In this document: one piece after another, positions 1 to 64,000 of the stretch
Position numbering within the stretch: the first letter of the stretch is position 1
Layout of the letters: each line of letters begins with the position of its first letter
Assembly (NCBI GenBank): GCA_951799405.1
Contig: OX637333.1
Span: forward strand, 17,049,960-17,113,959
Reading direction: 5' to 3'
Length of the DNA stretch: 64,000 bases
Origin: Agapetus fuscipes
Taxonomy: Eukaryota > Arthropoda > Insecta > Trichoptera > Glossosomatidae
Notes under the pieces: generated by a model
The model's input: the letters and a program-made list of their open reading frames with translations, nothing else
What the model was told of the DNA's origin: nothing
Databases searched by the model: none
Made by a program: the position numbers and the translations under genes

Positions 1-427
1 TTTTTTTGGAAAAATAACCTGAATTCTTAAATTTTGATAAAAAGGACATAAACAAATCTCACAAACACGATATATAAAACATGTCAGCTGTCAGCACATT
101 TAAAATATCCCTTGGCTATGTGATACCACGCATGGTAAAAAAATGATCCCGATAATCAGGGTTTTTATTTTATTTCACAGCTTTACTGAATGGCGTAACA
201 TCAGTTTGAGCACATTTGGGATTTTCATTTATCTACCTAGCAACATTGTGAAATAACTTTTGTTGGTCAAATTAAGTGTGCATAGTTAAAATTGCTCCTA
301 CAGCAGGGATGGATTGTGAGATTTAGTATTCATTTGTGGCATTTTTTGGATGCAATGTAAAATGTAAATAACTAATATACACAGAGAAATAACCTACACA
401 GCTGATGTCACTTGTAGAACAAAAGAC
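1..427 (-). other. TMX2 3' UTR and downstream flank
   Basis: No coding signal seen. On the minus strand two overlapping AATAAA signals lie at about 164-174, roughly 255 bp after the stop, and are plausible polyadenylation signals for TMX2. The rest is AT-rich unique-looking sequence. Confidence 0.4.
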
Positions 428-536
428 TTATTCTGCTTTTGGTTTGGCTTTCTGCTCCTTGAGAGATGTCTTGCACTCCTTGTGCAGACCAACAAGATCA
501 AACGCAGCTTTTATGTTGTCTTCTGAGAATAAGAAC
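428..536 (-). CDS. TMX2: TMX2 exon 4 (C-terminus and stop)
   Basis: Acceptor TTTCAG at 537-538; the first base completes the Lys231 codon. It encodes F-L-F-S-E-D-N-I-K-A-A-F-D-L followed by a charged tail ending K-A-K-P-K-A-E and TAA (430-428). The S-E-(D/E)-N-(I/V) then E/A-F-(D/N)-L pattern matches the TMX2 C-terminal helix. The tail is shorter than in vertebrates but keeps lysines at -3 and -5. Confidence 0.88.
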
Positions 537-3500
537 CTGAAACAAATTAATGAAATTCATGATAAAATTTAATTTATATAAAATGTCATCTCCATGTGGA
601 ACGTGATAATTTTCTATTAGCGTGTTTTAAATAAAACAACGCTAGTTTGATTCCCGTCAGGCTACTTGCCGAAAACTGTAACTGGTTCAAGAGATGTCGT
701 CGGGTCTATAATCTAAGTTGCAAGGATATATTCATTCAAAGCTCTCAGATGTATGCTCACAAACAAACACGTGTAGTTCGCGATTACAAATGCTGATTGT
801 GTACTTACAAATAAAATCCAAACCTCAAATGAACATAAGCCCTGCAACTCTTGCCGACATTCCCTGAAACAGGGGTGACATTGGCAAAGTGAACCATTTT
901 TTACAGTATGGGTAGTCAGCCTCATACCAACCTATAAGTCAAGGAATATGAGCAATAAATAACATTTAAGCATAAAAAAAAACAACAAAACTTTAAAATT
1001 AATCTATACAAAAAAAAAGTAAAAATTTTCTTATGCAAAAAATGTAGCAAACTAATAAACCAACATTACAAATCAGCATTGCAGATTAGCCGCCACTTCT
1101 TCCTGTCCTTGCATACTTCTTTCATTTCATCCAGAGTCATAACCTTTTTCATACAAGCTCTCCTTTTATTATGACTCTGGATATCCCATTCACTCGCTAT
1201 TTTGAAAATTTGGTCCATCCATACCTTTCTCGGTCTTCATCTTCCACGACATCCATCAATTCTTGCAGCATATACTTTCTTCGTCAGTCTTTCCTCGTTT
1301 TTATGATGAATTAAGTAAATCCGATACTAATATTGATGACAACTCTACCAATGTTAATGCAGCTTGGCAGACCCTCAAGAATGTGATCGACCATTCTATT
1401 GAGAGACATGTACCTATGACCCGTAAAAAAGCTTCACATAACATAAATAAACCGTGGATAGACTCGGACATACTTGCATTTAGAGATGAAAAAGCCAAAC
1501 TATGGCATAAGTACAGACTGGAAAACACAGATGAAGCTTACAATAAGTATAGGAAAGCTAACAACAAAATTGTTGGTATGGTTCGCAAAGCTAGGAAACA
1601 ATACGAAAAAGGGGTCCCAAGTCTTTCATACTTTTTTTTTATTAGACAAACAAACAGTTATACATGTAATATATGTGAATAACAACATAGTTATAATAAT
1701 TCAAAAACCAGCAAAGTTTGCAAACATAATGTAGTGTAAGCTTAATTAAGAAGGAGAAACAAGAAAAATTTAGAAAGTAATATGAGAAAAATGAAGAAGA
1801 AAAAAAAAGAGAAAACGACTATCAACTTAATCATCACGTAAAGAGAGGAAAAGGAATGGGGGGAAGAATAGGAAAGGGAAGGAAAAGGAAAAGCATCCAA
1901 CGATTAAACCCCATGAGACCCCGCTGTCATAAGGGATATTTTTACAGCTTCATTGAATTGCAGTATGGTGGTGTTAAACAGATCAATGTTGACAAAAAAA
2001 ATTTTTTTAAGCAAGTCGGGTGAATCAATTGTATTGTTCACTATTTTATGTAGAAATTTCATGTCAGTAACGGTACATCTATTTTCTAAGGTCATTAATT
2101 GATGATATTTGGCAGGTAGTTTGCTCCCCCAGTTCTTGTTTACCGTATACGCCAATCTTGTCAAATATGACTTTTCCATGCATTTGTCTTAAGGGTATAC
2201 GAGACTTTAAGAAGGTTATTAATATCGGGACTAAAGAACCTCTTTAATTGTTTTATGAAACTAAAATCATAATTTTATGTCAAATAACTTTGACTGATCA
2301 TGGTCAGATGTCGTTGCTGAAGTATATAACTTATGTTCTTACTCAAGCATTACGTTTCATAAAAAAATAATGTAAATTTTCTTGACGCTCTTAGCGAGCG
2401 TTTTAGTTTTTATAAACTTGTGTTTAAACGCTATTGTTGAGTATTTACGACTGCATGGCTCATACAGTAAGTTATGCATCAAAAATTGCAAAAAGAAATG
2501 ATTTGACGTAAGTATTACTCTATGTTTATTTATTTATTATGCGGTATAAAAACGGCGCTCTTTTGTCATGTATTAAATTTTAATTAAATAAATTATCCTC
2601 ATATATATATATTGTAACGAAATACACTGGTAGATGTTTATTGGTGTACGTGTGTTTTGAGAGAATGTTCTGGCCCAGACGATTGTAATTGTAAGGTGTG
2701 TATGTAGGTAGGAAATGGACTCTTCATGAAATAAATATGTCCAGAATCGTCTATACAACTGTGGTAGTGGAAGTTTCTAGGGCAGGCTGGAATGGCCCCT
2801 AGGTTCCGCTATAAGAAGGGCGACAATGGGCTGAAGCGAGTCAGTCTTCGAAGCACTCACACAGAGGAGTATCTAGTTACTAGGGCGACCAATATGGTGT
2901 AAAATAAATGTAATCTGTACGAAATAAATAAGTGTGTTAAAATAAATCTGTTAGAATAAGTCTGTTAAAAATAAATCTATTGTAAGAAAGTCTGTGTAAA
3001 TAAACTGTATGGCTAACTTGTGTTAAACTTGTGTTTTAATTAAAAGAACCCAGGAAAAACGTAACAATGGTGTCGGTGTGAAGTTTAAAACCAAGTACCA
3101 AGTAAAAACTGTGCTTGAGACTTTTGAAAAATATATGTGGACAACATAATAAAAACTGATGAATAAAAAAAAAAAAAGTTTTAAATAAAACTGGTTAAAC
3201 TTGAATTAAAAACGATCGTGTGGTTACCCGCTAAAAATTTGATTGAAGTGTGCATAGATAACGTGTTAATAATATTGTGATAGTGTTAGTAAATACTCAT
3301 TAGCCGATCTGGCGAAGCAAAGTAAATAATCATTATCTAATATCATTATTTGAAATTTAAAAATAAATATTAAAAGGCGGTACCTACCTACCGTCAGTAT
3401 AATTAGATAAATTATTATTTTGCTAAAGTACGTATTTAAAAATAACTTCATATATAAAACTCATCACCCGTATTAAATAAATTTGCAAATATTTTTGTTT

Positions 3501-6500
3501 TGAAGTTTGTTAAAATAAAAAATGGCTAAGGTGAACATCAAGGACCTCAAAGTCTATGAGCTTAAGAATGAGCTTCTGGAGAGGGACCTGGAGACCTCAG
3601 GAGGAAAGGCTACCTTACAGGCACGCCTCATGGAGGCCTTGGAACAGTCAGGCGAAGACCCGGCATATTTTGTCATGGCGTCTGGAGGAGACCGCGAGCG
3701 AGCCGTGGAAGAGTTTAAAACAAAGATGGCTGCCAACTTCAAGAGCTTGAGGGAAGACCTAGCTGGTTGGAAGGAGGAGATGGCTAAAAACCTAGCCTTA
3801 AAAATGTCGGTGGACACTGATAGTGTAAAATTAAGTGATAATCAGGATGACAAAAAGGCCGATATGTCAACTGAGGATGAGTCATCTCAGAAGTTGGGGA
3901 AGGGAGACCTGAAGGCCAAAAACAACGGCCAGCTCAAGGCTGAGGACTCAGCTGACAGCAAAGATGACAAAGATGATGTCAAGTCGGCTGAAAACGGCAA
4001 GAGTGACTCGGCCGAGGTGAAGGCTGACAAGGATGCGAAGGAGGAGACGGACGCCAAGGAGGAGGATGAGGACGCCAAGGACAAGAAGGGCAAGGCCAAG
4101 AAGGCCAACAGTGTGAAGAAGAAGCCCGCGCCCAAGAAGAAGGCGGAGGAGGCCGTGGAGGAGGCTCCCAAGAAGAAGAAGGCCGTGGAGCCGCCGGTGC
4201 CCGTGCCCGCGGGCCGGGGCATCCCCATCGACCACATCCCCGACGTGGAGGTGGCCATCTCCAGGTTCAAGATGGAGGACCTCAAGTTCCTGTACAATCA
4301 ATTGTGCCGCACGAACCTCATCAAGCGCAACAAAAAGAAGTTCAAGGGCTACGAGTTTGAGAAGGACACGCCTGAGCACAAGGCCAAGCTGGAGGAGGTG
4401 CAGAAGCTGGAGCCCAAGCAGCTGCGGACGCTGTGCAAGAAGCTGGGCTTGGACAAGAGGGGCGCGCCCACGGAGCTGGCCAGCAGGGTGGTGGGCTTCC
4501 TGCTGCTGCCAAAGCAGGCCTCCTCGCACGCCAGGGGGCTGATGAAGGAGAGGCCGGTGACTGACCGCGGCGAGGCCACGGGAGGCAGGCCCAGAAGGTC
4601 CGCTGCTGCTATTGTCAAGAGAGGTTACTCTAACGAGGAGTATGAAACAGATCCGGAAACCAAAGTGCGGGGACCCAAAGTCAGCAGGGATGATTTAGGG
4701 GATTCAGATGGCTCGTACAACCCGAGTGGCTCCGGACAGGAGGCGGACTCTGACTTTGACCCGTCAGTGAGGGAGGGGGGCGCTCCCTCCCGCAGGCGCC
4801 GCGCCCCCGCCCGCAGGGGCTCAGCCAAGCAGAGCAAGCAGAAGGGACGACCCAAGCATGGCGCGGCAGGAAGCCACTCAGCGAGTCAGAGGACGAGAGC
4901 GAGAGTGAGAACTTCGCTTCCGAGCAGGAGAGCGGCTCCGACGACCAAGGATTCTGATCCTTTGACGCCGGCGAGCAAGCGGGGCCTAGGAGCGGTGGCC
5001 GCCCGGGGACGCAAAGCGGTGCCCCCAGCCAAGGAAAGGCGCCCATGCCGGCCGCCAAGAGGAAAGCACCCCCCCCCACACCAGCCAGCAATGACGGGCA
5101 AAACCCTAAGGGGAAAATTCCGTGGAACGTCATTTTTCCTGACCACTGGATGCAACTGTGGGTCAAACTGCCCGTACCTTCTTAAAGAAAAGACTGTTCC
5201 GGGGCGGAACAGTCTAAGGGGGGGATAATGTAACGAAATACACTGGTAGATGTTTATTGGTGTACGTGTGTTTTGAGAGAATGTTCTGGCCCAGACGATT
5301 GTAATTGTAAGGTGTGTATGTAGGTAGGAAATGGACTCTTCATGAAATAAATATGTCCAGAATCGTCTATACAACTGTGGTAGTGGAAGTTTCTAGGGCA
5401 GGCTGGAATGGCCCCTAGGTTCCGCTATAAGAAGGGCGACAATGGGCTGAAGCGAGTCAGTCTTCGAAGCACTCACACAGAGGAGTATCTAGTTACTAGG
5501 GCGACCAATATGGTGTAAAATAAATGTAATCTGTACGAAATAAATAAGTGTGTTAAAATAAATCTGTTAGAATAAGTCTGTTAAAAATAAATCTATTGTA
5601 AGAAAGTCTGTGTAAATAAACTGTATGGCTAACTTGTGTTAAACTTGTGTTTTAATTAAAAGAACCCAGGAAAAACGTAACAATATATAATGATTTACAA
5701 AACTATTTTGTGTTTTGATTACCCTGCTTTAAAATAATGCTTTGAAATATGAGTAACATTTATTGTTGTACAATATCTGTACATAAATTCATATTTTTAA
5801 GCAATATAACATTTTTAACACATTGTTTGCGGGAAACTAGTTAACTCGTCATACACCTCTTTATCGTAACGTGCGGGAGACGTGTAAACTCGTTTCGTCG
5901 CGCCTAGCGGTAGGGCGCGGGAAACTTGTAAAAACGTGCAGTCAAACGGGTGTGGGGCCATGCAATACCTACCCTCAGCGGTCCCCGATCTGTCTACCTG
6001 CCGATACAATGAGTATGAGACGGGACAAAAAATAATAACTGTAAAAATAAACAAACAGAATATTGAAATTTTAAACAAAGGATTTTGTTTTTGCACTTTC
6101 GTTCGTCTCTCCAGTAACTTCTATATCCTGCTTTCGTTAGGACGTTTTATATTCGTAGACGTTTATACATTATTAGGTTATAGTTTTTTTTATAATATGT
6201 GTGAAAATTTTCAAAATAATATTGATATTCTGTATGAATAAAATGATGTTGATTGTGAAATAGTGTTTTTTCTATGATTCCCAAGAAAGTAGAATGTTTT
6301 TGTACACAAAAAAACAAAAATATAGATATTGTGTTAAATAAATAAACGGAGACGTATTTTTAAAGTAAAAAACTAAAAGTTTCATTGAAAAATATCAAAA
6401 AGATCGTAAGATATAAATGTTTTACGAAAAGCCTAATGTTGGCGCGAAAATTTCAAAAAACACCCGCTCTACGCCGCCATCTGGCGAAAAAATTCCCGCA

Positions 6501-9500
6501 TACATAGTGTTAAGAGAAGAAATGAAACGAGAAATTATTGTGTGTGCAACTCCTTGCTTGGCGTATGACTTCTTAGTAGAAAGAGAAGAAATATCTCTTG
6601 TGTCTCACAGCCCACACTGCCGAGAGTACAGAAAAGTGTTCACACAATGTTATAATGACAAAATTCAATAATGGTTATGTTTTGCACTTACTGTGTACGA
6701 AGTTGTGTACTAAATCTATTTTTTAGTCAATTTACCGTTTCATTGCACTGATTGTATTATGTGAGACATTTAGCAAGTGAATGTTTTAGAGCATACATAA
6801 GTATACCTACTACCTATAACACTACGTATAAAACGCCTAAAACTCAATGGCATATTTAACACGATAGCCTCTTAAGGATAGTAAATACATATAAAAAAAT
6901 TAACTATGCTTTAGGGACTGCACTTAAAAAAAAAAAATCGACCAGTGTAATTCATTACAATAAAAAATAAACAATGTCAAGCGCCCTTGCAGTGACAGCA
7001 GTCACAAAACGGCGCTATAAAAATCATCATCATCAAACAATGATATTATTTGTAAGGTTTAAGCTGGGGAATTATAGTTGTTTTACATATTTACAAATTA
7101 TCCTTTATTATATTGTCCTTCGTCGTCGTCTTTTGCTTGGACTTTCAAATTTTCAATTTCCAAATTGTCTCGCCGCGAGGATCGAACCCGCGTCTCCCGG
7201 GCGGGGTCGCCGAGAGAACCGGTGGTTTAGCTGATTACGCTAAACCGCCTGCTCGGCAGTGTGAGAAAATAAAATCTATTTAAGCGATACAAACCTCATA
7301 TTTTATGTATAGAAATTGTAATTATATAGAGGCGCTATCCTATTTTTAAACAAATATTTTTTACGTACAAAACTATGTACATAAATTAGAACATAGAGGC
7401 GCTAAACATTAACTCAATTCATAACAAATATAATTTTTGACAAAAAAAAACTGATGAATGAAATTCTGGTTCTGAAAAATGAGATTCATGAAATTTAACG
7501 CATGCGAAAATTACAACATAAGAATCTCAAATAAGTTGCAAAGATATAGTACATTCAGGATTCTTATTACACGCATTCCCACAAGCAGACACGTGTACTG
7601 TCGCGCTTACACATGCTGTATGTGCACTAAAAAAACATAGTATTTCCGATATATTTTTGATTGCATTAATGGAACGATATCTCTATTTTAAATCAATATT
7701 TTTAAACACTGTCGATGTAAACATTATGTAGATCTATAACCATTTACATTGCACGATATTGTGAAAAATTAATAGTGTAATGTGTGGGGAAAACGCGAAA
7801 ATAACAGTAAACGATAAATATGCCTGGAAAAACGTTCTGAATATGTAAGACAATTTTCTCACTACCCCGCAAGGGCGGCGTGGGCTAGCGGTAATGTCCA
7901 CGTCTTTGATGCAGAAGGACCCGGGTTCGGGCCTGGAGATGAAATGTTTGTTTTTTTTTTTTTTTTTTTTTTTTTCGTCCCTTTTTTTTAATAAATTTGA
8001 AAGGAATGCAATTCATCGATCTATTTTGCGTTCTCTAATAAATATTTAAAAATTCGAGCGGGGACGCAAACCAGTTTTTAGAAATACAGATCATGGCAGA
8101 AGAAGATTTTACATATAATTTTTCAACAAAATTGTCAGTAATTATTTTTTCTCATCAAATATTTTCAAATAAGTACAAGCTTTTTGAGAGATATACTACG
8201 TAATACCTATATAATCTATTATCTATTTTGCACAATACATTACATTTGACATTCATATTAAATGCATTCCCACAAGTAGACAGGTATAAGTTCGCGTTTA
8301 CACATGCCCCATGATGACTTAGAACATAATAACCTTATATCAAATTAACATTCGCCCTGCAACTCTTGCCGAACTTCCCTCAAAAATAGGTGAAATTTGC
8401 AAAGTGAACCATTTTTTACAGTATGGGTGGTCAGCTGCATACTAACCTATAAGTCAAGGAAATTATTTAGTTTAGGTCTATATAATTTAAGTTGCAAAGA
8501 TATGTTAAATTGAGATTCATATTAAATGCATTCCCACAAGCAGACCCGTTCCTATAAGTTCACGCCTGCAAATGCTAAATATGGACTATCTGTGGACGTC
8601 TTTTACTAAAACTGCATGTTTTTATTTTACATGTTTTTTTAAATATTACGAATTTTAACGTGAGTAAACTATGCGCAATATACACATTCTCCAAATGTTA
8701 AGGGGTTGGGCTGCGTAGCAGCCAGGGGCGTAGCCCCTAGTAAATTATAATTACCTCACTGTTAAATAATTCATCTTTTCAGATACCAGACGAACCCTTA
8801 TAGAAAAACTTACACAATTTTCAATGTTTAGTTGGTGACATAGCCAACGTCTTCAAGAGGCACCCGTTCTGTACAAAGACTCAGGATGAACTGAGATGAA
8901 CATCGAAAATAATGTAACTTCTCCCATGACGGGTTGTCTAATATCTGAAAAGTTTAATTACTAACAGTAAAGTAATGAGGTCCGCAAGTGAATTGGCATA
9001 GACAATATTGTGTCATCACTCGGCCAGGTTGCTAGGGAGAAAGCAAACAAACATTTTGTTATTGGTTGCTAAAGGTGTTAGTTCACGAGACAAGGTTTGC
9101 TCCCCGATAAAAATGTTCCAAATTCAATAATGTGCCGAGCTCATTATAATTTGTAAATGTCTATAATTGAAGTTGCAACGACATATTACATTTAAGATTC
9201 ATATTCAATGCATTCCCATATGCAGATACATATTAGTTTGCGTCTACACATGCGACATATGGACTTACAACATAAAAACCCAATCTCAAATGAACATAGG
9301 CCCTGCAACTCTTGCCTCCCTTCCCTGAAACAGGGGTGACATTTTTTGACTCACTTCTGAAGTTTATTCCTGGAATCAGGCTGCGGTCTCCTCATCACTT
9401 CCTTCCCCTGCTTCATGAGAAGTATAGTGGGAAGCTGGCGGCTCAGAGGACTGTCCAGGATACCATACTTGGCTGCTGCCTCAGGATATCTAGGGAAGCA

Positions 9501-12500
9501 ACACAAATAATTGAATAGGAGAAAAACTAACACTGATGCGTTTTAATGGCTGTAGTACCTACAGTGGTTAATGCTTATGGTTTGTAACTGTAATGTAGTG
9601 GGTTGGAGTGAGTGAATATAGTGAGGAATGAGGATGTGAAAGTTAAGGTACAAAAGAATGTGATGAGATGGTTTGGACATGTAGAAAGAATGGATGATGA
9701 AAAACTTACAAAGTAACAATTTATGAAATGTTTCAGAGGAAACTTTGTAGAACTCCATTTAAAATTTAAATTTTTTTTAAAATAAACAGCATTTATTTTT
9801 GTCTTGTCTTGTCTTGTATCTTGCCGCCATTCCTCTGGGGGTGCCCGGTACCTCCACACAAGTGCCTCCACTTGACTCTGTCCTTGCATACTTCTTTCAT
9901 CTCATCTAATTTCATCACTCTTTTCTTGCATGCTCTTCTCTTGTTTCCACTCTGTAAATTCCATTCATTCGCAATCTCACTTATCTGATCAATCCTTTCT
10001 TTTCTAGGTCTTCCCCTTCCACGCTTACCTATTATAAATCTATATCTACTAGAGGCTCCGCCCCTGGCTGTTACGCAGCCCAACCCCTTAACATTTAGGC
10101 AACGGGAACTTTGCAGCATGTCCGTGTTAAAATTCGTATAATTATTAGAAATGGATAAAAAAATAATATGCTTGTTTGCAAAATTTGCGAATACCTACTA
10201 CCATTTAAAAGAAACTTTTACACATCCCTATCATCTAATTTATTCTCATTTGACCAAATAGGTGAGATTTTAAAAAAATGGAACCTTCAGTGTGCGAATA
10301 AGAGAACAGTATGTATGAAGAAACTGATGAATGTTGAAGAGATGAAAAAGGTATGCAAGGACCGAGAAAAGTGGAGACGCATCTGCGGAGGTACCGGCCA
10401 CCCCTAGTGGAACGGCGGCAGGATACAGTAACAGCTCATTACTATGGTCACTCACGAACCGGGGAAATCTCGCCCCGTAAAAAGTCAAATATTGCCAGAA
10501 TGAAATTTGACGGTACACGGTACAATATTTACACCCACCTTGATGTAACGAAGTGAAATCCTGGACGTTGAATGAAAGTGAAATTAGAAAATTCCATATT
10601 ATTGAAATGGACTATGTTTTAAGAGAAGAGTATGTATGAAAAATATGATGAATATTGAAGAGATAAAAGAATAATGCATGTCTGCTTGTGGGAATGCATT
10701 TAATATGAATCTCAAATGATACATAATACAGTAGAGCCTTGATAATCCGAACTAGCAAAAACTAACCCCTGTTCGGACTCATGAAGCGTTCGGATTATAG
10801 TATGTAAGGAGAAAAAAAAACATTTTTATTCTTAAAATAGTGTTTAATTATATACATAGTTTAAGAGGTACAGTAAGCAACGAGCTGGGCTTTACATATT
10901 GACCTTGGGAACGCTCTTATTACAAGCAGCGTAAGGACTACAGTCGTAATGCAAATAAAAAGCCCGGCTCGTTGCTTACCGTACATTTACATAATAATTA
11001 GGTACCATAAAATACGTAAGGTGTAAATTGTCTATTTAGTCATAAACTGATCTATTTTAGATTTTGTAGGGTTTGTGTATTCATTTTTTTTTTTTCATTT
11101 TCGATCTATTTTAGTTTGGCGAGTCCTGTTGATGGACCAGAAAAAAGCTTTGTCCCTCAAGTTACGTAGCATCATCTTTTCCGATAAGGACAGGTCATTT
11201 TCTTCAGCCCACTCCAAGCAAGTGTTCAAAGATGATATGGCTTGTGAATGAGTAATTTTCTTGACATTTGAAGCAAAATAATCTTCAGCTAAAGACTCGT
11301 CATTCTCTTGCGTTATTTGGGTTATGATCTCATCATCAGTTATAGGATCTGTACAATTCTCCTCTTCACTCATGGACAAGAAAGTGGAAATGGTTTCTTC
11401 TGTATAACCACGATTACGTAAAAGACTGAGCGGGAGATCGTCTTCTACGTCGAAGTCATCATTTTCTTCTGATCTATCTTCTGTTGAATTTATTTTTTCA
11501 GGCCAAAGAGGCTTCCAAGATTTTTCGATAAGAGACGATGATACATGATCCCAACATTGCGCTAGCGAAAAAATGGCGTCTTTAATTGTGACGCTTTTTA
11601 TAACATCATGCAAGGTTAAAGCCTCATCGGCTTCTTGCTGCACGAACATTTGAATCAGGAGTTTCTTTTTGTAATTTATCTTGACATTTTGGATTACGTT
11701 TTGATCCATAGGTTGGATCAAAGGCGTACAATTTGGAGGCATGTACAGTACAGAGAAGTTGCCGTCTTCTGTTGTCAAATCTTCAGCATTTGGATGTCTA
11801 AGAGTAGCAATGCTTTTTGTGGCAGTCCCATTTTTTTTAAATGGCGTTTGACTTCAGGAACAAAATGGCCTCTAAACCACTCGAGAAAAATATCTCTGGT
11901 TACCCAAGCACGCCTCTGCCCTTCATAATGCACTGGTAATTTTACAGATCCAAAAGATCTTGGCTTTTTTGCCTTCCCCACAACTAGCAATGGTAATTTG
12001 TGATTCCCTGTAGAGTTTGCGCAAGGCATAAAAGTTATTCGCTCTTTAGACACTTTCGACCCAGGAGCGCTAGTTTGAGCAGAAGAGGCTAAAGTTTTGT
12101 CCGGCAGAACCTTCCAAAACAATCCTGATTCGTCGGCATTGTAAATTTGTTCAGGGCAAAGGTTCTTTTCTTTTATCTCGTTTAGGAATTTTTCTTGGAA
12201 TGGTTGAACAGCTTCCGTATTGCTAGAGACTTTCTCACCTGACACTTTCAGCTGACGTATGCCATGACGTTTTTTAAAATTATCAAGCCATCCTCTACTT
12301 GCAGAAAAATCCGAACCTGTTAGTTTTTTATGGAAGAATCTCGCTTTTTCCATTAAGACCTCACCAGACAATGGAATGTGGCGTCGTCTTTGTTCTAAAA
12401 ACCATGTGAACAGTGCTTCTTCTAGCACTGGATTCTCTGGAAATTTTAGAGTTTTTCTGAACCCTGGTCCTTTCTCAGTTTTAGCTATAAAAGATCTCAA

Positions 12501-15500
12501 TTTTTGCTCATTTTTCTTGAGGTCTGTAATTGTTGATTTTCCAACGCCATACTTACAAGCAAGAGAAGTTGCCGACACTCCGTCCTTTAAACTGTCTAGT
12601 ATGGTGCACTTTTCGGCTATAGTCAAAGTTTTATGTTTGCGTTTTGGTGTTGGAACCATCTTTATAACCTCAAAAAACACGCCGCGCACAAGTACAGAGC
12701 AGAAAAACGTGGAATGGACGCGCAACGTGGCAGTCGTAACTGCAGACTAATTAATAAACAACATAGCAGCGAGGCGAAGGCGAGGAAGTGGGGTGGGGTA
12801 TGCAGTTCGGATTATAGCGACGTTCGGATTAGCCTGAGTACGGATTATCGAGGCTCTACTGTATCTTTGTAACTTAGATTTAGACATGTGGCATGTGCAA
12901 GCCTGTCTGCTTGTGAGAGTGCATAGGTTTAATGTGAATCCCCAATGTAACATATCTTTGCAACTTAGAATAGATTAGATTAGGTTTTTGAATTTTTGAT
13001 TGTTCATAGTTTTTTTTAAAGATATTGTTTTACAGAATAATTGTTAGTTTAATTCATTATGTCTTGTGTTCTATTTTTTAATTAATAAATATTTGCTTCA
13101 AAATAGGATAGCGCCTCTTTGTTATGAAAACTAAGTAACTTTTCCCAGTACCTACTTTATATGTTGTTAATTTCTTCCCAACTTCATGTCTCCCGGTAGC
13201 TCAACACGCTGGGCGTTTCGTTACTGAACCGTTTAGATTTTAGAAGACGCATGTGGGAATGCATTTAATATAAAAAAAATAATAATAATAATACGAATCT
13301 CAAATGATACATACATCGGCATGTGCAAGCGCGAGAGTGCATATAATGTGAATCCCCAATGTTACATATCTTGGCAACTTAGATTAAAGTTGGGTTTTTG
13401 AATTTTTGATTTGTATTTTGATTTTTCATATTTTTCATTTATTAATAAATATTTGCTTAAAAATAGGATAGCGCCTCTATGTTAAAAAAATGGTATGGTA
13501 ACTTTTCGCAGTTGCTTATAAGTTGTTAACTTCTCATTGATGTCATGTCTCACGGTAGCTTACGCGCGTAGGCGCATCTTTTTTTGTCCGTTTAGATTTT
13601 GAAAGACGTAGGTTCGAATCCCGATCTGATCGGGTGCTTTGCTTTTTATTTTTTCAGATGTAAAAGTTGTTATGCGGTTATTTACTTTATTTAGATTTTT
13701 AATTGTTTTTTTTACAGATTATTGTAAGTATTGTTTTACAAAATAATGGTAAAATGTAATTTGTTTATATTTTTGCTTGAAAATAGGATAGCGCCCCTAT
13801 ATTATAAAAATATTAGGTTTGAGTCCATGCTTAATTTTATACTTTACATAAACAATTTTTTTTTAACTCTCTCAGGGAAGCGGCGTGGCCTAGTTGGTCA
13901 AGACGCTATGCCTTGCGGCGTGTCTGCGCTCAGGTCCCTGGTTCGAATCCCGGTCGGTCGTTTTGGTTATTTGAAGACGGTGAAGGGTATTATATATATA
14001 TATAATCTAAGTTGCAAGGATATATTCATTTAAAGCTCTCAGATGTATGCCCACAAACCAACATGTGTAGTTCGCGCTTACAAATGCTGAATGCGTACTT
14101 ACAAATAAAATCCAAACTTCAAATGAACATAAGCCCCACAACTTTTGCCGACCTTCCCTGAAACAGGGGTGACATTGGCAAAATGAACCATTTTTTACAG
14201 TATGGGTGGTCAGCCTCATACCAACCTACAAGTCAAGGAATATGAATAATAAATTACATTTAAATATAAAAAAAGAACAATACCTTAAAAAGAAATCTAT
14301 TCCAAAAAAGTAAACAATTTCCAATGCAAAAAATGTAGCAAATTAATACACCATCATTAGAAATCTACATTGCAGATTACATTCCCTTTATACACTCTTT
14401 TTGTCAGTCGGTCTTCATTCATCCTTTCAATATGTCAGAACCATCGCATCACACTTCTTTGAACTTTCACTTTCACGCTTTCTTCTACTCCGCATTCATT
14501 CAGAACCCATTCGTTTCTCACTCTATCTTTCAGTGTTTTTCCTGTCATACTTCTCAAATGAGCCATTTCTATGGTGCATACCTTATTTACTTCTCTTTCA
14601 TTCACCGTCCATGACTCGCTTCCATACATCAGGGTCGGCAACAATTTACAATTGTGTACCGCCATTCTAATTTTTTTTGGTAACCTTTTATTCTTCGCTA
14701 TTCTACCAAACGCTCCAATCACGCATCTTCCTTTGCTGGCACGCTTCTCTAATTCTTTTGTCATCTTACCATTCGCCTCAAACTTACTTCCTAAATAGTC
14801 AAACTCATGCACTACTACAACTTTTATTCCATTCAAATCAATTGTAAGTTCCTCACATACTTCATTCCTGTCCAAAACTAATATGTTTGTCTTATTCACA
14901 TTCACTTTCAAGCTATTCTTACAAAGCGCATCATTCAGTTTGGTTAACATCGCTTGGAGTTCCTCCGCCGAGTCAGCTAAAACTATAGCATCATCAGCAT
15001 AAAGAAGTACTCCAACTCTTGTTTCACCCACTTTCACTCCGCTCTCTGATATTCCAGCTTCTTTTATGCAACTGTCCATGATTATATTAAACAACCGTGG
15101 ACTCATCACGCAGCCTTGCCCCACTCCCTTATATACATCAAACCAGTCACTGTACCTCACATCCACTCTTACACATGCCGAACTATTTTCATAGATGGCA
15201 CGTATCACATTCAGAAGATTGTCATTCACAGAGTACTTCCTGAGAACATTCTACAACATACATCTGTCCACCGAGTCAAAGGCCCTCTCGAGATCTACGA
15301 AGGCTGCGTAGACCACCCTCCCCACAGCCAGATGTTTTTCAACAATCTGTCTGAGAGTAAAGATTTGGTCCACACAACCTCGTCCTGGCATAAAACCAGA
15401 TTGAATATCAGAGACCCTGTGATTGGTGGCCATTCTCACTTTTTTTATGACAATTTTGCATAAGACTTTCCCAGGTATACTAAGGAGACTAATGGGCCTG

Positions 15501-18500
15501 AAGTTACGGCAGTCTTTCTTGTCCCCTTTACCCTTGTAAATAGGGACAATGACCGCCTTTCTCCAGTCCATCGGTACTACCCTGTCTTTCATACACATCT
15601 TGCATAATTCAAACATCCACTCTACCACACATTCTCCTCCTGCCTTTAACATCTCGACATTCAATCCATCCGTACTTGCCGCCTTCCCATTCTTCAGCTT
15701 TTTTATGCTTGCTTTTATTTCCTCTTTCAAAATATCCTCATTACTTTCATTTGTAGGGTCACATTCATATAAATTTATTTCGCCCTGTCCTAATATTTCT
15801 TCAAAGTATTCTTTCCATCTGTTACATACATCGTCTTCATCCCACAGCAAGACTCCCTGCGCATTCTTTATGCCCGGAGTTGTTGCTCCCACACTTTCGT
15901 TATTATTCCGAACCCAACTCCAGAACATTTTTTTGTTGGTGTGGAAGTCCTGCTGTGCCCTTTCATTATTTTTCTTCTCTAATTCCATCTTACTTTCATA
16001 CACAAGCTTTTTAGTATTAATTTTTGCCCTTTTATAAATCATTTCCAAATTCAAATTACCTTTATCTTTCAACCATTTCTTTTTATCTCCATCGTTCCAC
16101 CAGGCATCACCTTTTTTCTTGCCAATATTTGTTTCTCCGCATAACATTCTAGCAGATTCGATCAGTTCATTCTTCATCATATGCCACACATCCTTCATCT
16201 TTAATTTTTTGTAGTTCATCCATATTTAATCTTTTGGCAATCTCACATTGATATTCATCTTGCACATTGTCATCGTTCAAATTTTCCACTTTTATTCTTT
16301 TCATTCTTAACAAAAAAAAATTCTGTCCTTTTTTACAATCCCCTACCATTATTCTCGCGCATAGCAAATAGTGGTCTGTGCTGAGTTCAGCTCCACGGTA
16401 CACTCTTGCATCTCTCACACATCTTCTCATTCTTTTATCCACGCATATATAATCAATAATTGTTCGATTGCCTGCCCTATTTTGCCACGTATAGAGATGC
16501 AAGTCTTGGTGTTTAAACCAGGTGTTTGTTGCAAAAAGTCTGTGTTCTATACATGGGTATCGCCGTCGAAATTTGTACCTTTTGTCTTGTGCGTGTGTCG
16601 CCTAATGATTTTCACTTTTTTCATAAAAACTGATGATGTCTACTGAATTCTAGATTTATTAGAGTAAAGTATTTGAAAAGCGTATCGATACAAAAAAAAT
16701 CTGCAAAAAGCTTGAAGTGGCGATGTAATTAAAAAATAAAACAAAATCGCCTTTTTTCCATTCTCATACAAATTTTACATATCCGCAATCCGTTTTTGAC
16801 CCTTTGATGGCTAGATACAATAAAAAATAGTCAAATTTTTAAAAAGTTGAGTATTTTTTCATATACCTTAGTAACGTATCTTTTGTTTTATGTACTAGCC
16901 ACAATAATATTTATTTATTTATACACGAAATATTAGTTGCTAATGGTTGTCTCCATTTTTGGTTCTGAAATTTTTCTTTTAGTGTGTTACCATTTTCATT
17001 GAAACTGACAAAAATCTTGCATCCCTAAGGCCCGGTATTTTGAAGTATCGTAAAGTTAACTAAAATGCAATTTTAGTTAAATCATCATAATATTTCACTC
17101 ACCGAATTTCGGCAGTAAATATTTAGTAACTTTAACTTTTGATTTTCAAGATGGTGGCGCTTCACTGACAGCAGCTGTTCTTTTTTAATGTAAGAAAACA
17201 TCAAATTTGTCGCAAACTGAACATTTTTTGTGTCGTTTTCTAGCTTAATGAAGGTTAGGCATATGATTTTTTATGAATAGTTGTTTGTTTTAAAGCTTTT
17301 GAATGGCATTTTCAATTTGTCCAAGATTTGGGGGCGTGGCCTCATACTTCGGTAATGTTCGGTTTTAGTTAACTCGAGATTGAGTATTTTGAATAAAAGT
17401 TCAAGTAATAGTTAACTAAAATATTACTACAGTTCAATATATCGGGCCTTAGTATTTTTTCGCCTATGGTAACTCTTTGATGCAGTATGGAAAACACTAA
17501 AAAACTGGTTCGCTACCTTCATTTTCTTCTGAGAGGGTCTATGTCTCAGCCGTAAACTTGTCATGATTGTTTTGAGTGGGATTTAGCTTGGAATTATTAG
17601 GGTAAATATCGGAATCTGTTGTCAATTGTGTATTGCCTACTTAAAGACATTAGTGCTGCTTAAGATTGTGTGTTTTTATAGTCGCTGGTATTATTAGTTT
17701 TCAAATAAATCAATTTTAGGATCATGTCAGGCGTGTTTTTTATTGACGAACGCCACCGTAACTGTTACCGCGCTACGTCACATTTGTGAGATTAAGGCAT
17801 ATTAATATTGGTTAAAAAATTATACTTACTTAAAATAAAAAAAACGCAACTAAGCTACACATATAGCGTAACTTCTTGCCGCGTTATCCCCGAAGGGGTC
17901 GTAACACTGAAAATCATTAGGCGACACACGCACAAGACAAAAGGTACAAATTTCGGCGGCGATACCCACATGTGTTGACAAGCTTTCGTCCATTATTATT
18001 GATCATTCCTCTACCACTCGGTCCCACAACCTTTCCGCAATCATCTCGTTTCATACCAACCCATCCGTTCATATCTCCTAATAGGATAATACGTTCATTC
18101 TCTTCTTTCATTCTTAGTACATTATTTACACTCTCCCAAAATTCATCTCTCTCTTCTCTGCTATCAGATTCTACTGGAGCATAACAAGCTACCATTAGGA
18201 TTTTCACACGTCCTAATCTCATTGTTACCAACAGAATCCTAGGACATATTCTTTCATAATAACTTAAACATATTTTAGCCCGTTCGCTCAAAATTACTCC
18301 CACGCCTGGTCTCTTATATCCATCCTTAATTCCACTCCAAATAAAATACTCCTCATTCTTCAATACCTTCTCTCCATCCCCGATCATTTTTATTTCAGTC
18401 ATGCACATCACTTGTATTCTTCTCTTTTCCATAATATCAGAAATTTCATTCTCTTTACAGTATTTTTTTTTTTAATAGTTATTGAATAGTTCAGATATTT

Positions 18501-21500
18501 TTATTTTTAATATTTTTTATTTTTATATATATTAATTTAAATTTATTCCATTCTCTAACATTCCATGTTGCAAACTTTCATTCTTCTTGTTTCACATACT
18601 TCCTTTTACACACACTTCCATTCCTGACAGAATTGTCAGCTTCGACACCTCCGCAGAGGCCATTTGACACTCCCTTCGATTCCGGGCGGTGGACATTGTC
18701 AGCTTCCACAGGCCCCTCCTTGTCTGCAGCTGTCCCCGGGTTTCTGCGGTCATTTTTGCCGCCTCGTCTGCCTCTCGGTCTTCGTTTAATTCCTCTGCAC
18801 AAGTTATTCTCACAGATATTTTTAAAAGTCGAATCACTTATTGAATATGTTGAGTCTTTTAGTGCAGAGAGTTCTTTTATCGAGTAAATTTCAATCGTAA
18901 TTTTTTTTTTATTTGATTTTAAGCAAAATGTCACTTATTATTATTTTTATGTTCAGTGGGTAGTTTAAAATGGAATAACTTTTGGTCACTCGGTACTCGA
19001 CACTATATTATTTTATTTAATAAAACTAACACATAATTCATTTAAAAATTAAAACATTACAATGATCTTCGACATTCAAAAACTAAAAATAAAACACAGG
19101 ATTAACAATAGTCCGACTGCAGATATTATTAAAATTAATTTTAAAGCGCGGAGCTCTGGTGATACAGCGCATCGCCGTTGGCGCCAGCGACAAGGACAGC
19201 GACATTTTCATTTCAAAAATAAATAAATTAGAAAGTACCTACCTACATATATGCTTTTTTTTTTTAAGTTTAGCACTTCATCCATATTGAACGATTGCTG
19301 CCATATAAAGTACCTATATATACAGAGCAAATGTGGAAAGGAAAAGAGGAAAGGGAACACTAAGAAAAGTATGGCTGGATCAGATTAGTGAAATTGTGAA
19401 TTGACCGGTCCGTAGCTCAGTGGTAACACTGCGGACTCTGAATGGGAAGGTTGTGGGTTCGATTCCCGGCGGAGCACAAAAAATATACCATTTATATTTT
19501 CAAATTTGCTCTTCGCCGGGTTGAACAATTCATAAAACCTTTACCAATGATAGGTCACCAAAGGTCCATCCAGCCTTACAGCAACTGGGTCTTGCTTGAG
19601 AATTGGCGCTTTGTAGCGACGACGATCAAGCTCGTAAAAAGGTCGATAGCTCAATTGGTAGAATGCTTGCATTCCATGCCGAGAGCAAGGGTTCGATCTC
19701 AAAGGTTTACTCAGCCTTCACAAGAAATGAGAACCAGCCCCCCCGGGAGCTGGGAAACCCCCACTTCAACTGAAAGTGGTTGGTGTGAGGCCGGCCCCCT
19801 TACCTGTAAAAATAAATAGGTTCCGAAGCGCCACATGGATATACAATGAGATATACAAAGCCAATGTCAAAGAAGGAAATGTATAAAAAAGGTGATGGAT
19901 ATAAATGAATTGAAAGAGGTATGCAAGGATAGGAAAAAAATAGGAAAATCTGTAGAGGCTCTTGCCATCCCTAGTGGAATGGCAACCGATTCACAGTAAG
20001 AGTGTTTCTTTGTACAAGCTGACATTTGAGGTACATGAAACAGTACCTTCAATAGCAGTGGTTTTTGACTGGCGGTCTGTAAGAGCCTTAGGAGTAAACA
20101 CCCGGCACACATTAAAGAGTTGCCGTTGAATGTACTTTTTAAGAAGAGTGATTCTCCTGAGTGCAATTGTGGAAAAAGTGGAGGAGTATCCAGTAGGAAT
20201 ATACAGGGAAGACTGGAGGGACATCCACAGGGCGACTCCATTGGCAATTCCTGGTGGAAATAAAAATATGTAAGTCGTTTTTAGCCTCAAAAAGGTTGTT
20301 CTGATTAAAGGGGCATTCACTTTGTAAGCGTTCTTCTGAAAAGATTAAAAATAAAAACTTTGTTTTCTAGTATTTATTTAGCCACCTGATGATGCAAACG
20401 GATTGTTTCTCAGATCTCAAAGTCATCAAAAACAAAGTTGTTTTTATTTTTTATCTTTCAAAAAGGTTGGTTAAAAAGCACTGATCTATGGGAAAAACCT
20501 GCAAAAAGCATATGATTTGGTTGTAACCTTCCAACGTCCATCTTGCCGAACTTGAGGTTGTCCAAGTGGAAGTCTGCGGAGAGCTGCGAGTAGATGGGGG
20601 CTAGGCTGACGCAGGCGGGATGCCATGCTGTGTAGAAGGCCACCAGCCACATCACTTCTGGGCGCCTCTGCTGCTCCTCCGTCATGCCCTGGCAACCTCT
20701 GCATAACAAGAACAACTCATTGACAAAGTTGCAAGTAAAATGCAGGCTCACTATTTCTATGCGATTTTACTGGAATAGCTTTCAAAGTTAAAACATCTGA
20801 GTGAATTCAAAAACATTGTTTGAATACTGAATTGCTTTTGTGGTTTTTCTGGTTAGACCAGGCTTGTCCAACATACGGCCCGCGTTCTTCATCTATCTAA
20901 GGCAGGGGTCTCCAAACTTTGAAGCCTTCGGGCCATAATAATTTTTTCAGTTTGTTCCAAGGGCCAAACCAGTTTTAATTTTTCTGCCCTTAAATATATT
21001 TCTAGATTAGAATAGTCGCAAAGTGCACGGGATGTGCACGGGATGTGCACGGGATGTGCACGGGATTACAGGTACCTGGGATGTGTGGTCAACGAAAAGT
21101 GGGACATGTGTCAAGAAGTCAGAAGCAGACTAGAGCAAGCCCGAAATGTCTTCGCTAAAATGAGCAAACTACTGTTGTGCCGAAATTTAAGCCTTGAACT
21201 CCGGAAGCGCATAGTGAGGTGCTACGTTTTCCCAATCGCTCTGTATGGTATGGAGGGATGGACTCTCACGCAGGCACTGGAGAGACGTATTGAAGCATTC
21301 GAGATGTGTCTATACCGAAAAATGCTTCGGATCTCTTGGCGTGATCGAGTCACCAATGAAGAAGTCCTTCAACGAATGCGCACTACAAAGGAGCTCCTGC
21401 CTACCATTAAGCAGAGAAAGCTAATGTACTTCGGTCACATTATGAGAAATGAGAAGTACCGTCTCCTTCATCTTATCATTCAGGGTAAGATTGAGGGGAG

Positions 21501-24500
21501 AAGATCTCAGGGACGCCGAAGGACATCGTGGCTGAAGAACTTGCGACAGTGGTTCGGCGGAAGCACCAAGTCCCTATTTCGAGCCGCAGCATCAAAAGTC
21601 AAAATAGCTATGATGATCGCCGATCTTCGTTAGAAGTGGCACAGGAAGAAGAAGAAGAAGAAGAAAGTGCACGACCTAAGCAAACTTACGCTTTTTTGCA
21701 TTTCAATTATTATTGTGACACTTAACGACATCTAGTGGCGAGTAGTGGTACTATGTATTGTACTATGTACTATCTATTTCAGCTACCCGCTAACAGGTGG
21801 CATTACCAAGAGTAATAAAAACCAAGAGTAACTATATTAAATTTAAAGAGAAACGCACTCAACTCAAGTCTGGCATTGCTCATGCTCATAAGTCCTATCT
21901 AGAGAATATTCAGTCTGGAGTCGGAAATGGCTCAAGGGAATTTTGGAGGTATGTCTCCTCACTGAAAAAAGACAGCACTGTGAAGTATACATTGGCAGAT
22001 GGGGATGAGATCACGACTGATCCTCAATTAGTCTGCGAAAGATTCTCAGACTATTTTCAATCTGTCTACAGTTCCCTGGTCCCTGAGTTAGATGTGGAAG
22101 TCATCCTTAATAACTCGCCTCTCTGTAATACCAACAGTATTGGAATTGAGCATTTTACGTTGGAAGAGGTACAAACCTGTCTGCTCAACATTAACCCAAA
22201 CAAAGCAGCGGGCCCTGATAAAATTCCACCAGGCGTAATAGCAGCCTTATCCAATACTGTAGCTGAACCATTAAGGTTTATTTTAAATCTGTGTGTTGAA
22301 CAATGTGAATTTCCTCAATTTTGGAAGTTAACAAGAGTCATTCCCATACACAAAGCAGATGCAAAAACAGATGTCCGAAACTATAGACCTATCTCTATCT
22401 TATCGACATTTGCGAAGATCTTTGAAAGTTTAATTCATAAAAACTTACTGATTAACATTAAATCACGTATTACCATTCATCAACATGGCTTCCTACCAAA
22501 GAGGTCTACAATTTCCAATCTTCTCACATTAAGTGCAGAAATAGCCGAAAATCTGGATTCTCAGCACCAGACTGATGTGGTATATACGGACTTTTCTAAA
22601 GCATTCGACAGGGTAGACCATGACGTCCTACTCAAGAAAATGCACGTATTTGGATTAAGTAAATCTCTTCTCTTACTTTTCGCATCATATTTAAGAAATA
22701 GACAACAATATGTTGATATTAATGGCTATACATCATTGACAGTTCAACCACTTTCTGGAGTCCCGCAAGGATCCAATTTGGGCCCACTGGCTTTCCTCAT
22801 ATTTGTCAATGACGTTGTTGGCATCATAAAACATAGTTCGTGCCTATTATACGCAGATGACTTGAAGATCTATACAAAGATTATAGACACTCAATGCTGC
22901 GTAAAATTACAGGAGGACTTGAACGCATTAGCAGTTTGGGCTGAGCAAAACAAACTCTTCTTACGCAAAAAAAAAAACGCAACTAAGCTACACATATAGT
23001 GTAACTTCTTGCCGCGTTATCCCCGAAGGGGTCGCATGTGGCGAGTTGAACCTATTTATTTTCACAGGTAAGGGGGCCGGCCTTACGCCAACCACTTCAG
23101 TTGAAGAGGAGGTTTCCCAGCTCCCGAGAGTGCTGGTACTCATTTCTTGTGAAGGCTGAGTAAACCTTGCCGGTATTTTTATTTTGGGGTTTGAAATAAA
23201 CACCGAAACGGGAAATCATTTCTGACAACCTCGGTGGGATTCGAACCCGAGCTTTCGGCATGGAATGCAAGCACTCTACCACCTGAGCTATCGACCGGAC
23301 TATTTTACTTCTACTATGGACTATTCGGACTATGGACTTCTTAAATTTTAAGAAATGCGTTATCATGTCCTTCACTAAATCTCATAATCCCACTTTTCAT
23401 GAGTATAGTATAGGTGGGCAAATACTAACTCGTGTGACCTCATTTAGGGATCTGGGAGTTGTCTTTGATCCCGGACTGAATTTCTCAGACTATATGACGC
23501 AGTTGACGACCGAATGCTATCGGCTTCTGGGTTTTGTTATTAGACTCTGTAAACAGTTTACAGAGCCCAGGGCGATGGCGGATGTCTTCAGCTGCGTCGT
23601 TCGATCTAAATTAGAGTACGCTGTTGAGGTGTGGACACCTCATCAGCGGAAGTACATTAATATGTTAGAACAGCTCCAGAAGAAGTTCCTGAGGTACCTC
23701 CTCATGAGAACGCAGGGAAACTACCCTTAGTTCATGCACCATGAGGACCTGCTTCGGGAAACTGGCTTCAGGAGCTTAGAAACTAGGCGCAACGGGACCC
23801 TGATGGTGCTCACTTATAAAGTCATCAATGGTTTAATAGACAGTCCCACCCTGTTGGAGGGTTTCAGGTTGTTTGTACCAAATTACTATAATCAGGGGCG
23901 AGGTCATGATCTTTTTCATGTACCAATGAGCCGCACCGATGTGTTGGCACAGCATCCTTTAACTCGGAGTGTCAAACTCATTAACGAGTCAAAAATAGAT
24001 ATATTTCAATATAATGTAGACACCTTCAAAAGTATGGTAAAAGAGTTCCCCCCAGCTTGTTGATGGCTGTGAGGGTGCACTGTAATTAGGGCAACCTGTT
24101 GTGCACCAAAAAAAAAAAAAAAAAATTAGTCGTAATTAAATATTTGGAATTACAGCGTTGGTTCGTGAAAGTTCTGGTTGTGGCTAGTGTATTCCGATCA
24201 CTTCGAGATGGCAGTAATTGCATATAAAAAGGCTAGCGGTGCAACCGCGAGTCAGTCTGCGTAGGAAAGGCGGAGGAAGTGAAACTGTCTGTTGTGAAAT
24301 AAAGTAACACACGTGCATAAAAGTATTTTGATTTGACTTATTGTTTTTATGTGTGATTTGTTAGTACGGAAAAGAAGCGAAAAATTGACTGTGAATGCAG
24401 AACGTTCCAAGATAAATGGAACTTTCAGTATTTTGTGATTGAGTATTATGATTAAGGTTGTCTGTAAGATATCGCCATGTGCGATAAGACCGCCCATTGT

Positions 24501-27500
24501 ACATATGTCTCTTTTCGTTTTGTGATGACCAGCTTTGAAGCGCGGCCCTGCTGGGCCCCCGCGCTGCCGCGAACCGTCACCTCTTTGAGGTTAGGTTGTG
24601 CGCTTTTGCAGTTGCCCGGCTAGCACAAGACTCCTCAGGGTGGTGTTCAGGCCCAACACCTTGCTCGCTTTCCACTGATGCTAAAGAGGTTAAAAAATAT
24701 AGGTGATGGAGAGAAAAACCGGGTAAAGGAAAGACGGGATTTATTTTAAATTATGAGAAATGAGAGCATCACCACGCTAAACTGCACGACTGACTGGTTC
24801 TAAGTTTAATTAGATAATGTATTTAAAGGGTTTGATTAGCTCACGAGGATGGAGAGAAGTCTTGGTGCTGGGATGCGGGTAGTCGATGCTGGGGCGCCGG
24901 CAACGGCAACGCTTTTGGCGGGATGTCGGGCTCCACACTCCGGAGGAATTGCGGCACGGGGCTCAGCCCGCGATAAGACGGGAGCGCTCGGCTGGACGGG
25001 GCAGGCGCTTCGTCCTCCTGAGGAACTTTGGGCACGGGGCTCCGGATATCGAGTAGCCAAGCGGGCGCTTGCGACGGGTAAAGCAGGGGCTCCTTCCTTC
25101 CGAGGAATCCGCCACGGGGGACCCAGGCGCGGCCAGGGGCTGTGTGTTGCAGGCAACAACGGCGACTCAAGCCTTCTCCGATAGATGTTCTTGGCCACGC
25201 CTGGTAGGTATTATTGGTTCAGGTGTTGAAGAGCTTGTGTCCTCAGAGTTTGTGTCCTCGATTGTGGGAGGTCGACGCCTTTTATAAACTCCCTACCAGC
25301 GCGATGCGGAGCTTAACGGGGGATTTTAAGTGTTTCCCTCCTAACTGACAATCTCAGCCTGTCTTCTTCCTCTCATTGGGATCCGGTTCAATTTCTGTGG
25401 CTAAAGATGCGCTTCAATTTCTTTCAAGTTGGTAATGACATTATTTTTCGTTTGACAGGTATAATGTTTTGACAGATCATGTCTTCTTCTTCTTCTTTTT
25501 TCCCACAGGTAGCTATCTGACATGCTAGCTACCTGACATTCCCGCTCGTCGCTGAGGCAAAAACGCACCTCGCGCAGAGAATCCAGCGAAGTGAGCTTTT
25601 TGACGTTGTGTTCAGACATAAGTTAGTTTAAAATATATGTTTAACAGTATACCAGTCAGTGCGAAGCGTAGGTGGCGGTGGTTGAACAAGACATACAGAG
25701 AAGAGGTCGTACGCAGACGACATGAATTGTACACAGGTAGCTCTGAAACAGGTTTAAAATATGTATAAGAAATGGTGTAAAAGATATGAGACAAAGCAAA
25801 TTGAAATTGACACAGAAATAAATTTGTACATTACATAGTTAAGACAAAATAAAATGAAATTGTAAAAGTGATGTTTTGTTCTTGTAAAATAATAAAAATT
25901 TAAGTCATGATTATTAAGTGGTAGAATTTGGTCTTTGTTCTAAGTTTTAATGGTGGCACACAATTCACATTTGGGGTACAGGACCCTAAGCACTAACGAG
26001 TCTAGCTCGTTTTTCACTTATTGCTCTTGAAAACACAAAAATTTTGCCTTTGTACACAGAAATTTATTTTTAGGTATCTACCTGCCTAACAGACCAAAAT
26101 CATCCAGCAAGCAGTCAATAAGTACAACGTGGTGAGCTCTCATACAAAACAATAACAAGTTGTCTGTTACATGTGGGTTACAAAAGGAAAGGATCTAACT
26201 ACTTATGATCCTTCGGTTCGATTCACACTCTTTTGGAAGAACCGATAAGAAACCAAGAGAGGCGGAAAGGAGGTAGGAACACCATGGAAAAACAATGAGG
26301 TGGCCCGTTCATTGGCCAGTGCAACGCGAGAGGGCGTGGCACACTGATCTCACTATTCAACACAGGTAATCCTGGGATTGGGAAGTACAGGTTATACATA
26401 TTATATACATGAAGTACAGGGTATACATATTACATACATGAAGTACATGAGAAAATTCAAAAATATTAGACAGACAGATGTTGTGGTAATTTGAAGTAGA
26501 GGTGAAGATCTCCTGCTCGAGATGTGACAATACCGGTCTGAAGACACAGTACTGACCACACTCTGTCGGCATTTCTTGACCGCTCCGACCAGCGACGATT
26601 TAGGACTCTAGCCCTAGTCACAAAGTTGGGTGCTAGGGTTTTTGCTTCAATGAACAACGAAGAAGCGTTGATCATTGCCCGGGCAGGTATAGGGTGGTAA
26701 CTAGCGTACGCCCCGAAGCAAGCCCTTCTGAGGGGTTTCTGAGTGAGTCAACATTCGGTACATACTGCCTCCGTGCAGTATACGCCGACGTACATGACAA
26801 TAACTAAACTCCCCGGCAAACACTACGCCGTGGTGACTGTCCCAGCTAACAATGCTTTTAGTAGTCTAGGCCTGGCTTCAGGAGGTGGTCAATCTTCATA
26901 CCACTCTTCTCCTTGGGTTCCAGTGTGTCCTCAGGTTTTGCCCACATGGCGAAAACCTTCCTTCCGTCAATAAATAACATGATAAATAAACACAGGGATA
27001 CAATCCGTTGGCGCCATCCGAAGATGCAAGCCTGGCGTACCCATCACTCCAAGGTGATTTCAAAAAATGAGTCAGCAGACTCCCCCAAGTCTCGTCAGAC
27101 TGGTACCAAGTCCCGTCGGACTTCAAGTCTCGTAAGACTTCCAACGCACTCCGGCGTTGCCAATCCCGTTGGATTGCAGGAGTATCCCGGTTACGTCAAA
27201 CCACTCCTCACGCTTCTCCCAAGCGCCCCACAATCATCCCAGATTGTGTCCAGTCCCCTTCGACTGCTCCAACGCACTCCAGCGTTACCGGCAAGGGCTC
27301 CACCCTTTCCCAAGACGTGCTCGCTACGTCTTCCCACGCATTCACAGCGTTCGGCAGCATACCACCTTTGTCAAGGTGTATTGCCTATGATGTTCACAGA
27401 TGTTCTCTTGATGTCTACATCTGGACTAGCTCAGCTCTCCTTCTCGTTCCCTTTTTGAGCGCCACCAAGTTTTTATCAAAACTTGGAAAGTTGAAAAATC

Positions 27501-30500
27501 ATGCAGGCAATAAACGTAGACAAAGTAACAAAATACAAAACAATGAAACAGATTAAAGAAGGTACAGTGTTGGATAAACAGCTGGTGACCTTGGATTGTG
27601 ACCTGGCCAAATTACCTGACATCACTCATGAGAGTGTGTACTTTGAGTCCGCAATCAAAAGACAACCCGCGTCCAAAACATGTAAACAAGAAAGAAAGTA
27701 CAGATCCATTCTCCGAAGAGAACCTGCTGGATTCTGACTCACGACCTGGCCAAATTACCTGATCCAACTCGCAAGGAGTTGATACTGTGGGTCGGAGACA
27801 AAAACAGACAGTTTTCTGCAGTTGAGCATAAATGAATATGCGAGTTGAAAGAATACATAAGAAGAAAAAGAAACATTCATTTAAATAATAAGAAAAAATG
27901 GACACCAAACAGGTCTCCCTGGAGCAAACGAGTAGGTATTGATGTAGAAAGATTTTGATGCTTAGTAAAATTAACGGAATGACTTCGAACAGCACTCCCT
28001 GCCGAGGGCGCAATTCAACGGGGAACGGTCAAAGTCATATTTCAGGACAAAAATGGAATTTGCAAAATTAAGATATGGAGTAATAAGTTTATAGAGAAGA
28101 CGTCATGCGTGATCATCGCAGACATCTTGGTGTTTGTAAATGAGTTTACGCATCTACTTTTCGTTTGCTCGTAGGAAAGTAGTTCACTCTTCCGCCATAG
28201 CAGGTCCAGCTCCGAGAATATCCTTCATGTGATATTCTCCCAGCTGAAAAGCCAAACAGCCTTTCTCTCGCCCTTCACGTCCGCCTGTCTGCCCTCCGTA
28301 CATCTTCAGAAATTCCTCAACCGCCTTGGTGATGATTTGTTTACCGTTGTCACAAACAACGGACCTCGGCATTCCCCGGGAAATAAAGATGCTTGTCTCA
28401 AGCTTCTTTATTATTGCTGCCGCTGTGACATATTTTAATGGAAATATCCCAAAAATATTTCGTGAAAACATCCACTACCCCAAAAAGGCTCTCCTTGAAA
28501 CTTTCGGAGAGTTCTTGTTGAGAAAAAAAAAATTGAAAAAAAATTTTTTTTTTTTTTTTTTTTTGAAATGTTGAGAACCCCTTGAAATTTTTTGTTGAGA
28601 AAATTTAACGAATGGTTACGCCTCTGGAAATAGAGACGCCCAAAAAATTTGGAAAGAAAGAAGAAAGAAAAAAAAAAAAATTGTCAAAAATTTACGGAAG
28701 TTTGAGAATGCGTGTCTGGATTTTAGAATTACGTAACTCAAATTTTGAATTCTTCCAATTATCATCAAACCACGAAAAACGGTTAACAATCCTCAAGATG
28801 ATAAAGCACAACGACCAAAACCACAAATATCCCAGGTGGAAACGACTTCAAAGTACCACAAAACCCGAAACACAAAAACAACACTTTTCACTTGGAACAC
28901 AATTTGCTGAAATAAAACTTTATTTGTTAATGGGGAAAATACAATGTGGATCGAGCAACGGTGTCTTTTGTTAAGGTTATACGAGAGCTTAAGAAGATTA
29001 TTAATATCGGGACTAAAGAACCTCTTTAATTGTTTTATGAAACTAAAATCGTAATTTTATGTCAAATAACTTTGACTCATCGTAATCAGATGGCGTTACT
29101 CACCAGCGTTTTGGTTTTTATAAACTGTTGGATAAACGCTATGGTTGGTAAACGCTTTTAGAATTCACCGGTAGGGCTTAGAAACTTTTCTTAGCCATTT
29201 TGTGTTTCTTTTTTATAATACATCAAAAAAATCCTGACTTTTATTAAAAGCAATAAGTTGTACATTTATTAAATAAAAGCATTTACTTTATTTCGAAATA
29301 AATTAATTTATTATTTGTTACACATTTCATTTTTCACAAAAATGTATAGAAAGTAACACAACGCTCCTTGAGAGCGTTTTACTTTTTATATAATTATGGA
29401 CAATTCTATGGTTGTGTATCTTCAGATAAAAGATTCAGCACACATATGATAGAGTGTTAAACACTCTTTAACAATTTATTGCATCTTGAATACAAACATG
29501 GATTTGTGTGCAGAGCACGCAATATTTTTATTTACCCTAAGTGCGACGTTCCGCTGCTCTGCCCTGCTTACGAAAAAGGCAGTATCTGCAAAATATTTGT
29601 TTTGAGATAATCTACTTCAAACTTTGAAGTTGGGCTAACTTATTTAAATTTAAAGATTTCAGTTTCAATTTTTTACCATGGTTTTTGTGAGTGACCCTTT
29701 ACGTATAACTATTAAAAAATATGAAAATAAATGAAAAATTCATAAAATTATAACACTTACTGCTTTTTGGTTATGACTGTTATGAGAAAAACTAAGCATA
29801 AAAGCAGTAAGTGACAGATACTGCTTTTTTTCTCAGTAAATGTACAATTAAAGAGGCAGTAAGTGCTTTATTTCTGCTTAGTGATTTTTATAGCAATGAA
29901 ACAAAGCAGGTTAACTTAAATAATTTACTTATCTAATCTAAGCTGCAGAGATATATATCAATTCTAATCTAATCTAATCTAATATAAGTTGCAAAGATAT
30001 GTTACATTGGAGATTCACATTACATGCATTCTCACAACCAGACACGTACAAGTTTGCGCTTGCACATGACTCATGTGAACCTATAACATAAAAAGCAAAT
30101 CTCAAATGGACATACACCCTGCAACTCTTGCCGTCCTTCCCTGAGACAGGGGTGACATTGGCAAAGTGAACCATTTTTACAGCATGGGTGGTCAGCCGCA
30201 TACCAACTTATAAGTCAAGGAACGTACACGACAATTTAAATCAATAAATAATCATTTCTATGAACATCAAAACTAAAACAGAAAACAAATTCCAATTTTA
30301 TAAACCCAAGCCGCCAACATTACAGATCAACCGCCATTTCTATCTGTCCTTACATACTTTTTTCATTTCCTCCAGTCTTTGGTAAAGGTTTATGAATTTT
30401 TCATCCCAGCGAAGAGCAAATTTGAAAATATAAATGGTATATTTTTTGTGCTCCGCCGGGATTCGAGCCCACGCCCTTCCATTCTTGCAACGTATACTTT

Positions 30501-33500
30501 CTTCGTCAGTATTTCCTCATTCATTCTCTCCATATGCTCAAACCATCGAGTATGTAGTAGTTATGTAATATATAGAAAGAAGCACTTAAGCAAAATAAAA
30601 ATATTTTTTGAGATACGAGGTTTTGAAAGTAAGGCGACGATATTCTGAATCAGCAAATAACTTTTGTTTTGCCAAAATATTTGCCAATGAATCTTTCTAG
30701 TGGAATACCTGTATATACTATTATACTAAGCCACAGCGCTTATGTATACGTAAGTTCTCACTCGTGCATTTCCGTCGATATACGAAGATATACGAGTATA
30801 CCCGAAGTGTAAAATTCTCGTAACTATAGGAAATAGACCGCATGCGAAAAATGTATCGAATCTCAAACAGCATCTCGAGCTGGCGTTTTGGTTTTCATGC
30901 ATTTTTGTACCTGTTTGGTCCAGTTTTAACGTAAACGCTTGAACTCCGTTACACTTAAATTTCGGACTCATAATTTTTTGGTCAAAAACGAAGGAGATAT
31001 TATATTTAAAGCCAGTTCACGAATCCGCCACAGTTTATCCGTGGCGCCAAAGACTGGATCATTTTTTGTATGAAAATCTTTCTTTTTCCATTATTAATTA
31101 TAAATTAGAGGAGAAAAAATAAAACAAGTAATGCATTGAAAACATAAAAAATATCACTTCAAATCCTAAAAGGAAAATAAACCATTAAAAGACGAATTTA
31201 GCTACAATATCGTATGCAAAATTTGGGTACTTTTTAAATAATCATAAAAAATCAATGAAAAGTAAAAAAAAACAACTAACAAGTAGAAAAAATAAAACTA
31301 ATCAAAAGGAATGTTTTTAAATAAAAAAAAGTTAGGATTTATTCATAAGAACAGTGGAAATCTCCATTTAAGGTATCTCCGTAAATAAAATTATTTTGAA
31401 TTGGTATTTTATGGAAAAAAATACCTAATTTTATGTGTTAATTTAAACTGGAGAAAAAATACTACCTTACCATTCAAAATATGGGTTATTTCGGTCATCA
31501 AAGTTGGGCGCGCTGACCTCTCAATCACCCTTAAGGCGCCACTGTAATGAAGCACTGCGGACCTCCCACTGAACCTCCATGGCCCTACCTGGAAAGGCAG
31601 ACCATTTTGAGGTTAGGACGGGTTCTACTGACAAGGGGGCCCTTTGAGGTTAGGTGGCGCGCTTTTGCAGTTGCCCGGCTAGCTAAAGACTCCTCAGGGT
31701 GGTGTTCAGGCCCAACACCTTGCTCGCTTTCCACTGATGCTAAAGAGGTTAAAAAATATAGGTGATGGAGAGAAAAACCGGGTAAAGGAAAGACGGGATT
31801 TATTTTAAATTATGAGAAATGAGAGCATCACCACGCTAAACTGCACGACTGACTGGTTCTAAGTTTAATTAGATAATGTATTTAAAGGGTTTGATTAGCT
31901 CACGAGGATGGAGAGAAGTCTTGGTGCTGGGATGCGGGTAGTCGATGCTGGGGCGCCGGCAACGGCAACGCTTTTGGCGGGATGTCGGGCTCCACACTCC
32001 GGAGGAATTGCGGCACGGGGCTCAGCCCGCGATAAGACGGGAGCGCTCGGCTGGACGGGGCAGGCGCTTCGTCCTCCTGAGGAACTTTGGGCACGGGGCT
32101 CCGGATATCGAGTAGCCAAGCGGGCGCTTGCGACGGGTAAAGCAGGGGCTCCTTCCTTCCGAGGAATCCGCCACGGGGGACCCAGGCGCGGCCAGGGGCT
32201 GTGTGTTGCAGGCAACAACGGCGACTCAAGCCTTCTCCGATAGATGTTCTTGGCCACGCCTGGTAGGTATTATTGGTTCAGGTGTTGAAGAGCTTGTGTC
32301 CTCAGAGTTTGTGTCCTCGATTGTGGGAGGTCGACGCCTTTTATAAACTCCCTACCAGCGCGATGCGGAGCTTAACGGGGGATTTTAAGTGTTTCCCTCC
32401 TAACTGACAATCTCAGCCTGTCTTCTTCCTCTCATTGGGATCCGGTTCAATTTCTGTGGCTAAAGATGCGCTTCAATTTCTTTCAAGTTGGTAATGACAT
32501 TATTTTTCGTTTGACAGGTATAATGTTTTGACAGATCATGTCTTCTTCTTCTTCTTTTTTCCCACAGGTAGCTATCTGACATGCTAGCTACCTGACAGTT
32601 TATAATATTAATGTTATTTATTTGTGGTGTGCAATAAAGTTTATTATTATTATTATGATTCTGCAGTAGAATTGCAAACAATGCTCTCTAGATTGAATGA
32701 AGCTTTGTTAGGTAACCATTTGAAGTTGAATGCAAGTAAGACGAAAGTATTGATTTTTGAAAGAGATGATGAAAATATGAATTATGAATTTAAAATTAAT
32801 GGAATGAATGTTGATGTCGTAAATGAGTTTGTATACCTGGGAAGTAAGTTTGAAAAAGATGGAAGAATGACCGGTGAATTTGAAAGAAGAATAATGAAAG
32901 GCAGGTGCGTACTGGGTGCTACCGCTAGCATCGCCAAAAACCAGAATCTTTCAAAAAATGTTCGACTGGCGGTGCACGGTGGTATACTAGTGCCCACTCT
33001 GATGTATGGAAGTGAAGCCTGGACGGTGAGTGAAAGTGAGATTAGTAAAGTCCATACGGTAGAAATGGATTACTTAAGAAGTATGATTGGAAAAAGACGG
33101 AGTGATAGGGTGAGGAATGATTTTGTTAGAGAGGAATGCGGTGTAAGAGAAAGTGTGAAAGTAAAGATTAAAAGAAGTATACTTAGATGGTTTGGACATT
33201 TGGAGAGAATGAATGAGGAAAGAATGACGAAGAAAGTATATGCTGCAAGAATTGATGGATGTCGCGGAAGAGGAAGACCGAGAAAGGTATGGATGGACCA
33301 AATTTTCGAAATAGCGAGTGAATGGGATATCCAGAGTCATAATAAAAGGAGAGCTTGCATGAAAAAAGTTATGATTTTGGATGAAATGAAAGAAGTATGC
33401 AAGGACAGGAAGAAGTGGCGGCTAATCTGCAATGCTGATTTTTAATGTTGGTTTATTGGCTTGCTACATTTTTTGCATAAGACATTTTTTACTTTTTTTG

Positions 33501-36500
33501 TATAGATTTATTTTTAAGGTTTTGTTGTTTTCTTATACTTAAATGTTATTTATTACTCGTATTCCTTGACTTATAGGTTGGTATGAGGCTGACCACCCAT
33601 ACTGTAAAAAATGGTTCACTTTGCCAATGTCACCCCTGTTTCAGGGAATGTCGGCAAGAGTTGCAGGGCCTATGTTCATTTGAGGTTTGGATTTTATTTG
33701 TAAGTACACAATCAGCATTTGTAAGCGCGAACTACACGTGTTTGTTTGTGGGCAGACATCTGAGAGCTTTGAATGAATATATCCTTGCAACTTAGATTAT
33801 AGATTATATAGTACAGTAATAAGGCGTTATGTTTAAATTGTAATGAAACCATAGCTGTTCTCAAAGAATATAACATTAAACGACACTATGAATCGAAACA
33901 TCTTCAAATTTACTCCAAGTATACAGGAAGTTTGCGGATGGAAAAATTTGAAGCTTTGAAGCGCAGACTCAAATCGCAGCAATCTTTGTTTACCAAAGCA
34001 AATACTGAACAAGAGTCTGCAACTCGCGCCAGCTTTCGTGTGCCTCTTGAAATGGGAAAACGTGGCAAACCATTCACCGATGGAGAAATGATAAAAGAAT
34101 GCTTGATTGCAGTAGCCGAAGAAATATGCCCCGAAAAGGTAAATTTATTTAAAAATGTCAGTTTGTCAGCAAACACCGTGGCTCGGAGGGTGCAAGACAT
34201 CGCAGAAAAAATATCATCTCAACTGTCTGACAAAAATGGACATCATGAGTGGTTTTCTCTAGCATTGGATGAGTCAACGGATGTGTCAGATACTGCTCAG
34301 GTGCTGATTTTTATTCGCGGAGTAGATAAAAGCTATGAAGTGTATGAAGAACTTCTTGATATTGATAGTATTCACGGCACGACAACTGGGGCAGATATTT
34401 TTAAGGGAGTTGAAAATGCTATTAATAAAAAGAACCTTCGATGGAAATTTTTTAAATCTTTTACAACTGATGGAGGCAAAAATATGTGTGGTAAAAATAA
34501 AGGAGTGGTTGCACTTGCGTCAAAGGCTGTAGAAAATGATGGTGGTTCAAAACCATTAGTCTTACAATGTATCATTCATCAACAGTCCTTGTGCGGAAAA
34601 TGTTTGGATATGTCTGAAGTTCTAAAACCAGTCATATCAGTTGTTAACTTCATCAGATCCACTGGGCTGAATCACCGACAATTCCGCGAGTTTATTCAAG
34701 AGATTGGAGAAAATGACTTACCACATCATACTGCCGTACGCTGGCTTAGTTGCGGAAAAGTCCTTAACCCTTAATTAGTCGCATGGGGTCAAAGCAATTT
34801 CGCATAAAAAAATGAAGTATTTGCTGAAGGCACTCAGGATGAACTCAAAACTTCATCCTCAGTCGTCGTGCAGAGAGGATGTTCTCCTGAAGACGTCGGC
34901 TACGTCGCTGACGAAACGTCGAGAATTATGTAAGTTCTCTCTAAACGGTTTGTTAAATATCCGATTTAAATTAAGTTTTGAAATTTGTTCAGTTTTAAAA
35001 ATTAATATACTTAATTGTCAAAATATTTTATTAACTTTAATATTTAATAAATAATACAAAATATTCCTACAATTTCGGGTCATCGGTGACCCCATGCGAG
35101 TAGTTATGTAATTTTCTTCATGCGAGTAATTAAGGCTTAAGCGCTTTTTTGAACTTCGAGCATAGATCGAAATTTTTTTTAATGAGAAGCAGCGCCCTTT
35201 TGCGGATTTAGAAAATAGTGAATGGATGTGGAAGTTAGCATTCTATGTCGATTTGACAAATCATATGAACGAACTGAATTTGAGATTGCAAGGAGAAAAT
35301 CAGCTTCTCCCTGATTTATACACCAATATCAAATCCTTCAGGCAGAAAATAATACATTTCAATCGCAATTACATAAAAAATGTTTCTCACATTTTAAAAC
35401 ATGTGAAATATTCAGCCACACTACAGAGACTGAATTTCCCGTCCATTTTGCAATCGAAACTTTGAGTGCTTTGAAGATAAATTTTGATACTCGTTTCTCA
35501 GATTTTGATGTCATTGCGAATGAAATTAATCTTAAAAAATTAAAATTAAAAATTAAATAAACAAATTGTATTAGGTTACGGGGCGAGTAAAATTTAATAA
35601 TGTATGACCGGTTTCGGAAACAATGTTTCCATCGCGCCCCTTAACCTAATACAATTTGTTTATTTTATTTTTTATTTTAATTTTTTAAAAATGAAAGGTT
35701 ACAAAGTGAATGCCTCATCAATTAATGAAATTAATCTTTTTCAAAATCCTTTTGATTCTGTCATTGAAACCCTGGCTCCGGAAGTCCAAATGGAAATAAT
35801 TGATTTACAGTGCAGTGATATGATTAAGAACAAATTTCAAAATTCATCTTTGCTGGAATTTTATAAGAGTCTTCCACTGGAACAATTTGATAATTTTCAT
35901 AAATTTGCTCGTGGGTTTTCTGTTTTTGGTACTACTTACTTGTGTGAGAAAACGTTTTCCAAGATGAAGTATACAAAGAATGTTTACAATATTTTTTTAA
36001 ATATATTTACCCTTACCACTGGTGTAAAAGCGACAAAAAATGGAGAAGACTATTATATTTGGGTGATAAAAGCATTCACATAAACAACATACCTAGTCAA
36101 AAAAAGTTTTAAGAGTGCTTTTTACACAAACAGTAGTATAGGGAAAATGCTCTATAACAACAAGGATCGTTCGGATCACATGGAGGGTGGAGGCGTGTAC
36201 CGCATATCATGCAACCAATGCGAATCAGTATATGTAGGACAGACCTCCAGGTCTATTCATACAAGAATAAATGAGCACAAAAGAGCTTTTAGGGGTCTAT
36301 CCGGGTACTCTGAGATGGCGGATCACTGTATCGAAAACGACCATTCGTTTGATATAACAGGAGTAAAGATCCTTCACTCGGGGTGCAAGGGTAGACAACT
36401 AATGGCTCTTGAAACTCTAGAAATTCAAAAACATTTGAGCCATGTTGTTAATAAACAAATACCTACTCCTTCTCCTCTTCTAACAAAGCCCACCTTTAAA

Positions 36501-37529
36501 AACACCCACCCACTTTCTCCTCTCTAAATAAATATGCATTCCTTTCTAACAATACCTACCTACTTAAAAAACCCACTTTCTCTTCCCAAAATGTATTTGT
36601 TCTAACCCTTGTATTTTAATTAGGCAGTATAACTCATATGTGAAAATAAAAACTATGTGTTTTTTAAATAAAAAAGATTTTTAATTATTAAATTAAAAAT
36701 GAATTTTCACTCGGTGAATGTGCAAACATTAGAAAATTTAGATACTTAAGTTAAGTTTTCTGCGTCATCATTTCTGTCGTTAAGTTTTACCTTGCAAGTA
36801 AATAAAACCGAGTAATTATCTTTCTGTGTTTTCTTCTCCAACTTATCACAGCAATAGTAACAACAATAAATCATTGGCTGTCGCAGGCCAGATTGATGAC
36901 AATAAATCATTGGCTGTCGCAGGCCAGATTGATGACAATAAATCATTGGCTGTCGCGGGCGAGGATTGATGACACTGGCGGGCCGGATTAGGCCCGCGGG
37001 CCGTAGTTGGAGACCCCTGATCTAAGGCAGCGGATTTTTTCCCGCGAAGATTGAAATAGCGTGCCTACCCCCCCTTCCCTCTGGTTTGAATTACCAACTG
37101 AACTTTTTATTAGCCAAATGTAACGCAATTGGTTAGTATTTACCTGAAATATATAATGTTCTCGGGTCCCGAGTAGCTGGGCTCTGGCAACACCAGCCCG
37201 CACAGCACAAATATAATCCCAAAAACGATTCCTAACCTCACATCCGCGTAAAACCACAGAATTAAATTGGCTATCTTCGTGTAAATAAAGCTGGCGGTCA
37301 AATAGTTAATCATGGTGACGCTCCCAGCTTTTCTGGTGCGAATAGCCACGACAATAATCAAGAAAAACAATATCTCCGTCTCCCTGCCGTTGAGTTCGCA
37401 TTCTACCTGGGGAAACACAAAGCTGCAAATAGGCTGACACCTTTTGCAAATTATGTATGAAACACTAAGTATCATGTTGATCCAGTAATACGGCTTCAAC
37501 AGCAGAATGAGATCCTTTTTAAACGCCAT
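428..37529 (-). CDS. TMX2: TMX2-like thioredoxin-related transmembrane protein, 4 exons spanning 37 kb
   Basis: Four minus-strand exons (37529-37144, 20698-20528, 9489-9355, 536-428) join with compatible phases into about 266 residues; human TMX2 is about 296. Every junction splits a codon after its second base, and all introns are GT-AG. The product resembles TMX2, an ER/mitochondria-contact membrane protein of the PDI superfamily: an N-terminal multi-span hydrophobic half (exon 1), then a thioredoxin-like fold (exons 2-3) with W-H-P-A-C (residues 154-158) where a CxxC would sit and a cis-proline in R-Q-L-P (Pro206). The first active-site Cys is absent, as in vertebrate TMX2 (S-N-D-C), so classical oxidoreductase activity is unlikely. 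The C-terminus K-P-K-A-E fits a KxKxx ER-retrieval signal. Family assignment rests on remembered similarity along the full length; exon structure is read directly. Introns are filled with transposons. Confidence 0.9.
709..1300 (-). mobile_element. RTE-type LINE 3' end, 5'-truncated, with tail module
   Basis: Positions 1079-1300 (minus) match the last codons of the RTE ORF seen at 32656-33445 and 42399-43150. Then comes a 3' UTR (945-1078) and the common tail module (709-944) starting CCTTGACTTATAGG. It sits in TMX2 intron 3 in the gene's orientation. Identity to the 33-kb and 43-kb copies is high by eye. Confidence 0.75.
1301..1640 (+). pseudogene. CR1/Jockey-like LINE ORF2 fragment (linker upstream of RT)
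   Basis: An open frame reads D-D-N-S-T-N-V-N-A-A-W, H-V-P-M-T-R-K-K and K-P-W-I-D-S-D-I, then charged helices (K-A-K-L-W-H-K-Y-R). This is typical of the segment between endonuclease and reverse transcriptase in CR1/Jockey-superfamily LINEs. It begins abruptly at the RTE fragment boundary and loses similarity near 1640, so it is a fragment. Confidence 0.55.
1895..2190 (-). pseudogene. CR1-like LINE 3' ORF end fragment
   Basis: The minus frame 2179-1904 resembles the C-terminal part of the LINE ORF at 23734-24063 (K-I-V-N-N-T-I-D-S-P-D-L-L against K-V-I-N-G-L-I-D-S-P-T-L-L). Related DNA occurs at 50455-50735 and 58760-58990. No reverse transcriptase remains. Confidence 0.5.
2190..2530 (+). 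repeat. Dispersed repeat E, copy 1 (~340 bp)
   Basis: Begins near GGGTATACGAGACTTTAAGA. A near-full inverted copy lies at 57455-57797 and a partial copy at 28972-29135. It contains GCTCTTAGCGAGCG and a short inverted repeat, but no ORF. Probably a MITE-like non-autonomous element. Confidence 0.6.
2613..3066 (+). repeat. 5' LTR of the DEK-carrying element
   Basis: 454 bp, TG...CA ends. It contains a TATA-like CGCTATAAGAAGGG followed about 30 bp on by GAGTCAGTC (initiator-like), and AATAAA signals in its 3' half. The sequence is the same as 5229-5682 as far as I can read. Confidence 0.9.
3522..5228 (+). CDS. Gag-like SAP domain fused to DEK-like chromatin protein
   Basis: A 568-codon frame starting MAKVNIKDLKVYELKNELLE. 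Residues about 5-45 form a SAP-type helix-extended-loop-helix, and residues 60-95 (F-K-T-K-M-A-A-N-F, K-E-E-M) look like gag N-termini of insect LTR elements. Residues about 100-230 are a highly charged D/E/K linker with basic blocks (K-K-K-P-A-P-K-K-K). Residues about 232-335 (G-R-G-I-P-I-D-H-I-P, L-Y-N-Q-L-C-R, F-K-G-Y-E-F-E-K-D, L-C-K-K-L-G-L-D) match the DEK SAP-box region. Then follow G-Y-S-N-E-E-Y-E and an S/D-rich stretch like DEK C-terminal parts. No introns. GC content rises sharply from about 4000 to 5090 compared with the flanks. After about 4860 an acidic S-E-S-E-D-E-S-E-S-E-N run lies in another frame, so the C-terminal third is probably frameshifted. The DEK assignment is by family memory. 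Confidence 0.75.
   Translation: MAKVNIKDLKVYELKNELLERDLETSGGKATLQARLMEALEQSGEDPAYFVMASGGDRERAVEEFKTKMAANFKSLREDLAGWKEEMAKNLALKMSVDTDSVKLSDNQDDKKADMSTEDESSQKLGKGDLKAKNNGQLKAEDSADSKDDKDDVKSAENGKSDSAEVKADKDAKEETDAKEEDEDAKDKKGKAKKANSVKKKPAPKKKAEEAVEEAPKKKKAVEPPVPVPAGRGIPIDHIPDVEVAISRFKMEDLKFLYNQLCRTNLIKRNKKKFKGYEFEKDTPEHKAKLEEVQKLEPKQLRTLCKKLGLDKRGAPTELASRVVGFLLLPKQASSHARGLMKERPVTDRGEATGGRPRRSAAAIVKRGYSNEEYETDPETKVRGPKVSRDDLGDSDGSYNPSGSGQEADSDFDPSVREGGAPSRRRRAPARRGSAKQSKQKGRPKHGAAGSHSASQRTRARVRTSLPSRRAAPTTKDSDPLTPASKRGLGAVAARGRKAVPPAKERRPCRPPRGKHPPPHQPAMTGKTLRGKFRGTSFFLTTGCNCGSNCPYLLKEKTVPGRNSLRGG
5192..5226 (+). other. Hairpin plus polypurine tract before the 3' LTR
   Basis: A perfect inverted repeat GACTGTTCC-GGGGC-GGAACAGTC (5192-5214) is followed by AAGGGGGGGATA, the likely plus-strand priming tract, ending 2 bp before the LTR. 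A similar hairpin lies next to the antisense LTR at 63827-63873, so it is a conserved part of this LTR family. Confidence 0.7.
5229..5682 (+). repeat. 3' LTR of the DEK-carrying element
   Basis: Same 454-bp sequence as 2613-3066. It ends CGTAACA at 5682 and is followed by ATATATAA. Confidence 0.9.
5683..7160. other. No recognised gene; AT-rich with one unidentified ORF
   Basis: About 5815-5960 carries several GCGGGAAAC/GTGTAAACTCG-type short repeats. An 84-codon ORF at 6417-6671 (+) has Cys/His residues near its end (C-A-T-P-C, H-C-R-E-Y) but no family I recognise. Otherwise no structure seen. Confidence 0.3.
7165..7410 (-). repeat. tRNA-headed SINE (family 3), minus copy
   Basis: On the minus strand a tRNA-like head has GGTTTAGCGTAATCAG (A-box-like) and GGGTTCGATCC (B box). 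The body at 7325-7410 contains GAGGCGCTATCCTATTTTTA, the inverse of the AAAATAGGATAGCGCC motif in the 13-kb copies. Confidence 0.55.
7524..7640 (-). repeat. Tail-module fragment
   Basis: Diverged copy with GTTGCAAAGATAT, CATTCCCACAAGCAGAC and CGCGCTTACACATGC, the inner half of the RTE tail module. Confidence 0.6.
7865..7975 (+). repeat. tRNA-like SINE head with T tail
   Basis: GGCGTGGGCTAGCGGTAATG (A-box-like) and CCCGGGTTCGGGCC (B-box-like) are followed by a run of about 25 T. No closing acceptor stem, so it is a retroposon head rather than a tRNA gene. Confidence 0.5.
8230..8459 (-). repeat. RTE tail module, standalone copy
   Basis: Runs from the TTGCATTCC...AGACAGG side to CTATAAGTCAAGG at 8459, the usual fixed 5' end of the module, with no LINE sequence attached. 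Confidence 0.7.
8484..8580 (-). repeat. RTE tail module fragment
   Basis: Starts TTTAAGTTGCAAAGATATG and keeps CATTCCCACAAGCAGAC. It is truncated after about 100 bp. Confidence 0.6.
8690..8741 (+). repeat. GC-rich double-hairpin module, copy 1
   Basis: AAATGTTAAGGGGTTGGGCT leads into GCTGC-GTA-GCAGC and GGGGC-GTA-GCCCC, ending CTAGTA. An inverted, slightly diverged copy lies at 10045-10105. The two face each other across TMX2 exon 3. The CTAG end after a hairpin recalls Helitron 3' termini, but no Helitron body is seen. Confidence 0.5.
9164..9343 (-). repeat. RTE tail module abutting TMX2 exon 3 donor
   Basis: Copy with AAGTTGCAACGACATAT to GGGGTGACATT, truncated at 9343, ten bases from the exon 3 splice donor (GT at 9354-9353). 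Confidence 0.7.
9355..9489 (-). CDS. TMX2: TMX2 exon 3 (cis-proline half of thioredoxin fold)
   Basis: This 135-bp exon has acceptor TTCCCTAG (9490-9491) and donor CAGAA|GTGAGT (9355/9354). It encodes Y-P-E-A-A-A-K-Y-G, S-R-Q-L-P-T (cis-Pro loop) and G-K-E-V-M-R-R-P-Q, matching the conserved T-K-Q-L-P-T and G-K-E-A-M-R-R-P-Q region of TMX2. An RTE-tail repeat copy ends only about 10 bp downstream of the donor, and repeats flank the exon on both sides. Confidence 0.9.
9590..10030. repeat. Diverged RTE LINE 3' fragments in both orientations
   Basis: 9590-9715 (+) resembles the RTE C-terminal DNA (GATGGTTTGGACATGTAGAAAGAATGG-like). 9716-9800 is another repeat also found at 63145-63220. 9830-10030 (-) is an RTE 3' end with CTTGCATACTTCTTTCAT, preceded by (CTTGT)n. 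Confidence 0.55.
10045..10105 (-). repeat. GC-rich double-hairpin module, copy 2
   Basis: Inverse of 8690-8741 with a few changes (GCGTAACAGC, GGGGCGGAGCC). See copy 1. Confidence 0.5.
10262..10430 (+). repeat. RTE LINE 3' end fragment
   Basis: The frame matches RTE C-termini (K-W-N-L-Q, N-K-R-T-V-C-M-K-K, M-K-K-V-C-K-D-R-E-K-W-R) and ends in GGAGGTACCGGCCACCCC. Confidence 0.6.
10729..12861 (-). mobile_element. Tigger/pogo DNA transposon, TA target duplication
   Basis: 2133 bp with terminal inverted repeats CAGTAGAGCCT(T/C)GATAATCCG at 10729 and ending 12861, flanked by TA on both sides. Inner GTTCGGATTATAG repeats lie near each end. It encodes a frameshifted transposase on the minus strand and has inserted into a tail-module repeat. 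Confidence 0.88.
11095..12725 (-). pseudogene. Tigger-like transposase, frameshifted
   Basis: Two overlapping minus frames (12725-11775 and 11778-11095) make one Tigger/Jerky-type transposase. It has a psq-like helix-turn-helix (K-H-K-T-L-T-I-A-E-K-C, Y-G-V-G-K-S-T-I), then a CENP-B-type domain (W-F-L-E-Q-R-R-R, G-W-L-D-N-F-K-K-R-H-G-I), then a DDE domain with N-A-D-E-S-G, L-L-L-L-D and Q-P-M-D-Q. The frame breaks right after L-L-L-L-D near 11797, where a short deletion (3n+1 bases) has removed most of the usual N-A-P-x-H motif, so catalysis should be lost. A better start than 12725 is the internal Met of M-V-P-T-P-K-R-K, as in the family. Confidence 0.85.
13030..13260 (+). repeat. tRNA-headed SINE family 3, copy 1
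   Basis: Body AATAAATATTTGCTTCAAAA then TAGGATAGCGCC. A degenerate tRNA-like stretch TCCCGGTAGCTCAACACGCT follows, ending near AAGACGCATG. Confidence 0.55.
13280..13390 (+). repeat. RTE tail-module fragment
   Basis: ATGAATCTCAAATGATACAT-like and AATGTTACATATCTTGGCAAC pieces of the common tail module. Diverged. Confidence 0.45.
13430..13645 (+). repeat. tRNA-headed SINE family 3, copy 2
   Basis: Body AATAAATATTTGCTTAAAAA and TAGGATAGCGCC, then CACGGTAGCTTACGCGCGTA and B box GGTTCGAATCC. Confidence 0.6.
13775..13960 (+). repeat. tRNA-headed SINE family 3, copy 3
   Basis: AAAATAGGATAGCGCCCC, then GCGTGGCCTAGTTGGTCAAG (A box) and TGGTTCGAATCCCGG (B box). The most tRNA-like head here, but acceptor arms do not pair. 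Confidence 0.6.
14435..16219 (-). pseudogene. RTE LINE reverse transcriptase and C-terminal domain
   Basis: Frames 16219-15251 and 15229-14435 are the same frame broken by one in-frame stop after F-D-S-V-D-R-C-M-L. Reverse-transcriptase motifs: G-K-A-A-S-T-D-G, V-P-I-Y-K-G-K-G-D, C-R-N-F-R-P-I-S-L-L, F-V-D-L-E-R-A-F-D, G-V-G-Q-G-C-V-M-S-P, and the catalytic Y-A-D-D (L-L-Y-A-D-D-A). Then the conserved Y-L-G-S, L-Y-G-S-E-S-W and M-R-W-F block of RTE C-termini. A further frameshift near 16180-16215 separates it from the endonuclease frame. Confidence 0.85.
16167..16554 (-). pseudogene. RTE LINE endonuclease, C-terminal part
   Basis: Reads F-A-T-N-T-W-F-K-H, T-W, R-T-I-I-D-Y-I-C-V-D, then T-D-H-Y-L-L. 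These are the apurinic-like endonuclease motifs (N-T-W, I-D-Y, S-T-D-H). The upstream half lies beyond the 16555-17967 insertion, and removing the insertion plus one ACAT copy brings both halves into one frame. Confidence 0.85.
17028..17449. mobile_element. Nested MITE, TA target duplication
   Basis: Inverted ends AGGCCCGGTAT (17028) and ATATCGGGCCT (to 17449), flanked by TA at 17026-17027 and 17450-17451. GTTAACTAAAA occurs near both ends. It sits inside the 1413-bp element. Mariner-type target, no ORF. Confidence 0.7.
17838..17899 (-). repeat. SINE family 2 tail fragment
   Basis: AAAAACGCAACTAAGCTACA then CCGCGTTATCCCCGAAGGGG, matching the 3' end of the complete minus copy at 22964-23336. 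Confidence 0.65.
17917..18432 (-). pseudogene. RTE LINE endonuclease, N-terminal part
   Basis: Frame with V-M-C-M-T-E-I-K-M (the catalytic Glu strand), G-V-G-V-I-L-S-E-R-A, V-A-C-Y-A-P-V and L-L-G-D-M-N-G-W-V-G, i.e. the exonuclease/endonuclease/phosphatase fold. An AT-rich patch at 18450-18550 disrupts the region between the A-T-W-N-V-R start and this frame. Confidence 0.82.
18578..18934 (-). pseudogene. Possible RTE LINE N-terminal region
   Basis: A 118-codon minus frame rich in Arg/Lys (R-R-P-R-G-R-R-G-G-K-N-D-R-R) directly upstream of the A-T-W-N-V-R endonuclease start. It could be the 5' part of the LINE ORF or its leader. I do not recognise a domain. Confidence 0.35.
18936..19329. other. 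No recognised feature
   Basis: AT-rich intronic DNA with a small GC-rich patch at 19145-19205 (GGCGCCAGCGACAAGG). No gene or repeat identified. Confidence 0.3.
19405..19525 (+). repeat. tRNA-headed SINE family 1
   Basis: GGTCCGTAGCTCAGTGGTAA (A box) and GGTTCGATTCCCGGCGGAGC (B box), then a body with ATACCATTTATATTTTCAAA. Inverse copies at 30390-30484 and 57116-57225. Confidence 0.7.
19638..19835 (+). repeat. tRNA-headed SINE family 2
   Basis: GGTCGATAGCTCAATTGGTA (A box), AGGGTTCGATC (B box), then GGTTTACTCAGCCTTCACAA and GGCCGGCCCCCTTACCTGTA. A complete copy on the other strand is at 22964-23336. Confidence 0.7.
20528..20698 (-). CDS. TMX2: TMX2 exon 2 (thioredoxin fold, active-site region)
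   Basis: This 171-bp exon (1 + 56 codons + 2 bases) has acceptor TTATGCAG at 20699-20700 and donor GGAAG|GTTACA at 20528/20527. It encodes G-C-Q-G-M-T-E-E, then W-L-V-A-F-Y-T-A-W-H-P-A-C-V, then F-G-K-M-D-V-G, the typical beta1-alpha1-beta2 region of a thioredoxin domain. Using the acceptor two bases further in would give a frame without thioredoxin similarity, so 20698 was chosen. The donor GTTACA is a weaker consensus than the others. Confidence 0.9.
20867..20902 (+). repeat. hAT 5' terminus fragment (target of the 16-kb hAT)
   Basis: CAGGCTTGTCCAACATACGG is a typical Charlie-type hAT end. It continues into the ATCTAAGG target duplication. The matching right end is not seen. Confidence 0.45.
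21034..21633 (+). pseudogene. LINE reverse-transcriptase C-terminal fragment
   Basis: Frame with Y-R-Y-L-G-C-V-V-N, F-P-I-A-L-Y-G-M-E-G-W-T, R-K-M-L-R-I-S-W-R-D-R-V-T-N and G-R-R-R-T-S-W-L-K-N-L. This is the conserved C-terminal block of RTE/BovB-like or related LINEs, different from the main RTE family here. It is 5'-truncated, preceded by a short GGGATGTGCAC tandem repeat, and ends in a (GAA)n tail at 21647-21665. Confidence 0.75.
21797..24126 (+). pseudogene. CR1/Jockey-like LINE ORF2 with poly(A), interrupted by a SINE
   Basis: Reverse transcriptase in three pieces. 21797-22963 has K-A-A-G-P-D-K-I-P-P, V-R-N-Y-R-P-I-S-I-L-S, Y-T-D-F-S-K-A-F-D, S-G-V-P-Q-G-S-N-L-G-P and catalytic L-L-Y-A-D-D. 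23344-23730 has the thumb and C-terminal part with Y-A-V-E-V-W-T-P-H-Q. 23734-24063 follows one in-frame TAG. A 3' UTR with GTGCACTGTAATTAGGGC and A18 ends at 24126. A SINE (22964-23336) with a 7-bp CTTCTTA duplication splits the first two pieces. No endonuclease is present, so it is 5'-truncated. Confidence 0.85.
22964..23336 (-). repeat. tRNA-headed SINE family 2, complete, inside the CR1-like LINE
   Basis: On the minus strand: head GATAGCTCAGGTGGTAGAGT with B box GGGTTCGAATCCCACC, body with GGTTTACTCAGCC, tail CGACCCCTTCGGGGATAACG to a T run. Flanked by CTTCTTA (22957-22963 and 23337-23343). Confidence 0.8.
24128..24340 (+). repeat. Possible LTR fragment
   Basis: TATAAAAAGGC at about 24222, then GCGAGTCAGTC 25 bp on and AATAAAG. 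This is the same layout as the DEK element LTR (TATA-like box, GAGTCAGTC, AATAAA). The ends are not defined and no partner LTR is seen nearby. Confidence 0.35.
24590..25547 (-). repeat. Direct repeat A (~955 bp), possible LTR
   Basis: Near-identical to 31645-32598, same orientation. On the minus strand it begins TGTCAGGTAGCTAGC and has TATAAAAGGCGTCGACC (about 25272-25288). The sequence before it on the minus strand (GAGCGGGAA) could be a polypurine tract. A 120-codon frame (25198-24836) is conserved in both copies because the DNA is, and has no recognised domain. LTR status is unproven since the distal end and target duplication are unclear. Confidence 0.5.
25548..26760. other. No recognised gene
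   Basis: AT-rich DNA between direct repeat A and the hairpin array. A short tandem repeat of GAAGTACAGG.TATACATAT units lies at 26380-26440. I see no coding signal. Confidence 0.3.
26762..27781. repeat. Array of about 20 distinct short perfect hairpins
   Basis: Consecutive small inverted repeats with different stems, e.g. ATACTGC/GCAGTAT (26762-26781), AAGTCC/GGACTT with loop CGTC (27108-27123), AAGTCT/AGACTT with CGTA (27125-27140), CAACGC/GCGTTG (27142-27159), CAATCC/GGATTG with CGTT (27161-27176), CACAATC/GATTGTG (27229-27248), AAGACGT/ACGTCTT (27312-27332), CACCTT/AAGGTG (27363-27378), CCAAGTTTT/AAAACTTGG (27465-27486). Loops are often CGTN or contain CTCC. No known element explains it. 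Confidence 0.7.
28184..28520 (-). pseudogene. Ty3/gypsy-like integrase core fragment
   Basis: Minus frames contain V-V-D-V-F-T-K (first catalytic Asp strand), then after a frameshift F-P-L-K-Y-V-T-A-A-A, G-M-P-R-S-V-V-C-D-N-G-K-Q (second Asp) and F-L-K-M-Y-G. These are retroviral-type integrase motifs. The Glu-containing part is missing. It could belong to an LTR element bounded by direct repeats A and B, which have the same orientation. Confidence 0.6.
28972..29135 (+). repeat. Dispersed repeat E, partial copy
   Basis: Matches 2190-2330 (ATTAATATCGGGACTAAAGA) and then diverges. Confidence 0.6.
29136..29974. other. No recognised feature
   Basis: AT-rich. Short repeats of GCAGTAAGTG/GGCAGTAAGTG at 29755-29880 and (TCTAA)n near 29960. 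No gene seen. Confidence 0.3.
29975..30560 (-). mobile_element. RTE LINE 3' end with tail module, SINE insertion
   Basis: Tail module 29987-30221, 3' UTR and C-terminal codons to 30378, then SINE family 1 (30390-30484), then RTE sequence resumes (CGTATACTTTCTTCGTCAGT) to about 30560. Confidence 0.65.
30390..30484 (-). repeat. tRNA-headed SINE family 1, minus copy
   Basis: GAAAATATAAATGGTATATT, then GTGCTCCGCCGGGATTCGAG, the inverse of the 19405 copy. It is truncated inside the head. Confidence 0.65.
31005..31540 (+). repeat. Dispersed repeat D, copy 1 (~530 bp)
   Basis: Inverted copy at 53447-53950. Shared landmarks: GTTGGGCGCGCTGACCTCTC at the end, TTAGGATTTATTCATAA, and TTTGGGTACTTTTTAAATAA. 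No ORF. MITE-like. Confidence 0.6.
31645..32598 (-). repeat. Direct repeat B (~955 bp), possible LTR
   Basis: Near-identical to 24590-25547 except for a few changes at the low-coordinate end (GGTGGCGCGC against GGTTGTGCGC). Flanked at 32599 by unrelated AT-rich DNA with an AATAAAG and (TTA)n tail. Confidence 0.5.
32656..33806 (+). mobile_element. RTE LINE 3' half, 5'-truncated
   Basis: The frame 32656-33445 covers the end of the reverse transcriptase to the stop (L-Y-G-S-E-A-W-T, R-W-F-G-H-L-E-R-M, G-R-G-R-P-R-K-V-W, M-K-E-V-C-K-D-R-K-K-W-R). Then a 120-bp 3' UTR and the tail module 33566-33806. The open frame suggests youth. Close relative of 42108-43504. Confidence 0.82.
34768..35136. mobile_element. 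TTAA-target MITE (piggyBac-like), 369 bp
   Basis: Flanked by TTAA (34764-34767, 35137-35140). Ends CCCTTAATTAGTCGCATG and its approximate inverse CATGCGAGTAATTAAGGC. Removing it with one TTAA restores the hAT transposase frame. It carries a nested piece with a hammerhead-like motif. Confidence 0.8.
34882..34925 (+). ncRNA. Hammerhead-ribozyme-like motif, copy 1
   Basis: Order: TTCTC, CTGAAGA, stem GTCGGC/GCTGAC around TACGTC, GAAA, CGTC, GAGAA. TTCTC can pair GAGAA (stem I), and GAAAC-GTC gives a minimal stem III with a GUC cleavage triplet, as in type I hammerheads of Penelope-like elements. One extra base between CTGAAGA and stem II is non-standard, so activity is uncertain. Confidence 0.5.
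35534..35723. mobile_element. 190-bp retroposed insertion with 15-bp target duplication
   Basis: AATGAAATTAATCTT occurs at 35519-35533 and 35724-35738. The insert holds a palindrome of about 50-bp arms (AATTGTATTAGGTTACGGGG against its inverse) and interrupts the hAT frame. Confidence 0.7.
36117..36600 (+). pseudogene. Penelope-like element GIY-YIG endonuclease fragment
   Basis: Frame 36147-36527 has G-V-Y-R-I-S-C-N-Q-C, Y-V-G-Q-T-S-R and R-I-N-E-H-K-R, then M-A-D-H-C. This is the GIY-YIG nuclease that follows the reverse transcriptase in Penelope-like elements. The reverse transcriptase itself is absent. It abuts the truncated end of the hAT transposase. Confidence 0.8.
36850..36972 (+). 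repeat. Tandem repeat, 3 x 36 bp
   Basis: Units start AATAAATCATTGGCTGTCGC and end GATTGATGAC. The third unit is diverged (GCGGGCGAGG). Subterminal in the 16-kb hAT. Confidence 0.8.
37144..37529 (-). CDS. TMX2: TMX2 exon 1 (start codon, membrane half)
   Basis: The start ATG is at 37529-37527 and opens M-A-F-K-K-D. The exon encodes residues 1-128 plus two bases of codon 129. Hydrophobic stretches lie near residues 12-28, 52-64, 78-93 and 97-113. The motif G-P-E-N-I-I-Y-F at the end matches the conserved G-P-E-Y-I-K-Y-F that links the membrane part to the thioredoxin domain in TMX2. The donor reads TTTCAG|GTAAAT at 37144/37143. No upstream in-frame extension is needed, since the N-terminus aligns with the family start. 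Confidence 0.88.
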
Positions 37530-37611
37530 TCTAGGAGAAATCTCCTAGGTTTTTGTTAATTAAAGTTATTTAGCGAATTGGATAATGGAGATGCTAACGT
37601 GATGCTAACCA
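37530..37611 (-). promoter_or_regulatory. TMX2 5' UTR / proximal promoter remnant
   Basis: Only 82 bp of non-repeat sequence separates the TMX2 ATG from a retroposon with a 13-bp target duplication. It contains a small inverted repeat (CTAGGAGA..TCTCCTAG) just upstream of the ATG. The original promoter probably continues beyond the insertion, at 38862 and above. No TATA box is obvious. Confidence 0.3.
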
Positions 37612-38848
37612 GACCCCGTTCACAAGTATTTTGCTACTGGTTACCCTGTTTTATAATTCGGAAGCCATATTGTAATCGATCTATGGTACGCGGAATGTAT
37701 GGTTATGAGGAAGGAGGAAGGGGAAGAGGTCGTTTTTTAAACTGAAATCAGAATGAGCGTAAATAAATTTGAATTAATAATTTATATTTACTGTTATTCA
37801 TGTAAAAAAAGAGTTTAAGAGCCAATAAACTTTATTTTGTTTAGTATTTATTAAATTGCTCATTTTTTATTAAAAAAAACTGATGAAAAAATATTTTATA
37901 ATGATGGTTGAACTGTGTGTAGGATTTGCGCAGCGATAACAGCCATAACCACCCCACACGCCTGCTTGGCGCCAGTCGGCCTCAAACGTCAAGCGGTCAA
38001 GCGTATTTGAAATTAACTGTTTTATTTTCACTATTATTGAAGAGTGCAGAGAGTAATGAAATCAAGAAGACTCCAGTGGCCGGACACGTAGCATGTGCAG
38101 AAGACTCCAGGATCATCAGAACTGTCTTGGATGGTGCCCCCTCAGGTGTTAATCACTTGGACGTCCAAGGATGCGGTGGGCAGAGAACGTCGAAGCCAAC
38201 GCCGAAGTTTTGGGAGTGAGGCGACCATGGAGGGAAGCAGCACAACGCAGAGTGGTGCAGGTGTCCCTGAGCCTTGAAGGCTGTCGGCTGATGAGCCGAA
38301 GAAAGTGAAATTAAAGTGTATAGATTTCATATTATAAATATTTCCGGTCCTCAGGCCATCATCAGGGGACAATCATCAGGGATCCAAAACTTTTGCAAGA
38401 AATAGTACAGAATGCCAGTGTCCTTGACAATATAGACAGGTGCCTATTTGATTGTTTACCTACTAAATTTATTTTTGCCATATCATTTGTGTTTATTACA
38501 TTGAGGTTTTTTTATTTATTTTTTTCTTTACACAGTGTGTATTTTTGTGATTGTATGACTAATCTTTCTAGAATAAATAAATATTGTGCAAAATACAAGT
38601 GTTTTATTTTGATAGCTTTAAAGCAATAATAATAATATTAATAAATAATATCATGGCAGATAATAATATATGATTATAGTGGTGTGAGTGTACCCGCGTG
38701 CCGCGTGTATAATACACACATGCATACAAGATCATAGTCCAATACGCAGAATGTATGGAAGGGAAGTAAGAAGGCGAGGAAGGGGGGTTTCGAAGTACGT
38801 ACCTACCCCTAAGCCATAGAGTAGCTTCTCTAAGTACCTATATACTCT
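37612..38848 (+). mobile_element. Retroposon H copy 1, upstream of TMX2
   Basis: About 1.24 kb flanked by a 13-bp duplication GTGATGCTAACCA (37599-37611, 38849-38861). Homologous to 47463-48667. Contains a broken LINE-type C-terminal frame (V-A-G-H-V, V-L-D-G-A-P) at 38070-38220 and an antisense hammerhead-like motif at 38341-38371. It is only 82 bp from the TMX2 ATG. Confidence 0.75.
38341..38371 (-). ncRNA. Hammerhead-like motif in retroposon H
   Basis: The minus strand reads CTGATGAT, GGCC-TGA-GGACC, GGAAAT. It resembles the CTGATGA / stem II / GAAA core with one extra base. The copy at 48182-48210 has lost the stem-II loop. Confidence 0.3.
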
Positions 38849-38929
38849 GTGATGCTAACCACAGCGATGCTAACATTGAGGTCACAGGGGGCAGGCTCCT
38901 GTCACTGGGAACTAGGGATGGGCAGAATA

Positions 38930-39060
38930 TATCGATATATCAAAAGTACCGATATTTTCTCTGAAAAATATCGATATTTTTCTCGATATTAGAAATATCG
39001 ATTAATCGATATTTCGATATTGTTTTTCAAGTAGCAAAATCGTATAAAAAACGATATTTT
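38930..39060. repeat. ATCGATAT-rich block
   Basis: Starts GGGATGGGCAGAATATATCG, a hAT-MITE-like end, followed by ten or so ATCGAT/CGATAT words. No matching right end found. Confidence 0.4.
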
Positions 39061-39252
39061 TTTGCAAATGTGACTTTATAGGTGGTTGTGTTTGGAAGCC
39101 AACATTTTTACGTAGCAAAATAAATATCTCCTCTTCCTCCCCCCCCCCCCCCATCGATGAGATTAGCAAAAACAATATTATCTTAGACCTTCCTTCTTTC
39201 TCGCAAATTTTGAACCCATTAACTAATTCTTATTTTTTTATTTATGTTTCAG

Positions 39253-39455
39253 AAATCGATTCTTCCAATTCCCACAATTTTCATCATACTTCCAGTCAGT
39301 CACTGAAAACGAGCAACCCCATAAAAATACCACCACGCCGTGAAAGCGAAACGTCGGCAGATAAAAAGTTGCAAATAGACCATTGTCTGACCTGCAATAA
39401 CACAGAAGGAATACATCAGATAAAGCAGATCATGAAAGTGAATGTGAAAGTGTAA
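39253..39455 (+). CDS. Possible terminal exon of an unidentified plus-strand gene
   Basis: Acceptor TTATGTTTCAG at 39242-39252, then an open frame E-I-D-S-S-N-S-H-N-F, K-I-P-P-R-R-E-S-E-T-S-A, C-L-T-C-N-N and a TAA at 39453. AATAAA signals follow near 39563. Polar composition resembles linkers of zinc-finger proteins. No matching upstream exon was found, so it may be chance or part of a repeat. Confidence 0.3.
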
Positions 39456-39459
39456 CATT

Positions 39460-41415
39460 TTATTTAAAAACTGTTTCAGTGTTATTCATTAGATTTAGCC
39501 CATACCTGTTTAGTGCGAGATTTTGAGAAACCAATTTAAATTTGTACCAGCCCGCTAAACCAAAATAAATAAAAATGTGATTCATTAGCGAAATACGTGC
39601 ATTATTTTTTTTGGTTTACCGAATCCTGCTTAAACAGACTTCCGGTAGCTTTTTCTGTATGAAAAAATACAAAATGCTCGACATTTATGTAGGTATTTAG
39701 GTGTCTATGAATTTTTTTGAGGTTTTTGTGGGTTTTTGCATGATTTTTGACAACTTTCGGAGACGCTCGGAAGCATTCGGGTAAACGCCCCCTGCCGAAC
39801 GTTTCTCGACACTCCAGCTGTCAAACTCATGTCGACTGCGACCATGCCTAAGAATCTTCCATACAAACGATATTGACCACAAGCTTCCTTACACTACCAG
39901 TAGATAATGCTTTATTGGTTCTTGTCCACAATAATAGTAGGAAACTACTGTTTGGTATTACCGATATTCCCTTGACAGCCAAAATGGCGCCCACAGATAA
40001 CGCTTGCTTGGCGTGGGGTCGTAAGTTTTTAACCGTTGAATGCTGTTTTTGGCTGTTTTCACAGGCGTTAAATTGTGCAAAAAGTTATTTGAAAAGAATA
40101 TAATACTTTGTGCGTGAAAATGGTGTATTGGTGGCCTGGTGCCGGACAACGTATTTCCGTCGTAACCTCAAAAAAAAATCGTTCACAAATATAAGACAGC
40201 TATAAAGTACAAAAAACCTTCATGTTTTAGTTACGTTCCAGCTAAAAAATACTAGTGCCTCTAAATAAACTTTAATTGACATCAAACTTTCAAAATGATT
40301 TACATAATTTTAACCTAATTTGCCAAAACCTTAATTACCTTAATTTAGCTTAAAACCAAAATGTAGTTCGGTGTATTATTTAAGAATGTATATTTGTGTA
40401 AACTTGTATATTTTATTTTAAAAGATATAAATTTTTAAAACAAAAAAAAAACTTTTATTTGACATGACCTCACCATTAGTTTCCTATAATATCAAAAATA
40501 TTTGAAATAAATTTTAGGTATAAGTGATATTATACATTCCATAATATTATCAAAAGCTTCCATATAAAACTCATAGGTGGCTAAGATTCGGGCATTCCCC
40601 TTTTTTTTATTCAGTGGGATCTCTATAAACCTATAATACTCTGTGACTGCGACTTCGAATGAACCAAAAATGGAAACAAGTATTTTTCAAAGCATGACTT
40701 CAGGTTTTGGCTGTAGGCATCACGAAGAAAATCTCAAAGATGGGCCTTCATACTTCATCTACAAGAAAAGTGTCAGTTTTACAAAATTGGCGACTTGAAA
40801 AATAGCACGACGCGGCATCTGTCACTTTTTTTCTTGTCACAGTTTTTATATTTGTTTCGTTGCTGCATGCCCTCAATTTGTTGTTGTAGTGTAAAATTCT
40901 AATGTTTTAAAGTTACTGTAATTGCTGAAACTCTTAATTGATTCATAAATCTTTTATTCTGAAAGTTATCTCGTACATTACGATCAGCTGGGGAATGAGG
41001 AAGATGGCCATTTTGCGTATGTCGATCTAGTTTAGAACGAAATAAAGCTACTCGGAGGTGGTTTACAAATGTGATCATGTTTTGAAACACGTTTAGTGTT
41101 AAACTGAATTATAAAGTTTTTATGAATCACCTTTTTTGTAAATTGAGATTAAATCGAAAAATTAAACCAGATCTCTAAAGAAATCTGGTTTAAAAATTCT
41201 AATGAATAACACTGTTTGGTTTTACTACGAGTTATTAGGTTAAATGGAAACTGTGGGGAAAACCATATATAGGTTAGAAATACAACTATGTAAATGAAAT
41301 AGTTTGATTATTATAAAGAGAAAACATTGCACTATTTTCTCCAAAAGACGTTGCAAACTGTCCAAAAATAATTGTTTCAAGCTTATACCATAATATTTTA
41401 TTCAATTTATTCTTC
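39460..41415. other. No recognised gene
   Basis: AT-rich sequence. An ATG in good context (CAAAATGGCGCCC, 39981) is followed by GTAAGT 39 bp on, but there is no other support. No repeats with partners in this window were noticed. Confidence 0.3.
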
Positions 41416-41419
41416 ATAG

Positions 41420-41745
41420 GCATAAAAAAAACGCAACTAAACTACACAATATACAGTGCTACTTTTTGCCGCGTTAGCCCCGAAGGGGTCGCATGTGGCG
41501 AGTGGAACCTATTTTTTTGTACAGGTAAGGGGGTTGGCCTTACGCCAGCCTCTTCAGTTGAAGTGGGGGTTCCCAGCTCCCGGGACGGCTGGTTGAGGCT
41601 GAGTAAACCTTGCCGGTATTTTGATTTGAAGTTTGAAATAAACACCGAAATGGATAATCATTTCTGACACCCTGCCTCGTTGGGATTCGAACGCCAGTTC
41701 ACGGCATGGAATCCAAGCAATCTACCAACTGAGCTATCTAAAATA
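41420..41745 (-). repeat. tRNA-headed SINE family 2, minus copy
   Basis: Tail AAAACGCAACTAAACTACAC, CCCGAAGGGGTCGCATGTGG, body GGCTGAGTAAACC, and head ending CTACCAACTGAGCTATC. Confidence 0.75.
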
Positions 41746-41788
41746 TTATTTATTAATGTAATCACGTATCAATAACAATAATGTATCA

Positions 41789-41935
41789 CCCATAATGTAA
41801 AAAATGGTTCACTTTGCCAATGTCACCTCTGTTTCAGGAAAGGTCGGCAAGAGTTGCAGGGCTTATGTTCACTTGAGATTAGGTTTTTATATTGTAGGTC
41901 CACATGCGGCAAATTAGAATGTACAAGCTTTATTT
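41789..41935 (+). repeat. RTE tail module, partial
   Basis: CACCCATAATGTAAAAAATG to GTCCACATGCGGCA. Lacks both usual ends. Confidence 0.65.
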
Positions 41936-42107
41936 CATTGTAAATTTGTATTTTAATTCACTCCTTAAAATGTTAATAAAAAATATATCTATGTAATAAA
42001 ACGTTGTTTTTCTTGTGAAACAAGTATGGCAGAAACAAAAAATATATTTTTGAAGAATGTTATATGTATATTATGGGATGTTTTGAAAGCATACGGAGTG
42101 ATTGGGG

Positions 42108-43504
42108 CTCTCCTAGGTGCGGTGCATGCAAACTATGAAAATAGTAAGGCATGCAAAGGCATGTGTCCGTATTGATGGTGAGTATAGTGAGTGGTTTGAA
42201 GTTTATAAGGGTGTGAGGCAAGGATGTGTGATGAGTCCATGGCTATTTAACATAGTCATGGACAAGTGTGTCAGAGATGCCAGACTTAATGATTGTGGAT
42301 TGATGATAGGAGAGAGCAAAGTGAGTGTTCTACTGTATGCAGATGATGCAGTTCTTGTATCTGATTCAGCAGTAGAATTGGAAACAATGCTCTCTTGATT
42401 GAATGAAGCTTTGTTAGGTAAGCATTTGAAGTTGAATGCAAGTAAGACGAAAGTATTGATTTTTGAAAGAGATGATGAAAGTATGAATTATGAATTTAAA
42501 ATTAATGGAATGAATGTTGATGTCGTAAATGAGTTTGTATACCTGGGAAGTAAGGTTGAAAAAGATGGAAGAATGACCGGTGAATTTGAAAGAAGAATAA
42601 TGAAAGGCAGGTGTGTACTGGGTGCTACCGCTAGCATCGCCAAGAACCAGAATCTTTCAAAAAATGTTCGACTGGCGGGGCACGGTGGTATACTAGTGCC
42701 CACTCTGATGTATGGAAGTGAAGCCTGGACGGTGAGTGAAAGTGAGATTAGTAAAGTCCATACAGTGGAAATGGACTACTTAAGAAGTATGATTGGAAAA
42801 AGACGGAGTGATAGGGTGAGGAATGATTTTGTTAGAGAGGAATGTGGTGTAAGAGAAAGTGTGAAAGTAAATATTAAAAGAAGTATACTTAGATGGTTTG
42901 GACATTTGGAGAGAATGAATGAGGAAAGAATGACGAAGAAAGTATATGCTGCAAGAATTGATGGGTGTCGTGGAAGAAGAAGACCGAGAAAGGTACGGAT
43001 GGACCAAATTTTCGAAATAGCGAGTGAATGAGATATCCAGAGTCATAATAAAAGGAGAGCTTGTATGAAAAAGGTTATGACTCTGGATGAAATAAAAGAA
43101 GTATGCAAGGACAGGAAGAAGTGGCGGCTAATCTGCAATGCTGATTTGTAATGTTAGTTTATTAGTTTTGCTACATTTTTTGTCTAAGAATTTTTTGACT
43201 TTTTTGTATAGATTTATTTTTAAGGTTTTGTTGTTGTTACTTAAATGTTATTTATTACTACTATTCCTTGACTTATAGGTTGGTATGAGGCTGATCACCC
43301 ATACTGTAAAAAATGGTTCACTTTGCCAATGTCACCCCTGTTTCAGGGAATGTCGGCAAGAGTTGCAGGGCTTATGTTCATTTGAGGTTTGGATTTTATT
43401 TGTAAGTACACAATCAGCATTTGTAAGCGCGAACTACACGTGTTTGTTTGTGGGCATACATCTGAGAGCTTTGCATGAATATATCCTTGCAACTTAGATT
43501 ATAG
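42108..43504 (+). mobile_element. RTE LINE 3' half, second close copy
   Basis: Frames 42117-42398 and 42399-43031 (one in-frame stop between them) cover G-V-R-Q-G-C-V-M-S-P and L-L-Y-A-D-D-A to the C-terminus, with another stop at 43029. 3' UTR then tail module 43268-43504. Very similar to 32656-33806. Confidence 0.82.
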
Positions 43505-43704
43505 AAGAAGAAGAAGTCCCCAGGGGGGGTTTTGTACGAAAACCTTACGCCCCGAAATATAGATGACTCTTTTTACTATTTCCATATACCTTGCTTTTCC
43601 TACATAATGCACTGAAACAGGGTTCAGTGGCACATCTATAATACGTAGTATTATAGTATACTTGTCTATGTCTGTGGCTCCTACTCATACTCTGTGTGCT
43701 CTTA

Positions 43705-44056
43705 AGGCTTGTTCGCACAAGGCCACTATTTTAGGCCAGTACCGAGTAATTTCGTGGTGGGCGGGGCCACAGAGTATGTAGGTTTATAGAGAGCGGTCTT
43801 AGAACAAAAAAAATGTAACCAAGAAGTATTATTTTTATATGAAACGATAGATAGCGCCAGTAACTACCCTACGTGTCTAGACAATACTAAACTATCATAA
43901 CTGGCGCTATCCATCGTTTCATATAAAAATAATACTTCTTGATTACATTTTAATTGTTCCATGACCGCTCTCTATAAACCTACATACTTTGTGGCCCCGC
44001 CCACCACTAAATTACTCGGTACTGGACTAAAATAGTGGCCTTGTGCGAACAAGCCT
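43705..44056. mobile_element. Foldback MITE with long arms, TTA duplication
   Basis: Inverted arms of about 160 bp beginning AAGGCTTGTTCGCACAAGG... (first base 43705) and ending at 44056; centre near 43880. Flanked by TTA (43702-43704, 44057-44059), the PIF/Harbinger-type target. No ORF. Confidence 0.75.
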
Positions 44057-44379
44057 TTATACTCTGAGCGGACCTGTGAAAACCGCCTCCGGATATAAAA
44101 GATAGCTCCCGGAAACAGTTAAAACAACAAAGCGGGAAATTCAAAATATCCCTACATCTATTAAAAAATAGAATAATTTAACATCCAGTCATTTTTGCAA
44201 AACAAAAATACTATATACAACCATCATTAGCATTAATGCATGTCGTGGAGTAGTTATAATCAAAAATTATTTATTTGAAAAAAAAGTCCACTACACATTA
44301 AACGTAAAACTTTAAAAGCAACATAACCATTAAGTGGCTTAAGTTTTGATAAAACTTATTAGAATTTCATGTTTTCTAG

Positions 44380-45690
44380 TTAATAAGTCTTACTTTTATT
44401 TGAACATACTTAAAAAATGTAAACATTTTTACTTTTTGAGAAAAAAAAGTCTAGATTTGCATGAAAACCGATACAAATCACTAGTGTCAAAAGAGGAGGC
44501 AGCTGATTTGGGTCCTAGGGACTCGTTAAATTTTGTTCAAAATTTTGTATTTTCTAGCTAATAAGATGAAATACGAATAACAAATAAGTCAAAGTTGAGA
44601 CCATTTATACAAGTCTTAGTTTGTATGAAAACCGATACAAATCACTCGTGTCAAAAGAGGAGGCAGCTGATTTGGGTCCTAGGGACTCGTTTAATTTTTT
44701 TAAAAATTTTGTATTTTCTAGCTTATAAGATGAACTACGAATATCACATAGTTAAAAGTTGAGAACATTTATACTTTTTGAGAAAAAAAATATAAAAGTC
44801 TTAGTTTGTATGAAAACCGATACAAATCCCTAGTGTCAAAAGAGGAGGCAGCTGATTTGGGTCCTAGGGACTCGTTAAATTTTGTTCAAAATTTTGTATT
44901 TTCTAGCTTATAAGATGAACTACGAATAACACATAGTTAAAAGTTGAGACCATTTATAATTTTTGAGAAAAAAAATATAAAAGTCTTAGTTTGTATGAAA
45001 ACCGATACAAATCACTATTTGTATTTTCTAGCTAATAAGATGAAATACGAATAACAAATAAGTCAAAGTTGAGACCATTTATACAAGTCTTAGTTTGTAT
45101 GAAAACCGATACAAATCACTCGTGTCAAAAGAGGAGGCAGCTGATTTGGGTCCTAGGGACTCGTTTAATTTTTTTAAAAATTTTGTATTTTCTAGCTTAT
45201 AAGATGAACTACGAATAACACATAGTTAAAAGTTGAGACCATTTATACTTTTTGAGAACAAAAATATATAAGTCTAAGTTTGTATGAAAACCGATACAAA
45301 TCACTAGTGTCAAAAGAGGAGGCAACTGATTTGGGTCCTTTTGAATTTCATTCAAAGTTCTTTATTTTTACTTTTTGAGAAAAAAAGTCTAGATTTGCAT
45401 GAAAACCGATACAAATCACTAGTGTCAAAAGAGGAGGCAAGTGATTTGGGTCCTAGGGACTCGTTAAATTATGTTAAAAATTTTGTATTTTCTAGTTAAT
45501 AAGATGAACTACGAATAACACATAGTTAAAAGTTGAGACCATTTATACTTTTTGAGAAAAAAAATATATAAGTCTAAGTTTGTATGAAAACCGATACAAA
45601 TCACTATTGTCAAAAGAGGAGGCAACTAATTTGGGTCCTTTTGAATTTCATTCAAAGTTCTTTATTTTTAGCTTATTAGACTGACTATTT
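44380..45690 (+). repeat. Tandem satellite, ~185-bp unit, 8 units
   Basis: GAAAACCGATACAAATCAC recurs at 44463, 44627, 44812, 44997, 45101, 45286, 45401 and 45586 (spacings 164, 185, 185, 104, 185, 115, 185). Each unit has GTCAAAAGAGGAGGCA and TTTTGTATTTTCTAG. Units of 104 and 115 bp are deletions. Confidence 0.85.
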
Positions 45691-45892
45691 TGTTGACATC
45701 TTTTAATGTTGTGACCCTCGATCCTTTTTGATAAAAATAATTTCCAAATCTTGTATCACTCGTCTTCTTGTGGTTTTAGTCAAGCAAGATTTAAAAGTTC
45801 CATAGGTTATGTTTAGTACAAAATTATCTTAACTTACATTTTGGAGTAAGTCAAGATTGTGAATTTAAAAAAATGCGAAATTATCTACATAG

Positions 45893-45944
45893 CGCACGCT
45901 TAATAATAAAGAGCAATAACTCTTAAATAACTATTAAACGTGCG
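45893..45944. repeat. 52-bp miniature of the CGCACG MITE
   Basis: CGCACGCTTAATAATAAAGA ... TATTAAACGTGCG; same ends as 61745-61991. Confidence 0.6.
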
Positions 45945-46222
45945 ATAAGTTTTGTATTTTTTAATAAACTATTTAATTAGTCAATATTTCGGTATAATCA
46001 TTCCACAAATTTCAGACTTTATTTATCTTTCTAACGTTCTATCTCATAAACATTTACGGTTTTATTGTTTTTCCCTACACAAATCCATTTTTTTCCCACC
46101 GCTATTTGGAATTTTTCGATTTCGCGCTTTTTTTAGCCCCCTAACCATAGACAAAGTTTCTGGAAATGAAAGTTTTATTTTCCCTACATTTGGGGAATCG
46201 TTTTTGTTTACAGCATAGGGGG

Positions 46223-46504
46223 CTATCTTTGGAGGCTGTTTTCATGGGGCTTCCACACGCTTGCCAACTCTTTACATGGGGCTTCCACACGCTTGCCAAC
46301 CCATCTCAAGTCAAGCGCACAGTGTGTCGTCTAGAACATGCTAGCTGGACAAATTTTTGTCTGATGGACTCATTTTGTCTAGCTAGCATGTTCTAGACGA
46401 CACACTGTGCGCTTGACTTGAGATGGATTGGCAAGCGTGTGGAAGCCCCATGTAAAGAGTTGGCAAGCGTGTGGAAGCCCCATGAAAACAGCCTCCAAAG
46501 ATAG
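46223..46504. repeat. Long hairpin, 124-bp arms
   Basis: Arms 46223-46346 and 46381-46504 are inverted copies with about one mismatch by eye; 34-bp loop. Each arm contains two direct copies of CATGGGGCTTCCACACGC. Foldback element, or a source of hairpin RNA if transcribed. Confidence 0.85.
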
Positions 46505-46971
46505 AAGTCGAGCGTGTGGACGGCCGTTTGGCTCAGCTGGGGGCGTGGCTTATACCGCCTTGGCTCGGCTTGTCGCCGATCCGACCAGAGTCGGTTTTTT
46601 GACGCAAGTCAAAGGGAATTCACGCATGCGCATGCCAGGCACACACATATACTTGTGCGCGCGCATTCTGGTGCGGTACGGTTTCTATGAATTTTGATCA
46701 TCCACCATCGTCTTTGCCGAATTATTCGTTTCATTTTAGTTTCTCTCTTTTTGTTTTTTTTTTTTTTTAAATAAAAATAAGTTTATCTAAATGTTATAGC
46801 TAAAAGCTGGACGTCCGCCATGCTTGCTTATTCTAACACACACAGACGCACGCACAAGCGTGTGGATGACCCTGTTTGGTTTTCCAAGAGCTTGCAAGCG
46901 CTTGCAAGCCCTTGCCTCAAGGCGTTTGCCGCAAGCGTGTGGATGCCCCATCACAAGAGTGCTCTTGAGCT

Positions 46972-47423
46972 CAGTGTTGCCACCTTAGCCCTTTTGGGGC
47001 TAGATCTAGCACTTTTTACTGTAGATGAACTCGTTGTTTAATGATTTAGCCCGAAAAGGGCTATCTAGCCCTTTTCATTTACTTAATAATATTGTACGAA
47101 AATCTGAAATTTGCACCATGCTAACATCGCGATTACATCAAACTTTTGCGATTTTTGTCATAATATATGTTTTTTTTTTTGGTAGACACCATTTGTTCGA
47201 TTATGGCAACATATCCATGGCAACTAAATGATTCTAAAGCCCCATAAACGGAAAGTTTAATGTTTGAACCTAATTTTGAAAACAAATTATTGTGATTCAT
47301 ACTAAACAGGTGTTTTTTAAGCCCTTTTTTACACCAGCTCTTTTTGTGCTCCTTTTAGCCCGATCTAGCCCTTTTTAGCTTCTTCAATTGCCCCCATTAC
47401 TAAAACTAAGGTGGCAGCACTAA
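46972..47423. mobile_element. hAT-type MITE, 452 bp
   Basis: Ends CAGTGTTGCCACCTTAG and CTAAGGTGGCAGCACTAA, flanked by CTTGAGCT (46964-46971) and GTTGAGCT (47424-47431), 7 of 8 matching. The interior has TAGCCCTTTT repeats. Confidence 0.6.
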
Positions 47424-47462
47424 GTTGAGCTGTGGCTCTGTTGGGCTCTGTGGCTCTGTGCA

Positions 47463-48667
47463 CGTTAACTAGTATTTTGCTACTGGTAACCCTGTTTTAT
47501 AATATCGGTAGCCATATTGGAATCGATCTATGGTATTCTCACATGACGAAAGGAGTAAGGAGGAAGGGGAAGAGCTGGTTTTTTTTTAACTGAAATCAGA
47601 ATGAGCGTAAATAAAATTGAATTAATGTTTTATATTTACTGTTATTCATTTAAAAAAAGAGTTTAAGTGTAAATAAACTTTTATTTGTTTAGTATTTATT
47701 AAATTGCTCATTTTTTATTGAAAAAAACTGATGAAAAAAGATTTTTAAATGATGGTTGAACTGTGTGTAGGATTTGCGCAGCGAACGCAGCCATAAACAG
47801 CCTGCTTAGAGCCAGTCGGCCTCAAACGTCAAGCGTATTTGAAATGAACTGATTTATTTTCACTATTATTGAAGAGAATGAAGAGATTAATGAAATCAAG
47901 AAGACTCCAGTGGCCGGACATGTAGCACGTGCAGAAGACTCCAGGATCATCAGAACTGTCTTGGACGGTGCCCCCTCAGGTGTTAGAACATTCGGACGTC
48001 TCAGGATGCGGTGGGCAGAGAACATCGAAGCCAACGCCGAAGTTTTGGGAGTGAGGCGACCATGGAGGGAAGCAGCACAAGGCAGAGTCCTGGAGGATTG
48101 TGGTGCAGATGTCCCTGAGCCTTTAGGCTGTCGGCTGATGAGCCGAAGAAAGTGAAAATAAAGTGTATAGATTTCATATTATAAACATTTCCGGCCATCA
48201 TCAGGGGACAATCATCAGGGATCCAAAACTTTTGCAAGAAATACAGATATAGAATGCCAGTGTCCTTGACAATATCTTCTCCGACAGGTGCCTATTCGTT
48301 TGTTTTCCTACTACGTTTATTTTTGCCATATCATTTGTGTTTTTTACATTGAGGTTTTATTATTATTTTTTTCTTTACAAAGTGTTTATTTTTGTGATTG
48401 TATGACTAATTTTTCTTGAATAAATAAATATTGCGCAAAATATGAGCGTTTTATTTATATTCATCAATAATATCATGGCAGATAATAATATAAGAATATA
48501 GTGGTGTAGGTGTACCCGCGTGCCGCGTGTTTATACACACATGCATACAAGATCAAAGTCCGAAAAAGGGGCTTGTTGAGGCAGCGAAGCAAGAAAGACG
48601 GGGAAGGGGGTTTCGAAGTACGGACCTACCCCAAAGCCATAGAGTGGCTTCTCTAAGTACCTATATA
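47463..48667 (+). mobile_element. Retroposon H copy 2, abutting the ZAD start codon
   Basis: 1205 bp flanked by a perfect 17-bp duplication CTCTGTGGCTCTGTGCA (47446-47462, 48668-48684). Long duplications indicate LINE-type target-primed insertion. Frame 47910-48155 resembles LINE C-termini (A-G-H-V-A-R-A, V-L-D-G-A-P-S-G-V-R, R-M-R-W-A-E-N-I). The ATG of the ZAD ORF starts on the last base of the right duplication. Confidence 0.8.
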
Positions 48668-48683
48668 CTCTGTGGCTCTGTGC

Positions 48684-48944
48684 ATGTCCGATATGGAGGA
48701 GGGGTTGTCCAGGTTGTCTTGTTTTATTTGTCATGGTAGGGAAGACCTCAGGGATGTCCATGCCAAACACGACTATCAAGGCAGACAGGAGGTCTACTCA
48801 CAGATCATACAAGACTGCTTTAAAATACAGGTAATAAATATAAATCAGGATGATATGTTTTTTTGTAAACCACACTGCAAAAGCTTGGTTGTACATAATT
48901 TCTCAAGCAAGGCCACAGCAAGCATTGATGACAGCAAGGCCTAG
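48684..48944 (+). CDS. ZAD-type zinc-finger N-terminus (partial gene)
   Basis: ATG-S-D-M-E-E-G then L-S-C-F-I-C-H-G-R-E-D-L, Y-S-Q-I-I-Q-D-C-F-K-I and F-F-C-K-P-H-C-K-S-L. A C-x2-C pair followed about 45 residues later by a second Cys pair is the zinc-associated domain (ZAD) of arthropod C2H2 transcription factors. The second pair is C-x3-C rather than C-x2-C, which is unusual. The frame stops at 48944; CAG|GTAATA at 48831 could be a splice donor instead. No C2H2 fingers are in the window; exon-like frames at 58180 and 62943 could be later linker exons. Confidence 0.6.
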   Translation: MSDMEEGLSRLSCFICHGREDLRDVHAKHDYQGRQEVYSQIIQDCFKIQVININQDDMFFCKPHCKSLVVHNFSSKATASIDDSKA

Positions 48945-49836
48945 TTTCAGTAATGGATATCTTCTTTATCAGTGCTCTGGCCCATCGGACACGGCGGTGG
49001 CAATGAACTCGGCACTTGAATTGACGTAGACAAAAGTGTGTCGTCACGCAGCCGAGTTGCTAGGCAAAAGGCAAAAAATATATTTTGTTATTAGTTGCTG
49101 AAGGACTATCGTCTCATACGAGTAACGAGTGTGACATTTGACTGACGTGTTTAAAACAAAAAGTGCCAGTTTGCCCATACCAACAATATTTGTTATAATT
49201 TGTTATTCTTGTGTTGTTGAAAGTATAAAAATATCTGATACTTGTCATGAGGTTACAAAAGACCTATTTTTATACCTCATTTTTTTGCTTCAAGTTTGTT
49301 GATGAAAAGGTTGATACGAGACTGACCCCTATTCTAAAACTTGGTTAACTTTTGCCAATGCCACCCTAGTTTCAGGAACTGGTGCCTTATGTCCTAAGGA
49401 GCTAAGTGAAATTCTTTGCCGCTCCATAATATGATATTACCTCCGTGACTTGTTTGCATACTTCCTTACCTTCAATACCTACTCCTGAATATTTCTGTTG
49501 CACAGTTGTCAAGTCCATCTTCTCATGGCTTGCTGTCGCTGTGCTGCGTCTGTGTTAATCTGCTGAGAACTTCTGTGCACTTCCGGGCTCAAATACAATA
49601 TGCCACACAAAGACTGCCAGCAATGCAAGGTGTGTAAACAAAAATATTTTCTAGTTGCTAAGAATCTTAATCATAGAGTATGCTCAAACCCTCCTCTCAC
49701 CCGTCCTGTATGTATGTGTCAGAAGGACCCACAGCACATAGACGCTCATGCAAAGCTATATATTTTCTCAAGTGGCGGAAGGCCTCTTTAATGAATGACT
49801 GAGTCATTGATAAATGGGGTGTAAATGAGAATGTAC
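48945..49836. other. No confirmed gene; one repeat
   Basis: 48985-49110 resembles 8975-9080 (AATTGGCATAGACA / GGTTGCTAGG...), a dispersed repeat. A 63-codon Cys-rich frame at 49600 (C-Q-Q-C-K-V-C-K-Q-K) has no known match and may be chance. Confidence 0.3.
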
Positions 49837-50454
49837 TAAGGGGCCGTCCATAAATTACGTCATCGATTTTCGACCCCCCCCCCCAACAATCATCCTATAG
49901 TCATTATCTAATGACCCCCCCCCCCCCCCCCCTCTTGCTGTAATAATGGATGAGCTTAAGAGCGCTCTCAAAATTTTGTAATTTTAAATTTCGTATTCGT
50001 TTAGTTCGTATATTATATGCCACAGCGGCGCGCTCCGCGCCAGATCTCGCGTTCGTCGGTAGTATTTGAAGGTACGTGCATTAACTTATAATATCTGTGG
50101 ACTAGAAATTATTTTAACCAAAAAAGACATATAGATATATGTGTCAACTTACTTACGAAAATGGTCATTAGTAATAAAAATAACAAAGAACTTCACAGTT
50201 GCATTTCCATGTATACAAAAAACTCGGCACAACGAAAAAAAAATCTTGAATGTTGGTACCATTTCAAATAACGGCTGCCCACTAGACCGGAATTAACTAG
50301 AGTTGACAGATAAAACACGTTATAAATATTGTGATCGCCAAAATTCGTGTCAATATGTCATATTTTCAAGTTGTATATCCATATTTTAACTTTATCACTC
50401 ATTTCATTATAACCACTGCAACGTGTGACAGAAGAGAAACGCAAGTGGTAGCAT

Positions 50455-50735
50455 GTCGCTGCCTTAGTTCTTGTTTGCCGTATAGACCATTAAGCTAATT
50501 TTACATTAGCAATGTTTGCATGTGTACTGGACCAATGTGTCTTATGAAAACAGGAAATTGATATCAAAAATATTTAAAACAACTCTCACATTATCGAATT
50601 TTACGTTTTTTCTTAGCTCAGATTGTGTAGAATTTGATTCTTAAGACATTAAAAAGTCATATTTGACAGAATTGGTCTATACGGCAAACAATAACTGGGG
50701 GAGCGAAATATGTATCAAATCAGCAGGTTAGTTTC
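50455..50735 (+). pseudogene. CR1-like LINE 3' fragment
   Basis: Matches 58760-58990 (GTTTTACGTTTTTTCTTAGC-like, GATTCTTAAGACA) and the inverse of 2060-2190 (K-S-Y-L-T-x-L-x-Y-T). Confidence 0.5.
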
Positions 50736-51049
50736 CGCTCCTCTATGTAATAACTCATGGGTAGCTATGTCCCACATTTTTTCTACGCCATTTTTAATGC
50801 AATGCAGATAGGCTCAACCTTTTCAATCGTTGTATAAATTACATCACCAATATTTCATATTTCAAAAGAGGAAAGAGCGATACTTAAAATGTATTTGATT
50901 GTATGGGTAGACTGAGATGTGAATAAAAGATGAAATATTTATTAACTTCCTTACTTTTATTTTATCAAAGAAATAATAGTTTCAAAATTTATATTTTTAG
51001 TAATAATAATATCAGGATGATTTATTTTGCGAGCGCTGTTTTGTGTAAA

Positions 51050-51150
51050 TTACACCTCAATAGCCCTCAGCGAGCTTGGTCGTCGCTAAAGAAAGCGTCG
51101 ATTCTCAATCAAGACCAAGTTGCTGTAGAGCTGGATGAACTTTGGTGACG
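51050..51150 (+). repeat. Dispersed ~100-bp repeat
   Basis: CCCTCAGCGAGCTTGGTCGT ... GCTGTAGAGCTGGATGAACT; a second copy at 58010-58125. Confidence 0.5.
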
Positions 51151-51519
51151 GGTCTTGGTAATGGTTTGTGTATTTCCAGTATATTGATTCATTAGAACTT
51201 TGAAAAACATGTAAATAAAATAAAAAACAAGTTTTTAGTTACTCGTAAGCGTAACTACAGATGTTATGGATCCAGATGTGAAGGTTCCAAGGAATTTTAT
51301 GAAAATAGTGGTCAATATAGTGCATACACGCAGATTTTCTTAGTAAATATTTAGTTTTCACATACTGTAAAATTGCGTTTCCTTTCTCGCAATTTCGCTT
51401 TCTTGATGACTAAAATTATTTTTTAGCGTAAGATCCGTAGGAAGTAGAATGTCGACCGATTATTTCTAAAATAGTAATGATAAATTTCTAAGTTAAGTAT
51501 CAAAGTCTTAATCTAAATT

Positions 51520-51707
51520 AAAGTTGCAAAGATATATATCATTTCAGATTCATATTAAATGCATTCCCACAAGCACACACATAGAAGTTGAACATAAGCC
51601 CTGCAACTTTTGCCGACCTTCCCAGAAACAGGGGTGACATTAGCAAAGTGAACCATCTTTGTACAGTATGGGTGGTCAGCTTCATACCAACCTATAAGTC
51701 AAGGAAT
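51520..51707 (-). repeat. RTE tail module, shortened
   Basis: AAGTTGCAAAGATATATATC to CTATAAGTCAAGG, with an internal deletion. Confidence 0.65.
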
Positions 51708-52560
51708 GTCTTATTAACAAATTGTTGATTGCAAAAAATAATATTTATTTAAAACGTAACATGGAAAATATTCACTGCGAAAATGTTGCGTATCACTTGC
51801 TGACGTAATTCAAAGTAGTAGAGAGTGTTTGTTATAGCTCAAAGCCAGCGCGGTATAGATCTGCTTTCGGCGAGCTCCTGAGAGCGAATGAAAGATAAGA
51901 GGAAACGCACGCAATATAAAGCCATTTGTAAAATAATAAAATAAATAGATCTTATGAAAAATAAAATTTGAAAAAAATTACAAGTAAACTTAAGATTCTA
52001 TTTTTTAATATTTGAAAATTATTGGTCACAAAAAACGATTTTTTGAGATTTTATTTGGAGATACAATACATACTTTTTTTTAAGTTTTTGCTTCTAGATT
52101 TTTTGTTGTATTCCAGTTTTCTTAATCTCAATCAAACTTAAAATCACACTACAAACTAAAACAGGATATTAAGTGTATTAGTAAATTTTTTTCAGATTTC
52201 AAAATACCACCAATTTACAGAAAAACTGGTTCAAAAATTGTATGTTTTCCACTTACCGCAAGAAGGTGTTCGTAATTTTTACTTTTTCAAGTAATAAAAG
52301 CGTTTATAGACATATATTATTTAACGCAGATTGCAAATGAAATGTTAAATTAACTCTAACAGTTGTCAAAAATTTATATTTGTCCATATTTATTGAAAAA
52401 AAACCACGTCAAAAACTGTGTTTTCGAGAAATTTCCTAGCACCCTCTTAATAATTAATAATGTTATATTACTTGCATAGGCACTATTTTGTATATTTTGT
52501 AAAAATTGGTATTTACAAGAACGACGTCACTTCTGGTACTCGTACATCATTTACCATCAT
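51708..52560. other. No recognised feature inside the 2.8-kb element
   Basis: AT-rich interior with no ORF or repeat recognised. Confidence 0.3.
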
Positions 52561-52629
52561 CCGCAGACCAGACCCCCCCCCCCCCTTAATGCGAATGACA
52601 TAATATATGGACAGCCCCTAAGAGTGAAA

Positions 52630-52735
52630 GAACAAAGGAGGGCAGTGAAAGAGCGGCTGACAAAAATAAAGCACAGAGGTAAGTGTGGAAGAGGAAGAGG
52701 AAAAGTTTGATCAAATAATGTAAATTGCTAACACC
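52630..52735 (+). repeat. Degenerate RTE 3' fragment
   Basis: GGTAAGTGTGGAAGAGGAAG corresponds to the G-C-R-G-R-G-R-P-R-K stretch of the RTE ORF. It is interrupted from its left half by the 2.8-kb element. Confidence 0.4.
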
Positions 52736-52851
52736 TAGAATCTGCTAAGTGCAGAAAAGCACTTCTTACTTGCTAGATAAAAATACAGTGGTACCTCGGG
52801 ATACATATGAGTTTGAGCGCCCAAAATTTGGTTTTGTGACACGGTTTGAGA

Positions 52852-52939
52852 GACGACTGAGGATGAACTGAATTTGAAAACACTGTCAGGCAGTGATTTG
52901 TGACAAAGTGTTTTCAAATTCAGTTCATCCTCAGTCGTC
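52852..52939. repeat. Perfect 33-bp stem hairpin
   Basis: Arms 52852-52884 and 52907-52939 (GACGACTGAGGATGAACTGA...) with a 22-base loop, directly upstream of a hammerhead-like motif. Confidence 0.85.
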
Positions 52940-52953
52940 GTGCAGAGAGGATG

Positions 52954-52997
52954 TTCTCCTGATGACGTCGGCTACGTCGCTAACGAAACGTCGAGAA
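52954..52997 (+). ncRNA. Hammerhead-ribozyme-like motif, copy 2
   Basis: Same layout as 34882-34925, with CTGATGA (the commoner core), GTCGGC/GCTAAC stem II (weaker), GAAA, CGTC, GAGAA pairing TTCTC. Confidence 0.45.
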
Positions 52998-53018
52998 TAA
53001 TGTAAGTTCTCTCTAAAC

Positions 53019-53438
53019 CAGGCCTGGCCAACCCAAATTGCATCCCGGGCCGCATTGATGGCCTAAAATTTCCCCAAGGGCCACACAAACCTGTCGCTAC
53101 CCCCCCCTCCCCCCCCCTCCACGACAATGTTTTTGCGGGAAAAATTCGATATTTTTTCAAAATTGCACCCCCATATTACGCATTAACGCTTAAATGTGTT
53201 GCCGCTGCAACTCAAATCGCTGAAAAAAAGCTCTAGTCCAGTCAAATAGTGTTTTTATCAGGAAAGTTCTGGGGTAGTTTTGATTTCAAAATTGTACAAA
53301 TTTAACGGCAATAAAGTTCTTAAATAAAAATATATACAAATACATAATATATAAAAAATCATCACACATGACCGCGGGCCGCACATAAAGGCGTCGCGGG
53401 CCGCATGCGGCCCGCGGGCCGCAGGTTGGCCAGGCCTG
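53019..53438. mobile_element. hAT-type MITE, 420 bp, perfect 8-bp duplication
   Basis: Ends CAGGCCTGGCCAACC / GGTTGGCCAGGCCTG; CTCTAAAC at 53011-53018 and 53439-53446. GCGGGCCGC-rich near the right end. It splits the hammerhead-bearing repeat. Confidence 0.88.
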
Positions 53439-53446
53439 CTCTAAAC

Positions 53447-53950
53447 GGTTCATTAAGGGTGATTGAGAGGTCAGCGCGCCCAACTTTGATGACCAAAATA
53501 GCCCGTATATTGAATGGTAAGGTAGTATTTTCTTTCCAGATTAAATTAACACATAAAATTAGGTATTTTTTTCCATAAAGTACCAATTCAAAATAATTTT
53601 ATTTACGGAGATACCTTAAATGGAGATTTCCACTGTTGTTATGAATAAATCCTAACTTTTTTTTATTTCAAAACATTCATTTCGATTAGTTTTATTTTTT
53701 CTAGATGAAAATTTTTTTTTTAAACTTTTCATTGGTGTTTTATAATTATTTAAAAAGTACCCAAATTTTGCATACGATCGTGTAGCTAAAATTGCATTTT
53801 AATGGTATATTTTCTTTTTAGGATTTGAAGTGATATTTTTTATGTGTTTAATGTAATTCTTAGTTTATTTTTCCTCTTCCAATTTATATTTAATAATGGA
53901 AAAATAATGATTTTCATACTAAACGCGATCCACCCTAGTGCGCCATTGTG
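53447..53950 (-). repeat. Dispersed repeat D, copy 2
   Basis: Inverse of 31005-31540. Confidence 0.6.
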
Positions 53951-54489
53951 TCGTTTTTTTGAACTATTCAAACAATTATATTTCCGAGAGACAAAAATCA
54001 TGACAATTTTCGGTGTTCATATTTCCCCAGAAGCAAATATTTTTTTACGTTGTAACTTGGAGTTATCGTTTTATAAAAATGCATCAAAATTAAGACGGCC
54101 ACACGGCGCTGTTTAAAATCGTTTTTTATTTTTGTTTTCTCCGTGTTTGAGTACGTCAAATGTTATACTCGAGGCATGTACGTATTTTTGCGTACGGAAG
54201 AATGAACGTAAAAAAATCATTTTTTATACTCAATTACAGAGTTTTATTATAATATATAGAAATTGAGACGCTCGTGAGAGGTGCTGCTTTACATCCTCAT
54301 ACATTATTTGTATGCGCAACGGCTCAGTTAAAACGTTGACTTTCATACTTGGAGCTTAAATTCGCCCGCCGGCTTCCAATGGTCCAAAGTGTTCCAGAAG
54401 TTACAAACATTGTTTGTAAATTGTAAATTATTAACATTTTTTTTATCAAGATCGTTTATTTCTGAACTGTAATTTGTTGTGTACATTTC
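53951..54489. other. No recognised feature
   Basis: AT-rich; frame 53844-54116 runs partly through repeat D and shows no domain. Confidence 0.3.
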
Positions 54490-55160
54490 ATGACTTATAG
54501 GTTGGTATGCGGCTGACCACCCATGCTGTAGAAATTGGTTCTGCGTGTAAAACGTGTCTGCTTCTGAAAATGCATGTAATGTAAAACCCCAATGTGGCAT
54601 ATCTTTGCAACTTAGATTAGATTAGAACGTAATTTATTACATGCATACTAGGTTGGTATGCGACTGACCACCCATACTGTAAAAAATGGTTCACTTTGCC
54701 AATGTCACCCCTGCTTCAGGGAAGGTCGGCAAGAGTTGCAGGGCTTATGTTCATTTGAGATTGGGTTTTTTTTATATTGTAGGTCCACATGCGGCATGTG
54801 TAAGCGCGAAATTATGCATGTCTGCTTGTGGGAATGCCTTTAATATGAATCTCAAATGATACATATCTTTGCAGCTTAGATTTAGATTAGATTTTAGATA
54901 CCTTGACTTAAAGGTTGGTATGAGGCAGACCACACATACTGTAAAAAATGGTTCACTTTGCCAATGTCACCCCTGCTTCAGGGAAGGTCGGAAAGAGTTA
55001 CAGGGCTTATGTTCATTTGAGATTGGGGTTTTTATATTGTAGGTCCACATGCGGCATGTGTAAGCGCGAAATTATGCATGTCTGCTTGTGGGAATGCATT
55101 TGATATGAATCTCAAATGATACATATCTTTGCAGCTTAGATTTAGATTAGATTTTAGAAA
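54490..55160 (+). repeat. Three head-to-tail RTE tail modules
   Basis: 54490-54626 (internally deleted), 54648-54895 and 54900-55158, all plus strand. The last two are near-identical, ending GCAGCTTAGATTTAGATTAG. Confidence 0.8.
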
Positions 55161-55319
55161 ATGGACATCCGTATCCATAACTGAAACTATCGGATACTCG
55201 AAACTAAAAAAAAACTCTTATCCGTATACAAAACAGATTGAAAAATGTAATGAAAATGTCGTCTGTAACATCGTTTCAATATTTTTTTTTGCATTTTTCA
55301 GTTAATACGGAGCTTTAAT

Positions 55320-55366
<47 letters not shown>

Positions 55367-56734
55367 TTATTTTTGTTTTATTTATTTTCAATTTAATTGA
55401 TTTTCTTCTGAAAAATTATGTATGCTCCTAAAAATATTTTTTTTTTTTTTTTTATATCATATTATGTTTACATTTATTTCTAACCCTCATGCGAAAGCAG
55501 ATGCTTGTGTGCATTAAGGGCGAGAGCTTAACTACTTATATTTAACATTCCATTAACTAATACATTTTTTACCAAATTTAACATAACTATTTTAACTATT
55601 TAATTATTAAATATATTTATCTTATGTATCTTAACTATTTTGATTATTTACTAATTCAATTTTTTTTTTTTTTTTTTTTTTTATTCAATTTAAAATTAGG
55701 TTACATTAAATATTTACATTTTTTTTTTTTTTTTTTTTTATATATTGTTATTAGAATCTAACCCTCAGGCGAAAGTGAATGAAATAATAATCACGTATTC
55801 TTGTGTGATTGATTAAAAAACTTAATGATAGCCTAGAAATAATGCCATACAATCAATGTTCTTATTTGTAGGTATTTTATTTTCAAAATCTCTTAAAAAT
55901 CTAATATCCGTGACCGAAACATTCCAAAACTAGCGGATATCCGAAATAATATCATTTAACTGTACGAAATTATGTGCTGGATAATCAAAATGATAAACAA
56001 AACAAAAAAATATTTCATGGTAAATGTTTTCTCTCTTCGGTAATATTGAATTTTGAAACGGTTGTCGACCTCTAGAACATTAACATTATGGTGAAAAAAA
56101 CTATACGTGTGTGTGTGTGTTGGCGAGCGATATTTTGTTGATGTATTAATAAAGTATTGACAACATTCTCTGTAAAGTTATGTGAAACCTTTTTTAATTT
56201 TTAAAATTTATTAAATTTTGGCTATTAAGACGAAAATTAAAGTTAAAAAGTACATATGTACTTAATCTTCAATCAGAAATAGTGCCTCTTGGAGACATTG
56301 TCTATAATGCTAACGTAACGTCGGTAATAATGTGTGAGTATAACTAGAGATGTTGTGGATATTAATTGTAATCGTAATTTAAACATTCAAGTATCCGAAA
56401 TAAAAATAAAAACATGTTCGGAACCGAAACCGATACAAAAGATTCGGATAATTTCGGATAGGGGTGTAGACGGAGTCTAAATCCAACATGTTATTATACT
56501 GTAACTGTAACTCTGTCAACATTCTGCTAGGGGTTGTCAGAGCCTCTGCAGATTTGCTTCCATCTTTCCCTATCCGTGAATGACTCTTTCAATTCATTCG
56601 TATCCATCAACGTTTTCATAGGTTTCCTTCTTTTGCATTCACTTGTACGTCGCATTCTTTCAATATTTTTTTGCAACTTAGATTAAACATTATAGACTTA
56701 CGTGACTGATGATCTGTAATAATAATAATCTATA
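55161..56734. other. AT-rich spacer with long T tracts
   Basis: T runs at about 55321-55364, 55440-55453, 55659-55681 and 55720-55739, and (GT)n at about 56106-56120. CGGATA/ATCCG words recur (55185-56460), suggesting a decayed MITE pair. No gene. Confidence 0.4.
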
Positions 56735-57101
56735 ATCTAAATTGCAAGGATATATTCATTTAAAGCTCTCAAATGTATGCCCGCAAACAAGCACATGTAG
56801 TTCGCGCTTACAAATGCTGAATGTGAACTTACAAATGAAAAACCTCAAATGAATAAAAGCCCTACAACTTTAGGCGACCTTTCCTGACACAGGGGTGACA
56901 TTGGCAAAGTGAATTGGCAAAGTTTTGCGCTTGATAACCACAATCTATAATCTAAGTTGAAAGGGTATGTTAACATTTAAGATTCATATAAAGCGCATTC
57001 TCACAAGCATACACGCTTGTAAGATCGCATTTACAAATGCTGCATGTGTATTTACAAATTGAAACCAAAACCGACAATCAACCAATCTATTAGTCAAGGA
57101 T
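56735..57101 (-). repeat. Two RTE tail modules, minus strand
   Basis: 56735-56935 (AAATTGCAAGGATATATTCA to GACATTGGCAAAGTG) and 56943-57101 (diverged, ending ATTAGTCAAGG). Confidence 0.65.
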
Positions 57102-57115
57102 CTGGTATATTAACT

Positions 57116-57225
57116 GGTTATATACAAGGATAAATGGTATATTTTGTGTGCTCCGCTAGGATTCGAATCCACAACCTTCCATTCAGAGTCCGAAGTGTTA
57201 CCACTACACTACGGACTGATAAGAT
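57116..57225 (-). repeat. tRNA-headed SINE family 1, minus copy
   Basis: GATAAATGGTATATTTTGTG, CTAGGATTCGAATCCACAAC, then ACTACACTACGGACT. Confidence 0.7.
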
Positions 57226-57454
57226 ATAAAAGAAGATAAAAAATGATGAATAAAATGAAAATATTTTTTATGGCCAAACTTGTTTTAATGCACTGGTTTG
57301 CTATCACTAGGACCTACACTTTGAAAATATAAAAAAAATACGTATGTGTGAGAAAGACGAAACAGTACTTTTCCACGCCTTTGTTAAAACGACAAAACAT
57401 GCTCTGGTCACACTTTCTCCATGTGGATTAAAGATGCAAAAAAAGTTAAATAAT

Positions 57455-57797
57455 TCTAACATAGAATAATACTTGTGTCAAATCATTTCTTTTTGCAATT
57501 TTTGATGCATAACTTACGGAATGAGCCATGCGGTCGTAAATACTCAACAATAGCGTTTAAACACAAGTTTATAAAAACTAAAACGCTCGCTAAGAGTGTC
57601 AAGATAATTTACATTATTTTTTTATGAAACGTAATGCTTGAGTAAGAACATTAAGTTATATACTTCAGCAACAACATCTGGCCATGATCAGTCAAAGTTA
57701 TTTGACATAAAATTACGATTTTAGTTTCATAAAACAATTAAAGAGGTTCTTTAGTCCCGATATTAATAATCTTCTTAAGCTCTCGTATAACCTTAAA
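57455..57797 (-). repeat. Dispersed repeat E, inverted full copy
   Basis: Inverse of 2190-2530 over its length. Followed by 57798-57865, matching the downstream part of the 34.9-kb hammerhead repeat (AATATCCGATTTAAATT). Confidence 0.65.
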
Positions 57798-58009
57798 TAT
57801 CCGATTTAAATTTAAATTAAGTTTTGAAATTTGTTCAGTTTTAAAAATTAATATAGGTAATTGTCAAAATGTCAAACTACCGTAATTCTAACTTAAACCT
57901 AACTAGAATAGGTTGGTGTATTGCATTCCTCTTCGCAAATCTATTTTTTTTAAATAAAAAAAATAAAAAAATAAAAATTTCAATGTAAGAGCAATAGATG
58001 ATTTATTTG

Positions 58010-58125
58010 ATAAGCTCCGTCATTTATCAGGCCCTCTGCGAGCTTGGTTGTCACCATAGTCGGCAAAAAAATCTCGAGCAAGATCCAGTTGCTGTAAGGC
58101 TGGATGAACCTTTGTGACCGGTGTT
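58010..58125 (+). repeat. Dispersed ~100-bp repeat, copy 2
   Basis: CCCTCTGCGAGCTTGGTTGT ... GCTGTAAGGCTGGATGAACC; see 51050. Confidence 0.5.
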
Positions 58126-58179
58126 CTTTGTAAAGGTTATTTTTGTTGGAGTTATGTTGTTTTTACTTTTTTATTTCAG

Positions 58180-58375
58180 ACTGTGTGCAGAATGATGATT
58201 CGTCCGCCATCTCGGATTGGCCAGAGTCTTTGGATGCTGAGGACAACAGTATGGGAATTCCAATAGAAAATGAGACTGTTAGAGATATCAAAAAGGAAAG
58301 AAACATCAAAGACTCTTATAACATTTCCTCAGAAAGTTCACATGGGACTTCAGAAAAGAAGCATGTATGCTTAAG
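58180..58375 (+). CDS. Probable internal exon (polar linker), unidentified gene
   Basis: Acceptor TTATTTCAG (ends 58179) and donor TTAAG|GTAATG (58375/58376) bracket 196 bp of open frame: C-V-Q-N-D-D-S-S-A, S-D-W-P-E-S-L-D-A-E-D, D-I-K-K-E-R-N and S-E-K-K-H-V-C-L. The acidic/polar composition is like linkers between ZAD and C2H2 fingers. It ends two bases into a codon, and the exon at 62943 starts with one base, so they can splice together. Link to the ZAD ORF at 48684 is inferred from strand and composition only. Confidence 0.5.
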
Positions 58376-58449
58376 GTAATGCTCGTAGACCCACACGGCT
58401 TAAACTGAGCGTAGATGATGTCACAGGTCTAGGTGAGTAGGGTGCTAAG

Positions 58450-58697
58450 CTAAATCTAAATCAAGTTGCAAAGATATGTATCATTTGAGATTCATATTAA
58501 ATGCATTCTCACAAGCAGACACATAAATTCATGCTAACACATGCCGCATGTGGACCTACAATATAAAAATCCAATCTCAAATGAACATAAGCCCTGCAAC
58601 TCTTGCCGACCTTCCCTGAAACAGGGGTGACATTGGCAAAGTGAACCATTTTTTACAGAGTGGGTGGTCAGCCTCATACCAACCTATAAGTCAAGGA
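58450..58697 (-). repeat. RTE tail module, standalone full copy
   Basis: CAAGTTGCAAAGATATGTAT to CTATAAGTCAAGG; both usual ends, no LINE. Confidence 0.75.
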
Positions 58698-58759
58698 AAG
58701 CAATTACAAAAAATGCAGGATGCTATTTCGTCCCCTTAGTGCTTGCTTGTATTATGTCC

Positions 58760-58990
58760 ATCAGAGGTAATTTCACATGAGCAATGTTTGTATGTGCACT
58801 GGACCCATGTGTCTTATGAAAACTGGAAATTGGTTTTTAGAATACCTACTTTAAACAACTCACACATTATCTTGTTTTACGTTTTTTCTTGGCTCAGATT
58901 GTGTAGAAAGTGATTCTTAAGACAATTTCATTATAAGGTCATGTTTGAATCAAATGGTAGATAAGCCACACAAGCACTGGGGGGGGATGA
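58760..58990 (+). pseudogene. CR1-like LINE 3' fragment
   Basis: Same DNA family as 50455-50735 (ATGTGTCTTATGAAAAC, GGCTCAGATTGTGTAGAA). Confidence 0.45.
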
Positions 58991-59064
58991 TTTAGCTAGC
59001 AACACAGCAGGGCGAAGTTTAAATTGTTCTCCAGTCTTATTAAAGTAATTAATGATATGTACCA

Positions 59065-59287
59065 GTGGTGAAGGGTGCCATACAAGCAGATTCCCATCGG
59101 TTCCCTGTTTAAAATGAGGTAAACATGATAATAATGTAGACTGCATGGTTTCAATGGGGAAAAAACATTTATTGTTTCTTTGGTTTTATATGTATTTTTT
59201 TACTTTGTGCCTATATTTTGTAACTACTTTGTAACATCATTCTAAAAGGGAAGTCGATGGGAACCGGCTTGTATGGCACCCTTCACA
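59065..59287. repeat. Inverted repeat, ~42-bp arms
   Basis: GAAGGGTGCCATACAAGC near 59067 and its inverse near 59270 with a few mismatches; 140-bp spacer. Possible MITE remnant. Confidence 0.5.
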
Positions 59288-60010
59288 CTGATATGTACGG
59301 AGGAGCATGGAAGTATATTCAATGGAAGGGCTATGTATGTGATTTAGTACCAATCGACATCATCTTTGACATTGTTTATAGTGCTGTCTCGCTCACGGCA
59401 TATGAAATGTTTTTGTTATTTTCTATGTAAGTAACGTGTCTCTACTCCGTCTTCAATCTATTTACACATCACCATGGAATCACCATGGCAACAGACTTAG
59501 TTACTAGTGTTGTTGAAAGTATTAAAATATCTGATAAATTCCGAATTCAAAAATGTTCCGATCTCATTGTGTGCGGGATGATTTTCACAAGTACCTATTA
59601 CCGCAAGTATAGAAGTTACATACTTGAAGAAGCAAGTACCTATATATTTTAACATCACTAGTTCTAGAAATGGCTGTCACTTTCGCAAACAAAATATTTC
59701 GACAAACAAAAAATAAATTTTATCAAGGTAATCATATAGAATAGTGATTAAAGTGAAATATTATTCCATGTTCTATAACACATTTACTCCCTTTTGTTGG
59801 CACATTTAGAAAATACCCAGTTTGGCATTTATATGGATTTTTTTTCCAATTAGGTAACCACAGATCAAGGAAGAAAGGAGATATGGCATGTGGGCGTTCC
59901 CTTGGTAAATCCGATATGCTCAAAACGATCATAATCGAAAATCCATATTTTTGCGCAAATCAGTCATGTTTAGACCGCTGTACTAGCAACTGCTCCTGGT
60001 TTTTATCAAA
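59288..60010. other. No recognised feature
   Basis: AT-rich; no gene or repeat with a partner here. Confidence 0.3.
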
Positions 60011-60127
60011 ATGCCTTATTTTTATGTTTTACCGTGTAAAAATAACAGTCAAAATAAGGAGTATAAGGATCCTGGTACTATTTTTTTCCGTTTAAGTAAT
60101 GAATTGCACCCGCATTGCACATTTTAA
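60011..60127 (+). pseudogene. Decayed THAP-domain N-terminus
   Basis: ATG frame of 38 codons: L-P-C-K-N-N-S-Q-N-K, K-D-P-G-T-I-F-F-R-L. The C-K-N-N-S then F-F-R-L spacing matches THAP zinc fingers, but the first Cys is missing and the frame stops early. Source could be a P-like transposon or a THAP gene. Confidence 0.45.
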
Positions 60128-60824
60128 ATCATTTTACATATTTGAAGCACTTAAATATTTGACGTTTGTCGTTGATTGCGTCAGTTTTGTTTACGTCATC
60201 GTTAGAGATGTGCTGCGCGGTAGTATTCGTCGAATATCGATACCTCTGAAATTTGTTACAAGAAAAGACAAAAACTACTTGATAATGAAATTATGTTTTT
60301 ATTGTAACAATATAATTATAATGGAAGCCGTTGTTACGTTATGACTTCCAAAACAATCAATTAAGTGCTATCCACTTTTCGACCAATATATAATATTAAT
60401 AATTATATGAAGAATAAATATGGTTTTTTTTTGTGGATGTTAAGCAAATGCAAAACTAAGGAATTCGCGCTTTCTATAGCAACGTTCAAGTTCACAGAAG
60501 GCTCTTGAGGTGTGTTTCATACGAAAACAGCGCCCATCAAATAAATCCTCCTAATATAATTATTATATACATGAGCTAAATATTTATTAAATTGAAAGTT
60601 AAATTATGTGTGTATTAGTGTGTTTTGATATGTTTAATTCTTGTATATACAGGAATAATACAATGTTAACACGTATTTCTTCAGAGATTGAATTATCGAT
60701 ATTAACAAGTATCGATCGATAGCTAGCAGAGATTATCAACTTTGTACAACTCTACATCTGCGTTTTATTCTAAATCCGAATGTGAGTGTATGAGTGCGAG
60801 CTCAAAAACTCGCGATCAAAACGT
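60128..60824. other. No recognised feature
   Basis: AT-rich; ATCGAT words near 60230 and 60690-60720 suggest a decayed repeat. No gene. Confidence 0.3.
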
Positions 60825-60830
60825 CGTAAG

Positions 60831-61319
60831 TAGGGAATGCAATCACGGTATACCGAGATCTCGTATCAATCTTGAAAGACCAATCTTGCATCGAAAACAG
60901 TATGCCTATGATAGTCTGGTGACAATAGTGCCGACGAGCGTGGAATCTGAGAGGGCATTTGTTTCAGCAGGCTACGTATTGTCTCACGTAAGAAGCAGAT
61001 TATCTGATGCCACGATTGACATTCTATGCTCCTTAAGAAGTTTTTTTCAAAAATCCATGCCATGAGTTAACTGACATATTCAATGATAGTCTATGATTCT
61101 GATTAGCTTGTATTTCTGATTATAATAAAAAAAATCACAATAAAAGTTTTTTTAATATACATTCCTTGTCAACCTAAAGCAAAATGGCACTTTTTAGCAA
61201 AAAAATGTAACCATGTGGCCACTAAATGCGAGATCTTGCAAATACCGAGATCTCGCGAGATCAAATTTCCATAATCTCGCAAATTTTTCGCAGATTTTGC
61301 TGCAAGATTGCATTCCCTA
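60831..61319 (+). mobile_element. Internally deleted hAT element, 6-bp duplication
   Basis: Ends TAGGGAATGCAATC and GATTGCATTCCCTA, flanked by CGTAAG (60825-60830, 61320-61325). Subterminal CGAGATCTCG palindromes. It retains only the transposase dimerisation region. A second copy begins at 63874. Confidence 0.8.
60866..61065 (+). pseudogene. hAT transposase C-terminal dimerisation domain
   Basis: P-T-S-V-E-S-E-R-A-F-V-S-A-G, R-S-R-L-S-D-A-T-I-D and L-C-S-L-R-S-F-F match the conserved hAT C-terminal block (S-E-R-x-F-S-x-A-G, R-x-x-L). Upstream catalytic parts are absent, and the frame runs into the element's left end. Confidence 0.8.
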
Positions 61320-61325
61320 CGTAAG

Positions 61326-61662
61326 AGACCCCGATTTCATGGCGCTTAGGCTCTTTCTACCCATCGCATTAGTAAATTTTTGAACTAATCAAGCGCTAGC
61401 TTCCATTGTAATTGTAATGTTAGTTCCCGCCTACCGAAAATATGGTGACAGCTGGTTTTGATACTGCAATAGGAACAAACCATATCTATATATTCCGTTA
61501 TCTATGTAGGTAACACACCTGTTGACAGTTGGAAGGTTACCGAAATACTGAATTTGGATTTTTGTATGAGTGGGGTAGCGTATTTCTAATTCTCAACGTA
61601 TTGATTTCTCAGCCCATCCAGTTCTATATATCGATGCGCAGGAGAATCTATAATCTATCTAT
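61326..61662. other. No recognised feature
   Basis: Ordinary AT-rich spacer. Confidence 0.3.
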
Positions 61663-62149
61663 AATCTAAGTTGCAAGGATATATTCATTCAAAGCTCTCA
61701 GATGTATGCCCACAAACAAACACGTGTAGTTCGCGCTTACAAATCGCACGTTTAATAATAAAGAGAAATAACTCGAAAATTGGGAAAATCAAGATTTTGT
61801 AATAAAACGCAAGAACAATGCGAGAAGAATAGGTAGAATGCGACAGCCGTTCAATTTGGACGAAGATGACCGAGATAAAGCATCGGCCGCCTTTTTCATC
61901 CCATACAAGTTGTACTGGCTGCCTGAACTTCAAACGTGATTTCCCAACATTAATGTTTTTTGAGTTATTGCTCTTTATTATTAAACGTGCGAAATGCTGA
62001 TTGTGTACTTACAAATAAAATCCAAACTCAAATGAACATAAGCCCTGCAACTCTTGCCGACATTCCCTGAAACAGGGGTGACATTGGCAAAGTGAACCAT
62101 TTTTTACAGTATGGGTGGTCAGCCTCATACCAACCTATAAGTCAAGGAA
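61663..62149 (-). repeat. RTE tail module split by a MITE
   Basis: Left half 61663-61744 and right half 61992-62149 are one tail module (close to the 709-944 copy), interrupted at AAAT. Confidence 0.8.
61745..61991. mobile_element. CGCACG-ended MITE, 247 bp, AAAT duplication
   Basis: CGCACGTTTAATAATAAAGA and its inverse at 61991; AAAT at 61741-61744 and 61992-61995. Removing it restores the tail-module sequence. Confidence 0.8.
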
Positions 62150-62479
62150 TACAAGTAATAAATAACATTTAAGTGAATCCTTTTAAAAAATAATCAAATA
62201 GCTTGAATAAATGTTATCAAAGCAAAATGCAATAGCCTTGGCATTATAGAAAAAACTGTCAGTGTTATGGCGTCACATGTAGTGAAATAAAAATGGATTT
62301 GCCGATGATCCGGGAGTTTTTCTATTCTGCAGCAAATGTGTATATATACGGAGGAGAATCCTTTTAAAAAATAATTTTAATAAATGTTATCAAAGCAAAA
62401 TGCAATAGCCGTTGTATGCCGAGGAAAAAAATGCTAAATGCAGACTAGCGCTTTACTGTCTTTTTCAAACTACCTACAT

Positions 62480-62840
62480 TGTACATAATATTATTACGAA
62501 TATGTAATTGTGTGTCTATATTAGTGTCTGTGATAAAGTATATTAGGTACGTATATAAATGCATTTGTATTGGTCAAGATTGCTTGAGTGTTCTAGTAGT
62601 CTCGCATGTGCCAATTCTCAATGATTCGAGAATAATCCTTATTCCTGCTATAAAAATGGACAAAGCTGTCTAGCGGAGAATATTCAAGGGACCGTTGCAT
62701 TGTGTAGGTGTAAAGTTGACTCTGTATGTGAACCGTATCTAAAATAATTATTATATAAATATATATGTAATAAGTAAATAAATTGTGTAAAAATAAATAA
62801 CCTCAATTTGTATTAAATTGAACCCGGTATAATCATAACA
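62480..62840 (+). repeat. Probable solo LTR
   Basis: The end GAACCCGGTATAATCATAAC-A (62840) resembles the DEK element LTR end (GAACCCAGG...GTAACA). GCTATAAAAATGG at about 62648 and AATAAA at about 62778 fit promoter and poly(A). The left end (TGTACATAATATT) is tentative. Confidence 0.45.
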
Positions 62841-62942
62841 ATATGACTCTGTCCTGCTTCTAGTGCCTAGCTAAGGGGCATCACATTATTTTTCCTTACA
62901 TTTTCAATATGCTGAATCTATTGATTGTAATGTTAATTTAAG

Positions 62943-63113
62943 GAGTATATGCATTGATGTACCATCTAAGGAGCCATTGCTGAGCCATTGCATAGAAAAA
63001 ATATATTCTCATGGTAAAAGCAGCTCTTCATATAATCACTCAAAAGGCCCTGAACCAGCCGTTGACAGTATAATATGTGGTGATGGGAAAATCAAGAAGA
63101 CTTCCGAGCAAAG
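62943..63113 (+). CDS. Probable internal exon following 58180-58375
   Basis: T-rich acceptor ending AG at 62941-62942; donor CAAAG|GTTAAT at 63113/63114. 171 bp: S-I-C-I-D-V-P-S-K-E-P, S-H-G-K-S-S-S-S-Y-N-H and G-D-G-K-I-K-K-T-S-E-Q. Entry phase matches the exit phase of 58180-58375. Polar linker, no domain. Confidence 0.45.
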
Positions 63114-63199
63114 GTTAATACTTATATGTCTATATAATATATAATCTAATAATTTATGAAATTTTTCTGCGGAAACTTTGTAGAACTCCATTTTAAAAT

Positions 63200-63360
63200 C
63201 TGATAAAAAAAGCACTGCTTTATTCTACTTATTGTTTTGTTTTTATTTGTTGGAAAAAACTTAGTTTATCTGAAGAGGGCCAAGAGGCCGAAACTGGTCA
63301 AACTCACTATTTGCTTTTTCCAACAAATAAAAAAATAAAGTAGAATTAAACAGTGGTGTT
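63200..63360. repeat. Inverted repeat with hammerhead-like loop
   Basis: Arms around TTTTTATTTGTTGGAAAAA (63238-63260) and its inverse (63312-63335), with outer CACTG/CAGTG similarity. The loop holds CTGAAGAG, GGCC-AAGA-GGCC and GAAAC (63270-63298). Confidence 0.6.
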
Positions 63361-63400
63361 TTTCATATTTAAAAAAATATAATCTAAGTTGCAAAGATAT

Positions 63401-63873
63401 TGTAGTGTTTTTGGGTTCTAATAGACTTTAAACAAAAACAACAGGTCTTCTTTCTGGATAATTATTTTCACTTAATTTATTTTACAATTTCTATTTATTT
63501 TTAACACTTTTAGCAACTAAAATTATTTTCATAGTTCAGCACCGCACACACTCTTCAATCAAAGGCGACTATCTAACTGACCTGCTGTATCCAATTTTGC
63601 TCCTTATATACTGTAGTGACAGAAGTCTCTAGGGGCTAATTTGCCAGCAAAACTCTCGAACGTTCTACCAGCTTCGAGTGTGCAAAAGGATCATTTAGTT
63701 TCTAGATTTCTTAGGCCTATAATTATTGATACCTACGATGTACACCTGTAACAATCTACTTTTGACATAAAACTATAATAACTATTACTACCTACGATGT
63801 ACACCTATATTAATCTACTATTTACATTGAACTACCCTCCACCTAGCCTGTTTCGTCCCGGAACAGTCTTGAC
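63401..63873 (-). mobile_element. LTR (426 bp) plus pre-LTR segment of a DEK-element relative
   Basis: On the minus strand: GACTGTTCCGGGACGAAACA hairpin, purine-rich GGTGGAGGGTAG, then the LTR 63826-63401 beginning TGTAAATAGTAG and ending GAACCCAAAAACACTACA. It is cut on the high-coordinate side by a hAT copy. Confidence 0.65.
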
Positions 63874-64000
63874 TAGGGAATGCAATCTTGCAGCAAAATC
63901 GCAATCTCGGTATTTGCGAGATTATGTAAATCCGATATCGCGAGATCTCGGTATTTGCGAGATTATGTAAATCCGATATCGCGAGATCTCGGTATTTGCA
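63874..64000 (+). mobile_element. hAT element left end, runs off the window
   Basis: TAGGGAATGCAATCTTGCAG, then direct repeats of CGCGAGATCTCGGTATTTGC; same family as 60831-61319. Confidence 0.75.

Follow-up and report, generated by a model that had tools for sequence, protein, structure and literature searches.

A non-autonomous LTR retrotransposon family carrying an intronless segment of the DEK gene in Agapetus fuscipes

LTR retrotransposons are known to capture cellular genes, with cases described for maize Bs1, for NLR genes in pepper and for LTR-mediated retroposition in metazoans (PMC8616336, PMC13317346, PMC5664825, PMC5408686, PMC8232201). Bs1 is an LTR element whose gag is joined to pieces of three cellular genes (PMC8616336, PMC13317346). 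In pepper, 86-123 NLRs per genome are reported to lie inside LTR elements, about 72% of which have neither gag nor pol and so moved in trans (PMC5664825). LTR-mediated retroposition has been reported for Drosophila, mosquito, and other metazoans (Tan et al. 2016; PMC5408686, PMC8232201). Cellular genes within LTR elements are a proposed step toward retrovirus-like transduction and new chimeric genes. Here, we describe an element from a 64,000-nucleotide stretch of the Agapetus fuscipes genome (hereafter, the window) that appears to have taken up most of the spliced DEK message of its host. Among the papers listed in a literature search, followed at the level of titles and abstract openings, none concerned a DEK-bearing LTR element.

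Structure of the element and its DEK segment

A complete non-autonomous LTR element with LTRs, target duplication, primer-binding site (PBS), and polypurine tract (PPT) occupies positions 2613-5682 of the window. The preliminary description had reported matching LTRs, which is borne out by a base-by-base alignment of the two 454-bp copies (2613-3066 and 5229-5682, plus strand, TGTAACG...CGTAACA) with 0 mismatches from end to end; the termini are TG..CA, and ATAT stands on either side (2609-2612 and 5683-5686). It had also pointed to a PPT and a putative primer site, and both are present as direct readings that we compared with relatives. The putative PBS, TGGTGTCGGTGTGAAG (3068-3083, plus strand), starts one base past the LTR, and its alignment with the SAP-gag loci L076 and L083 (TGGTGTCGGTGTG against TGGTGTCAGGTGTG) has one base missing; the PPT (about 5214-5228, plus strand) includes the ORF stop. 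The stretch at 3067-3521 reads as a 5' untranslated leader.

The ORF list gives a 568-aa plus-strand frame at 3522-5228, which antisense ORFs of up to 193 aa also overlie, and the Gag-DEK-Pol-tail protein predicted from it may be translated. Its N-terminal Gag piece (3522-3796) is recognized by identity to the relative L072 and by a SAP domain at residues 6-41 (Pfam PF02037, E 1.1e-8). The DEK segment follows at 3797-5084, and residues 170-347 match PDB chains named "Protein DEK" (E 1e-12), which places the SAP/pseudo-SAP core of DEK within the ORF. Pfam detected no capsid or zinc knuckle in the 568-aa product, and the DEK C-terminal domain PF08766 is absent from its matches. The GC content of the DEK part is 60.7%, against 37.2% for the whole window, in keeping with the earlier remark that the ORF stands out. 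The element had further been said to lack pol, which is correct for the enzymes and most of pol, as the Ty3/Gypsy order of protease, reverse transcriptase (RT), RNase H, and integrase was not found; however, a short Pol tail, read in the native frame of Pol, is retained at 5110-5225 (...KTVPGRNSLRGG). This tail is similar to the 3' end of L073 pol (76% DNA identity over 134 columns, or 71% over 153 columns under other settings), and the last residues of the ORF are in frame with the C-terminal Pol tail of L073. The L073 tail has a weak zf-CCCH match below the Pfam cutoff, and two finger-like residues of the relative are altered in the element. The element therefore counts as a non-autonomous derivative, one that would operate in trans in the Gypsy manner.

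An intron-bearing DEK gene is present in the same genome, with blocks at C11:960423-950038 on the minus strand. Nine of its exon blocks are collinear with the insert at 92.1-96.9% DNA identity and the introns are absent, so it is a spliced DEK mRNA that was most probably captured. The segment starts 7 nt upstream of the DEK ATG (3804) and ends with the ninth matched exon block. Compared with the host gene, it has deletions at about 4295 (12 nt), at 4860, and in acidic repeats. Host exon C11:946574-946729, which encodes the DEK C-terminal domain, lies downstream of the captured part and was left out of the element. An intronless cellular mRNA sits between LTRs while an intron-bearing source gene is present, as expected of an LTR-transduced cellular gene of the Bs1 type. 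The DEK cores of the element copies group with the DEK of this host, apart from six other DEK proteins; these relatives, retrieved with ORF residues 228-415, all carry precomputed PF08766 (6/6). The two claims of the preliminary description that depend on this comparison, a SAP gag start joined to intronless DEK and the capture of a cellular gene, both withstood it.

Copy number, age, and probable single origin

The fusion copies were counted by their gag-DEK junction, which occurs at 293 genomic places at ≤3 mismatches, compared with none for the reversed pattern used as a control. A protein search with the DEK core gave 309 candidate places, and the best 150, by a scoring that favors intact copies, are stop-free in every case (150/150) and run across a host intron position. 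For closer study, the first 16 loci (L036-L051) were picked from among those whose LTRs best match the window, and the next 20 (L052-L071) were exact-junction places on contigs C1-C5 minus the copy in the window. The gag start is retained, with an ORF of 548-677 aa, in 17 of 18 rows (the window and 17 of the first batch), and the ORF reaches at least 554 aa in 16 of the 20 junction-sampled copies.

LTRs and target duplications were tabulated for 38 rows, eight of which were unparsed (six of those eight were later measured by alignment). In the 30 paired rows, 24 LTR pairs have 0 mismatches and 28 have a perfect 4-bp target duplication; the remaining two rows are halves of a single three-LTR array whose outer flanks match. 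Eighteen LTR pairs were measurable among the 20 junction-sampled copies, with no substitutions in 14, one in three, and two in one, and with gaps in 3 of the 18. Because most measured LTR pairs are identical, the amplification is young; the chimera has spread recently to about 300 genomic places. All 17 aligned ORFs have the same junction and the same C-terminal frame shift, and these common features and lesions support the view that one capture founded the family.

Four copies keep the full 348-nt core. Three of these are the copies nearest the host exon, at 97, 96, and 95% identity, against 95% for the bulk, and the full-core copy on C35 barely exceeds the bulk. The most host-like copies are C1:18071832, C35:97477, and C12:9122369, and the full-core copy on C12 has the exact gag-DEK junction. 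The fourth full-core copy (C20:11045837) has the same junction as the others and lies outside the 40 places scored for host identity, so the graded series consists of three copies. At 14 of the 60 sites where the copy majority departs from the host, some copies retain the host base.

An autonomous relative and the question of a helper

A SAP-Gag Ty3/Gypsy relative, L072/L073 (C1:14892700-14899700), has an open gag of 470 codons followed by protease, RT, RNase H, and integrase, and it is the one autonomous copy (n = 1) that we read through pol. Where the element has DEK, this relative encodes a coiled coil, a capsid, and a zinc knuckle. Window positions 3405-3696 are 92.8% identical to L072 over 293 columns, the gag stretch up to 3796 is weakly similar (74%, 69 columns), and the final 117 nt of the leader are 93% identical, with the remainder of the leader having no strong match there. 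The two elements are therefore alike in a Gag start of about 93% identity, a related Pol tail and PPT, and the LTR end CGTAACA; in contrast, L072/L073 has full gag and pol, no DEK, and another LTR body. One fusion copy, L041, has a longer gag piece with about three mismatches to L072 over some 340 columns, a likeness that would follow if the two RNAs were packaged together.

The preliminary description had argued for recent movement in trans by a partner element. Identical LTRs and perfect target duplications agree with the recent movement; on the other hand, neither the stretches read upstream of 17 SAP-gag loci nor L072 revealed an autonomous element that shares the LTR. Likewise, the full-length relatives it anticipated exist in that L072/L073 has the same SAP-Gag start, but none has the same LTR: the LTR ends of 16 of the 17 SAP-gag loci, and of L072, differ from those of the element. 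L090, the only SAP-gag locus with the DEK-type LTR, was considered as a helper and rejected when it proved to be a DEK fusion. Because the element lacks capsid and enzymes, it would have to be moved in trans by a partner, a role that suits the SAP-Gag Ty3/Gypsy elements present in this genome.

Route of capture, alternatives, and known systems

These findings favor, with a probability of about 0.88, the single capture of a spliced DEK mRNA by template switching, followed by recent spread in trans to ∼300 places. A SAP-Gag Ty3/Gypsy-type element would have packaged the spliced cellular mRNA, and its reverse transcriptase would have jumped into the DEK template and then back out. The resulting cDNA would have retained the parts that we see in the element (LTRs, PBS, leader, the 5' end of gag, the 3' end of pol, and PPT), with about 1.3 kb of DEK exons in place of the remainder of gag and pol. 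At the switch points, about 3-4 shared bases are arguable, in a comparison from which the native gag/pol of the exact parent is missing. As the chimera is unable to make capsid or enzymes, it would have to move with the proteins of an autonomous SAP-Gag relative; after the single founding capture indicated by the common junction and lesions, it would thus have reached its some 300 places.

Is the DEK part kept because the element benefits from the fusion protein, for instance through access to chromatin or protection from silencing? We consider this unlikely. The open ORFs described above speak for it, as do the gap runs within gag-DEK, 7 of 13 of which are multiples of three (start-touching runs excluded), and the diversity per site, which is lower in in-frame DEK (0.009) than in gag (0.015), the leader (0.029), and the shifted C-terminal part (0.026), the last two possibly inflated by repeats. 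Nonsense changes in the DEK part are also missing (0 observed against 2.4 expected), although the probability of this is 0.09. However, no amino-acid constraint on the DEK part was detected among the 37 of 38 rows kept for these counts (L041, whose gag aligns poorly, was dropped): there are 62 nonsynonymous and 26 synonymous changes, against a neutral expectation of 60.8 and 26.9, and the changes common to two or more copies (22:5) are unconstrained as well. The gag part has 16 nonsynonymous changes, 11 synonymous changes, and one apparent stop, an artifact of a two-base change, against 16.0, 6.3, and 1.0 expected. Fixed differences between host and element are constrained (17:24), but the host branch may be the source of that constraint. 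Three copies with shortened ORFs (L036, which is without the gag start, L055, and L061) nevertheless have identical LTRs and perfect target duplications, and their deletions could postdate insertion. Nothing clearly indicates a need for the DEK protein; the changes fit the neutral expectation. It is somewhat more doubtful still that the insert caused the success of the family, whether as a shield (silencing of the element would also strike host DEK) or by Gag-DEK steering particles or cDNA to chromatin. If the shield idea is true, some 300 DEK-carrying copies tie small-RNA silencing of the element to host DEK.

Equally unlikely as a useful fusion is a capture of DEK in some other species, with horizontal transfer bringing the element into this genome. 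In favor of this, silent sites have diverged strongly from the host gene (dS 0.126, dN 0.030), on a host map from which the blast row 4115-4164 was excluded as a repeat match, and the copies differ little from one another, with no constraint on their changes; of 13 "element-derived" residues, one (4293) is an artifact of the 12-nt deletion. Against this, copies are up to 97% identical to the exon of this host and group with its DEK, pointing to a close ancestor as the source of the capture, and no Gag-DEK fusion from other species was found in the protein database, where mobile ORFs often go unannotated.

Less probable again is a nested origin, in which LINE-type machinery placed a processed retrocopy of DEK inside an LTR element already present, with amplification of the composite afterward. 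The intronless insert and the RT ORFs (untyped) elsewhere in the window are compatible with such an event; however, in the window element no poly(A) is seen at the DEK 3' end, which is an exon edge running straight into the Pol tail, a by-eye reading reveals no obvious target duplication around the insert, and nested insertion alone leaves the loss of most of gag and pol unexplained. Finally, DEK also has SAP-like folds and the Gag proteins of the SAP-Gag family start with a SAP domain, but the reading of the DEK-like part as a native Gag or accessory ORF is rejected as extremely improbable, given its 92-97% DNA identity to exons of one intron-bearing host gene that continues into the DEK C-terminal domain and the coiled coil, capsid, and zinc knuckle at this place in the autonomous relative.

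One assembled genome holds the source gene, the exon junctions, the junction sequence, the descendants, and possible helper elements. The family therefore permits direct tests of the capture mechanism, of whether a host gene can benefit a parasite, and of the effect of hundreds of gene-like copies on silencing of the parent gene. As described in the sources cited above, Bs1 likewise joins cellular sequence and gag in one chimeric gene, but it is a plant element with three genes, whereas the DEK element has one animal gene, an in-frame Pol tail, and about 300 copies. The pepper NLRs are also cellular genes retroduplicated within LTR elements; they represent a plant gene family rather than a single amplified capture with a Gag-host-Pol fusion ORF. 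Metazoan LTR-mediated retroposition resembles the route proposed here in that template switching within particles brings a copy of spliced mRNA into an LTR element; the cases as described there are retrocopies, without mention of one chimera amplified to a high-copy family. Set beside these plant cases and animal retrocopies, the DEK chimera is an animal case that turned into a successful young family, and its unusual part is a high-copy animal family founded on a single captured gene.

Element structure and source gene

The element spans window 2613-5682 (3,070 bp) and is bounded by two 454-bp LTRs that are identical, as the preliminary description had judged them by eye, with ATAT on each side. 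The putative PBS-like stretch directly after the 5′ LTR and the polypurine tract just before the 3′ LTR, both named in that description, can be read in the sequence. The sole long sense ORF (window 3522-5228, 568 aa) has a SAP domain within its first 91 residues (Pfam). Against the structure database, residues 170-347 hit chains labelled Protein DEK (E 1e-12). The final residues correspond, in the same frame, to the C-terminal Pol tail of a related element. A Pfam search of the ORF gave no match to capsid, nucleocapsid, protease, RT, RNase H, or integrase; the earlier claim that pol is missing holds for the enzyme domains but not for this retained tail. The GC content, said to set the ORF apart from its surroundings, is 60.7% in the DEK part versus 37.2% in the window. 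Nearby are a 21-nt motif present three times at 44-bp spacing (window 5829-5937) and an inverted 33-bp stretch (6930-6962) that is 85% complementary to the LTR start. Elsewhere, the window carries a Tc5/pogo-type DNA transposon remnant (11098-12746, minus strand; CENP-B_N, HTH_Tnp_Tc5, and DDE_1 in two overlapping frames), reverse-transcriptase ORFs (RVT_1) at 14438-16225 (minus, split between two frames) and 21794-22996 (plus), and an ORF at 33812-34771 (plus) that matches a Spin-doc zinc finger and, below Pfam's cut-off, DUF4371.

The preliminary description had proposed seeking an intact DEK gene in the same genome and comparing exon junctions, and such a gene is present. In the 618-Mb assembly (148 contigs), a DEK C-terminal domain query has a single match, at C11:946574-946729, and within C11:943000-982999 nine element blocks are collinear with the host gene (C11:960423-950038, minus strand) at 92.1-96.9% identity. 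With gap-bridging settings eight of the nine reach 92-96%, and the block at window 3971-4143 falls to 77% owing to additional acidic-repeat codons in the host; one more alignment row, the tenth (window 4115-4164, 75%), is a repeat match. The blocks lie 0.17-4.1 kb apart in the host and abut in the element. The captured stretch starts 7 nt upstream of the DEK ATG and stops at the end of the ninth block, or 3-4 nt beyond; later host exons, including that of the DEK C-terminal domain, are absent from the element.

In a DEK tree, the element copies cluster with host DEK on a long branch, separate from six other DEK proteins. Six DEK-type relatives were found in the protein database, and the five named species among them (Eumeta, Scirpophaga, Phthorimaea, Pieris, and Danaus) are all Lepidoptera. 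Two lepidopteran DEK proteins, P0001 and P0002, share just 49-58% identity with the core exons of the host gene (C11:946574-960423; loci L032 and L033) but 96-100% with its C-terminal domain (51 aa); the low core identity may stem from rapid evolution of the core or from a host that is phylogenetically distant. By these comparisons, the host probably belongs to Lepidoptera or near that order.

A probable single capture and a young family

The copies appear to descend in graded fashion from a single capture. The element lacks 12 nt of the host sequence near window 4295, carries a second deletion at 4860, flanked by short repeats, and has frame-changing indels downstream, because of which the C-terminal DEK insert is largely read in a shifted frame. 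All 17 aligned ORFs have both the junction and the shifted C-terminus in common. Four copies, among the best 150 of 309 candidates, keep the full 348-nt core and so, judged by length, lack the 12-nt deletion; two of these, C12:9122369 (exact junction 0.4 kb upstream) and C20:11045837, also have the gag-DEK junction. When the 327-nt host exon was used as a DNA query, the best matches after the gene itself were three full-core copies (97, 96, and 95%), with the bulk at 95%; 40 of 414 candidates were scored, and C20:11045837 fell outside those 40. The majority of copies differs from the host at 60 sites, 46 fixed and 14 with the host base in some copies. In four loci (L041, L046, L047, and L048) the DEK C-terminal part is tandemly duplicated inside the element, with the ORF open at 651-677 aa.

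A count of the fusion, also proposed at the outset, gave 293 places matching the 38-base gag-DEK junction pattern with at most 3 mismatches, 147 of them forward and 146 reverse; the same pattern read backwards has none. In a DEK-core protein search, all of the best 150 of 309 candidates match without a stop, in frames of 209-684 codons; best-first scoring favours intact places, and the count is irrespective of flanking LTRs. Thirty of 38 rows (the window plus 36 loci, one counted twice) are parsable as LTR pairs, and 28 of the 30 have perfect 4-bp target duplications. The remaining two rows are the two halves of L040, a tandem array (C26:9182935-9189454) with three LTRs, two complete internal regions, and matching outer flanks (CTAT). 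Of the 30 pairs, 24 have LTRs without a difference, four differ at 1 site, one at 2, and one at 4. Among 20 copies sampled by their junction, 18 pairs are measurable, with 0 substitutions in 14, 1 in three, and 2 in one; gaps occur in three of the 18, two of them of 16-17 positions. Because the pairs are mostly identical, most insertions read are young, which upholds the recent movement originally suggested. Four LTRs without a listed partner (L005, L011, L012, and L014) look like solo LTRs, since no internal sequence was found within 1,500 nt on either side.

Candidate helpers

A genome search with a SAP-Gag protein query (P0003) gave 1,738 candidates, of which 116 were scored. The resulting 146 matching stretches almost all lie in open frames, of 307-1,896 codons, and one contains a stop. 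One such locus, L072/L073 (C1:14892700-14899700), was read through pol: in its gag, SAP and zinc-knuckle domains are accompanied by a capsid-type match slightly under Pfam's cut-off, its pol has protease, RT, RNase H, and integrase domains, and its LTR pair is 99.6% alike over a 256-bp part. Judged by sequence likeness, autonomous SAP-Gag elements of this kind are the favoured candidate helpers, because the gag start is ∼93% identical to that of the DEK element, the Pol tail and PPT are 71-76% identical over 134-153 columns, the terminal LTR bases CGTAACA are common to both, two related loci carry the DEK element's PBS minus one base within the first 14, and the gag piece of one DEK copy, L041, is longer and differs from L072 at ∼3 positions in some 340 columns. 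This last piece is as recombination between co-packaged RNAs would be expected to give. A search for full-length relatives with the same LTR and gag had been suggested. Among 17 SAP-gag loci and L072, no autonomous element with the DEK element's LTR was found: L072 and 16 of the loci have a different LTR end, and the remaining locus, L090, which does have a DEK-type LTR, is itself a DEK fusion.

Selection on the DEK part and known systems

The window's in-frame DEK differs from the host at dN 0.030 and dS 0.126 (351 codons). Changes in the DEK part across 37 rows number 62 nonsynonymous, 26 synonymous, and 0 nonsense, where the observed mutation spectrum predicts 60.8, 26.9, and 2.4; the differences fixed between the host and all copies, 17 N to 24 S, are unlike this polymorphism (Fisher p = 0.002). 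Of the 23 amino-acid differences between the majority state and the host, 13 are assigned to the element (one of these being an artefact of alignment) and 1 to the host, and 9 are unclear. The simplest reading is constraint on the host branch and drift of the element's DEK. Against drift stand reading frames that are open in most copies, a diversity per site that is lower in the DEK part (0.009) than in gag (0.015) or the leader (0.029), and 7 of 13 gap runs in multiples of three. Of the 20 copies sampled by junction, 16 have an ORF of at least 554 aa, two have shorter ones (391 and 273 aa), and two yielded no gag start; youth alone may explain the open frames. Among 114 changes at window 3522-4861 in the 37 rows, 36 are G to A on the sense strand and 16 are C to T.

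Published cases include gag joined to three cellular gene fragments in maize Bs1 (PMC8616336, PMC13317346) and NLR genes inside mostly non-autonomous LTR elements in pepper (PMC5664825); in animals, LTR elements are described as causing retroposition by template switching (PMC8232201, PMC5408686). The capture mechanism is therefore already known. No comparable case was found in the literature searched, which does not prove that none exists. Whereas Bs1 carries three gene fragments, the DEK element carries one chromatin gene. What is new is an animal family of ∼300 mostly young copies founded on that one captured gene, and an ORF that unites a Gag start, a host protein, and a Pol tail.
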